A stretch of DNA of 45,994 bases from an uncultured Celeribacter sp. Lineage in GTDB: Bacteria > Pseudomonadota > Alphaproteobacteria > Rhodobacterales > Rhodobacteraceae. Position numbers and translations under genes: made by a program. Positions 1-45,994 of this stretch are shown piece after piece; position 1 is the stretch's first letter, and the number at the start of each line of letters is the position of its first letter. The stretch lies in the NCBI GenBank assembly GCA_938008015.1, contig CALLMA010000007.1, positions 1 through 45,994 on the forward strand, given 5' to 3'. The notes below the pieces were generated by a model. It was given only the letters and a program-made list of their open reading frames with translations, was not told the DNA's origin and made no database searches.

Positions 1-840
1 ATGGCGGATGCAACAACATTAACTGAAGCTGGATACGTCGGCGAAGATGTCGAGAATATCATTCTCAAGCTCTTGCAGGCGTCTGAATATGATGTTGAAC
101 GTGCGCAAAGAGGCATTGTCTATATTGATGAAGTCGATAAAATTACTCGCAAGTCTGATAACCCATCTATCACGCGCGATGTGTCGGGTGAAGGTGTTCA
201 GCAAGCGCTTTTGAAAATCATGGAAGGGACGGTTGCCTCTGTTCCTCCTCAAGGTGGGCGCAAGCATCCTCAGCAAGAATTTTTGCAGGTTGATACAACA
301 AATATCCTTTTTGTGTGCGGCGGCGCATTCGCAGGCCTTGATCGCATTATTTCACAGCGCAACAAAGGCTCAGCAATGGGATTTGGCGCTGATGTTAAAG
401 ATGAGGAAGCAAAGGGCGTTGGAGAGCTATTCAAAGAGCTTGAGCCTGAAGATCTCTTGAAATTTGGACTCATCCCAGAATTCGTTGGCCGCTTGCCTGT
501 TCTTGCAACGCTTGAAGATCTCGATCAAGAAGCGTTGGTGACAATTCTTACACAGCCTAAAAACGCGCTGGTTAAACAATATCAACGCCTCTTTGAACTC
601 GAAAAAATTGATCTGACATTTACAGATGAAGCGCTTCAATCAATCGCAAAACGCGCGATTGAACGAAAAACAGGGGCGCGTGGCCTGCGCTCGATCTTGG
701 AAGATATATTGCTCAATACAATGTACGAAATTCCAGGCGCTGAGAATGTCTCTGAAGTTGTTGTGAATGAAGAAGCTGTGCTCTCTAAAGCGCAACCTCT
801 TGTCATATACACAAAAGAAGAATCTGAAGAATCGGCGTAA
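1..840 (+). CDS. clpX: ATP-dependent Clp protease ATP-binding subunit ClpX (3' part, 5' truncated by the window)
   Basis: C-terminal 279 residues of ClpX, the AAA+ unfoldase that feeds substrates to ClpP in the cytoplasm. The frame is open from base 1, and the first codon (ATG) is an internal Met of the conserved [16 protein letters not shown] stretch, so the true start lies outside. Visible in fragment numbering: pore-1 loop GYVG (11-14), Walker B ending in Asp43-Glu44, the RKH loop in GGRKHPQ, and the sensor-2 motif GARGLRS (225-231). The ClpP-docking tripeptide, usually IGF, reads Met-Gly-Phe at 126-128, a conservative variant. A strong terminator follows directly, so mlaD downstream is probably a separate unit. 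Identification is secure. Confidence 0.97.
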
Positions 841-868
841 GATATTTTCAGATCTATATTCTAAAATA

Positions 869-898
869 CCCCGTGCTCATGCGCGGGGTTTTTTATTT
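869..898 (+). terminator. Intrinsic terminator of clpX
   Basis: An 8-bp stem (CCCCGTGC with GCGCGGGG, one G-T pair) closes a TCAT loop at 869-888 and is followed by a run of six T, then A and three more T. It lies 29 bases after the clpX stop. Confidence 0.9.
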
Positions 899-986
899 CT
901 AGTTGTAAATATCATTGCCTGCATGTTGGCAAATCTCTTTGTGGTGTGTATTGATATTGAGAAAAATATGAACGTGAGAATTATTT

Positions 987-1433
987 ATGTCAAAGAGCCG
1001 TAGTGAAGTTTTAGTTGGTGCTTATGTGCTAGTATTGGCCGTTGGTTTTCTAGTATTTGCGAGCCAATTTGCTGGATTTTCATCCTCTGGTGCCAATAAC
1101 TATAATTTAAAAGCATCTTTTCGAAGCGCAGAAGGCATATCCGCAGGGACTGATGTACGTTTGGCAGGTGTTAAGGTCGGATCTGTCACGGATATGTCCT
1201 TAAATAACGATAATTTTCGGGCAGAAGTCGAATTGAGTGTGAATGGCGATCTCTTGCTCCCAGATGATACCGCGGCTCTTATCGCATCTGAGGGGCTTCT
1301 TGGTGGTAATTTTATCGAACTTATCCCTGGTGGTTCAGTTTATAATCTTGAAGAAGGCCAAGTCATTAATGATACTCAAGGCTCGGTGAGCTTGATTAAT
1401 CTGCTGCTGAAGTTTGCGTCTGGTGGAGAATAA
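987..1433 (+). CDS. mlaD: Outer membrane lipid asymmetry maintenance protein MlaD
   Basis: A 148-residue MCE-domain protein, the periplasmic substrate-binding subunit of the Mla ABC system for phospholipid transport between inner and outer membranes. One N-terminal transmembrane segment (about 9-30) anchors it in the inner membrane. The MCE domain follows at about 40-118, with the typical GTDVRLAGVKVGSV stretch and the later SEGLLGGNFIELIPGG stretch. Length is normal for MlaD. No mlaE or mlaF lies beside it here, a common arrangement in alphaproteobacteria. The next gene starts 1 nt after its stop, so the two are co-transcribed and probably translationally coupled. Confidence 0.9.
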   Translation: MSKSRSEVLVGAYVLVLAVGFLVFASQFAGFSSSGANNYNLKASFRSAEGISAGTDVRLAGVKVGSVTDMSLNNDNFRAEVELSVNGDLLLPDDTAALIASEGLLGGNFIELIPGGSVYNLEEGQVINDTQGSVSLINLLLKFASGGE

Positions 1434-1434
1434 A

Positions 1435-1941
1435 ATGAAAAAGGCCATTACAGTTTTGGCTTTTATATTCGCAATGCCAAATGCAGGCTTTGCCCAGTCT
1501 TCTGGTGAGATCACAGTCCAGCCACTCGATGATTTGGGGGCTGTTGATAATGCCGCCGAATTTGTAATCGATGAGCCATTCAATGATGAAGAGAGTTTTC
1601 TACTCGGTAGCTCAAAGAATGTTATCAATGAAACACAAGATAAAGTTAAATCGGCATCGAGTGCTAACATTAGAGTGCTGGATAGATTGACGGGCCAAGT
1701 CGAAGACATTGAGCTTGCGATTGGGCAAGTTGAAAACTTCGGGAAGCTCTCAATTTTCCTTTCAGAGTGTCGTTACCCAATCGCCAATCCCGCTTCTGAT
1801 GCTTATATCAATATTGTGGTGCGGGTCACGGATGCACAAGATCCCGTGTTTGCAGGGTGGATGGTGGCGTCAAGCCCAGCCCTAAATGCCATGGATCATG
1901 AAAGATATGATGTCTGGGCTTTGTCTTGCAAAAGCAGCTAA
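1435..1941 (+). CDS. DUF2155 domain-containing exported protein
   Basis: A 168-residue exported protein. I chose the ATG at 1435, 1 nt after the mlaD stop, because it begins a clear signal peptide (MKK, hydrophobic core, cleavage likely after Ala20 in GFA-QS). An in-frame upstream codon at 1414 would bury that signal peptide. The C-terminal half has the hallmarks of DUF2155: VLDRLTGQVEDIEL, a central CRYP motif, and the closing stretch with GWM-ASSPALNA-DH-RYDVWAL-C. The two Cys (CRYP and the near-terminal Cys) could form a disulphide in the periplasm. Function is unknown. In alphaproteobacteria this family sits beside aat and accBC, as here. The coupling to mlaD hints at an envelope role, which is inference. 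Confidence 0.85.
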   Translation: MKKAITVLAFIFAMPNAGFAQSSGEITVQPLDDLGAVDNAAEFVIDEPFNDEESFLLGSSKNVINETQDKVKSASSANIRVLDRLTGQVEDIELAIGQVENFGKLSIFLSECRYPIANPASDAYINIVVRVTDAQDPVFAGWMVASSPALNAMDHERYDVWALSCKSS

Positions 1942-2007
1942 TCGCGTAGGCTTTATCACAGCTGGATCACTCATATTGATCTCATTTCTGTGAAATAGGG
2001 CCCGCCA

Positions 2008-2673
2008 TTACGCAGCTTTTTTCATGTTGGTTTTATTGAGCATCGCTAACACCTCAGAAGTCTGCATTGTAATGTCTGAACTCTGAGGGCTGCCCTTGCA
2101 TATCGGCTTGAGTGCCTTTTGCAGACGTTTGAGATACTCTTCTTGTGATATTTCAATGCCGCCAAGGCTTTGGAGATGTGGGGTCAAATATTGAGTATCG
2201 AATAATTGATACCCAGCCTTCCTCAGATAGGCGACTTGATAGGTGAGGGCAATTTTAGAGGCGTTTGGCTTCCAAGAGAACATACTCTCGCCAATGTAGG
2301 CTCCGCATAGTATAATGCCATATGTCCCGCCTATGAGCTGTTTGTTATCCCAAACTTCAACGGATTGGGCAAAGCCAAGCTCGAACAATTCACGACAGAG
2401 CTTCTTGATGTGATCATTGATCCACGTATCGTCACGAGCGGCGCATCCATCGACGATTTTTTCAAATGCAGAGTTAAAGGTGACTTTATATTTTTCTTGC
2501 TTGATGAGGCGTGCAGTGCTGCGCGAGATATGAAAGCCATCGAGCGGAATAATTCCTCGTTTTTCAGGCGACATCCAATATATTTGATCGCTGTCTTGAG
2601 ATTCGGCCATTGGAAATATGCCGTTAGCATAGGCATATAGTAAAGTTTCCGCATTGAGTTCTGGTTGATCCAT
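2008..2673 (-). CDS. aat: Leucyl/phenylalanyl-tRNA--protein transferase
   Basis: A 221-residue cytoplasmic aminoacyl-transferase. It adds Leu or Phe from charged tRNA to the N-terminus of proteins beginning with Lys or Arg, marking them for ClpS/ClpAP degradation (N-degron pathway). Family motifs are clear: YANGIFPM (15-22), YWMSPEKRG (32-40) and the C-terminal FDTQYLTPHL–GG stretch. Length is typical. It lies downstream of accBC but a terminator at 2689-2717 separates them, so it probably has its own promoter or depends on read-through. No strong Shine-Dalgarno is visible before the ATG. Confidence 0.95.
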   Translation of the reverse strand: MDQPELNAETLLYAYANGIFPMAESQDSDQIYWMSPEKRGIIPLDGFHISRSTARLIKQEKYKVTFNSAFEKIVDGCAARDDTWINDHIKKLCRELFELGFAQSVEVWDNKQLIGGTYGIILCGAYIGESMFSWKPNASKIALTYQVAYLRKAGYQLFDTQYLTPHLQSLGGIEISQEEYLKRLQKALKPICKGSPQSSDITMQTSEVLAMLNKTNMKKAA

Positions 2674-2688
2674 GAGATCTAAATTCCG

Positions 2689-2717
2689 TAAAAAAAGGCC
2701 GCCGATAAGGCGACCTT
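2689..2717 (-). terminator. Intrinsic terminator of accB-accC
   Basis: On the minus strand a 9-bp stem (AAGGTCGCC with GGCGGCCTT, one G-T pair) closes a 5-nt loop and is followed by a run of T. It sits between the accC stop and the aat start. Confidence 0.8.
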
Positions 2718-2757
2718 AGATTAATATTCTTAAAATATTGGCAATGTCAAAATTGCA

Positions 2758-4104
2758 TTAGCTCATATTGGCATCAAGCCATTTTTCAAGCCAATGAATG
2801 TTGTAATCACCAGTTTGAACGTCTTCCTCTTCCAAGAGCGCGTGGAAAAGGGGCACCGTTGTATCGACGCCATCAACGATCAACTCACCAAGAGCGCGCT
2901 TCAAACGGGCAAGCGCCTCAGCACGATCACGACCATGGACAATGAGTTTGCCAATTAAGCTGTCGTAATAGGGTGGAATTGAATAGCCTGTGTAAAGCGC
3001 ACTATCCATTCGCACACCAAGGCCGCCAGGGGCGTGATATGCTGTGATCTTGCCAGGGCAAGGTGAGAAGTTTGGAAGCTTCTCAGCATTGATTCGAACT
3101 TCAATGGAGTGTCCGTTGATTTCGAGATCATCTTGCGAGAAAGATAACTTATTCCCAGCAGCAACACGGATTTGTTCGCGAACAAGGTCTTGTCCGAAGA
3201 TCGCTTCAGTAACAGGGTGTTCTACCTGCAAACGCGTGTTCATTTCGATGAAATAGAACTCACCATCTTCATAAAGGAATTCGATTGTACCAGCGCCACT
3301 ATAGCCCATTTCCGCAATCGCATTGGCGCAGATGTCACCAATTCTTTTGCGTTCTTCAGCTGTAATAGATGGACCTGGCGCTTCTTCGAAGACTTTCTGG
3401 TGACGACGTTGCAAGGAGCAATCGCGTTCACCAAGATGAACACCACCGCCTTGGCCATCGCCGAAGACCTGTATTTCGATATGGCGCGGTTTTTGGAGAT
3501 ATTTCTCCATATAAACCTCATCATTGCCGAATGCAGACTTCGCTTCAGAACGGGCCGTGCGGAAAGCAACCTCGAGGTCATCGCGTGATGTGGCAACTTT
3601 CATGCCGCGTCCGCCACCACCTGCAGTCGCTTTGATGATCACAGGGTATCCCATGTCATCTGCGAGCTTGAGCGCTTCTTCAACTGTCGCAACACCGCCC
3701 TTTGAACCTGGTACAACTGGGATACCAAGCTTTTCAGCCGTGTCTTTTGCGGTGATTTTGTCACCCATTTGTGAAATATGCGCAGCAGATGGGCCAATAA
3801 ATTTAAGGCCATGCTCTTCAACAATCTCAACAAATTTTTGGTTTTCTGAAAGAAAACCGTAACCTGGGTGGATTGCTTGTGCACCCGTAATTTCACAAGC
3901 TGCAATGATTGCAGGGAAATTAAGGTATGATTGAGCGGATGAATTTGGACCAATGCAGATCGCTTCATCAGCCATACGGACGTGCATCGCATCGGCATCC
4001 GCTTCGGAGTGTACTGCAACAGAAGCAATACCAAGCTCACGACATGCGCGGATGACGCGCAATGCGATCTCGCCACGGTTAGCTATAAGGATTTTATCGA
4101 ACAT
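2758..4104 (-). CDS. accC: Biotin carboxylase subunit of acetyl-CoA carboxylase
   Basis: A 448-residue ATP-grasp enzyme that carboxylates the biotin of AccB using bicarbonate and ATP, the first half-reaction of fatty acid synthesis. Visible motifs: N-terminal [16 protein letters not shown], the glycine-rich ATP-binding loop [12 protein letters not shown], the active-site stretch [16 protein letters not shown], and [14 protein letters not shown] with metal-binding Glu and catalytic Arg. Length matches the family (about 447-450). It follows accB by 10 nt on the same strand, the classic accBC operon. Confidence 0.98.
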
Positions 4105-4114
4105 GAGCAGACCC

Positions 4115-4606
4115 TTATTCGACGATCAAGAGCGGTGCGCCAAATTCAACTGGAGAGCCGTCTTCAACAAGAATGCGTTTCACTGTGCCTGATTTAGGGG
4201 CAGGGATGTGGTTCATTGTTTTCATCGCTTCGATGATGAGAACTGTTTGTCCTTCAGAGACTTTATCGCCCACTTTTATGAAAGGTGTCGCGCCAGGCTC
4301 GGCTGCAAGATATGCCGTGCCTACCATTGGAGATGTGACAGCATTTGGATCATTTGCTGGGTCTGCCGATACGGCGGCCGCAGGAGCAGGGGCTGCAGCA
4401 GCGGGCGCTGCAACGGCAGCTGGGGCAGCAGCAGGAGCTGCAACTTGAACCATTTGCGCCGCAGGTTGTTGGCGACTAACGCGAACATTTAGGCTGTCGT
4501 TATCGCCGTATTCGCGCATAACCTCTAGTTCTGTAAGATCATTTGATTTCAAAAGTTCAGCGAGAGCTTGAATGAATGTAACATCGGCTTCGTTTTTTTT
4601 AGTCAT
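4115..4606 (-). CDS. accB: Biotin carboxyl carrier protein of acetyl-CoA carboxylase
   Basis: A 163-residue carrier subunit. The C-terminal biotinyl domain (about 88-163) holds the biotinylation motif EAMKTMN with acceptor Lys129. The residue after Lys is Thr rather than the Met of E. coli, a form usual in alphaproteobacteria. A Pro/Ala-rich flexible linker spans about 48-80. The N-terminal part (1-45) is the conserved AccC-contacting region. First gene of accBC. A plausible promoter lies about 60 nt upstream. The type II dehydroquinase gene often found before accB is absent. Confidence 0.97.
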
Positions 4607-4912
4607 GAGGTTACCCAGTTTACAGTTTCTATTCAGCCTGACGAGGCAGGCCAGTCAATTATGTGTTCTCTTATAAAGTATTCGAGCTGGGGTGCAAACC
4701 CGATAAATTATCTCGTTAACAATAAGATTTAAGGCTTTGTGCGCATATGTGTGACATGGATGTTTTGCGCAGAAATTCATGTTGAATGCACTGGTGATTG
4801 CAGGTGCTTATGCGCATAAGTATCTGATATCATTCTGATAATAAAAAAAGCACCAGTTGAGGTGCTTCTTTTTATGAGATTTGCATTTTGAGACGTTAAT
4901 ATTTCAAAATGG
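4607..4912. promoter_or_regulatory. accB upstream region with candidate promoter and a 14-bp palindrome
   Basis: A 306-base gap without a gene. On the minus strand a candidate sigma-70-type promoter reads TTGCAC (4697-4692), 16-nt spacer, TATAAG (4675-4670), which would start the accB transcript roughly 55-60 nt before its ATG. A perfect 14-bp palindrome, CTTATGCGCATAAG, lies at 4807-4820, and part of it (GCGCATA) recurs near 4742. It could be an operator, but no regulator can be named. The pyrG terminator fills the left-hand part near 4841-4874. Promoter assignment is by eye only. Confidence 0.35.
4841..4874. terminator. Intrinsic terminator of pyrG (symmetrical)
   Basis: A 7-bp stem (AAGCACC with GGTGCTT, 6-nt loop) at 4848-4867 is flanked by an A-run on the left and a T-rich run on the right, so it can work on both strands. 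On the minus strand it ends pyrG, whose stop is 46 nt upstream. Confidence 0.8.
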
Positions 4913-6556
4913 TTACACTAAGCGAGAGTTGTCTTTTGCAGCTCTGATGAAGTCTTTGAAGAGTGGCGCTGGATCAAATGGTTTTGACTTTAATTCCGGA
5001 TGGAATTGTACGCCGATATACCAAGGGTGATCGATTGCTTCTACAATTTCGGGCAAGCGGCCATCTGGTGACATGCCTGAAAATTTGAGGCCGCATTTTT
5101 CAAGTTGGTCGCGATATTTTGTATCAACTTCATAGCGGTGGCGATGGCGTTCTTCAATTTGGGTGGAACCATAAATTTCAGCTACTTTTGAACCTTCAGA
5201 TAAGGTTGCTGAATATGCGCCAAGACGCATTGTGCCCCCTTTATTATCTGTTTCTTTACGGCGAATTTTGTGATTGCCTTGCACCCATTCTTTAAGGTGG
5301 TAGACGACTGGCTCAAAACGCTTTCCGCCTGCCTCATGATCAAATTCTTCAGAACCTGCGCTCGCAATGCCTGCGAGGTTTCTCGCGGCTTCAATCACGG
5401 CCATTTGCATGCCCAAACATATTCCGAGATATGGAACGTTTTTTGTGCGGGCAAATTGAGCCGCTTTAATTTTACCTTCGGTACCACGCTCACCAAATCC
5501 ACCTGGCACAAGAATCGCATGATAGCCTTGCAGGAATGGCGTTGGGTCTTTGTCGTCAAATTGCTCTGCATCAACCCATTCGATTTTCACGCGCACACGA
5601 TTTGCCATGCCGCCATGAGTGAGAGCTTCTGCGATTGATTTATACGCATCTTCAAGTTGGACATATTTGCCAACGATTGCGACTTTAACTTCACCTTCTG
5701 GATTGAATACGCGGTCTGCAACATCATTCCAAATAGCAAGGTTAGGCTGCGGTGCGGCATTTATTCCAAAAGCATCCAAAACGGCTTGATCTAAGCCTTC
5801 TCGGTGATAGGCAATGGGCGCTTCATAAATAGATTTCAAATCAGGCGCTGCGATGACACTGTCTTTATGAACATTACAGAAGAGGGCGATTTTCTCGCGC
5901 TCCTTCGTTGGAATCGGTTGTTCTGAGCGGCAAACGAGCACATCTGGCTGCAAACCAATCATGCGCAGCTCTTTTACGGAGTGTTGCGTTGGTTTCGTTT
6001 TGAGCTCACCTGAGGCCGCAATGTAGGGAAGTAAGGTCAGATGCATAAAGATGCATTCGCCACGCGGTTTATCTTGAGCAAATTGGCGAATTGCTTCGAA
6101 AAAAGGCAAGCCTTCGATATCACCAACCGTACCACCAATTTCACATAACATGAAATCAACTTCATCATCGCCGATGTTAATGAAGTCTTTGATCTCATTG
6201 GTCACGTGAGGGATAACTTGAATGGTTTTTCCGAGGTAATCACCACGGCGTTCTTTCTCGAGGACGTTTGTATAAACGCGGCCAGAGGAGATGGAATCTG
6301 TATTTCTCGCAGCAACGCCTGTGAAACGCTCATAATGGCCGAGATCGAGATCTGTCTCTGCGCCATCATCCGTGACAAATACTTCCCCATGTTCAAAGGG
6401 GCTCATCGTGCCTGGATCAACATTGAGATAGGGATCTAATTTGCGCAGGCGTACTGAGTATCCACGTGCTTGAAGAAGGGCACCCAAGGCTGCTGATGCA
6501 AGGCCTTTCCCTAAAGATGAAACTACACCACCAGTAATAAAAACATAGCGTGCCAT
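4913..6556 (-). CDS. pyrG: CTP synthase (glutamine-hydrolysing)
   Basis: A 547-residue enzyme making CTP from UTP, ATP and glutamine, the last step of pyrimidine nucleotide synthesis. The N-terminal synthase domain begins with [16 protein letters not shown], the P-loop-like nucleotide site, and includes [12 protein letters not shown]. The C-terminal class I glutamine amidotransferase domain has the nucleophile Cys380 in GICLGMQ and His519/Glu521 in FHPE. All catalytic residues are present and length is normal. It lies downstream of secG but a strong hairpin at 6714-6743 separates them. Confidence 0.98.
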
Positions 6557-6711
6557 ATTTGCGCAAGCTCCCGTGATTGTTGTCTACGCCCATTGAAGAG
6601 CAATAGTATATAGGCCGAATTTATTGTCGGCGTAGAATTTCTACGCCTCAAATTTTGGATATTCACGGGATTTGAGTATAATCAGATTCGCGTCACCCGT
6701 GCAACCAAATC

Positions 6712-6743
6712 TAAAATAGGGTAAATGAGAATTTACCCTATTT
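6712..6743 (-). terminator. Terminator of secG (13-bp perfect stem)
   Basis: A perfect 13-bp inverted repeat (AAATAGGGTAAAT) with a GAGA loop at 6714-6743. On the minus strand it begins 12 nt after the secG stop. The following sequence is only moderately T-rich because the stem base itself supplies the T-run. Confidence 0.7.
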
Positions 6744-6755
6744 GTGCACGCTGTT

Positions 6756-7115
6756 TTACTCTGCGCGAGGAGGTGTCAGAGGTGAGTCTGTTGTCAAAGG
6801 CGGCAGTAAGCTATCGCCTGAAGGAACTGCAGGTGATGTTGGTGCAGCTGGCAGCAGGTCACTGCCGCTCAATCCGTTTAATACGGAAGAAGAGGAAGCA
6901 TTTTGGCGCCCGAATACGGTCAATATAATTGATGTACAGATAAAGGCGATTGCAAAAATCCATGTTAGCTTCGTAAGCGCAGTTGCCGCACCGCGTGCAG
7001 AAACGCCGCCATCACCGCCCATGCCAAGTCCGCCACCTTCGGAACGTTGCAATAGTACAATGCCGATGAGGCAAAGTGCGAGGAGAAGGTGGATTACCAA
7101 AATGACATTTTCCAT
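6756..7115 (-). CDS. secG: Preprotein translocase subunit SecG
   Basis: A 119-residue inner-membrane protein of the SecYEG channel. Two hydrophobic segments (about 2-22 and 48-70) flank a cytoplasmic loop with the family hallmark LLQRSEGGGLGMGG. A Ser/Pro-rich tail follows the second segment, as is usual in proteobacterial SecG. The usual alphaproteobacterial order secG–pyrG is kept, though a terminator stands between them. Confidence 0.95.
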   Translation of the reverse strand: MENVILVIHLLLALCLIGIVLLQRSEGGGLGMGGDGGVSARGAATALTKLTWIFAIAFICTSIILTVFGRQNASSSSVLNGLSGSDLLPAAPTSPAVPSGDSLLPPLTTDSPLTPPRAE

Positions 7116-7184
7116 GGAGCAGCCTTTATGAGTTTTGATGTGGCTAAGTAAAAAATATATTTAACATATGCAAGCCTTAAGAAA

Positions 7185-7208
7185 GATGGATTTGCTAGAA
7201 AATCCATC
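7185..7208. other. 9-bp inverted repeat upstream of secG
   Basis: GATGGATTT and its exact complement AAATCCATC flank a 6-nt loop. It lies between the carD terminator and secG. It could be a second, weaker terminator for carD (a short TTTCTT follows on the minus strand) or a regulatory hairpin. I see no way to decide. Confidence 0.4.
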
Positions 7209-7235
7209 CAGAGGCTGATTTGTTCATTGAGACAA

Positions 7236-7261
7236 AAGAAAAGCCCTTAAAAAGGGCTTTT
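7236..7261 (-). terminator. Intrinsic terminator of carD
   Basis: A 10-bp stem (AAAAGCCCTT with AAGGGCTTTT, 3-nt loop) at 7239-7261, followed on the minus strand by a T-rich run. It begins about 19 nt past the carD stop. Confidence 0.8.
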
Positions 7262-7279
7262 AATTCGATGGTGTGGAAA

Positions 7280-7789
7280 TTAAGCAGCTCGGCTCACCAA
7301 GACATCATTTACTTCTTGATGTGCTTGCGATTCATCAGCGCCAGAAACAGCGGCCACTTCGCGCGTTAAGCGATCAAGCGCGGCTTCATAAAGCTGACGC
7401 TCAGAATAACTTTGCTCACGTTGATCATCAGTTCTATGGAGATCGCGAACAACTTCTGCGATTGCAATAATGTCGCCTGAGTTGATTTTTTGCTCATATT
7501 CCTGCGCACGGCGAGACCACATAGCGCGCTTCACTTTGGCTTTGCCTTTGAGCGTTTTCATCGCAGCTTTGATCATATCTGGCGAACTCAAGGAGCGCAT
7601 GCCAATTTCAAGGGCTTTGTTTGTTGGAACGCGAAGCGTCATTTTGTCTTTTTCAAACGATACGACAAATAGCTCCAAAGAAATACCAGCAATCTCTTGC
7701 TCTTCGATTGATATGATTTTTCCAACGCCATGTGCAGGATACACGATGAAATCATTTGGGCTGAAGTCGAATTTTTTTGTCTTGCTCAT
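7280..7789 (-). CDS. carD: CarD family transcriptional regulator
   Basis: A 169-residue CarD/CdnL-type protein that binds the RNA polymerase beta subunit and stabilises open complexes at promoters, notably rRNA promoters in other groups. The N-terminal RNAP-interaction domain (about 8-65) starts with FSPNDFIVYPAHGVGKI, the classic Tudor-like stretch. The C-terminal helical DNA-binding domain has the conserved Trp in KRAMWSRRAQEY and the E-V-VRDL motif. Length is normal. It follows fdxA in the conserved alphaproteobacterial cluster helicase–S4–fdxA–carD, but a 233-nt gap with a possible terminator suggests it may also have its own promoter. Confidence 0.93.
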   Translation of the reverse strand: MSKTKKFDFSPNDFIVYPAHGVGKIISIEEQEIAGISLELFVVSFEKDKMTLRVPTNKALEIGMRSLSSPDMIKAAMKTLKGKAKVKRAMWSRRAQEYEQKINSGDIIAIAEVVRDLHRTDDQREQSYSERQLYEAALDRLTREVAAVSGADESQAHQEVNDVLVSRAA

Positions 7790-7962
7790 ATTGGACCTTT
7801 ATTTTCGAAACCAAGTAGATGCGGTTTTATGCGGTATCCAGAGTGAAATGTGCGGAACGCATATATAATATACAAACACATAAAATACTGTTCTTTGCAT
7901 CTATGATGCAAAAAGAGCAGGTACACTGAATTTTTTAGAATCATAGCACAAATTTAGAGAAT

Positions 7963-7988
7963 TTAAAAGGTGCGCTTCAAGCAGCGCC
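7963..7988 (-). terminator. Possible weak terminator after fdxA
   Basis: On the minus strand GGCGCT and AGCGC(A)CC form an imperfect stem with one bulged A and a 6-nt loop, followed by TTTT. It lies about 35 nt past the fdxA stop. The bulge and the short T-run make it uncertain. Confidence 0.4.
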
Positions 7989-8022
7989 TGAATGCGGGGT
8001 ATTCATTGGTTTAAATGGGGCG

Positions 8023-8361
8023 TTAATCGCCTTCTCCAGGTGTTTCTGAGAAGTATTTTTCGAGCTTTCCAGCCTCACCATCTTTTTCTTCGGCTCCCGG
8101 AAGTGGATCTTTGCGCTCAGTGATAACTGGCCATTTCTCCGCGAATTTGCGATTGAGTTCGATCCATTTTTCCATGTCTGGCTCAGTATCTGGGCGAATT
8201 GCATCCGCTGGGCATTCTGGCTCACATACACCACAGTCGATGCATTCATCTGGATGGATGACAAGCATATTCTCACCCTCATAAAAACAATCAACAGGGC
8301 AGACTTCTACGCAATCTGTATATTTGCACGCAATGCAGTTATCTAAAACAACATAAGTCAT
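8023..8361 (-). CDS. fdxA: 7Fe-8S ferredoxin FdxA
   Basis: A 112-residue ferredoxin resembling Azotobacter ferredoxin I and carrying one 3Fe-4S and one 4Fe-4S cluster. By alignment to that family, Cys9, Cys17 and Cys50 bind the 3Fe-4S cluster and Cys21, Cys40, Cys43 and Cys46 the 4Fe-4S cluster. The long C-terminal extension (about 60-112) is typical of the FdxA type. A Shine-Dalgarno-like AAAAAGGG precedes the start. It lies 45 nt after the S4 gene and before carD, in conserved order. The electron partner is not evident from context. Confidence 0.96.
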
Positions 8362-8406
8362 AATTTTGCCCTTTTTCGAGTGTTGATGTGCTCTATAAGC
8401 CGATGT

Positions 8407-8814
8407 TTATGGGCGTTCAAGCATATCTCGTGAGCTGGCTTGCATTTTGCGGCGATCTTTTTTGGTTGGGCGCCCCTTTTTCTCATATACGGGGACAGAG
8501 ATATTTGGATCACGATAATGGTTCTCCGGTGTCATATCTTCATATAAACACTGCGCTTGTGGGGCAGGGCCTCTGCGCTCACCGAGCTCTAAGATGCGGA
8601 TAACCTTAATAATATCAGCTTGTGGAAAGGTTAAGACTTGGCCGGCTCGAATGGCAGTTGACGCTTTGCTGACCTTTGTCTGATCAACACGAACTTTGCC
8701 TGATGTGATCACTTTTTGAGCGATACTGCGCGTTTTAAAAAAACGCGCGTACCATAGCCATTTATCCAGACGCAAAGAGGGCTTCGCGTCCAGATGTTCT
8801 TTTGATGCCTTCAT
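8407..8814 (-). CDS. S4-domain RNA-binding protein (Hsp15-like)
   Basis: A 135-residue protein with an N-terminal S4 RNA-binding domain (about 12-60: LRLDKWLWYARFFKTRSIAQ, then SGKVRVDQ) and a basic tail rich in Lys/Arg. This is the Hsp15/YrfH-like architecture; Hsp15 of E. coli rescues stalled 50S subunits. I chose the ATG at 8814, 1 nt after the helicase stop, because it starts just before the S4 domain. An upstream in-frame ATG at 8844 would overlap the helicase by 29 nt. Placement directly behind an RNA helicase fits a shared RNA or ribosome job (inference). Confidence 0.85.
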   Translation of the reverse strand: MKASKEHLDAKPSLRLDKWLWYARFFKTRSIAQKVITSGKVRVDQTKVSKASTAIRAGQVLTFPQADIIKVIRILELGERRGPAPQAQCLYEDMTPENHYRDPNISVPVYEKKGRPTKKDRRKMQASSRDMLERP

Positions 8815-8815
8815 T

Positions 8816-11581
8816 TTACTTTTTAAGGGCCATAAGAGCCGCAAACGGACTGTTCGGATCTATTGGCTTGTCTTTTTTAGGCGCTCTTGAAGGAGTGGAT
8901 CCGCCTTGTTTTTTACCATGAGGCTTGTTGCCTTTGAAGTTCTTATTGTTTTTATTGAACTTACCTGCGGTTTTCTCGTTATCACCACGCGCGCGGTTAT
9001 TGTTGCGCCCAGTGTTGCGCCCTGTGTTGCGATTGCCGCCCCATGTAAAGCTATAGAAAGTTTCCATTTCTGGAGCATCTTCTGTCGCAGGTTCTGCAGA
9101 TTCTGAAGTCTGATCAGCCTCAGCATTTTGAGTGTCTGCAACAGGCTCTTGGGTATTTGTGGCGTCTTCAGAAGAAGGTTGCGCTGTCGCTTTAACTTTG
9201 GCGCGTTCACCTTTTTCTGCTTTATACCCAAGTCCGCCCATAAGATCGGCAAATTGCTCAAGCGTCATCCCTGTGATTGAAAGCATGTCTGCTTTTGCTT
9301 CAAAACCACCGCGACTATCTTCTGTCCGTAAGAGATCAGCAAGACGCTCTAGCATGTCGATGCGGATTGCGCGCTGGCCTGCAAGGCGGAAGCCTGACAT
9401 TGTGTAATATCCCTTAGGCGCATTTGCGACTGCTGGGATTGTGACAAGGCCTGGGGGAGGGCTTTCGGGATTTTCGTCAAATTTTGCATTCAACGCCCAG
9501 ATGAGTAATCTCATGCGTGTCGGCGCTGGTTTCAGCAAGGCTGGCATGAAAATAGTAAATTGGCCAAAGCGGATACCGTGTTTGCGCAAGGCGCTGCGGG
9601 CATCTTGATCTAGTTCTTTAACTTCGTTGGCAATCTCGCTTCTTGAGATGATACCAAGGTTTTCACTCAGGCGAAACGCAAAGCCGCGTGCGAGGCCTTC
9701 AAGGGCTTCATCTTTTGAAAGCGCAAGGAGTGGCTCAAAGAGTGTTGCTATTTTGCGATCAATAAAGTGCTGTAAACGGCGTTCAACTTTTTGAGCAACA
9801 TCAACCCCAGCCGCTTCATCAACAAAGGCAACAGCGCGTGGTTTGAGAGGATCATCTCCTGCGACCAATTTACCAACAGCATCTTGGCCCCACATCAGAC
9901 CACCTTGATCTGTGAAATCAATCTCTGTGTCTGGTGCATTATAAAACCGATCTGCGCGCAAATGAAATTCGGGCGCAAGGGCTGCGACGGCAGCTTGGTT
10001 TAATGTTTTTGCTTCATCAGGGCTTGATGTTGCATCTTGTTGAAATTGAAATCCGATGAGACGACCGATGAATTCACCTTCAACCGTCACTTCGCCTTTA
10101 TCATTTACATTGGCCACGAGGCCCTCCTTTTGTTTGAGTCGCCGGAGAAGGATACTTGTCCGCCGATCCACAAATCTTTGAGTCAGTGCATTATGCAATG
10201 CATCCGACAATCTATCTTCAATGTCACGTGTTCGATCACGCCAATATGGCATATCATCGAGCCAATTGTCGCGCTGCGAAACATATGTCCATGTGCGAAT
10301 GTAAGCCAGCCTTTTGGATAGGTTGTCAATATTTCCTTTTACATTATCGACGCGTTTTACCTGATTGTTAAGCCAATCATGCGGAATTCTTCCAAATTCA
10401 TGTAAAAATGAGAAAATGCGTTCAAGGATGGCTGTATGCTCATTATGCGATACGTTGCGAAAATCAGGGATTCGGCAGACATCCCAGAGCAGTTTGATAT
10501 CTTTGCTATTTCTTAATTTAGGGCGCATTGTTTGCAATGCTGATAATGTCTTGAGTGAGAGCAGGTCATCTGCATCTCTTGCCTTGATTAACTCTGGAGA
10601 TTTTGAGGGCGCCTCTAATGAGCCAATCAATCGCTCAGCCGTTCCGAATTCAAGGCGGCTATTTCTGAAGCTTAGTTTTTCAATCGGCATGAAACGATGC
10701 TCTTCCAAGGCTTCAATAACCTCTTCTGAAAAGGGCTGGGCTTCGCCTGTGACGCCAAATGTTCCATCGCGCATATATCTGCCAGCGCGCCCTGCGATTT
10801 GTGCAATTTCATTGGGCATAAGTTGGCGCATCGTGCGGCCATCAAACTTATATGTTGAGGATAAGGAGACATGATTGACATCAAGATTAAGCCCCATGCC
10901 AATGGCATCTGTGGCCACGAGATAATCAACGTCACCATTTTGATAAAGCTCAACTTGGGCATTGCGCGTGCGAGGGCTTAAGGCCCCCATTATGATCGCA
11001 GCACCGCCTTTTTGGCGCCTTAAAAGCTCGGCAATTGCATAAACATTATCAACTGAGAACCCAACGATCGCAGATCGAGCTGGAATGCGACTTATTTTCT
11101 TTGAGCCTGTATATGTGAGTTTTGAAAAGCGGTCTCTTTGCAAAAACTCAACTCTTGGAATGAGTTTTGCAATGATTGATTGCATGGCGTCTGAGCCCAT
11201 GAAAATGGTTTCACTGAGGCCGCGTGCATGAAGCAAGCGGTCGGTGAAGACGTGTCCGCGTTCAGGATCTGCGCAAAGTTGTATTTCATCAACGGCTAAA
11301 AATTCACATCCCATAGAAGAGGGCATCGCTTCAACCGTGCATACCCAATATTGCGCACGCGCAGGAACAATACGCTCTTCGCCCGTGATCAGCGCGACAA
11401 CAGAAGGGCCTTTGATTGCGACAATCTTATTATAAACCTCACGTGCTAAAAGGCGGAGCGGAAGGCCTATTATGCCTGAGCGATGCGCAAGCATGCGCTC
11501 GATCGCATAATGAGTTTTGCCCGTGTTGGTTGGCCCAAGGACGGCTTTTATATTGTTGCGCATTGGTGAATGCTGAATCAT
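8816..11581 (-). CDS. Suv3-like DEAD/DExH RNA helicase
   Basis: A 921-residue superfamily 2 helicase resembling mitochondrial Suv3, the RNA-degradosome helicase, whose bacterial relatives are common in alphaproteobacteria. Motifs in order: Walker A GPTNTGKT (16-23), DEIQ (98-101) in place of DEAD, ATDAIGMGLNLD (223-234) and QIAGRAGR (261-268) with the arginine finger. The middle is helical as in Suv3. From about 790 the protein becomes low-complexity: first acidic and Glu/Ala/Thr-rich, then a basic Asn/Arg/Gly/Lys-rich tail with repeated N-T-G-R, ending in the conserved SPFAALMALKK peptide. The tail probably binds RNA (inference). An alternative start is Met7. Confidence 0.9.
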   Translation of the reverse strand: MIQHSPMRNNIKAVLGPTNTGKTHYAIERMLAHRSGIIGLPLRLLAREVYNKIVAIKGPSVVALITGEERIVPARAQYWVCTVEAMPSSMGCEFLAVDEIQLCADPERGHVFTDRLLHARGLSETIFMGSDAMQSIIAKLIPRVEFLQRDRFSKLTYTGSKKISRIPARSAIVGFSVDNVYAIAELLRRQKGGAAIIMGALSPRTRNAQVELYQNGDVDYLVATDAIGMGLNLDVNHVSLSSTYKFDGRTMRQLMPNEIAQIAGRAGRYMRDGTFGVTGEAQPFSEEVIEALEEHRFMPIEKLSFRNSRLEFGTAERLIGSLEAPSKSPELIKARDADDLLSLKTLSALQTMRPKLRNSKDIKLLWDVCRIPDFRNVSHNEHTAILERIFSFLHEFGRIPHDWLNNQVKRVDNVKGNIDNLSKRLAYIRTWTYVSQRDNWLDDMPYWRDRTRDIEDRLSDALHNALTQRFVDRRTSILLRRLKQKEGLVANVNDKGEVTVEGEFIGRLIGFQFQQDATSSPDEAKTLNQAAVAALAPEFHLRADRFYNAPDTEIDFTDQGGLMWGQDAVGKLVAGDDPLKPRAVAFVDEAAGVDVAQKVERRLQHFIDRKIATLFEPLLALSKDEALEGLARGFAFRLSENLGIISRSEIANEVKELDQDARSALRKHGIRFGQFTIFMPALLKPAPTRMRLLIWALNAKFDENPESPPPGLVTIPAVANAPKGYYTMSGFRLAGQRAIRIDMLERLADLLRTEDSRGGFEAKADMLSITGMTLEQFADLMGGLGYKAEKGERAKVKATAQPSSEDATNTQEPVADTQNAEADQTSESAEPATEDAPEMETFYSFTWGGNRNTGRNTGRNNNRARGDNEKTAGKFNKNNKNFKGNKPHGKKQGGSTPSRAPKKDKPIDPNSPFAALMALKK

Positions 11582-11818
11582 CCCAGCCCCATTTGCTGCT
11601 TTGTTATTGGTGGTGCTAAATATGTCTTTGGATCCGGAAACTTACAAGGGTATGGATTTATTATTCGGCAAATATTTGAGGCCAGGAAACACAAAATAAG
11701 ACATTCTTAATGGTAATGCTTCAGATAATACCTGTTAGAGTTTGTAATTATAGTTATATAAACCATATGTATTTAAAGCCATTTTTATATTGGCGTGGTT
11801 ATTAGAGAGGAAAATAGA
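11582..11818. promoter_or_regulatory. Divergent intergenic region between the helicase and the SCP2 gene
   Basis: 237 bases separate two divergent genes, so it must hold both promoters. The right half is very AT-rich, with TATATAAA-like sequence near 11754-11762, about 60 nt before the SCP2 start. I see no box pair good enough to call and no reading frame of interest. Confidence 0.3.
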
Positions 11819-12109
11819 ATGAGTGACGTAATTTCAGCGGCAGTTGAGGCTTTAAGTACAAAGTTATCTGAAGGGTTTTCAGAGGGCAGTGCGAAATTTG
11901 TGATTGAAGATGAAGGTTCTATTTTGGTGGATGATCAAGGCGTTCGTTCTTCTGACGATGATGCGGATGTGACACTTACGGCCTCACTCGATGTTTTTCA
12001 GGGCATGATGGAGGGGGATGTGGATCCTGCTTCGGCTTTCATGCAAGGCAAACTCTCTGTCGATGGTGATATGGGGCTTGCGATGCGTTTGGGAAGCGCC
12101 TTGTCATAA
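11819..12109 (+). CDS. SCP2 sterol-binding domain protein
   Basis: A 96-residue single-domain protein of the sterol carrier protein 2 fold, which binds lipids or acyl-CoA in a hydrophobic tunnel. The typical end motif D-ASAFMQGKLSVDGDMGLAMRL is clear (about 65-90). I chose the ATG at 11819 because GAGAGG lies 8-13 nt before it. An in-frame codon 24 nt upstream has no such support. It probably forms an operon with the hydrolase 32 nt downstream, which suggests lipid handling (inference). Confidence 0.88.
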   Translation: MSDVISAAVEALSTKLSEGFSEGSAKFVIEDEGSILVDDQGVRSSDDDADVTLTASLDVFQGMMEGDVDPASAFMQGKLSVDGDMGLAMRLGSALS

Positions 12110-12141
12110 GTGTAAGAAAATAAACGGCTTTGAGGGATGGT

Positions 12142-13089
12142 ATGGCGAAAGAAAACGATGGCCTTTTGCATGATTTAATTGGTGTGCCTCAAGGTGGTAT
12201 GGGCTATTGGGTGCATTGTGCCGATGGTCTGCGCTTGCGAGTTGCGTTGTGGCAGCCGCAAGAGGAGGCCAAGGGCACTGTTTTTATCTTTCAAGGGCGC
12301 ACTGAGTGGATCGAGAAATATGGTCCTGCTGTAAGCGAATGCTTGAAAAGAGGCTATCATGCGATTGCGATTGATTGGCGCGGGCAGGGGCTTTCAGATC
12401 GGATGCTTGATGATCCGATGATTGGCCATGTTGAAAATTTTACGGATTATCAGCATGATGTGCGCGCACTCATTGAATTTGCTAAAGAAAAGCAACTTCC
12501 AAAGCCTTGGTTCATGCTGGCCCATTCTATGGGGGGCGCCATTGGTTTGCGTGCTCTCATTGAAACAGAGGTGTTTTCTGCAGCTTCCTTTTCTGCGCCA
12601 ATGTGGGGAATCGGTTTGAGTTTTGTTCAGCGCCTTGTCGCCACTGCATTGAGCCCCTTGATTAAAGCCACAGGCCGATTGAATAAATTAGCCCCCGCAA
12701 CCACGCGCCAAGTTTATAATGAATTATTTCCTTTTGAGGGGAATAAGCTCACGGCGGATCGTGAGATGTATGAGTTCATGCTTGAGCATTTGCGGGCCGT
12801 TCCTGAATTTCGCATTGGGGGGCCTTCTGCCAATTGGGCTTTGGAGGCAATCGCTGAAAATAAATGGGCGTTGCAGCAAGTTTTACCCCAAGTACCAATC
12901 GTTTGTTATTTAGGTGATGATGAGCAAATCGTCAGTAAAACGGCGATCAGAGCAATGATGGCGAAGCTGCCTCATGCACAGCTCTATGAAATCAAAGGCG
13001 CACGCCATGAGTTTCCTATGGAAGTGCCTTCAGTGCGCAATGATTTCTACGAAAAAAGTTTTGCCTTATATGACGCTCACATCTCGTAG
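12142..13089 (+). CDS. Alpha/beta hydrolase, lysophospholipase (PldB-like)
   Basis: A 315-residue alpha/beta hydrolase of the serine aminopeptidase S33/monoacylglycerol lipase type. The probable triad is Ser129 in the nucleophile elbow AHSMGG, Asp259 or Asp260 in LGDDEQIV and His289 in GARHEF. The oxyanion region FQGRTEWIEKY and IDWRGQGLS are as in PldB homologues of alphaproteobacteria. No signal peptide, so cytoplasmic. I chose the ATG at 12142 because GAGGG sits 5-9 nt upstream; a TTG at 12130 is in frame but less likely. Substrate is probably a lysophospholipid or monoacylglycerol, which fits its SCP2 neighbour. Confidence 0.88.
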   Translation: MAKENDGLLHDLIGVPQGGMGYWVHCADGLRLRVALWQPQEEAKGTVFIFQGRTEWIEKYGPAVSECLKRGYHAIAIDWRGQGLSDRMLDDPMIGHVENFTDYQHDVRALIEFAKEKQLPKPWFMLAHSMGGAIGLRALIETEVFSAASFSAPMWGIGLSFVQRLVATALSPLIKATGRLNKLAPATTRQVYNELFPFEGNKLTADREMYEFMLEHLRAVPEFRIGGPSANWALEAIAENKWALQQVLPQVPIVCYLGDDEQIVSKTAIRAMMAKLPHAQLYEIKGARHEFPMEVPSVRNDFYEKSFALYDAHIS

Positions 13090-13191
13090 ATTAAGAGGCA
13101 TCTTTTGAATTATTCCAACTTAGGTATTTGCATCTGAGAAAAACCCTCTTAAGTCTATATCAAAGCTTATATATATTCAGAGGATTTCGTT

Positions 13192-15024
13192 ATGCAGATC
13201 ATTCAAGGCCTTAAATTGCCACGCCCCGTATTCGAAGCGGATGTCTCTCAAGGCGGACAAGAATTTGGCGATCTACCTGATTGGAATTTGGATGATTTGT
13301 ATACAGGTGAAGAGGCGCCTGAGTTGCTGAGCGACTTGAATTGGCTGGAGCAAGCTTGCCAAGATTTTGCGTCCAAATATCAAGGGCAGCTCGCCAACTT
13401 AGATGGACCATCTATGTTGGCCTGTATTGAAGAAAATGAAAAAATTTCAATGGTTGCAGGGCGTTTGGGCTCTTATGCTGGATTGCGCTATTATCAAAAT
13501 ACGGTTGATGCGAGCCGAGCAAAGTTCTTTTCTGATATTCAAGATAAACTAACGAATTTCACAGCGCCTTTGGTCTTCTTTTCTTTAGAAGTGAACCGCA
13601 TTGAAACGGCTGACCTTGAAGAAATGCTAAAGCATGCGCCCTTGGCAAGATATCGCTGTATTTTTGAAAAAATGCGCAAAATGCGCCCACACCAACTTTC
13701 AGATGAATTAGAGCGCTATGAACATGATATGTCTGTTGTTGGGGCGTCTGCTTGGAATAAACTCTTTGATGAAACTGTTGCCGATTTAAAATTCAACATT
13801 AATGGCGAAGAGATGGGGCTTGAGGCCGCATCATCGTTAATGTCCGAACAAGATCGTGGTGTGCGAGAGGTCGCCGCAAAAGAGATTGCCCGCGTTCTTG
13901 GCACGAATATTAAAATTTTCACACGCGTTCACAATACTCTCGCAAAAATGGGCGAAGTTGAAGATACGTGGCGCAACATGCCAACCCCTCAAACTGGCCG
14001 CCATCTTTCGAATGATGTGGAGGGCGAAGTCGTTGAGGCGCTGCGCAATGCCGTTGTTGCGGCCTATCCAAAGCTTTCGCATCGTTATTATGAGTTGAAA
14101 CGCAAATGGATGGGCCTTGATAAACTCCAAGTTTGGGATCGTAATGCGCCTTTGCCAATGGAAGAAAATCGCCTCATTCAATGGGATGAAGCGAAATCGA
14201 TGGTTATGAATGCCTACCACGATTTTGATCCGAAGATGGCTGAGTTGACAGAGCCCTTTTTTGAGAAGGGGTGGATTGACGCTGGCGTAAAAGAAGGCAA
14301 GGCGCCCGGTGCTTTTGCGCATCCTACTGTGACGGATGTTCATCCTTATGTTATGTTGAATTATTTGGGGAAGCCTCGCGATGTTATGACATTGGCGCAT
14401 GAACTTGGGCATGGTGTGCATCAGGTGCTTGCCGCTGAGCAGGGCGAACTTCTTTCTTCTACACCGCTCACATTGGCTGAAACGGCTTCTGTTTTTGGTG
14501 AGATGCTCACATTTCAGAAGCTTCTATCGAATGCAGGCTCACAAGCAGAGCGCAAAATTCTTTTGGCTGGCAAGGTTGAGGATATGCTCAACACAGTTGT
14601 TCGCCAAATTGCCTTTTATGATTTTGAGTGCAAATTACACGAGGCGCGCCGTCATGGAGAATTAACCCCAGATCAGATCAACGCTTTATGGATGTCTGTT
14701 CAAGGCGAAAGCCTGGGGCCGGCCTTTGAGTTTATGGATGGCTATGAAACATTTTGGAGCTATATACCGCATTTTGTGCATTCGCCTTTTTATGTTTATG
14801 CCTATGCCTTCGGCGATGGGTTGGTAAATGCGCTTTATGCTGCCTATCAAGAAGCCCCGGAAGGGTTTGAGGATAAGTATTTTGATATGTTGAAAGCCGG
14901 TGGATCGAAGCATCATAAAGAGCTGCTTGCCCCCTTTGGTTTGGATGCAAGTGATCCAAAGTTTTGGGATAAAGGCCTCTCGATGATTTCTGGGTTTATC
15001 GATGAATTGGAAGCGATGGAATAA
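13192..15024 (+). CDS. pepF: M3 family oligoendopeptidase F
   Basis: A 610-residue zinc metallopeptidase of family M3, which cuts short peptides in the cytoplasm. The HExxH motif is His403-Glu404-…-His407 in LAHELGHGVHQ; the third zinc ligand should be the Glu in the downstream LAETASVFGEM stretch. Length and the GDGLVNALYAAYQE region are typical of the pepF/M3 clade. Preceded by a 102-nt gap and so probably transcribed separately from the hydrolase. Confidence 0.95.
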   Translation: MQIIQGLKLPRPVFEADVSQGGQEFGDLPDWNLDDLYTGEEAPELLSDLNWLEQACQDFASKYQGQLANLDGPSMLACIEENEKISMVAGRLGSYAGLRYYQNTVDASRAKFFSDIQDKLTNFTAPLVFFSLEVNRIETADLEEMLKHAPLARYRCIFEKMRKMRPHQLSDELERYEHDMSVVGASAWNKLFDETVADLKFNINGEEMGLEAASSLMSEQDRGVREVAAKEIARVLGTNIKIFTRVHNTLAKMGEVEDTWRNMPTPQTGRHLSNDVEGEVVEALRNAVVAAYPKLSHRYYELKRKWMGLDKLQVWDRNAPLPMEENRLIQWDEAKSMVMNAYHDFDPKMAELTEPFFEKGWIDAGVKEGKAPGAFAHPTVTDVHPYVMLNYLGKPRDVMTLAHELGHGVHQVLAAEQGELLSSTPLTLAETASVFGEMLTFQKLLSNAGSQAERKILLAGKVEDMLNTVVRQIAFYDFECKLHEARRHGELTPDQINALWMSVQGESLGPAFEFMDGYETFWSYIPHFVHSPFYVYAYAFGDGLVNALYAAYQEAPEGFEDKYFDMLKAGGSKHHKELLAPFGLDASDPKFWDKGLSMISGFIDELEAME

Positions 15025-15068
15025 ACTGATTTACATTTGCTTTTATATGTAATCGACTGAAAAATATC

Positions 15069-15641
15069 ATGAATACACCTGCCCATCTTTTATTCGCCGG
15101 CGCATTGTTTGGCAAAAAAAATACCCCCCGTCTTACATGGTTTGCCATGTTGGGGGGATTGATGCCGGATTTGTCGCTGTATCTTCTGGCAGGGAGCTCA
15201 CTCTTTATCTTGGGGTATTCGCCTCAAGTCGTTTTTGATGAATTGTATTTTTCGGATTTATGGCAAACGATTTTCTCAGTTGATAACTCTTTCCTTATTT
15301 GGGGAGGGGTTCTCCTTTTGGGAGTTTGTAGAAAAAGGCCGGCCTTAACCGCCTTTTCGGCGGGCGCCCTTTTGCATATTGCTTTTGACTTCCCTCTCCA
15401 CCACGATGATGGGCGCGCGCATTTTTGGCCAATTTCTTCTTGGGTTTTTGAAAGCCCTGTAAGTTATTGGGATAGAAGTCATCATGCAAGCTGGGTGCAA
15501 CCATTAGAAACAAGCCTTGCCTGCATTGCTGCCATATTTTGTTGGCGGCAGTCGCATTCTATTCTGCTTCGCCTTGTCGTTTCTGCACTTATATTGATGC
15601 AGGTCTTTGCGTCAGGTTTATGGCAGTTTATCTTTGTGTGA
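15069..15641 (+). CDS. Predicted membrane protein, YdjM/DUF457-like
   Basis: A 190-residue protein with about four hydrophobic segments (roughly 20-45, 75-90, 95-115 and 155-185). It begins NTPAHLLFAGALFG and contains MPDLSLYLL, LLHIAFDFPLHHDDGRAHFWP and SPVSYWDRSHH. The spaced His/Asp residues (HIAFD, HHDD, DRSHH) resemble those of the YdjM/DUF457 family of predicted membrane-bound metal-dependent hydrolases. In related alphaproteobacteria it is often labelled 'cobalamin biosynthesis protein CobQ'; nothing in the sequence supports that name. Function unknown. It starts 44 nt after pepF and may be co-transcribed. Confidence 0.75.
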   Translation: MNTPAHLLFAGALFGKKNTPRLTWFAMLGGLMPDLSLYLLAGSSLFILGYSPQVVFDELYFSDLWQTIFSVDNSFLIWGGVLLLGVCRKRPALTAFSAGALLHIAFDFPLHHDDGRAHFWPISSWVFESPVSYWDRSHHASWVQPLETSLACIAAIFCWRQSHSILLRLVVSALILMQVFASGLWQFIFV

Positions 15642-15670
15642 ATAAAAGAAACGCCCCTATAAAAGGGGCG
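15642..15670 (-). terminator. Intrinsic terminator of rpoH
   Basis: A 7-bp GC-rich stem (CGCCCCT with AGGGGCG, 5-nt loop) at 15652-15670, followed on the minus strand by TTTCTTTT. It lies just between two convergent genes. Confidence 0.85.
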
Positions 15671-15700
15671 AGTTGGGGGGGATTTCGTTTGAGGCTGGTC

Positions 15701-16597
15701 TTAAAGGATGCCACTCTCAGCGGCGAGCTCGCGCATGCGAGACTGTAGCTTTTCGAAAGCACGGACTTCGATTTGGCGAATTCTTTCGCGCGAAACATCG
15801 TATTTGCCGGATAATTCTTCTAATGTCGCAGGCTGATCCTTCAGTTTGCGCAGCATAATGATATCTTTTTCACGTTCATTGAGAGTTCCAAGAGCTGTTG
15901 CCAATAGCTCGCGGCGGCTTTCCATTTCGTCTTTGGCTTCATAATTGGCCGCCGTATTGGCCGTTTCATCTTCGAGCCAATCTTGCCATTGAGCTGTGCC
16001 ATCATCCTCTGATCCAACGGTTGCATTTAATGAAGCGTCTCCACCTGAAAGGCGGCGATTCATTGTAATAACTTCGTTCTCAGTGACGCCAAGATCAGTT
16101 GCGATCTTGGTCACATTTTCTGGATTTAAATCTCCTTCTTCCAGAGCGCCAATTCTACTTTTAGCTTTTCTCAAGTTGAAGAAGAGTTTCTTTTGAGCGG
16201 ATGTTGTGCCGAGTTTTACAAGGCTCCAAGAGCGCAAAACATATTCTTGAATAGAAGCACGGATCCACCACATGGCATATGTCGATAGGCGAAAACCTTT
16301 ATCCGGATCGAAGCGTTTGACCGCTTGCATCAAGCCGACATTAGCCTCAGAAATGACTTCCGATTGCGGCAGCCCGTAACCCCGGTAGCCCATTGCAATT
16401 TTTGCAGCCAGTCGCAGGTGCGATGTAACGAGTTTATGCGCGGCGCCGCTATCTTCATGATCAACCCAACGCTTTGCGAGCATAAATTCTTGTTCAGATT
16501 CGAGCATTGGAAATTTGCGAATTTCTTGCAAATAGCGGCTAAGGCCTTGTTCTGGGCTTGGGGCCGGTAAATTTTCGTAATTTCCCATCTCGGACAA
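15701..16597 (-). CDS. rpoH: RNA polymerase heat-shock sigma factor RpoH (sigma-32)
   Basis: A 298-residue group 3 sigma factor that directs transcription of heat-shock genes. Region 1.2-2 is complete, with SHLRLAAKIAMGYRGYGLP and RFDPDKGFRLSTYAMWWIRASIQEYVLRSW (2.3-2.4). The RpoH box around AQKKLFFNLRKAKSRI, which separates sigma-32 from other group 3 factors, is intact. Region 4.2 (EELSGKYDVSRERIRQIEVRAFEKLQ) ends the protein. Clients visible in this window include clpB. The leader carries an inverted repeat and a tandem repeat described separately. Alphaproteobacteria often have several rpoH paralogues, so the numbering is unknown. Confidence 0.96.
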   Translation of the reverse strand: MSEMGNYENLPAPSPEQGLSRYLQEIRKFPMLESEQEFMLAKRWVDHEDSGAAHKLVTSHLRLAAKIAMGYRGYGLPQSEVISEANVGLMQAVKRFDPDKGFRLSTYAMWWIRASIQEYVLRSWSLVKLGTTSAQKKLFFNLRKAKSRIGALEEGDLNPENVTKIATDLGVTENEVITMNRRLSGGDASLNATVGSEDDGTAQWQDWLEDETANTAANYEAKDEMESRRELLATALGTLNEREKDIIMLRKLKDQPATLEELSGKYDVSRERIRQIEVRAFEKLQSRMRELAAESGIL

Positions 16598-16630
16598 TCT
16601 TTTCTGTTATGTTTCGCGCAGATTAATGAT

Positions 16631-16653
16631 GTGTTAATTATTTCACTTAACAC
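16631..16653. promoter_or_regulatory. Inverted repeat in the rpoH upstream region
   Basis: Perfect 7-bp inverted repeat GTGTTAA/TTAACAC with a 9-nt spacer, 34-56 nt upstream of the rpoH start. The place suits an operator or a leader hairpin. AT-rich sequence with promoter-like TTGAAT lies further upstream, but I cannot call a promoter with confidence. Confidence 0.35.
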
Positions 16654-16742
16654 CTTAATATTTCATTTATGTTTATAAATTTTCTATTCAAGTAGGCGAG
16701 AATTTTTTTTGTTAGCAAAATGATCATTGAATTTTCAAAGGG

Positions 16743-16809
16743 ATGCACTGCCCAATTATGCACTGCCCAATGATGCGCCTTCTTCGCGCGCGGGCTTGAA
16801 GAAGGGCGC
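16743..16809. repeat. 15-bp tandem repeat plus hairpin between rluD and rpoH
   Basis: Two tandem copies of a 15-bp unit (ATGCACTGCCCAAT plus T or G) at 16743-16772 are followed by the start of a third (ATGC). Next comes a near-perfect 11-bp hairpin: GCGCCTTCTTC at 16775-16785 pairs with GAAGAAGGGCGC at 16798-16809 with one bulge. It lies in the gap between the rluD stop and the rpoH start. The hairpin could end rluD transcription, but no T-run follows it. Confidence 0.5.
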
Positions 16810-16870
16810 TTTCAATACCTATGCTTTCTCGCGTTTTATACTCTCGATTTTATGTTGTTATAAAATACGG

Positions 16871-17890
16871 TTATAAAATACTGAGTAAGTTTTGCATATC
16901 TTCTGGCAGCGGGGCTTCAAAACGAATTTTTTCTTTCGTTATGGGATGAATGAACCCCAAGACAGTTGCGTGAAGTGCTTGACGGGGGAAAGACGCAATT
17001 TGATCACGGCCAGATTGTGAAATGGCTTTGTGAGATAATTTGCGTTTCCCGCCATAAGTCTGATCTCCGATAAGACCATGACCGGCGTGCGCCATGTGGA
17101 CGCGAATTTGATGCGTGCGCCCTGTTTCCAGCCAACATTCAATTAATGAAAGCTGCTCTGGCTCCCCAAAGCTTTCTAAAATTCTGGCACGCGTGACGGC
17201 ATGACGGCCGTCATGGAAAGAAACGGCTTGTTTTTGGCGGTCTGCTTTGTGGCGACCCAGAAGTGTCGTGATGCGAATGATGTTTGAGCCTTCAAAGCCA
17301 ACACCTTTTACACCGCGCAGCCGAGGATCCATCACATTAGGAACGCCGTAAACCAGCGCTGTATATTTGCGCTCAACACTATGCTTTTCAAATTGCTTCG
17401 CTAAGCCTTGATGCGCCTCATCAGATTTCGCTACCACCAATAATCCTGAGGTGTCTTTATCTATGCGGTGCACAATGCCTGGGCGCTTTTCGCCACCGAT
17501 GCCAGATAAGCTTTCGCCACAATGAAACATCAAAGCGTTGACCAATGTGCCATCTGGCGCGCCAGGGGCAGGGTGAACCACCATGCCAACAGGTTTGTTT
17601 ACAACAATGAGATCATCATCTTCATAGATGATTTCAAGCGGGATATCTTGCGCTGCAATATCTAAATCACTGGCTTGCGGCACGATAACCTCAATCTGAT
17701 CGCCTTCACTCACCTTCGCTTTGAGATCTGTCACCACCTTTTCGTTGACGCTTACCTCACCTTGTGCGATGAGCTTGGCTAAGCGCGAGCGAGACAGCTT
17801 AGCATCTTCAGGGATGTCGCGTGCGATCACCTTATCGAAACGCTTCGGTGGATTGGCAGCAATTGTAAAAGAAATCTTTGTGGAAGACAT
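16871..17890 (-). CDS. rluD: Ribosomal large subunit pseudouridine synthase D-type (RluA family)
   Basis: A 339-residue pseudouridine synthase; RluD modifies uridines of helix 69 in 23S rRNA. An N-terminal S4 domain (about 33-75) precedes the catalytic domain. The catalytic motif HRIDKDTSG has Asp144 as nucleophile. The end motif E-WLETGRTHQIRVH is typical. I chose the ATG at 17890 because homologues begin shortly before PPKRFDKVIA. The frame stays open for 36 more codons to 17998, which would overlap the divergent gene heavily. The chosen ATG shares two bases with the ATG of that gene on the other strand. Confidence 0.9.
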   Translation of the reverse strand: MSSTKISFTIAANPPKRFDKVIARDIPEDAKLSRSRLAKLIAQGEVSVNEKVVTDLKAKVSEGDQIEVIVPQASDLDIAAQDIPLEIIYEDDDLIVVNKPVGMVVHPAPGAPDGTLVNALMFHCGESLSGIGGEKRPGIVHRIDKDTSGLLVVAKSDEAHQGLAKQFEKHSVERKYTALVYGVPNVMDPRLRGVKGVGFEGSNIIRITTLLGRHKADRQKQAVSFHDGRHAVTRARILESFGEPEQLSLIECWLETGRTHQIRVHMAHAGHGLIGDQTYGGKRKLSHKAISQSGRDQIASFPRQALHATVLGFIHPITKEKIRFEAPLPEDMQNLLSIL

Positions 17891-18221
17891 GGTTGATACA
17901 CCTGAAATTGAAGTAGATCCTAAAGTGTTTACTGGACTTACATTAATGCGCCGCTTGGTTACAACTTTATTGGTCGTGATGATAGTGGGTTTTGTCATTT
18001 TAATTTTTTTACTTATATCCCTTTTTCCTTCCCAAGCACCCGAAACCCTCTCAAACTTTGATCTCCCAGATCATATCATTCTACCTGATAATGCAACGCT
18101 TGTATCAACAACCTTTGCCCAGGATTGGATTGGAGTTGCGGCCGATACGGATGAGGGGGGAGTGTTTTATATTTTTGATCGTGAGCAAGGAAATATAAAG
18201 CAAACAATCGTTATTGAGTGA
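17889..18221 (+). CDS. DUF6476 family membrane protein
   Basis: A 110-residue protein with one transmembrane segment (about 23-48, very Ile/Leu/Val-rich) and a short C-terminal domain: LPDHIILPDNATLVSTT, then DWIGVAADT and IFDREQGNIKQTIVIE. This pattern fits DUF6476, a family found next to rluD in Rhodobacterales-type genomes, as here. Function unknown; the soluble part probably faces the periplasm. The ATG at 17889 overlaps the rluD start on the other strand. A second in-frame ATG at 17946 would avoid the overlap, leaving only a few residues before the membrane segment. Confidence 0.7.
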   Translation: MVDTPEIEVDPKVFTGLTLMRRLVTTLLVVMIVGFVILIFLLISLFPSQAPETLSNFDLPDHIILPDNATLVSTTFAQDWIGVAADTDEGGVFYIFDREQGNIKQTIVIE

Positions 18222-18368
18222 TCTTCATAGGTGTTTCATAACATAAAAGTGATCTCCTTTTTGTCGCTTGTGATCATGTTTTTAAGTTGCTTATTTTTTT
18301 TGTAAGTTTTAGCTTCATTTCAAGAGCCGAGCTCAAAAGGCGTGGTCGGCATGTGAAAGGGAAGTAAA

Positions 18369-18944
18369 ATGAAATCAATTCTATTATCATCTGCGATTGT
18401 TCTTGGATTGGCGGGGATGGCGCAAGCTGAGCCTGTGAAATATAATCTTGATGCCTCACACAGCCAGGTTATTTTTAACTATAACCACCTTGGTCTTTCT
18501 ACAACATATGGCATGTTCTCAGGTTTTGAGGGTGTGATCATGTTTGATGCAGAAAACCCAGAAAACTCTTCTGTGACGGCGTCTTTGCCGACGGCTGAGT
18601 TGAATACGGGTTGGGCGGCACGTGATAAGCACCTTCTTTCACCAGATTTCTTTAATGCTGAAGCCTCACCAACAGTGACGTTTACATCAACTGGCATTGA
18701 AGTCACTGGCGAAAACACAGCTTTAATCACAGGCGATCTCTCGCTCAATGGCGCAACGCTTCCTGTTGTACTTGATACAACATTGAATGCCTCAAAGGCA
18801 CACCCAATGGCTGGAAAAGCTGCGCTCGGGTTTGATGCGGTGGCTACAATTAATCGCTCTGAATTCGGCATGGGGATCGCTATTCCTAATGTGTCAGATG
18901 CGGTGAGCTTAGTTATTTCTATCGAAGCACTCGCTGCTGAATAA
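18369..18944 (+). CDS. YceI family periplasmic protein
   Basis: A 191-residue exported protein of the YceI lipocalin-like fold, which binds isoprenoid-type lipids in the family members studied. A signal peptide (1-20, cleavage likely after AQA) precedes the mature domain, which opens with the family signature YNLDASHSQVIFNYNHLG and ends with DAVATINRSEFGMG. A good Shine-Dalgarno (AAGGGAAG) precedes the ATG. It stands alone with its own terminator. Physiological ligand unknown. Confidence 0.93.
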   Translation: MKSILLSSAIVLGLAGMAQAEPVKYNLDASHSQVIFNYNHLGLSTTYGMFSGFEGVIMFDAENPENSSVTASLPTAELNTGWAARDKHLLSPDFFNAEASPTVTFTSTGIEVTGENTALITGDLSLNGATLPVVLDTTLNASKAHPMAGKAALGFDAVATINRSEFGMGIAIPNVSDAVSLVISIEALAAE

Positions 18945-18969
18945 ATTTTTAGAAATCTAACATTTTTTG

Positions 18970-19006
18970 CCTCGCCTGAATTCTATTTAGGCGGGGTATT
19001 TTTTTA
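18970..19006 (+). terminator. Intrinsic terminator of the yceI-type gene
   Basis: An 8-bp stem (CCTCGCCT with AGGCGGGG, one T-G pair) closes an 11-nt loop at 18970-18996, followed by TATTTTTTTAT. Confidence 0.85.
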
Positions 19007-19076
19007 TCTGCTGGAATTTTGTAAAAGCGAAGGCTAGTAGATATAAAAACGATACTTAGACTAAGAGAGATAAATC

Positions 19077-19727
19077 ATGAGCACAAATCGACGTGGATTA
19101 CTAATCATTCTTTCATCGCCTTCTGGTGCGGGGAAATCTACGTTGGCGAAAAGGCTTATGAAGTGGGATGCGACTTTGAAATTTTCGGTCTCAGCAACAA
19201 CGCGTGCGCCCCGCGAGGGGGAGGTTGATGGTGTCGATTACCATTTCTTAGATGAGGCGGCTTTTAAATCGATGGTTTCTTCTGGTGATATGCTGGAGCA
19301 TGCGCAAGTCTTTGGGAATTACTATGGATCCCCTGCAGGCCCTGTGCGTGGTACTATTGAAAAGGGCGAAGATGTTCTTTTTGATGTGGATTGGCAAGGC
19401 GCGCAGCAAATCTCTAATTCCAGCTTGCGCGATCATGTTTTGTCGATCTTTGTTTTGCCGCCCTCTATTGCGGAATTGCGCCGAAGATTGGAAAGCCGAG
19501 GGCAAGATAGCAATGAGGTTATCTCTTCAAGAATGTCAAAAAGCTGGGATGAGATTAGTCATTGGGATGGTTATGATTATGTTTTGGTTAATGACGATTT
19601 GGATGCAAGCTTCGAAAAGCTAAAAACAATCATTGCGTCTGAGCGTTTGCGCCGCGCGCAGCAGCCAGATTTGTTAAATATTGTCCGTGAACTGCAAGCT
19701 GAGTTCGAAGAAATAGAAAAATCTTAG
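19077..19727 (+). CDS. gmk: Guanylate kinase
   Basis: A 216-residue enzyme phosphorylating GMP to GDP with ATP. Visible: P-loop [10 protein letters not shown] (13-22), GMP-binding stretch [22 protein letters not shown], and the lid with [12 protein letters not shown]. Length is slightly above the E. coli enzyme and normal for alphaproteobacteria. AGAGAG lies just upstream of the ATG. Another guanine-nucleotide gene, guaB, is far away, so no pathway operon is implied. Confidence 0.97.
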
Positions 19728-19764
19728 CTTGCGGGAGGCCGCGCTCACATTAATCGTGATATTT

Positions 19765-20151
19765 TTATGCGAATAATTGACGAATCTTAAGCGCTGGAAA
19801 TGAGGCTTTAACATCAATTAACACAATTTCAGGGGCAGGGATGCGCCCCATTGATATGCGATATGCCCCTTTGAAGTGAATGTTTTGCAAGCGCTCTGCT
19901 AATTCAAAACAATCGAATGCCGCTGAAATTGCTGGGCTAATAACCGTTTTGGGCTGAATTGAGCGAATAAATTCAAAAGATTGTTGGTTGAAACCGACAT
20001 TGATGATGTTCGCGCTTTTTGGGGTGGATGTCTTTGGTAAGTCGGATTGTTCTTTGTTGCCAAAAGATACAACAAGATCCGTAATCGGCGCAGACTGTTT
20101 GTTGTACAACGCAAATACATTACCCTTAAAAGATGTGCTAAAATCTACCAT
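19765..20151 (-). CDS. Unrecognised protein, alpha/beta-like
   Basis: A 128-residue protein I cannot name. It has no signal peptide or membrane segment and is close to neutral. The middle alternates hydrophobic strands and helices: NIINVGFN, then RSIQPKTVISPAISAAFDCFELAERLQNIHFKG, then PEIVLIDVK. This loosely resembles a degenerate response-regulator receiver, but no acidic pocket or conserved Lys is evident. It is convergent with gmk (37-nt gap) and divergent from the rpsF operon. The frame fills the gap between two housekeeping units and uses host-like codons, so I take it as real. Possibly a lineage-specific conserved hypothetical. Confidence 0.6.
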   Translation of the reverse strand: MVDFSTSFKGNVFALYNKQSAPITDLVVSFGNKEQSDLPKTSTPKSANIINVGFNQQSFEFIRSIQPKTVISPAISAAFDCFELAERLQNIHFKGAYRISMGRIPAPEIVLIDVKASFPALKIRQLFA

Positions 20152-20464
20152 ATTTCATCAATGCAAATGTAATTAACTTTACCTTGGGTAAGTTTCGCAC
20201 TTCTGTGTATTTTTGCAATAACTAATTTGGATATAAGTCAATCTACTTATATAAGAGTCGTAAGGTGAGATGTTGAATTTCGGTTTAAATTTACGGTGTA
20301 AAAATGCAGGCAAATGTTGTTTTAAAAACTTGCATCCACGCTTCAAATCCGTATAAGGGCGTATCGTTTCGCGATAACTGTAATCAGCGCAGTCTCTCGT
20401 GGATGGGCCGCGAAACGTAAAGCCCTTCCGTTGAAATGCGCTTAAATATAGAACTGGAGTTCTC
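20152..20464. promoter_or_regulatory. rpsF operon leader with candidate promoter and RNA structures
   Basis: A 313-base gap. A candidate promoter reads TTGCAT (20330-20335), 16-nt spacer, TATAAG (20352-20357), the same spacing and -10 as the accB candidate. Downstream, the GCCC at 20422-20425 can pair with GGGC at 20405-20408, or, extended to GCCCTT, with AAGGGC at 20355-20360. These two pairings exclude each other. A long-range 8-bp match (20333-20340 with 20398-20405) and a small TATCG/CGATA hairpin are also present. The location and the CCG at 20428-20430 fit a leader bound by the S6:S18 complex, but this is unproven. Nothing else is seen in the left half. Confidence 0.4.
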
Positions 20465-20821
20465 ATGCCACTATATGAGCATGTCTTCATTGCGCGTCAG
20501 GATCTTTCCAATGCGCAGGCTGAAAGCCTTGTTGAACATTTCGGTACAGTGCTAGCGGATAACGGCGGTAAAGTCGTTGATAGCGAATACTGGGGCGTTA
20601 AAACAATGGCTTACAAAATCAATAAAAACCGTAAAGGCCATTACGCTTACTTGCGCACAGACAGCTCTGCTGCTGCTGTTCAAGAAATGGAACGTTTGAT
20701 GCGCCTTCATGATGATGTAATGCGCGTACAAACAATCAAGGTTGATGTGCACGCAGAAGGCCCTTCTGTTCAAATGCAAAAACGTGAAGAGCGCGATGAG
20801 CGCCGTTCGCGCCGCAACTGA
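20465..20821 (+). CDS. rpsF: 30S ribosomal protein S6
   Basis: A 118-residue small-subunit protein that pairs with S18 on the platform of the 30S subunit. The ferredoxin-like core is intact: MPLYEHVFIARQDLS at the start, EYWGVKTMAYKINKNRKGHY in the middle. The C-terminus ends in a charged Arg/Glu-rich tail. First gene of rpsF–rpsR–rplI with short gaps and strong Shine-Dalgarno sequences. Confidence 0.98.
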   Translation: MPLYEHVFIARQDLSNAQAESLVEHFGTVLADNGGKVVDSEYWGVKTMAYKINKNRKGHYAYLRTDSSAAAVQEMERLMRLHDDVMRVQTIKVDVHAEGPSVQMQKREERDERRSRRN

Positions 20822-20843
20822 TCTCATAGAAAGGACCTAAATC

Positions 20844-21071
20844 ATGGCTGCAAAACCATTTTTCCGTCGTCGTAAGGTTTGCCCATTCTCTGGTGAGAAT
20901 GCGCCAAAAATCGATTATAAAGACGTTCGTCTTCTTCAGCGCTACATCTCTGAGCGCGGTAAGATCGTTCCATCTCGCATCACTGCTGTTTCTGCAAAGA
21001 AACAACGTGAATTAGCTCGTGCTATCAAACGCGCTCGCTTCCTCGCACTTTTGCCATACGCAGTTAAGTAA
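20844..21071 (+). CDS. rpsR: 30S ribosomal protein S18
   Basis: A 75-residue basic protein that binds S6 in the 30S platform. The [10 protein letters not shown] opening and the [40 protein letters not shown] core are textbook S18. AGAAAGGAC precedes the ATG, 22 nt after rpsF. Confidence 0.98.
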
Positions 21072-21082
21072 GGAGAACCCCA

Positions 21083-21694
21083 ATGGAAATTATCCTACTC
21101 GAACGCGTCGCAAAGCTTGGCCAAATGGGCGATATTGTTTCTGTTAAAAGCGGTTACGCACGTAACTTCCTTTTGCCACAGAACAAAGCTCAGCGTGCTT
21201 CAGAAGCAAACATCAAAGCTTTTGAAACACAAAAAGCTCAACTTGAAGCTCGTAACTTGGAAACAAAGAAAGAAGCAGAAGTTCTTGCAGAAAAGCTCAA
21301 TGGACAGCAGTTCATTGTGATCCGTTCTGCATCAGATGCTGGTGCTCTTTATGGTTCCGTTTCTCCTCGTGATGCAGCTGAAGTTGCCTCTGAGGGCGGT
21401 TTCTCTGTTGATCGTAAGCAAGTTGCACTTAAAGCACCAATCAAAGAGCTTGGTCTGCATGAAGTATCTGTTATTCTTCACCCAGAAGTGGAAGCAACAA
21501 TCATCTTGAATGTTGCACGTTCACAAGAAGAAGCAGAATTGCAAGCGGATGGTAAATCTATCCAAGAGCTTGCTGCAGAAGCAGAAGCACAAGCAGAATT
21601 TGAAATCGCAGAACTATTTGATGATATCGGTGGTGCTGCATCAGAAGATGATGATGAGCTTGATGTTGTTTCTCCTGAAGATTCAGCTGAATAA
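21083..21694 (+). CDS. rplI: 50S ribosomal protein L9 with long acidic C-terminal extension
   Basis: A 203-residue L9, well above the 149 of E. coli. The N-terminal 23S rRNA-binding domain (1-50, [29 protein letters not shown]) and the long connecting helix are normal, and the C-terminal domain with [10 protein letters not shown] is present. From about 150 a Glu/Asp/Ala-rich tail is added, a feature usual in alphaproteobacterial L9. AAGGAGAA precedes the ATG, 11 nt after rpsR. A strong terminator follows. Confidence 0.97.
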
Positions 21695-21724
21695 TAAGAC
21701 TTTATCTTATCTCTAAAAGATTTG

Positions 21725-21752
21725 AAGCCCCGCTAAGTGCGGGGCTTTTTTA
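21725..21752 (+). terminator. Intrinsic terminator of the rpsF-rpsR-rplI operon
   Basis: A 7-bp all-GC stem (GCCCCGC with GCGGGGC) closes a TAAGT loop at 21727-21745 and is followed by six T. Confidence 0.95.
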
Positions 21753-21791
21753 TGCCTTGATTTCAAGAGGATCTCAGATAAAGTTTACTTT

Positions 21792-22589
21792 ATGAATAAA
21801 AGTTTTAGAGATCTACACGAACCATATAATCCATTTATTTTGGCGAATGCTTGGGATAGAGGCTCTGCGAAAATGCTGCAAGCGCTTGGTGCGGATGCTT
21901 TGGGGACATCTTCTGCTGCACACGCTTTTACGCTGGGGCGCACAGATGGTGGGACGATCACATTGGATGAAGCTCTCGCACATGCCCAAGATTTGCTTGG
22001 GGCTGTGAATATTCCTGTTTCAGGGGATTTTGAAAACGGGTTTTCGAATGATCCCGATAAAATAGCGCAGGCCGTCAAACTGGCGCATGAAGTGGGGCTG
22101 TCGGGCATTTCACTCGAAGATACGCTTTTGCCTGATGGGGGCGCTCGCTCGTTTGAGCTATCTGTTGAATGCATCAAGGCAGCGGCCTCTATGGCGCGAA
22201 GCTTGCCAAATGATTTTATATTAGTGGCCCGCGCTGATGGTGTGATGAATGGCCATTACCAGCTTGCGCAAGCCATCCGACGCCTCAAAGCTTTTGATGA
22301 AGCGGGGGCGGATTGTCTTTACGTGCCGGTGCCTGGAAGTTTTGAAGATTTGAAAACGGTGATTAAGGCAACGTCCAAACCTGTAAACATATTGCCAGTG
22401 GGCGAATTACAAAAGTATAAGCGCGAAGATTTCGCAAAAATTGGTGTGGCGCGTATTTCGCTCGGTTCTCTGCTGGCGCGCTCTTATCACAATCTTCTAT
22501 TAAATGAAGGAATGGCGATCTTGAGTGAGGGTGTTTTTTCGAAATCAACACCAGCTGATGGAACTGAAATTGACAAATTGCTGATTTAG
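21792..22589 (+). CDS. Isocitrate lyase/phosphoenolpyruvate mutase superfamily protein
   Basis: A 265-residue TIM-barrel protein of the ICL/PEPM superfamily, whose members cleave or form C-C or P-C bonds next to a carboxylate. Metal- and substrate-site residues are in place: FILANAWDRGSA at the first strands, Asp79 and Glu81 in SGDFENGF, Glu109-Asp110 in ISLEDT, and the Arg-Asp of ARADG. The catalytic loop KKCGH of true isocitrate lyases is absent, so it is not ICL. It resembles the oxaloacetate decarboxylase/PEP phosphonomutase-like group; the exact substrate cannot be told. mazG follows 9 nt downstream, so the two are likely one operon. Confidence 0.85.
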   Translation: MNKSFRDLHEPYNPFILANAWDRGSAKMLQALGADALGTSSAAHAFTLGRTDGGTITLDEALAHAQDLLGAVNIPVSGDFENGFSNDPDKIAQAVKLAHEVGLSGISLEDTLLPDGGARSFELSVECIKAAASMARSLPNDFILVARADGVMNGHYQLAQAIRRLKAFDEAGADCLYVPVPGSFEDLKTVIKATSKPVNILPVGELQKYKREDFAKIGVARISLGSLLARSYHNLLLNEGMAILSEGVFSKSTPADGTEIDKLLI

Positions 22590-22598
22590 AAAGTTGAT

Positions 22599-23408
22599 AT
22601 GATGACAAATATGAATGCCCCTCATTCGGATGGCATAAAGCAGCTCGTTGAAATTATGAAGATTTTGCGCGATCCAGTGGGCGGATGCCCTTGGGATGTT
22701 GCACAAGATTTTGAGACGATCTCACCTTATACAATTGAAGAGGCGTATGAGGTGGACGATGCGATCAAGCGTGGTGATATGGTTGATCTGAAGTCTGAGT
22801 TGGGTGATTTATTACTGCAAACAGTTTTCCAAGCCCAAATCGCAGATGAAAAAGGGCTTTTTAATTTTAACGATGTGGCTGAAACGATCTCACAAAAAAT
22901 GATTGATCGACACCCGCATGTATTTGGCGATGAAAGCAATCAAAAAACACCAGAGCAGCAGGTGATTGATTGGGAGAAAGAGAAACAGGCGGAAAGAGAA
23001 CGCCGTGGAGAAACGCAAGTGCTCGATGGGGTTGCGCTTGGATTACCTGCTCTCATGCGAGCCGAAAAGCTACAAAAGCGCGCTGCGAGAGTAGGCTTTG
23101 ATTGGCCGGAGATTGATCAGGTTATCGAAAAGATTAAAGAAGAAGCGGATGAGCTTGTCGAGGCTCGGGTTTCTAAAGACAACGATCATATTCGCGAGGA
23201 GTTTGGAGATTTACTCTTTGTTATGGTTAATCTCGGGCGCCATTTAGGCATAGAAAGCGAAGTTGCCCTCCGCGAGGCCAATGACAAGTTTTCAAGGCGC
23301 TTCAATTCCGTTGAAGAGATTTTACAGGGTAGAGGTAAAACGCCCCAAGAGAGCTCACTTGAAGAAATGGATGCTCTTTGGGACGTTGTTAAGAAAAATG
23401 AAAAATAG
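22599..23408 (+). CDS. mazG: Nucleoside triphosphate pyrophosphohydrolase MazG
   Basis: A 269-residue house-cleaning enzyme hydrolysing NTPs and dNTPs to monophosphates and pyrophosphate. It has two tandem MazG folds, as in E. coli. The N-terminal repeat has LRDPVGGCPWDVAQDFETISPYTIEEAYEV with the conserved acidic metal ligands (EEAYEV–D, SELGDLLLQTVF). The C-terminal repeat has KIKEEADEL and REEFGDLLFVMVNLGRH. Length is normal. The first of two adjacent ATGs is used; either is possible. Confidence 0.95.
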   Translation: MMTNMNAPHSDGIKQLVEIMKILRDPVGGCPWDVAQDFETISPYTIEEAYEVDDAIKRGDMVDLKSELGDLLLQTVFQAQIADEKGLFNFNDVAETISQKMIDRHPHVFGDESNQKTPEQQVIDWEKEKQAERERRGETQVLDGVALGLPALMRAEKLQKRAARVGFDWPEIDQVIEKIKEEADELVEARVSKDNDHIREEFGDLLFVMVNLGRHLGIESEVALREANDKFSRRFNSVEEILQGRGKTPQESSLEEMDALWDVVKKNEK

Positions 23409-23434
23409 AAGCTGAGCTGAGCCTCCGGCTCACC

Positions 23435-23722
23435 TTATTCTTCTATTTCAACAATGAGTAATTCGCGTTCCGAGGCGTTTTTTGCGAATTCAAGGGCTTC
23501 TTGATAGTCCTGCGAATGGTAGCAATCGTAAGCTTGCTCAAAGCTGTCAAAGCGAGCGACCACATTGCGTGGTCGCTCTTTGCCTTCAAGCTGTGCGTAA
23601 CGTGCGCCTCTAGCTAAAAACTTTCCGCCATGCTTGTGAATGGCTGGGCCAGCAAGCTCTGCATACTTGCTGTAAGAGGCTTGATCTGTCACCGTGACAT
23701 GAGAAATCCATAGGGCAGGCAT
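23435..23722 (-). CDS. DUF1330 domain-containing protein
   Basis: A 95-residue dimeric alpha/beta-barrel (ferredoxin-like) protein. The DUF1330 pattern is clear: WISHVTVTDQASYSKYAELAGPAIHKHGGKFLARG, then VVARFDSFEQAYDCYHSQDYQEAL. Role unknown. It begins 2 nt after the alaS stop, so it is co-transcribed and probably coupled to alaS; a functional link is not known. A small 6-bp hairpin without a good T-run (23417-23431) separates its end from convergent mazG. Confidence 0.85.
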   Translation of the reverse strand: MPALWISHVTVTDQASYSKYAELAGPAIHKHGGKFLARGARYAQLEGKERPRNVVARFDSFEQAYDCYHSQDYQEALEFAKNASERELLIVEIEE

Positions 23723-23724
23723 AG

Positions 23725-26391
23725 TTACACTTCCCTTGTTTCGATATATTTTTCAGCAGCTTCAATGGCATTTTGAGCCCCAGAAAAATCTTTTCCGCCA
23801 CCTTGTGCCATATCGGGACGTCCGCCACCGCCTTTACCTCCAACAGCCGGAACAGCTGCGCGCAAAATTTCAACGGCAGAGAGTGTGCCTTTAAGATCGT
23901 CTGTCACACCAGCTGCAACAGCCACTTTTCCATCATCATTTGCAATGAGCAAAATGGCACCAGAGCCGATATTGTTCTTATGCGCATCAATCAATCCGCG
24001 AAGGTCTTTGCCAGAAACGCCTTCCAGCGCTTGCGCTAAGAAGGGAATGCCTGCGATATCTTTTGTCGCAACTGCAGATCCTGAGGCGCCACCACCAAGT
24101 GCAACTTGCTGCTTTAAGTTGGTGATCTCTTGCTCAAGCTTTTTGCGCTCTTCTACAAGAGATTTCACCCGGCTTGCGACTTCATTGATTGGCGTTTTAA
24201 GCAGAGCTGCGATTTCAGCGCTACGGCTCGCTTCACTTGCAAGATGATCTAAAGCAGCCTGACCAGAAAGGGCTTCGATGCGACGAACACCCGCAGAGGA
24301 GGCGCTATCGCCTAAAATAACGAATGCGCCAATGTCACCGGTGCGTTTAACATGGGTGCCACCGCAGAGTTCTAATGAATAGGTTTGCGCATCATAGCCT
24401 TTGCCAGTATCTGCGCGCCCCATTGAAACCACGCGAACTTCATCGCCGTATTTCTCGCCAAAGAGCGCTTGTGCGCCAATTGCGCGGGCATCATCTGGTG
24501 TCATAATCCGTGTTTCAACGCCTGTATTTTGGCGGATATAGAAATTCACTTCGGCCTCTACCGATTTAATCTCTTCTCGGCTCAAGGCTTTGGAATGTGA
24601 AAAGTCGAAGCGAAGGCGATCAGGGGCATTCAAGCTCCCGCGTTGAGCGACATGATCACCAAGGGCGATGCGCAAAGCTTCGTGGAGAAGGTGAGTTGCG
24701 GAGTGGTTCGCGCAAATATGAGCGCGTTTCGCAGGGTTAACTTCTAAAGTTGCGACATCTTTTGGTGACACTGAGCCTTCGAGAACCTTGGCCATGTGAA
24801 TAAACACTCCATTAACTTTTTTCGTGTCACTAACTTCCACTTTAGCATTTGCCGTATTGATCCAGCCGCTATCGCCAACTTGCCCGCCGCTTTCACCATA
24901 AAAAGGCGTTTGGTTTAAAATGATTTGAACCGTCTCGCCTTTGCTGGCAGATTCGATTTTCTCACCATCGCGTACAAGTGCAAGGATTTCGCCTTCTGCT
25001 TTTTCAGTGTCATAGCCGAGAAACTCGCTTGTGCCATGTTCATCGACGATATCAAACCAGATCGTGCTATTGGCGCTGTCGCCTGAGCCAGACCAAGCAG
25101 CACGTGCCTTTGCCTTTTGCTCTGCCATCGACACATCAAAACCATCTGTATCCACTTCACGGCCCTTTTCACGCAGGGCATCTTGAGTGAGATCGAGAGG
25201 AAAGCCATATGTATCGTATAGTTTAAAAGCAGCTTTGCCAGGTAACTTTTCATTCTTTTCTAAGTTCGATAGCTCATCGTCTAGGAGCTTAAGACCGCGA
25301 TCAAGAGTTTGTTTGAAACGCTTTTCTTCGAGTTCTAAAGTCTCTTCAATTAAAGGCTGCGCTTGGCGCAACTCAGGGAAAGCATCTCCCATTTGCGAAA
25401 CGAGGGCAGGGACAAGGCGATGCATCACGGGATCTTTAGCCCCAAGCAAATGCGCATGACGCATGGCGCGGCGCATAATGCGGCGTAAAACATAGCCGCG
25501 CCCTTCGTTGGAGGGCATGACGCCATCCGAGATCAGGAAGGATGTTGATCTCAGGTGATCTGCTATAACGCGGTGATGGACATTTTTATCGCCATATGGA
25601 TCTACAGAAGTTGCATGCGCAGAGGCTTCAATCAGCGCTTTCATCATGTCGGTATCGTAATTGTCATGCGATCCTTGCAAAAGAGCAGAGATGCGCTCTA
25701 AGCCCATGCCCGTATCAATCGATTGCATATCGAGATCGATCATAGAACCATCTGCAAATTTTTCATTTTGCATGAAGACGAGATTCCAGATCTCAATGAA
25801 GCGATCGCCGTCTTCTTCTGGTGAGCCGGGAGGGCCGCCCCAGATATGATCGCCGTGATCAAAGAAAATTTCTGTGCAAGGGCCACATGGCCCTGTGTCG
25901 CCCATTTGCCAAAAGTTGTCTGATGTGGCGATACGAATGATGCGATCTTCTGGCACACCCAATTTTTTCCAAATTTCGAAGGCTTCATCGTCTGTATGAT
26001 ATACAGTTGTAAGCAGGCGCTCTTTTGGGATATCAAATTCTTTAGTGATTAATTCCCACGCAAAGGGAATAGCTTCATGTTTGAAGTAGTCACCAAATGA
26101 GAAATTTCCCAACATTTCAAAGAAAGTATGGTGGCGGGCGGTGTAACCAACATTGTCTAAATCATTATGCTTGCCGCCTGCGCGTACGCATTTTTGAGAT
26201 GTTGTTGCACGCACATAATCACGCTTTTCAACGCCTGTGAAACAGTTCTTAAATTGGACCATGCCCGAATTCGTGAACATTAGGGAGGGGTCATTTCGCG
26301 GAACGAGCGGGGAGCTCTCAACTACGGTATGTCCATTTTTCTCAAAGTAATTGAGGAAGGTTGATCTAATATCGTTTACACTCGGCATCAT
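23725..26391 (-). CDS. alaS: Alanine--tRNA ligase
   Basis: An 888-residue class II aminoacyl-tRNA synthetase. The N-terminal catalytic domain opens with [36 protein letters not shown] (motif 1 region). The editing domain has [11 protein letters not shown], and the second zinc pair lies in CGGTHVKR (Cys676, His680). The C-terminal C-Ala domain ends with [16 protein letters not shown], the tRNA-binding signature. Length is close to the E. coli enzyme (876). The order recA–alaS on the same strand is conserved in alphaproteobacteria, though a terminator lies between them here. Confidence 0.98.
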
Positions 26392-26539
26392 AAATCTCTT
26401 GCATGTCAGAATATCTTATATTCGTTTACCTCTCTCGCTTAGAGCTGTCTATGAGAAAGAGATTGTATTGGATTTATGAAGAGGAAAAATGCAAAATAAT
26501 GATTTTGCGAAGACAATATATTTGCACATTATAAAATTA

Positions 26540-26582
26540 TGCAAAAACTGCCCAAATATTTTTATAAACTCTTTGGGCAGTT
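26540..26582 (-). terminator. Intrinsic terminator of recA
   Basis: A perfect 11-bp stem (AACTGCCCAAA with TTTGGGCAGTT) closes a 15-nt loop and is followed on the minus strand by TTT. It starts about 16 nt after the recA stop. Confidence 0.85.
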
Positions 26583-26598
26583 TTAGATTAATCAGATG

Positions 26599-27681
26599 TT
26601 ACTCTGGATCAAGTACGTCAGAGCCATCATAGGCATCGCCTAAATCGAATTCTAGACCATGAGCCGCTCGAATTTTATCTTCAATTTCAAGAGCTGTTGC
26701 GGCATTTTCTTTTAAATAGCGCTTGGCATTTTCTTTACCTTGGCCAATGCGCTCATCGCCATATGAAAACCAAGATCCTGATTTATCTACAACGCCAGCT
26801 TTAACACCTAAGTTGAGGAGTTCACCCATTTTGGAAATGCCTTCGCCATACATGATATCGAACTCGACCTGCTTGAATGGCGGTGCGACTTTGTTTTTAA
26901 CGACTTTGACGCGTGTCTCGTTTCCAACAACTTCATCACGATCTTTGATAGCGCCTGTGCGACGAATATCTAGGCGAACTGATGAGTAGAATTTAAGCGC
27001 ATTGCCTCCTGTAGTTGTTTCAGGAGAGCCAAACATAACGCCAATTTTCATACGAATTTGATTGATGAAGATAACAGTACACTTAGACTTGCTGATCGAA
27101 CCTGTCAGTTTTCTCATGGCTTGCGACATTAGCCGCGCATGGACACCAACACTGCTGTCGCCCATATCGCCTTCGAGTTCGGATTTTGGCGTGAGTGCTG
27201 CAACAGAATCGACAACAACCAAAGAAACCGCGCCTGATCGAACAAGAGTATCCACAATTTCAAGGCCTTGTTCGCCTGTGTCTGGTTGCGAGATGAGCAA
27301 TTCATCTAAGTTGACGCCGAGTTTTTTCGCATAGATCGGATCAAGGGCATGCTCTGCATCTACAAATGCACAGACACCGCCTTTTTTTTGCTCTTCGGCA
27401 ACACAATGCAATGTTAAAGTGGTTTTGCCTGAGCTTTCTGGACCATAAATTTCGACAATTCGCCCTTTTGGAATACCACCTATGCCGAGGGCAATGTCGA
27501 GTCCGAGTGAGCCGGTTGAGGTTGCTTCAATTTCTTGTACAGGATTGTCGGCACCCAGCTTCATGATGGAGCCTTTGCCGAACTGCCTTTCAATCTGAGC
27601 TAAAGCACTGTCGAGAGCTTTTTGCTTTTCAGCAGATTTCTTATCTTCGTTTTTCGCCATCTTTATCGCCGCCATTGTCAT
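26599..27681 (-). CDS. recA: Recombinase RecA
   Basis: A 360-residue ATP-dependent strand-exchange protein and SOS co-protease. Walker A GPESSGKT lies at 80-87. The conserved [22 protein letters not shown] stretch, the Walker B-like [10 protein letters not shown] and loop L2 ([20 protein letters not shown]) are intact. The first ATG is favoured because AAAGGGTG precedes it at normal spacing; Met3 and Met8 are alternatives. An imperfect alphaproteobacterial SOS box lies 78 nt upstream. Confidence 0.98.
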
Positions 27682-27758
27682 AGTTCACCCTTTATCACAT
27701 GCTTGTGCTGAGGTATCAATAACAGATTACTTAGTATCAAATTGGCTACCTTAAAAAT

Positions 27759-27773
27759 GTTTATAGTTTGTTC
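27759..27773. promoter_or_regulatory. Candidate LexA (SOS) box upstream of recA
   Basis: The plus strand reads GTTT-N7-GTTC, one mismatch from the alphaproteobacterial SOS box GTTC-N7-GTTC. It is 78-92 nt before the recA start, within the usual range. LexA itself is not in the window, so operation is inferred. Confidence 0.4.
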
Positions 27774-27815
27774 TGTTTTATTTGTGAAGTATTTTGGTTA
27801 ATAAAAACTGAAAAA

Positions 27816-29912
27816 CTATGAGAGTTTTTCTTTTAGTTGATCTTCGACTGCGGCGATTAACTCGCTTAATGTAAAAGGCTTTGGCAAAAAGACGGAGTTT
27901 TTAATTTCTTTCTTTTGGTCAATAAATTGCTCTTCGGCATAGCCCGAGACAAAGATAACTTTGACATCAGGATGTTGTTCCATGGCCTTTTTCACCCAAG
28001 TTGGCCCATCCATCCCAGGCATGATCACATCGGATATAAAAATGTCTATTTCAGTGTTATTATCGGCAAGCGTTTTCAATGCCATCTCAGCGCTATCAGC
28101 CTCAAGGACATTAAATCCATGCATCTGCAAGGCGCGGCTTGTAAATGCGCGAACAGGGGCCTCATCTTCAACGAGTAAAACAGTTCCGGCTTTAATATTG
28201 GATTTTAGTCGCGAATTTTTTTGTTTTAGTTTTTTGTTGCTCGGTTTTTTGGCATTATCTGCATGGGTTGGTAGGAAAAGCGTGAAAACAGTTCCTTTAT
28301 CAACTTCGCTATCAATAAAAATATAGCCGCCTGTTTGTTTGATGATGCCATAAACGGTTGAAAGGCCGAGGCCAGTCCCTTCGCCAACACCTTTAGTGGT
28401 ATAAAACGGCTCAAAAACTTTTTGAATTTTTTCCTTGGGAATGCCCATCCCTTCATCACTCACCTTAACCTCGACGTAATCGCCTGGCGGTATTGCAACA
28501 TTTTCTCGGGGGTGCATCTTTTCAAAAGTGACGTTCTTAGTCTTTATTTTGACATCACCGCCATTGGGCATGGCATCACAAGCGTTTACAACCAGATTCA
28601 TAAGGACTTGCTCAATTTGCCTTTTATCAGCCCAGATATTAGCTAAATCTTTTCCATGCTCAAATTTTAATTTTACCTTTTCTCCCACAAGCCGGTTGAG
28701 CAAATGCGTGAGATCCGAGATTGTATTTCTCAAGTCACAAGATTCAAGCGACATGGTTTGCTTGCGTGAAAATGCAAGTAGCTGTTTTACCAAAGAGGCC
28801 GCTCTGTTTGCATTTTGATTGATTTGTATAAGGTCGGAATAATCGGGATCGCCTTCATCACGTGGAAGTAGCAATAAATCACAATGCCCAGAAATGGCTG
28901 TTAGGAGGTTGTTGAAATCATGTGCGATTCCTCCTGAAAGCTGACCTATCGCATGCATTTTTTGGCTTTGAACGAACTGAGCCTCAAGTGATTTTAATTT
29001 TGTCGCATCTGTTAAGACCGCAAGTATGCAAGAATCTCCATTTGCTTCGATCACTTTGCTCAATGATATTTGTATGATTGTGTCATCATTGCTTAAAGCG
29101 GAGCGTACAAATTCTGCTTTTTGAACGCGTCCGGAAGCGGCGTCTTTTAGCCATTCATTTATAGGTCTGCCCAAGCCATCAATAAGTTCACTCAAGCGGA
29201 TTTGTGATTGGTTTTCTATCGATAAAAGCGCTTTTGCGGATGAGTTTTTCGCTAGGATATAGCCCTCTTGAGAAACCTTTAAAATCGCGATTGGTAGAGA
29301 TTCATAGTAGTCAAAGGGCTCGGAGCCATGGGGCGCAGGAGATATCTCTTGCGCCTCTAAGTCTTGATCAATCGCTTTGTTTTGTATTGCTATATTCCAA
29401 GCATAATATGCATTGTTTATTTTTTTAATCGAGATTTCATATTCATTTTCAGTGTCATGAGTTTTGAGATCTGCGGTTCCAAATCTATTCGCATTAGATA
29501 TTAATTGCGTGCTCGTTTTCTCGGGGCAGGCGACAATATTGCGCAACACATTTTCAATGACATCGATTTTTTTGAGGTCGAAACTCTTTTTAAGGGGCGT
29601 ATTGTAGTTTAAAATCTGGCCTTCGCTATCTGTGAGTAGTGAGGGCCGGTTCTCTGTTTGCAAAATACGTTTAAAAGCGCGCAAAAATTCATTTTCAGAG
29701 ATTTGTTTTAAAAAATTTGTATATTTAATAAAAATGCCAAGCCATAGGGAAATGGCACCAAAGAAAAATATGGATAAGTTAAAGAACGGGCTCTCGATAA
29801 AAAGAGCTATGCAACAAAAGAACAGGCCGCTGAAAATTATTGTAGGAACATAATTTGAAAGCAATTTTGTCTGCTGATACAGAACTTGGACTTTAAATTG
29901 ATCTTGTGCCAT
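27816..29912 (-). CDS. cckA: Cell-cycle hybrid histidine kinase CckA
   Basis: A 698-residue hybrid kinase that in alphaproteobacteria phosphorylates CtrA through ChpT. Two N-terminal membrane segments (about 20-40 and 45-62), PAS-like domains (about 80-180 and 200-300), a HisKA domain with phospho-acceptor His331 in GGIAHDFNNLLTAI, a HATPase domain with NLVVNACDAMP and GEGTGLGLSTVYGI, and a C-terminal receiver with Asp628 in ISDVIMPGMDGP and Lys in FLPKPF. The DHp region matches CckA closely (CDLLLLPRDEGD, QNANRAASLVKQLLAFSRKQ). Its position just before recA is also usual for cckA. All catalytic residues are present. Confidence 0.92.
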   Translation of the reverse strand: MAQDQFKVQVLYQQTKLLSNYVPTIIFSGLFFCCIALFIESPFFNLSIFFFGAISLWLGIFIKYTNFLKQISENEFLRAFKRILQTENRPSLLTDSEGQILNYNTPLKKSFDLKKIDVIENVLRNIVACPEKTSTQLISNANRFGTADLKTHDTENEYEISIKKINNAYYAWNIAIQNKAIDQDLEAQEISPAPHGSEPFDYYESLPIAILKVSQEGYILAKNSSAKALLSIENQSQIRLSELIDGLGRPINEWLKDAASGRVQKAEFVRSALSNDDTIIQISLSKVIEANGDSCILAVLTDATKLKSLEAQFVQSQKMHAIGQLSGGIAHDFNNLLTAISGHCDLLLLPRDEGDPDYSDLIQINQNANRAASLVKQLLAFSRKQTMSLESCDLRNTISDLTHLLNRLVGEKVKLKFEHGKDLANIWADKRQIEQVLMNLVVNACDAMPNGGDVKIKTKNVTFEKMHPRENVAIPPGDYVEVKVSDEGMGIPKEKIQKVFEPFYTTKGVGEGTGLGLSTVYGIIKQTGGYIFIDSEVDKGTVFTLFLPTHADNAKKPSNKKLKQKNSRLKSNIKAGTVLLVEDEAPVRAFTSRALQMHGFNVLEADSAEMALKTLADNNTEIDIFISDVIMPGMDGPTWVKKAMEQHPDVKVIFVSGYAEEQFIDQKKEIKNSVFLPKPFTLSELIAAVEDQLKEKLS

Positions 29913-30073
29913 ACATTGATCCCAAAGACATACTCATGAACGTTAAAACGATTATCCATAATCACATATATAATGTGGGATAATTTTCTGTAAATATTAT
30001 TCGCATAAATCCATTAAAACCAAATTAAATATGAAGCATGTTGCTTGAATTCAATTGAGAGGCTGGGAGCACA

Positions 30074-31255
30074 TTAGTTTTTTTGTAAGATTGAGATGTA
30101 GAACCCATTAGATTGTGAGCTCGGCGGCACATTCAGTTCTGAGATGAGCTTTAAACCTGCCTTTTGTGATAGTGCAGCATTAACTATGTCAGAGTTTTCT
30201 TGATGGAAGGCAGAGCATGTTGCGTAGGCTAAAATGCCACCCGTTTTGACGTAAGCATATGCTTCGTTTAAGATGTCCGCCTGTATCTTGATAAGGCCAT
30301 TCAGTTTTTCTTCGTTCAGATCCCATTTGGCCTGAGGCGTTCTCGAAAATGTACCTGATCCTGAGCAGGGGACATCGCAAAGCACGAGGTCATAAGAAGA
30401 AGATTGCAATTCTTCCTTTTCGGCGATTTTTATTTCTACGCCAGCTCTTTCGGCTCGGGCTTGCACATCATTCATTCGAGTCTGATTGATATCATATGCA
30501 TGAATTTCGACATTCTTTCGCGCCGCCATTGCTAGCGATTTGCCACCGCCGCCTGCGCAAAAATCGAGGACTTTCATACCCTCTTCAAGAGGCAGTATAT
30601 CTGAGATTTTTTGAGAACCTGCATCTTGAATTTCCACCAAACCGTTCCGATAGGCGGCAGAATTGATAACCGTTCTTGGCTTGGTTAATACGGTGAGTGC
30701 CGTAGGGCTCAATGGATGAGGCTGTGTTTCAATGCCTTCTTTTTGAAGCGCGTTTCGTGCTTGCTCGACTGTGGATTTGCGAAGGTTGACACGCAAATAT
30801 AAGGGGGCTCTCTTTTGCATAGCCCGCAAAGCTTCAGCGCATGTATTACTGAGAGAGTGTTGGTAAAGAGGGAGCATCCAGTCCGGGATATCGAATTGAA
30901 CAGCTTCAGGCGCATCTTTGAGAGATGTGGATAGGCTAAGCTCATGCTCTTCTAGCAAAGGAGCGGAGTAGGATGTTTCATTGAAGTAATCAGTGAGTTC
31001 TGCATTTTGAGAGCGCAGATGCCCTATGAGCAATTGGCGCGCGGTAGGATTTTCGAGGCCCGCGCCACCAAGCCATGCGCAAGAGCGCATGCAGCGCAGG
31101 ATCGAAAACACATAATCTCTTATGGCTTGCCGATCTTTTGAGCCGGCAAATCGATTAGATCTTGCCCAATTGGTGAGACGCTTTTCGGCGTTCTCACCCG
31201 CTAATATATCGTCCAATATTTCGATCGAAGCGGCGATGCGTGCTGCAGGGGTCAT
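30074..31255 (-). CDS. rsmB: 16S rRNA (cytosine-C5)-methyltransferase, RsmB/Fmu family
   Basis: A 393-residue SAM-dependent methyltransferase of the NOL1/NOP2/Sun family; RsmB methylates C967 of 16S rRNA. The N-terminal NusB-like domain (about 1-130) precedes the catalytic domain. SAM motif I is VLDFCAGGGGKSLAMA. The two catalytic Cys are Cys297 in DVPCSGSG and Cys347 in YATCSAFHQEN. It begins 51 nt after guaB on the same strand, probably co-transcribed. Slightly shorter than E. coli RsmB (429). Confidence 0.9.
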   Translation of the reverse strand: MTPAARIAASIEILDDILAGENAEKRLTNWARSNRFAGSKDRQAIRDYVFSILRCMRSCAWLGGAGLENPTARQLLIGHLRSQNAELTDYFNETSYSAPLLEEHELSLSTSLKDAPEAVQFDIPDWMLPLYQHSLSNTCAEALRAMQKRAPLYLRVNLRKSTVEQARNALQKEGIETQPHPLSPTALTVLTKPRTVINSAAYRNGLVEIQDAGSQKISDILPLEEGMKVLDFCAGGGGKSLAMAARKNVEIHAYDINQTRMNDVQARAERAGVEIKIAEKEELQSSSYDLVLCDVPCSGSGTFSRTPQAKWDLNEEKLNGLIKIQADILNEAYAYVKTGGILAYATCSAFHQENSDIVNAALSQKAGLKLISELNVPPSSQSNGFYISILQKN

Positions 31256-31306
31256 CGATGATGCTCCAATTTATTTAGTTGTTGGTCGAAAAAAAATCCT
31301 AATAGG

Positions 31307-32773
<1,467 letters not shown>

Positions 32774-32893
32774 TTAATGATTGTCGGATGGTGTTAGGCA
32801 CGTCGCTATTGCATGAAATTTGCTTTTTGAAAAGCCTTTTCTGATTCTTGTGCCGATTTAATTGTTAATTTCCAAAGTTCGTGCGCGAAAGCC

Positions 32894-34216
32894 TCAAAGA
32901 TCAACCAGGGGGCGGATTTTGATGCAAGAAAGTCGGTTGCCTTCTCTTTCACATACTTCAAATCTATAGCCGTGAAACGAGAAGACTTGCCCAACTATCG
33001 GGATCATCTGTGATTCATGGATCACAAGGCCGGCCATAGTGTTGGCTTCTTCATCGGGAAGATTGCAGTCTGTTGAACGGTTGAAATCACGTATCGTCAT
33101 GGCGCCATCGACAATCCAATCACCTGTTTCAGATTTAATTGGACTTGCTTCACTTGTGTCAAATTCGTCTGTAATTTCGCCCACAATTTCTTCTAAAATA
33201 TCTTCAAGCGTAATAAGACCTCGCAGCGCACCATATTCATCGATGACGAGGGCGAAATGCGTATGGCGGCGCAAAAATTGGCGCATTTGATCATCAAGTG
33301 AGGTCGTTTCAGGGACGAAATATGGCTTCATGGCAACATCCGCGACATTGAAGTCGGCGAAGATGTTTTCATCATTTCCATCCGCTTTAGCGGCGATTTG
33401 ATGGGCATGTGTGGCGCGCAAAAGATCTTTTGCATGCAAGACGCCGATGATATTTTCTTGCTCCCCTTTATAAAGAGGCAGGCGCGTATGTGAGCTATCT
33501 AAACATTTTTGCAAAATTTCAGAAGGAGGGAGATCGACATCAATCATTTCAATTTGAGAACGATGAAGCATAATCTCTTCAACCATCCGCTCCCCTAAAT
33601 CAAGCGCGCCAAGCAAGCGGTCTCTATCTTCCTTTTCAACGGAGCCTTCAACATGACCAAGTGCAATTGCACCTGCAATTTCATCTTTAATGGCGAGAAA
33701 TCGGCTGTCTGGATCCGTTTCGACGCCAAAGAGCGAAAGCATAGCGCGCACAATGAAGCGCACGAATGTGACGACAGGCGCGAAAACGATGACAATATAA
33801 GAAATAGGTCTCGCAACTTTGGCGGCCGCTTTTTCAGCGTTAATAATGGCATATGTTTTTGGCAGTACTTCGGCAAAAATAAGGACGAGGAGCGTCATAA
33901 TCAGAGTGGCCATTGCAACCCCGTTTTCACCAAATAATCGGGTGAAAAGCGCTGTTGCGAGCGATGTCGCTAGAATGTTGACCATGTTGTTGCCCAAAAG
34001 CACAGAGCCGATCAAGCGCTCATTATCTTCGGTGATTTCAATCGCGCGCTGAGCGCCTTTATGGCCTTTATCAGCTTGCGAACGCAGCTTGCCACGCGAA
34101 GCAGCAGTCAGCGCCGTTTCAGAGCCCGAAAAGAAACCAGATAAGACCAAAAGACCAGCAATTGCGCCGGCGGTGAGCCAGAAGGAAAGATCAAGAAAAG
34201 AAAGATATTGTGTCAT
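32894..34216 (-). CDS. HlyC/CorC (CNNM) family membrane protein
   Basis: A 440-residue integral membrane protein. An N-terminal CNNM/DUF21 domain with about four membrane segments (roughly 8-30, 60-85, 90-110 and 120-145) carries the signature SGFFSGSETALTAASRGKL. A CBS pair (about 210-330) and a C-terminal CorC_HlyC domain (about 345-435) follow. The family is implicated in Mg2+/Co2+ efflux; the substrate here is not known. I chose Met at 34216, just before the first membrane segment. The frame is open to an ATG at 34297, directly after the xerD stop (TAAATG); that start would add 27 residues and cannot be excluded. No clear Shine-Dalgarno supports either. Confidence 0.87.
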   Translation of the reverse strand: MTQYLSFLDLSFWLTAGAIAGLLVLSGFFSGSETALTAASRGKLRSQADKGHKGAQRAIEITEDNERLIGSVLLGNNMVNILATSLATALFTRLFGENGVAMATLIMTLLVLIFAEVLPKTYAIINAEKAAAKVARPISYIVIVFAPVVTFVRFIVRAMLSLFGVETDPDSRFLAIKDEIAGAIALGHVEGSVEKEDRDRLLGALDLGERMVEEIMLHRSQIEMIDVDLPPSEILQKCLDSSHTRLPLYKGEQENIIGVLHAKDLLRATHAHQIAAKADGNDENIFADFNVADVAMKPYFVPETTSLDDQMRQFLRRHTHFALVIDEYGALRGLITLEDILEEIVGEITDEFDTSEASPIKSETGDWIVDGAMTIRDFNRSTDCNLPDEEANTMAGLVIHESQMIPIVGQVFSFHGYRFEVCEREGNRLSCIKIRPLVDL

Positions 34217-34297
34217 AGGGGAGTTATGGGGAAGGCGGCTCGAGCACGCAAGGGGGATTTGGCAAAAAATGAATTGCTGATAAGCAATTTCGGGCAT

Positions 34298-35230
34298 TTA
34301 TTTCTTGGAAAGGGGGTGATGCGTTAAGACAAGCGCTTTGAGGCGCTCATCTAAAACATGCGTATAGATTTCCGTTGTCGAAAGATCGCTATGGCCAAGC
34401 ATAACTTGGATCGCGCGCAAATCTGCTCCATTGGCAAGGAGATGCGTTGCGAAAGCGTGGCGCAATGTGTGGGGCGACACTTTGCTTGGTGATATGCCGG
34501 CGTGAAGAGCGATTTCTTTAAGTAGGTTATAAAACGCGATCCGTGTGAAATGCCCGACTTTCCCTCTGGAGGGAAAGAGAAAAGGCGATTCTTTGTGCCC
34601 TTGCTCTTTTAATATCGCTTGCCGTTTGTCGCGAAACTGTAACCAAGTACTCAAAGCGGTTTGTGCAGTTTCACTAATCGGAACAAGGCGTTCTTTGCCG
34701 CCTTTCCCCTTAACGAGTAATAATTGAGGCTTGCCTCGCGTTGAGGACACTGGAAGTTCTAGCAATTCAGAAATACGCAATCCGCTGGCATACAGAATGT
34801 TCAACATCGCAGTATTGCGGGCTTGTTTTTCGACATTTTTTCCCATGTTAGAAGCGCTGGCCAATAGGGCTGAAATTTCGTCATGCGACAACGTTTTAGG
34901 GAGTTGTTTTGTCTTGCCGGGGCCTTTGATATTTAAAGCAGGGTTGCGCTCATTTAGGCCTTCTTCATAGGCAAAGCGATAAAGCTGTTTAATTGAAGAA
35001 AGACGCCTTGCGCGCGTTGCTTGGGCAAGGCCTTCTATTTCGCAGTCAATCAGGTAGTTTTCGATATCTTGCTTATTTGCTTCAGGATATGTTTTACCCT
35101 TTGCGCTGAGCCAATCGCCATATTTTTCTAAATCATTTACATAGCCTTGCAGCGTATTATCTGCGGCGCCATATTCGGCGAGCTGTGCTTGCGAGAAGGC
35201 AAATATCCAACGGGAATGCAATTTGGTCAT
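34298..35230 (-). CDS. xerD: Site-specific tyrosine recombinase XerD
   Basis: A 310-residue tyrosine recombinase of the chromosome-dimer resolution system acting at dif with XerC and FtsK. The N-terminal SAM-like core-binding domain spans about 1-95. The catalytic set is present: Arg in ASGLRISEL, Lys in KGKGGKERLVP, His-x-x-Arg in HTLRHAFATH, His in LGHSDLSTTEIYTH and nucleophile Tyr289. I chose the ATG at 35230, 4 nt after the upstream gene's stop; a start 7 codons earlier would overlap that gene. It is host XerD by length, motif and context, not the integrase of the element at the right edge. Confidence 0.92.
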   Translation of the reverse strand: MTKLHSRWIFAFSQAQLAEYGAADNTLQGYVNDLEKYGDWLSAKGKTYPEANKQDIENYLIDCEIEGLAQATRARRLSSIKQLYRFAYEEGLNERNPALNIKGPGKTKQLPKTLSHDEISALLASASNMGKNVEKQARNTAMLNILYASGLRISELLELPVSSTRGKPQLLLVKGKGGKERLVPISETAQTALSTWLQFRDKRQAILKEQGHKESPFLFPSRGKVGHFTRIAFYNLLKEIALHAGISPSKVSPHTLRHAFATHLLANGADLRAIQVMLGHSDLSTTEIYTHVLDERLKALVLTHHPLSKK

Positions 35231-35234
35231 CGTC

Positions 35235-36833
35235 TTAAATTCGGGGCCCAAGAATTAAAATTTCTAATGCCGCCCTTTGCGCTGTTGCCTCAAAGCCGGA
35301 GAGGCGCAAAAATTGAAGAGATTTCTGCAATGCGGCAAGATCCCCTGAGGCACCGTCTTCAAGCATTTTAAGCGCTTTTAAGAGCGCTATGCCGAGTTGT
35401 TTCTCTTCGATGAGCTGCGCAAAATCGAAGCTTAATTGATCATCTTGAAATGCATTATGGATGCTTTTTCTATATATATAGGAGGAGGCTGATGGTCGTG
35501 GAGAGGGTAACTCTTGGCCATGAGCAATGCGCGATAAAAACAAATCGTCATTTGAGATGCCTTTATAAGGCTTTGCGAATATATTTTCATCTTGGGTGTA
35601 CGCTAACAGATGAATATAAAATGCGATATTTTTTGCGGGGCCTTTTAGCTCAAATTGCCCTAGTTTTTGAGAAAAAAGTTCTGAAAATACGACTTCGAGT
35701 CCGCTATAGCGCATCGCATTCCAAGCCTTAGGGAGTGTGCTTTGAATGCTGCCAATATCTTGTGAGTTTAAGGCGATTTCAAAATCTTGCAACGCCTCAA
35801 GCCGATCCCAGACGCCACCAGAAGCTGCGGGCAAAAACTCGGACCAAATGCCCAGCCATTTATTGCCTGAAATTGCATTGATGCTGGCCAGTTTTTCAGC
35901 GGCTGAAACACGCGCTTTCCATCCAGAAACATCCCTTAATTCACTGTGCAAAAAAGCGAGAGGGAGATCCGCGTTTGAAACATATTCGCCAATAGATTCC
36001 TTTAAGCGAAATGTCAGCGGGGTGGGGGGCGTACTTAAAACAACCTCATCCTCGCCTTCGTACAGCTCGGGATCTAAAAAGCGAGAGAGAAGATCGGCTT
36101 GTTCGCTTGAAACGAGATCTAATGATTGCGCAGAACTTAAGGTTACAACCGCATCAAACCATGCGCCCATGCGCGCCATGCAAAAAATTTGGGTTTCGAG
36201 CGTGATGCGCCGCCCCTTCAATTTGTCTAAAGACTGACACGCTTGATCTTCGTGACCTAAAAGTAATTTGGTGTCAAAGCTTCGTTGGAAAAGGGCGGGG
36301 CTGAATGTATTTGACAGTTCAATGAGCGCATTGGCTTCTTCGAGGCGCGCTTGAGAAAGCAAAGCATCAATGCGCGCTAAATATAAAATCTCATTATTAT
36401 CTGAATCAATAGGCGGATTTAGTTCTGCTAAGATGATTTTATTTAGAATATGCCTCGTGCTGTGCAAGAGCTCATTTTTTTGAACCAATGCAGTAATCGA
36501 TTGTGCAATTTCAGCGGATTGCGAGCTTCCCCATAAATCTGTGGGCAATCCGGATATGGAGGTCGATAACAGGCCTGAGGCATTGATGTTGGGTGCATTG
36601 AGTGGTTGTTCAGCCACAGGCGCGGGGATTTTGATTGATGAAACATCACCTTGCGACGCGGCTTTATCTGATAGATGGCCAGTTTCTTCAAATGTCTTTG
36701 AGAGCCAGTTGATCGCAGAAACGGGCGCGCCTTGATCACTTTGCGCTTCAATTGCAAAGGGGGCGCCCAACACCAATGCGGCGCAACAGCCCAAAAAGCG
36801 CTTTGATCTTGCAGGTTTGTGCAAATGAGACAC
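35235..36833 (-). CDS. Exported protein of unknown function, probable helical repeats
   Basis: A 532-residue protein that I cannot name. A basic N-terminus and hydrophobic stretch form a signal peptide (1-30, likely cut in IEA-QS). The remainder is Leu/Ala/Ser-rich and mostly helical, with TPR-like helix pairs such as ARIDALLSQARLEEANALIELS and EDQACQSLDKLKGR. A long low-complexity Ser/Pro stretch follows the signal peptide. It is probably periplasmic. It sits between a 44-aa membrane protein and xerD with gaps of 18 and 4 nt, an order I recall from Rhodobacterales-type genomes. Its role is unknown; a link to xerD may be only positional. Confidence 0.75.
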   Translation of the reverse strand: MSHLHKPARSKRFLGCCAALVLGAPFAIEAQSDQGAPVSAINWLSKTFEETGHLSDKAASQGDVSSIKIPAPVAEQPLNAPNINASGLLSTSISGLPTDLWGSSQSAEIAQSITALVQKNELLHSTRHILNKIILAELNPPIDSDNNEILYLARIDALLSQARLEEANALIELSNTFSPALFQRSFDTKLLLGHEDQACQSLDKLKGRRITLETQIFCMARMGAWFDAVVTLSSAQSLDLVSSEQADLLSRFLDPELYEGEDEVVLSTPPTPLTFRLKESIGEYVSNADLPLAFLHSELRDVSGWKARVSAAEKLASINAISGNKWLGIWSEFLPAASGGVWDRLEALQDFEIALNSQDIGSIQSTLPKAWNAMRYSGLEVVFSELFSQKLGQFELKGPAKNIAFYIHLLAYTQDENIFAKPYKGISNDDLFLSRIAHGQELPSPRPSASSYIYRKSIHNAFQDDQLSFDFAQLIEEKQLGIALLKALKMLEDGASGDLAALQKSLQFLRLSGFEATAQRAALEILILGPRI

Positions 36834-36851
36834 TGAATTTCCCTTATGCGA

Positions 36852-36986
36852 CTATAGCTCTACGGGCAAAGTCACTTGCGTCTTATTTGGAGAAAGGTCG
36901 CCAAAATATGCAAACCCTATGAATCCAATCAATGAAATAAGCAGAATTGACAAAAAAAGCTGAAATAAAAATTTACGCACGACCAT
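36852..36986 (-). CDS. Small single-pass membrane protein (44 aa)
   Basis: A 44-residue reading frame with an ATG preceded by GGAG (3-nt gap). It translates as a basic start (MVVRKF), one hydrophobic segment (about 6-28, LFQLFLSILLISLIGFIGFAY) and the tail GDLSPNKTQVTLPVEL. The 'Y-GDLSP–V–PV' tail after a single membrane helix is a pattern I recognise from small proteins encoded beside xerD and aroK in other alphaproteobacteria. It precedes the exported protein gene by 18 nt, so it is likely the first gene of the unit running to xerD and the CorC-like gene. Function unknown. Confidence 0.7.
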   Translation of the reverse strand: MVVRKFLFQLFLSILLISLIGFIGFAYFGDLSPNKTQVTLPVEL

Positions 36987-37156
36987 TGGCTCCAAAAATG
37001 ACATGCATTATTTTTATGCATGAACTGAGATATTATGTGTTTTATATATGGTAATTTGATGAAGATCACGCCATTGACGTAAATAATTTATAAATAGCAA
37101 AATTTCGCATGTTTTTAGATCGTATGTGCAAATAGATCTAAGATAAAATCTACGAA

Positions 37157-37747
37157 ATGACTAAAATTCTAAAACAAAGGTCCGCTTGGATGTCGCTGAT
37201 TGGAAAATCGAAACCGAAATTAAATAAGTCCATCGCACTTGTTGGCATGATGGGGGCGGGCAAAACGGCCATTGGGAAGGCTCTTGCTGAGCGCTTAAAT
37301 ATAGCTTTTATCGATTCGGATGAAGAAATAGTGCGTGCAGCAAATATGACAATCGCTGAAATCTTCGAAAGAGATGGAGAGGCGTTTTTTAGGCAAAAAG
37401 AAACGCAGGTGCTTGAGCGTTTATTTCAAGAAGAGAGAGCTATTATATCAACAGGAGGCGGAGCATTCCTCTCGCCACAAAACCGAACGATTATTGATGA
37501 TCATGGCGTCTCAATCTGGCTAAAAGTCGATTTGGAAATTTTATGGAACCGCGTCAAACATAAAGATACGCGCCCCCTTCTTAGAACGGCAAATCCTTAT
37601 CAAACTTTGAAAGAGTTGCTGGCGCAACGCGTCCCTTCTTATCAAGAAGCGCGCGTGATTGTTGAAGCTGAGCCGCATCTGACTATTGAGCAAATGTGTG
37701 ATAAAGTTATAAAAGCGTTAGGTGAGAGCGGTGTTTTAAACGATTAG
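37157..37747 (+). CDS. aroK: Shikimate kinase
   Basis: A 196-residue enzyme phosphorylating shikimate at O3 with ATP, in the aromatic amino acid pathway. Walker A GMMGAGKT lies at 30-37, the shikimate-binding Asp in IDSDEEI, GGGAF follows, and the lid carries KDTRPLL. About 20 basic residues precede the core. An ATG at 37190 would shorten this tail by 11 residues and is an alternative start. aroB follows 48 nt downstream, the classic aroKB pair. Divergent from the small membrane protein gene, so the 170-nt gap holds two promoters. Confidence 0.95.
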   Translation: MTKILKQRSAWMSLIGKSKPKLNKSIALVGMMGAGKTAIGKALAERLNIAFIDSDEEIVRAANMTIAEIFERDGEAFFRQKETQVLERLFQEERAIISTGGGAFLSPQNRTIIDDHGVSIWLKVDLEILWNRVKHKDTRPLLRTANPYQTLKELLAQRVPSYQEARVIVEAEPHLTIEQMCDKVIKALGESGVLND

Positions 37748-37795
37748 GTTGCAACGCCAATTGCCATATAAATATGTTCATGACGGGGAAAAACT

Positions 37796-38914
37796 ATGCA
37801 TTCATATGAAAAGGTCCATGTGGATTTAAAAGATCGCGCTTACGATGTCTTGATTGGGCGCGGTCTTGTTGCGAATGCAGGTTTTTTTGTTGCGCCATTA
37901 CTCAAGTCTAAAAAGCGCGTTTGCGTTGTGTGCGATGACAATGTTGCAGCACTGCATCTGAGTGCATTGCATGACGGCTTGAAAGCATCTGGCATTGAAA
38001 TGGCATGCCTCTCCTTGCCTGCGGGAGAAAGCACGAAGAGCTGGAAGTATTTTGAACAAACAGTTGAATGGCTTTTAAAAGAAAAAGTTGAGCGCAACGA
38101 TATTATCATTGCTTTTGGTGGCGGCGTCATCGGGGATTTGGTTGGTTTTGCCGCCGCCAGTTTGCGCCGAGGTGTCCGTTTTGTGCAAATCCCAACGTCA
38201 TTGCTCGCTCAAGTTGATAGTTCCGTTGGTGGCAAAACGGGTATTAACTCACCTTCTGGAAAAAACCTGATTGGTGCTTTTCATCAGCCATCATTGGTTT
38301 TGGCAGACATCACGCTTCTCGGTACGCTGAAAGAACGTGATTTTCTCTCTGGTTACGGCGAAGTGCAAAAATATGGCCTTTTGGGGGATGAAGCCTTTTT
38401 TGAATGGCTCGAAGAAAATGGCCCTGCTTTGGCGGCAGGTGACATGGAAAAGCGCCAATATGCTGTGAAACGCTCTGTCGAAATGAAGGCAGAAATTGTC
38501 GTTCGTGATGAAACGGAACAAGGCGATCGCGCGCTTTTAAATCTGGGGCATACGTTTTGCCATGTGCTCGAATCTGCAACAGGATATAGTGATCGCTTAC
38601 TCCATGGTGAAGGCGTTGCCATAGGATGCGTGCTTGCTTTTGAATTATCTGCGCGTTTAGGATTGTGCTCTCAAGAAGCCCCATCGCGGGTCCGCGAGCA
38701 TATAAAATCTATGGGCATGAAATGTGATATAAAAGATATCGCAGGTGAGTTGCCTGATGCGGAAACTTTGGTTGATATGATGGCGCAAGATAAGAAAGTG
38801 CTTGATGGGCAATTGCGGTTTATTCTTGCGAGAGGTCTTGGAGAGAGTTTCGTAACATCGGATGTGCCGCGAGAAGCTGTTGTGCGTCTTTTAAAGGATG
38901 CTTTGGCATTTTGA
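37796..38914 (+). CDS. aroB: 3-dehydroquinate synthase
   Basis: A 372-residue NAD+- and metal-dependent enzyme converting DAHP to 3-dehydroquinate. The glycine-rich NAD site FGGGVIGDLVGFAAA, the stretch RGVRFVQIPTSLLAQVDSSVGGKTGIN and metal ligands in NLGHTFCHVLE and LLHGEGVAIG are all present. Length is normal. Second gene of aroKB. Confidence 0.98.
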   Translation: MHSYEKVHVDLKDRAYDVLIGRGLVANAGFFVAPLLKSKKRVCVVCDDNVAALHLSALHDGLKASGIEMACLSLPAGESTKSWKYFEQTVEWLLKEKVERNDIIIAFGGGVIGDLVGFAAASLRRGVRFVQIPTSLLAQVDSSVGGKTGINSPSGKNLIGAFHQPSLVLADITLLGTLKERDFLSGYGEVQKYGLLGDEAFFEWLEENGPALAAGDMEKRQYAVKRSVEMKAEIVVRDETEQGDRALLNLGHTFCHVLESATGYSDRLLHGEGVAIGCVLAFELSARLGLCSQEAPSRVREHIKSMGMKCDIKDIAGELPDAETLVDMMAQDKKVLDGQLRFILARGLGESFVTSDVPREAVVRLLKDALAF

Positions 38915-38944
38915 ACGAATAGATAGTGAGCGTCTGATTGTATT

Positions 38945-38967
38945 CAAGGCCTTGTAAGACGGCCTTG
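38945..38967 (+). terminator. Possible terminator after aroB
   Basis: Perfect 7-bp stem (CAAGGCC with GGCCTTG, 9-nt loop) 31 nt after the aroB stop. Only a poor T-run (TGCTTCC) follows, so it may be another kind of hairpin in front of clpB. Confidence 0.4.
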
Positions 38968-39058
38968 TGCTTCCTAACTTCATTTTTAGGCCCTTAGTTG
39001 GCGTGCTGCACAGCAGGCGCATTTGATTAATAGAGGGTGCTATAAAAGGAGTATGAGG

Positions 39059-41680
39059 ATGAACATAGAGAAGTTCACCGAGAGATCACGCGGCTTTTTG
39101 CAAGCTGCAGGTACGATTGCGACTAGAGAAAACCATCAAGCGCTTCGGCCAGAACATTTATTAAAGGCATTGCTTGATGATAGCGAAGGCTTTGCTGCCA
39201 ACCTCATGACGCGAGCTGGCGCTGATTTCACACGTATTCGCGCGGCAAACGAGAATGCGCTTGGAAAAATTCCACAAGTTTCTGGCGATTCAGGTCAGCC
39301 TTATATGGATAAGTCTTTATCTCGCATCTTAGTGGAGGCGGAGAAGATTGCACAAAATGCTGGAGATCGTTTTGTGACGGTCGAACGAATTCTGCTGGCA
39401 TTTTTCTCAGATAAAAAAGGGGTTGCTAAATCTCTTGAAATGGGCCGTTTATCTGAACAAAACTTGAGTGATGCAATCAATGAACTGCGCAAAGGGCGCC
39501 GTGCGGATAGCGCGACGGCTGAAGATAGTTTTGAAGCTTTAAGTAAGTTTACGATTGATCTAACCGCAGCAGCGATTGCGGGTAAGATAGATCCTATCAT
39601 TGGTCGCGATGAAGAGATCCGCCGCTCCATGCAGGTGCTTTCTCGCCGTTCAAAAAATAACCCCGTTTTGATCGGTGAGCCGGGTGTTGGGAAGACTGCG
39701 ATTGCTGAAGGATTGGCGCTTCGCATTATGAATGGGGATGTGCCTGAAAGCTTAAAAAACAAACGCCTGCTATCACTCGATATGGGAGCCTTAATTGCGG
39801 GTGCGAAATATCGCGGCGAATTTGAAGAGCGCTTGAAATCGATTTTGAAAGAAATTGAAGCCTCTGCGGGTGAGGTTGTCTTATTTATTGATGAAATGCA
39901 TACACTTGTTGGTGCGGGAAAATCGGATGGGGCTATGGATGCTGCCAATTTGATCAAGCCCGCCCTTGCACGGGGTGAGTTGCATTGCATTGGTGCAACA
40001 ACATTAGATGAATACCGCAAATATGTTGAAAAAGACGCAGCATTGGCGCGCCGCTTTCAGCCGGTCATGATCTTAGAGCCAACTGTTGAGGATACGGTGT
40101 CGATTTTGCGCGGTATTAAAGAAAAATACGAATTGCACCACGGCGTACGCATCGCGGATGGGGCTCTTGTTTCTGCTGCAACGCTTTCACATCGCTATAT
40201 CACGGATCGTTTTTTGCCCGATAAGGCGATTGATTTGGTGGATGAAGCGGCTTCACGTCTGCGCATGCAAGTTGATAGCAAACCAGAAGAGCTGGATGCG
40301 ATTGATCGCCAAATCATGCAGCTTCAAATCGAAGCCGAAGCTTTGAAAAAAGAAGATGATGCCGCCTCAAAGCAACGCTTAGATAAAATTGAATTTGAGC
40401 TTTCGGAATTGCAAGAAGCCTCTTCAAGCCTAACGGCAAAATGGGATGCGGAGCGGCAAAAGCTTGATGGCGCAAGAAATATCAAAGAACAGCTTGATAA
40501 AGCGCGTGCGGATTTGGATGCGGCTAAAAGAAATGGCAATCTCGCACAAGCGGGTGAGCTGAGTTATGGCGTTATCCCGAAGCTTGAGAAAGATTTAGAG
40601 CTTGCTGAAACGGGGCAGGGCCAATCGCAAGATTTACTCGTAGAAGAGGCCGTGCGCTCAGAACAAATCGCGGAAGTGGTTGAGCGCTGGACGGGTATTC
40701 CAACATCGCGGATGCTTGAAGGCGAACGCGAAAAATTGCTGCGTATGGAAGAGGTCTTAAATAAACGCGTGATTGGCCAAGATGCGCCTGTGACGGCAAT
40801 ATCGAACGCCGTACGCCGTGCGCGTGCTGGACTTAATGATGAAAATAGGCCGCTTGGGTCGTTTCTCTTCTTAGGGCCAACGGGCGTTGGTAAAACAGAG
40901 CTTACGAAAGCCGTTGCCGAATTCTTATTTGATGATGATTCAGCTATGGTGCGCATCGATATGTCCGAATTCATGGAAAAACATGCGGTGTCGAGATTGC
41001 TAGGCGCGCCTCCCGGATATGTCGGCTATGATGAAGGCGGTGTTTTAACGGAGGCTGTTCGCAGGCGCCCCTATCAGGTCGTCCTCTTTGATGAAGTTGA
41101 AAAAGCGCACCCCGATGTCTTTAATATATTGCTGCAAGTTCTTGATGATGGCGTCTTAACTGACGGGCAGGGACGTGTGATTGATTTCAAGCAAACCTTG
41201 ATCATTCTAACATCCAATCTCGGTGCTCAAGCCTTGTCGCAACTTGATGAGGGCGCTGATACTCAGGATGCAAAACGCAAAGTGATGGAGGCTGTGCATA
41301 CGCACTTTAGGCCCGAGTTCCTGAATAGATTGGATGAAACGATTATATTTGAGCGATTGGCACGCAAAGATATGGCTGCCATTGTCGATATCCAGCTCGC
41401 CCGTCTTGAAAAGCGGCTTAAGGGCCGGGGCATCACGCTCTCATATGAACCGCAGGCGCTCGAATGGCTTGCCGATGCCGGCTATGATCCTGTCTTTGGT
41501 GCGCGGCCTTTGAAGCGTGTGATCCAAAGATCGGTTCAAAATATGCTCGCGGAACAGCTTTTGCGCGGGGATGTCTTGGATGGTGAGACTGTTGTTGTTG
41601 GCGTCGGTGATGGAGGCTTGGTGCTGCATCATGAGAGAGGGAGCGCTTCAAATAAGGCGCAAGCTCCCCTTATCCATTGA
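39059..41680 (+). CDS. clpB: ATP-dependent disaggregase chaperone ClpB
   Basis: An 873-residue AAA+ chaperone that dissolves protein aggregates with DnaK. In order: N-terminal Clp_N domain (1-145), nucleotide domain 1 with Walker A GEPGVGKT (206-213) and [12 protein letters not shown], the coiled-coil M-domain (about 410-530) that distinguishes ClpB from ClpA, nucleotide domain 2 with Walker A GPTGVGKT (606-613) and [11 protein letters not shown], then the C-terminal domain. I chose the ATG at 39059 because AAAGGAG lies 7 nt upstream. ATG 39053 is too close to it, and the open frame to 39023 is not conserved. Likely a sigma-32 client, though I cannot point to a clear heat-shock promoter. Confidence 0.96.
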
Positions 41681-41700
41681 GGTTGAGATGGAATACTAAA

Positions 41701-41735
41701 GCTAAAAGCCGCAGCTCTATGCTGCGGCTTTTAGC
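41701..41735. terminator. Bidirectional terminator between clpB and valS
   Basis: A perfect 15-bp inverted repeat (GCTAAAAGCCGCAGC) around a 5-nt loop. The TTTT on each side lies within the stem arms, so it can serve both convergent genes. Confidence 0.9.
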
Positions 41736-41742
41736 CTTTCAA

Positions 41743-44646
41743 TCAGCCGATTTGTGCGAGGCGTTCAAGAGCGGCATTAATTTTCTGCTCTTCTTCTTCA
41801 CGCGCTGCTAAATTCTCCTTCGCTTCCGCAACGACCTCTTCAGGTGCCGATGCAACAAACTTTGGATTGTTTAACCTGCCGCGTAAACCGCCAAGCTCTT
41901 TCGCCAATTTCCCTTTCGCCTTTTCTAGGCGTGTTTTTTCTTCAGCAATATCGATCACACCTTCAAGCGGAATAGCAAATACGCCGCCAGCCACAGAGAT
42001 CGTGATGGCGCCTTTTGGCATGTCACCCGCGCTCAGGCTTTCCACGCGCGCGAGCTTTTTGATCAAAGCTTCATTATTTGACCAAGCATTTTGGCCCGCT
42101 TGATCAAGCTCCACTTGTACCATATGTACTTTAAGCCCTGCAGGCACGCGCACTTCTGCACGAGAGGAACGAATGGATTCGATGAGTGAAATGACCCAGT
42201 TCATCTCTTTATCGGCGCCTTGATTGACCAGCTCATCACCATATTCAGGCCAATCAGCATGAGCAATCATTTTAGGACGATTGGAATTAATATTGCTCCA
42301 AAGTTCTTCAGTGATGAACGGCATGATTGGGTGCAACATGATCAAAGCTTGATCCAATGCCCAACCCATCGTTTGGCGCGTTTCTGCCAATGTTGCTTCA
42401 TCTTCTGAATAGAAAAGAGGCTTTGAAAACTCGACATACCAATCACAAAATTGGCCCCAAACGAATGCATAAAGTGCATTTGCCGCATCATTGAAACGGT
42501 ACTCGGAAAAGGCTTTGTCCACTTTTTGGCGCGTCTTTGCAACTTCGCCTATAATCCATTTGTTGAGCGTTGCATTTGGCGCTGGCAATTCATTTGGATT
42601 ATAGTTTTCAAAAACGCCATTCATTTCCGCAAAGCGTGCCGCATTCCATATTTTGGTTGTGAAATTGCGGTAGCCTTTAATGCGATCGACTGAAAGCTTC
42701 AAAACGCCGCCGATGGAGGCCATGGAAGCATTGGTGAAACGCAGCGCATCAGCCCCAAATTCATCGATGATTTCAAGCGGATCAATCACATTTCCAGTGG
42801 TTTTGGACATTTTCTTGCCCTTTTCATCTCGCACGAGCTCATGCAGATAAACTGTATGGAATGGAATTTGATCCATGACAGCAAGTTGCATCATGATCAT
42901 GCGTGCAACCCAGAAGAAAAGAATATCTTGGCCAGTCACTAGAACATCAGTTGGAAAATGCCTCGATGTGCTTTCATCCCATGTGGGCCAGCCCAATGTG
43001 CCAATTGGCCACAGACCAGATGAGAACCACGTATCTAACACATCAGGATCGCGTGTTAGAGATTTCCCGCCAGATTTTTTGATGGCTTCTTCTTCAGTGG
43101 TGGCGCAATACTGATTGCCGTCCTCATCATACCATACTGGGATTTGGTGTCCCCACCATAATTGACGAGAAATGCACCAAGGTTCGATATTCTCAAGCCA
43201 ATTATAGAATGTTTTCTCGCCGCTCTCTGGCATGATTTTGATATCACCAGATCGCACCGCTTCGAGTGCAGGGCCGGCAAGCTTTTGTGCATCAACATAC
43301 CATTGATCCGTTAGCATTGGTTCCATAACCACTTTAGAGCGGTCACAAAAGGGCTGCATGATAGGTTTGTTTTCAACATATGGAACTGTTTCCGTTATCT
43401 CGGTTTCATTCCCATCTTCATCTTTGATCTTTTTTGTGACTTGATGTGTGACCGCAAGCCCTTCAGCTGTAATATCCGCAATAACTTTTTTGCGTGCCTC
43501 AAAGCGATCCAGCCCTCGATAATCTTCAGGGACAAGATTGAGTGCATCTGTTTCTGCGATCGTTAAGTGACGTTCTCCGCGAGAAACGGCTGCGGCAATC
43601 TTGGCGTCTTGTTCGTAGCTCTCACCATCCGAGCGCATAGATGCTTTTGTGTCCATCAAGCGATAAAGCGGTATGTTATTGCGCTGAGCTACGCCGTAAT
43701 CATTTGCATCATGGGCGCCTGTGATTTTCACAGCACCAGAGCCAAATTCTGGATCAGGATATTCATCTGTTATAATTGGGATGAGGCGGCGATGCTCTTT
43801 AGGGCCGACTGGAATTTCACAAAGACAGCCGATGATAGGGGCGTAGCGCTCATCATCTGGGTGAACGGCAACCGCACCATCGCCGAGCATAGTTTCTGGG
43901 CGCGTGGTCGCAATCGAGATATAATCTCTTTCCTCACAGAGGGTTACATTCCCATCTTCATCTTTTTCGATATAGGTATATGTTTTACCATCGGCGAGCG
44001 GGTATTTGAAATGCCACATGTGGCCAGGCGTCTCAATGTTTTCGACCTCTAGGTCTGAAATCGCTGTTTCAAAATGCGGATCCCAATTGACCAATCGCTT
44101 GCCGCGGTAAATCAAACCTTTTTCATGGAGCTCAACAAAAACTTTGATCACCGCATCATGGAAATTGCCTTCTTCACCTTTTGGAGCATGAGGAGCACCC
44201 GACATTGTGAAAGCATTGCGCTCCCAATCGCAAGAAGAGCCAAGGCGCTTGAGTTGGTTGATTATTGTTGAGCCATATTGGCCCTTCCAATCCCAAACGC
44301 GCTCAAGAAATTTCTCACGCCCCATTTGCGCCCGTGTCGGTTCGCCCTTTGCGGCGAGATCTTTTTCGACCATAAGTTGGGTCGCAATCCCTGCGTGGTC
44401 TTGGCCAGGTTGCCAAAGCGTATTGTATCCGCGCATGCGGTGCCAGCGAACAAGTATATCTTGAATAGTATTGTTGAATGCATGGCCGACATGCAGAGCG
44501 CCCGTGACATTCGGTGGCGGGATCATGATCGTAAAAGTTTCTTCTTTGGAGCTGTTCGCGCCTGCTTTGAATGCCCCAGTATCTTCCCATGCCTTATAAA
44601 GACGTGCCTCTGCTTCATGAGAGTCGAAAGTTTTTTCCATCGCCAT
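41743..44646 (-). CDS. valS: Valine--tRNA ligase
   Basis: A 967-residue class I synthetase. [13 protein letters not shown] holds the HIGH-type motif (HVGH, 52-55). The KMSKS motif reads KMSKT at 612-616, a tolerated variant. The CP1 editing domain lies between. A tRNA-binding helical domain and a C-terminal coiled coil (about 890-960, with [18 protein letters not shown]) complete the protein. I chose the ATG at 44646 because AAGGA lies at good spacing upstream; ATG 44673 and ATG 44640 are alternatives. Its upstream neighbour is the truncated tRNA-Leu, so valS is the last core gene before the inserted region. Confidence 0.97.
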
Positions 44647-44785
44647 TTTTGCGATCCTTGCCACTTGTTTCAATTATTGTGGCTTTTGTAGCTTGCAGAG
44701 CTTTGAAGGGGAAGGGTGAAATAAAGCAATATCTTCCATTCATTGAGTTAATGAATGTAGAAATTGCAATATTTGAGAATATTTA

Positions 44786-44845
44786 TGGTACCCGTGGGCG
44801 GACTCGAACCGCCAAGGCCGTGAAGCCGGGGGATTTTGAATCCCA
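44786..44845 (-). pseudogene. tRNA-Leu(CAA) 3' fragment, candidate attachment site of an integrated element
   Basis: On the minus strand these 60 nt read as the 3' part of a class II tRNA: 3' arm of the anticodon stem with loop TTCAAAA (anticodon CAA), long variable arm, T-arm GGCGG-TTCGAGT-CCGCC, acceptor strand CACGGGT, discriminator A and an encoded CCA. The matching acceptor strand (ACCCGTG), D-arm and start are absent upstream. The anticodon stem pairs for four of five pairs (TGGGA against TCCCC), so identity with a real tRNA seems to stop at the stem. This is how a site left by a tyrosine recombinase crossing over near an anticodon loop looks. By itself it cannot make a tRNA. Confidence 0.85.
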
Positions 44846-44941
44846 ACAACAGAATTACAAAACAATACATTAGCCGCTTTTGGTCCAAAGGACAGACCGA
44901 AAACAAAGGGCGAATGTTTGACCAGAAGAAAGAGGTTATTC

Positions 44942-45442
44942 ATGGCTCACGTTAAGGAAAATTTTTGTAAGGCACAAAGGTCTTGCTTAATCAAAAATGC
45001 TGGCTTTGACGTGTTTGATTCTGGGCAATGCTTAGGCGCTGTAAGAAAAAATGGGATGGCCATCCAGTACGTTATTAACCAAACTCCAGAGATTTGTTTG
45101 GCTGCGGTTAAAAAGAGCGGGATGGCCTTGCAGCATGTCCGGTCTCAAACTCATGACATTTGCATTGCTGCAATTAAAAGCAACAGAGGTGCAGCGCTAC
45201 AATTTGTTCGGCATAAGTCTCCTGCGATATGCTGGGAGGCAATAAGCCAAAATGGCATGTCGCTTCAATACATACAAACGCAAACTCATGCGCTTTGCCT
45301 AAAGGCTATTCATCAAAACGCATTAGCTATTCAGTATGTTCGCAACCAAACTCCCGATCTATGCGCTGCAGCTTTCAAGCATAGCCCGAGATCTGCAGCA
45401 TTCATACGCATTCCTATGCCTGACCTATTTAAGGAGATTTGA
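44942..45442 (+). CDS. DUF4116-like tandem-repeat protein
   Basis: A 166-residue protein made mostly of six tandem units of about 22 residues (30-162). The pattern is C-x2-A-[VIF]-x3-G-x-A-[LI]-Q-x-[VI]-x-x-Q-T-x-x-[IL], e.g. CLAAVKKSGMALQHVRSQTH. The repeats resemble DUF4116 and related 'QTPEIC' repeats, which stack as short helices. Function is unknown in that family; binding of a partner protein is a guess. I chose the ATG at 44942 because AAAGAGG lies 6 nt upstream; an in-frame ATG 24 nt earlier lacks support. First gene inside the inserted region. Its last codons form the ribosome-binding site of the next gene. Confidence 0.8.
   Translation: MAHVKENFCKAQRSCLIKNAGFDVFDSGQCLGAVRKNGMAIQYVINQTPEICLAAVKKSGMALQHVRSQTHDICIAAIKSNRGAALQFVRHKSPAICWEAISQNGMSLQYIQTQTHALCLKAIHQNALAIQYVRNQTPDLCAAAFKHSPRSAAFIRIPMPDLFKEI
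45029..45427 (+). repeat. Six coding repeats of 66-69 bp
   Basis: Units begin at the Cys codons for residues 30, 52, 74, 97, 119 and 141 of the protein. Five are 66 bp and the third is 69 bp (one inserted residue). Units 1, 2 and 5 are most alike; unit 6 is the most diverged. DNA identity between units is moderate, so the array is old rather than freshly expanded. Confidence 0.85.
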
Positions 45443-45453
45443 AGATGGCTAAA
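45427..45453 (+). repeat. Gene-junction motif, copy 1 (Shine-Dalgarno, stop, start)
   Basis: The end of the repeat-protein gene encodes Phe-Lys-Glu-Ile-stop. The same bases supply AAGGAG (45431-45436) for the next ATG at 45445. 26 of 27 bases match copy 2. Confidence 0.85.
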
Positions 45454-45696
45454 GAAGAATGGTCCGATATCAAAGCTGCCTATAAGGAAAAATTCCAAGA
45501 AGACAAAGCGCGATTTCATGCCGATGCAAAAAGAGCGGATGATGGCAACTGGGTGAAGCACACGGAGTGGCACTGGTCCAGAAATGTGAACGGGGAGAGG
45601 CTAGATTACTGGCCCTCACGTAAAAAGTTCCAGTTTCGAAATAAGACCCGCAGGGGTGATATCTACGCATTCATTAAAGCATTTAAGGAGGTTTGA
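45445..45696 (+). CDS. Small accessory protein of unknown function (83 aa)
   Basis: An 83-residue charged protein. The N-terminal half is a Lys/Glu/Asp-rich helix (3-33); the C-terminal half holds aromatic residues in the order HTEWHWSRNVNGERLDYWPSRKKFQF, then RGDIYAFIK. The 'WHWS–GERLDYWPS–K-F' stretch reminds me of small proteins from phages and plasmids, but I cannot name the family. No membrane segment. Start is the ATG at 45445, 8 nt after AAGGAG and 2 nt after the previous stop. A TTG 6 nt earlier is in frame but unlikely. Confidence 0.75.
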   Translation: MAKEEWSDIKAAYKEKFQEDKARFHADAKRADDGNWVKHTEWHWSRNVNGERLDYWPSRKKFQFRNKTRRGDIYAFIKAFKEV

Positions 45697-45707
45697 AGAT
45701 GGCTAAA
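45681..45707 (+). repeat. Gene-junction motif, copy 2
   Basis: The preceding gene ends Phe-Lys-Glu-Val-stop. AAGGAGG (45685-45691) serves the ATG at 45699. Differs from copy 1 by one base over 27. Confidence 0.85.
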
Positions 45708-45884
45708 TTTTACGTTGAAGACGAATACGCAATTAATTTAAAAAGCGTCGCTGCCGTATACCCAAGCGAATTGATCAGATATGCTTATATCATAGAATTT
45801 AAACCTAAGAAATGCGCCGAGACATATATCTCAGTGCCAGATCACATAGGCGAAGGCGTACTTGAAGCGCTTAAGGAGATTTGA
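45699..45884 (+). CDS. Small accessory protein of unknown function (61 aa)
   Basis: A 61-residue protein without signal peptide or membrane segment. It looks like a small alpha/beta fold: strands around KFYVEDEYAINL, AYIIEFKP and ETYISV, then a C-terminal helix GEGVLEALKEI. No family recognised. Start at the ATG at 45699 with AAGGAGG upstream. It ends Leu-Lys-Glu-Ile-stop, and that end forms the next ribosome-binding site. Confidence 0.7.
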   Translation: MAKFYVEDEYAINLKSVAAVYPSELIRYAYIIEFKPKKCAETYISVPDHIGEGVLEALKEI

Positions 45885-45890
45885 AGATGG
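45871..45890 (+). repeat. Gene-junction motif, copy 3
   Basis: Same arrangement as copies 1 and 2: TTAAGGAG, TTTGA stop, then ATG at 45887. Here the ATG is followed by GAT instead of GCT. Confidence 0.85.
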
Positions 45891-45994
45891 ATACACAAAA
45901 AATAAAAGTGACACCCGTATTTGCTATTGTATGGGAGAAGAGAAAAGGGGGCCACTCGTTCGCCCAAGAACCAAGGTTCGGTGGCGGTCAAGCC
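45887..45994 (+). CDS. Start of a further small accessory gene (3' truncated by the window)
   Basis: 36 codons are visible and open to the edge. The peptide begins MDTQKIKVTPVFAIVWEKRKGG and continues with a Gly-rich stretch. The start is fixed by AAGGAG at normal spacing and the 2-nt gap to the previous stop. No family recognised from so short a piece. Confidence 0.65.
   Translation, partial: MDTQKIKVTPVFAIVWEKRKGGHSFAQEPRFGGGQA

Follow-up and report, generated by a model that had tools for sequence, protein, structure and literature searches.

A tRNA-Leu(CAA) 3' fragment beside valS as the probable far junction of a phage-like element in an uncultured Celeribacter

The Islander survey of tRNA-gene islands puts the number of islands having 3' fragments at 3,760 and of those whose sites are anticodon-centred at 2,083 (PMC4383910). 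In mycobacteriophages of the Omega type, the target is a tRNA-Leu, used from the anticodon loop, and the arm repeats are paired (PMC3706429). Prophages in tRNA genes, including tRNA-Leu, have been reported in Rhodobacteraceae (PMC8224337), and Sinorhizobium prophages are found in tRNA-Leu(UAA) (PMC12429752). According to work on mycobacteriophages, an attP with five mismatches still rebuilds the tRNA, and the same source describes tRNA-dependent lysogeny, in which the host tRNA is not rebuilt and the phage supplies its own (PMC10865867). Because the signature has already been described in Islander, in Omega and in rhodobacterial and Sinorhizobium prophages, we regard the insertion described here as most likely a fresh instance of a well-known kind of integration event.

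In this study, the window is the whole stretch of DNA analysed, which is the entire contig C7 (G000:C7, 45994 bp) of a draft genome of an uncultured Celeribacter sp. whose bin holds 2.01 Mb in 137 contigs and is 85.7% complete. On its minus strand, from 44844 to 44786, lie 59 nt that form the 3' part of a tRNA-Leu(CAA). They extend from the anticodon stem through the CCA end, and no 5' half precedes them; the anticodon CAA was read by eye at 44838-44836 and the CCA at 44788-44786. The first-pass annotation, made from the letters of the window, had placed such an orphan 3' half at 44786-44845. The tRNA-Leu 3' half is indeed present, and only base 44845 is one too many, the end being at 44844. 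The claim that the piece runs from anticodon stem to CCA and lacks its 5' half was borne out, as the 59 nt align to a complete gene with E=3.2e-19. The fragment is real and not a chance match, and the sequence 5' of it bears no relation to a tRNA when aligned with the complete gene on contig C91. ARAGORN and Rfam made no tRNA call in the whole window, and Rfam gave no tRNA at E<=1 within 44500-45994, which is expected because only half a gene is there. Housekeeping genes stop at the fragment, as the annotation had said, with valS to the left and no housekeeping gene recognised among the genes to the right (Table 1). Since the window is a whole contig, 1,150 bp of sequence follow the fragment on its right.

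Table 1. Features at the right end of the window and the basis on which each was assigned
Feature	Coordinates	Strand	Basis
valS, host flank, first gene after the fragment	41743..44646	-	start inferred from relatives; mechanical frame begins at 44673
tRNA-Leu(CAA) 3' part, putative distal attachment junction and displaced end of the original target gene	44786..44844	-	55/59 identical to G000:C91:16527-16613
Outer end of the putative integrated element, cut by the contig end	44845..45994	.	window = contig G000:C7
Candidate integrase arm-type site TCTGGTCAAACATT, distal arm, 69-82 nt inside the fragment	44913..44926	-	12-nt core and 14-nt shared string
Putative element gene, 166 aa, DUF4116 repeats	44942..45442	+	Pfam PF13475, 4.5e-15; relatives in 4 phage records
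Putative element gene, 83 aa, phage-type protein	45445..45696	+	31 viral-contig loci; 4 phage records; 0/393 other family genomes
Putative element gene, 61 aa, no family	45699..45884	+	reading frame; family searches
Putative element open frame, cut by the contig end	45887..45994	+	sequence reading, family searches

When the fragment was searched against its own genome, one other match was found, at C91 16555-16613, covering exactly the same 59 nt (E=3.2e-19), and ARAGORN called a complete tRNA-Leu(CAA) at C91:16527-16613. The two sequences are identical at 55 of 59 positions, and all four differences fall in the variable arm. By eye, two of the four swap one stem base pair (GGC/GCC to GCC/GGC), so that both versions can form the variable arm. 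A tRNA-Leu(CAA) query of the same genome matched only the C91 gene and the window fragment. Beside the complete tRNA lies a tyrosine integrase frame on the minus strand (C91 16696-17127), cut by the contig end at 17129, convergent with the tRNA and with its stop 82 nt past the CCA. PF00589 matches at C91:16762-17127, and the visible catalytic residues R, HxxR and Y are in place; at the R, H, R and Y positions, 43 or 44 of 44 aligned relatives, some of them mutually identical, have the same residue. The window had led to the prediction of an intact tRNA-Leu(CAA) sharing this 3' part, accompanied by a tyrosine integrase; both are present on C91 in the same genome, and the orientation is as predicted. 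A reading made from the letters of one contig was settled by a prediction that could have failed, namely a matching complete tRNA with an integrase on another contig.

We believe, with a probability of roughly 0.9, that a phage-like element was integrated by a tyrosine-recombinase crossover in the anticodon region of the host tRNA-Leu(CAA); the exact crossover point we infer. The attP of the element would have carried its own copy of the tRNA 3' part, and such a copy leads to a gene rebuilt at one end and a host 3' part displaced. The tRNA would have been rebuilt at the C91 end from the host 5' half and the element 3' half, followed by the integrase gene, whereas the original 3' part of the host gene would have been pushed to the far end, where it would now be the 44786-44844 orphan, valS following 139 bp downstream and the element lying to the right of the orphan. 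Both junctions, oriented in this way on their contigs, the integrase and the shared arm-type motifs are present in the assembled sequence. The claim of the annotation that the fragment is the edge of an integrated element is supported by the tRNA and integrase on C91, the motifs, the synteny, a genus-mate example and the habit of the integrase family.

Like the islands described by Islander, this locus has a tyrosine integrase adjoining the complete tRNA and would have a rebuilt tRNA with a displaced 3' fragment and an anticodon-region crossover (site A); unlike those islands as described, it has its ends on two contigs (PMC4383910). The cassette of mycobacteriophage Omega and Cluster J, as its report presents it, is similar in its tRNA-Leu target, its anticodon-loop core about 100 bp past int and its direct-repeat arm sites, but its host is actinobacterial and its arm sites are two pairs of 10 bp, whereas here two candidate arm repeats lie on the integrase side and one was seen on the far side, with a 13-bp period and a different spelling (PMC3706429). 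The four differences between fragment and tRNA are comparable to the five mismatches described for a mycobacteriophage attP (PMC10865867). Prophage phi-D of Sulfitobacter sp. CB-D, a temperate roseophage, likewise occupies the 3' end of a tRNA-Leu; its report gives a 15-bp repeat, and the prophage is likened to our locus by description and not by repeat sequence (PMC7305329). We also considered tRNA-dependent lysogeny, and rejected it because a complete tRNA stands beside the C91 integrase.

Evidence that C91 and C7 flank one element came from short motifs and from gene order. The 46-kb window has a single copy of the 12-nt string TCTGGTCAAACA, which lies at 44915-44926, immediately inward of the fragment (0.01 expected). 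Contig C91 has two tandem copies, at 16669 and 16682, between the tRNA and the integrase (0.01 expected); all copies on C7 and C91 point in the direction of the tRNA. The longest string common to both element-side flanks is 14 nt, a length reached in 0 of 2000 single-letter shuffles. In all four relatives' loci compared (G005, G007, G011 and G014), the genes IMPase-LysR-metF-DUF2235 precede valS, and C91 carries the same four genes in the same order and orientation. On the other side of the balance, some 9 kb of genes separate DUF2235 from the tRNA on C91, and of these only GFA was found in the four relatives' loci, in one of the four. From synteny and arm motifs, which suggest the order of the 3' fragment across the contigs, we infer that C91 and C7 are joined through one element. 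A search of the C91 and C7 ends for overlaps in the own bin, including the last 100 bases of C7, gave no matches and did not recover the middle of the putative element, a point against the continuity of C91 and C7. A draft bin in 137 contigs also gives some ground for an assembly or binning artefact, in which the junction of fragment and valS would be chimeric or the right end of C7 foreign; we give this hardly any credence, since the junction is built like an attachment site, its arm-type motif is spaced as in relatives, and the cognate tRNA and integrase are present in the own genome.

It is also conceivable, though unlikely, that C91 and C7 are separated by two or more elements in a tandem array in one tRNA gene, the fragment then closing the last of them and the C91 integrase being part of the first. 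Next to the same tRNA-Leu(CAA), Pseudooceanicola spongiae (L113) has a tandem pair of integrases of the same family that are separated by a 3' fragment, and Islander lists such arrays, 125 of them with two or more (PMC4383910). Against such an array, the presence of one 12-nt motif at either end points to a single integrase specificity, although tandem elements related to each other might have it in common. The case illustrates how an orphan tRNA end can serve to match contigs and to reveal that a mobile element is missing from a draft assembly.

The valS neighbourhood was scanned with ARAGORN in 29 relatives' loci (19 from the genus, 5 from the family and 5 from the class; 11 further valS-bearing genomes lay outside the scan). 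In none of the 29 was there a tRNA within about 1.5 kb of valS, no empty site was found, and none of the tRNA-Leu matches in relatives' genomes adjoins the scanned valS genes. In three genus-mates read at length (L089, L094 and L097), tRNA-Leu(CAA) lies within about 3 kb of gyrA, recognised by eye. With the gene elsewhere in the genus-mates read, its place in the own genome is itself unusual. DUF6456 and tRNA-Leu(CAA) were considered as a conserved pair and rejected, as the pair is absent from the 1.5-kb flanks compared and DUF6456 sits elsewhere in relatives. These results leave a small chance, which we consider very low, that the C91 integrase has nothing to do with the fragment, which would instead be an old scar left by a rearrangement or by an element that has decayed or is a different one: no tRNA lies beside valS in the relatives scanned, the gene order around the tRNA is not conserved, and genus-mate G005 has a short frame of the family integrase, open over 156 aa, next to its tRNA-Leu(CAA), which means that remnants exist. 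A scar of that kind is opposed by the arm motif common to both ends, the valS-neighbourhood genes on C91, the high identity of fragment and complete tRNA, and the open phage-type genes directly beside the fragment. The annotation had named a complete tRNA-Leu(CAA) elsewhere with no matching insert, or the fragment and the right-hand genes conserved here in distant relatives, as arguments against an insertion; these were looked for and did not appear, the fragment being at this place in none of the relatives examined. In a genus-mate, a 56-nt tRNA-Leu 3' piece, 84% identical, was seen at G001:C2:472573-472628 and is possibly the scar of another insertion.

The genes to the right of the fragment were compared with viral and phage sequences. 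The DUF4116, 83-aa and 61-aa genes and the cut frame are closely packed. Relatives of the 83-aa protein were found at 31 viral-contig loci and in four phage records, which represent three distinct phages, and in 0 of 393 other genomes of the family at E<=1e-6. The DUF4116 protein also has relatives in four phage records (three distinct phages; best 46.6%), with no pattern match in IMG/VR, and no second DUF4116 gene was found in the own bin. Judged by these matches, the outer genes look phage-derived, and one of them, at 45445-45696, occurs mainly in phages. No capsid, terminase, portal or tail gene is present in the assembled ends of about 1.15 kb and 0.5 kb. With an integrase and phage-type genes, a prophage would be the likeliest reading of the element; an integrative element or a satellite is possible instead. 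In 33 viral loci with relatives of the 83-aa or the DUF4116 protein, namely the 31 with the 83-aa gene together with the phage stretches L146 and L147, no integrase of the family was found at E<=1e-5 among frames of at least 100 aa. The string AAGGAGRTTTGAAGATGG occurs three times, at the packed-gene junctions 45431, 45685 and 45873, which are near-identical, with a presumed ribosome-binding site within the last codons of the preceding gene. On the viral contig of L154 (10398-11628), a relative of the 83-aa gene is followed by an integrase-like frame, recognised by eye, and then by a tRNA-Leu(TAA) 5' half ending past the anticodon stem; this may be a version of the same target in which the fragment is a 5' one.

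Relatives of the C91 integrase are encoded at 44 loci in named genomes, 42 of which, by their record titles, belong to genera that we take to be Rhodobacterales. At 36 of the 44 loci, the matched integrase end is followed within 200 nt by a complete tRNA-Leu (21 CAA, 8 TAA and 7 TAG), and in 35 of these 36 the tRNA is convergent with the integrase, the exception being L135. In L101, L119, L123 and L129, the tRNA-Leu is 0.8-6.3 kb from the integrase; L115 and L136 have a tRNA-Leu fragment only, the tRNA of L130 is cut by the contig end, and in L118 no tRNA-Leu was found near the family integrase. In the genus group, with the own genome excluded, 8 of 10 integrase matches stand beside a tRNA-Leu (1 CAA, 2 TAA and 5 TAG) and 2 do not. 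In genus-mate G007, a tRNA-Leu(TAA) with its integrase is followed, 16,348 bp on, by the last 54 nt of the tRNA, identical, and G007 is therefore a complete same-genus example of the whole architecture over 16.3 kb. Fragments of tRNA-Leu inward of the integrase are also present in L113, L121 and L137. At the IMG/VR integrase loci L010-L017, a tRNA was found in 0 of 8, and 7 of these 8 contigs break off at the stop of the integrase. The tRNA-Leu(TAG) of L135 (2996-3080) and the fragment of L136 (5162-5214) are on the same strand as the integrase, an alternative arrangement of the TAG clade.

Tandem repeats past the CCA were examined at 38 convergent tRNA-integrase loci, consisting of 35 named-genome loci, G005, G007 and C91. 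In 29 of the 38, a 7-nt string is repeated at a period of 12 or 13 bp within the first 115 nt past the CCA, compared with 0.67 loci on average and at most 4 in 200 rounds of dinucleotide shuffling; the loci are related to each other and so are not independent. In the control, 1 of 18 genus tRNA-Leu(CAA) genes without a family integrase has such a repeat. Genus-mates G005 and G007 are among the 9 loci without it. The first copy usually starts 55-63 nt past the CCA (exceptions at 37, 70, 76 and 80), and at 54 in C91. At the far junctions of G007, L113, L121, L137 and C7, a string like that of the integrase side starts 80, 83, 76, 82 and 82 nt inside the fragment, respectively; it is only 6 nt in G007 and 7 nt with one mismatch in L137, and because these strings were chosen by eye, the two short ones alone prove little. 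L121 and L137 hold inverted copies as well. These repeats fit candidate arm-type sites, to which the integrase would bind. Exact searches of IMG/VR with the arm repeat and with the 3' string of the fragment itself gave 0 matches each.

An integrase tree was built from 45 integrases, 33 of them labelled by isoacceptor; four labels rest on a tRNA 0.8-6.3 kb away (L101, L119, L123 and L129), and those of L136, the second L113 integrase and Pan4 rest on a fragment only. TAG forms one clade, and the three labels need 7 changes (least possible 2), compared with a shuffled mean of 12.5 and with no value as low as 7 in 200 shuffles. These counts indicate that isoacceptor use is clustered, yet has switched several times. 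The C91 row fills only 40% of the alignment columns, and its position (93/90) carries no star. We are inclined to think that the family is specialised on leucine tRNAs and has repeatedly moved among CAA, TAA and TAG, keeping the anticodon-region crossover, the attP 3' half and a fixed arm geometry. As part of the same somewhat favoured reading, this geometry would consist of two direct repeats at a 12-13 bp period on the integrase side and one copy 76-83 nt inside the far junction (n=5 junctions, two by short strings), and the spelling of the repeats would drift between lineages. If this is true, the family offers a natural series for how tyrosine integrases change target and arm specificity. 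The switching among leucine tRNAs is the most interesting by-product of this study, and the family, thanks to its changes of isoacceptor and its arm repeats, can serve for comparative work on target choice. No description of an integrase family that switches leucine isoacceptors was found in the open literature searched, which does not prove its absence from print.

The nearest phage example is of the same integrase family. Pseudanabaena phage Pan4 (ON968455) has a 54-nt tRNA-Leu(TAA) 3' half beside its integrase, 89% identical to the query used, and the C91 part of the integrase is 55.7% identical to that of Pan4. In Pan4 the tRNA-Leu 3' half is at attP, and in the Rhodobacterales loci L099-L142, also of this family, a complete tRNA-Leu generally lies by the integrase, with tandem repeats past the CCA in most of those examined. 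Unlike the element in our window, Pan4 has a copy of TAA type and not CAA.

Some further observations concern the family and the own genome. Two more tyrosine recombinases lie about 8 kb apart in the own genome (G000:C31 1998-2510 and 10189-10701), perhaps belonging to another element. The integrase of L108 (JAHVJD010000002.1, titled Nocardioides marinus) stands beside a tRNA-Leu(TAA) and, among the Rhodobacterales integrases, groups tightly with that of prophage contig L013; mislabelling or contamination of the record is possible. Phages Pan4, Mae-JY02 and Mel-JY03 (L143-L145) are recorded as cyanobacterial, and their integrases are nested among Rhodobacterales ones; the tRNA-Leu 3' half of Pan4 is Rhodobacterales-like, and the true host of these phages may be an associated bacterium. 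In Microcystis phage Mae-JY02 (L144 14172-14257), the integrase is directly followed by a complete tRNA-Leu(TAA) that runs the same way and is not convergent with it, and this phage is a candidate for tRNA-dependent lysogeny with this integrase family.
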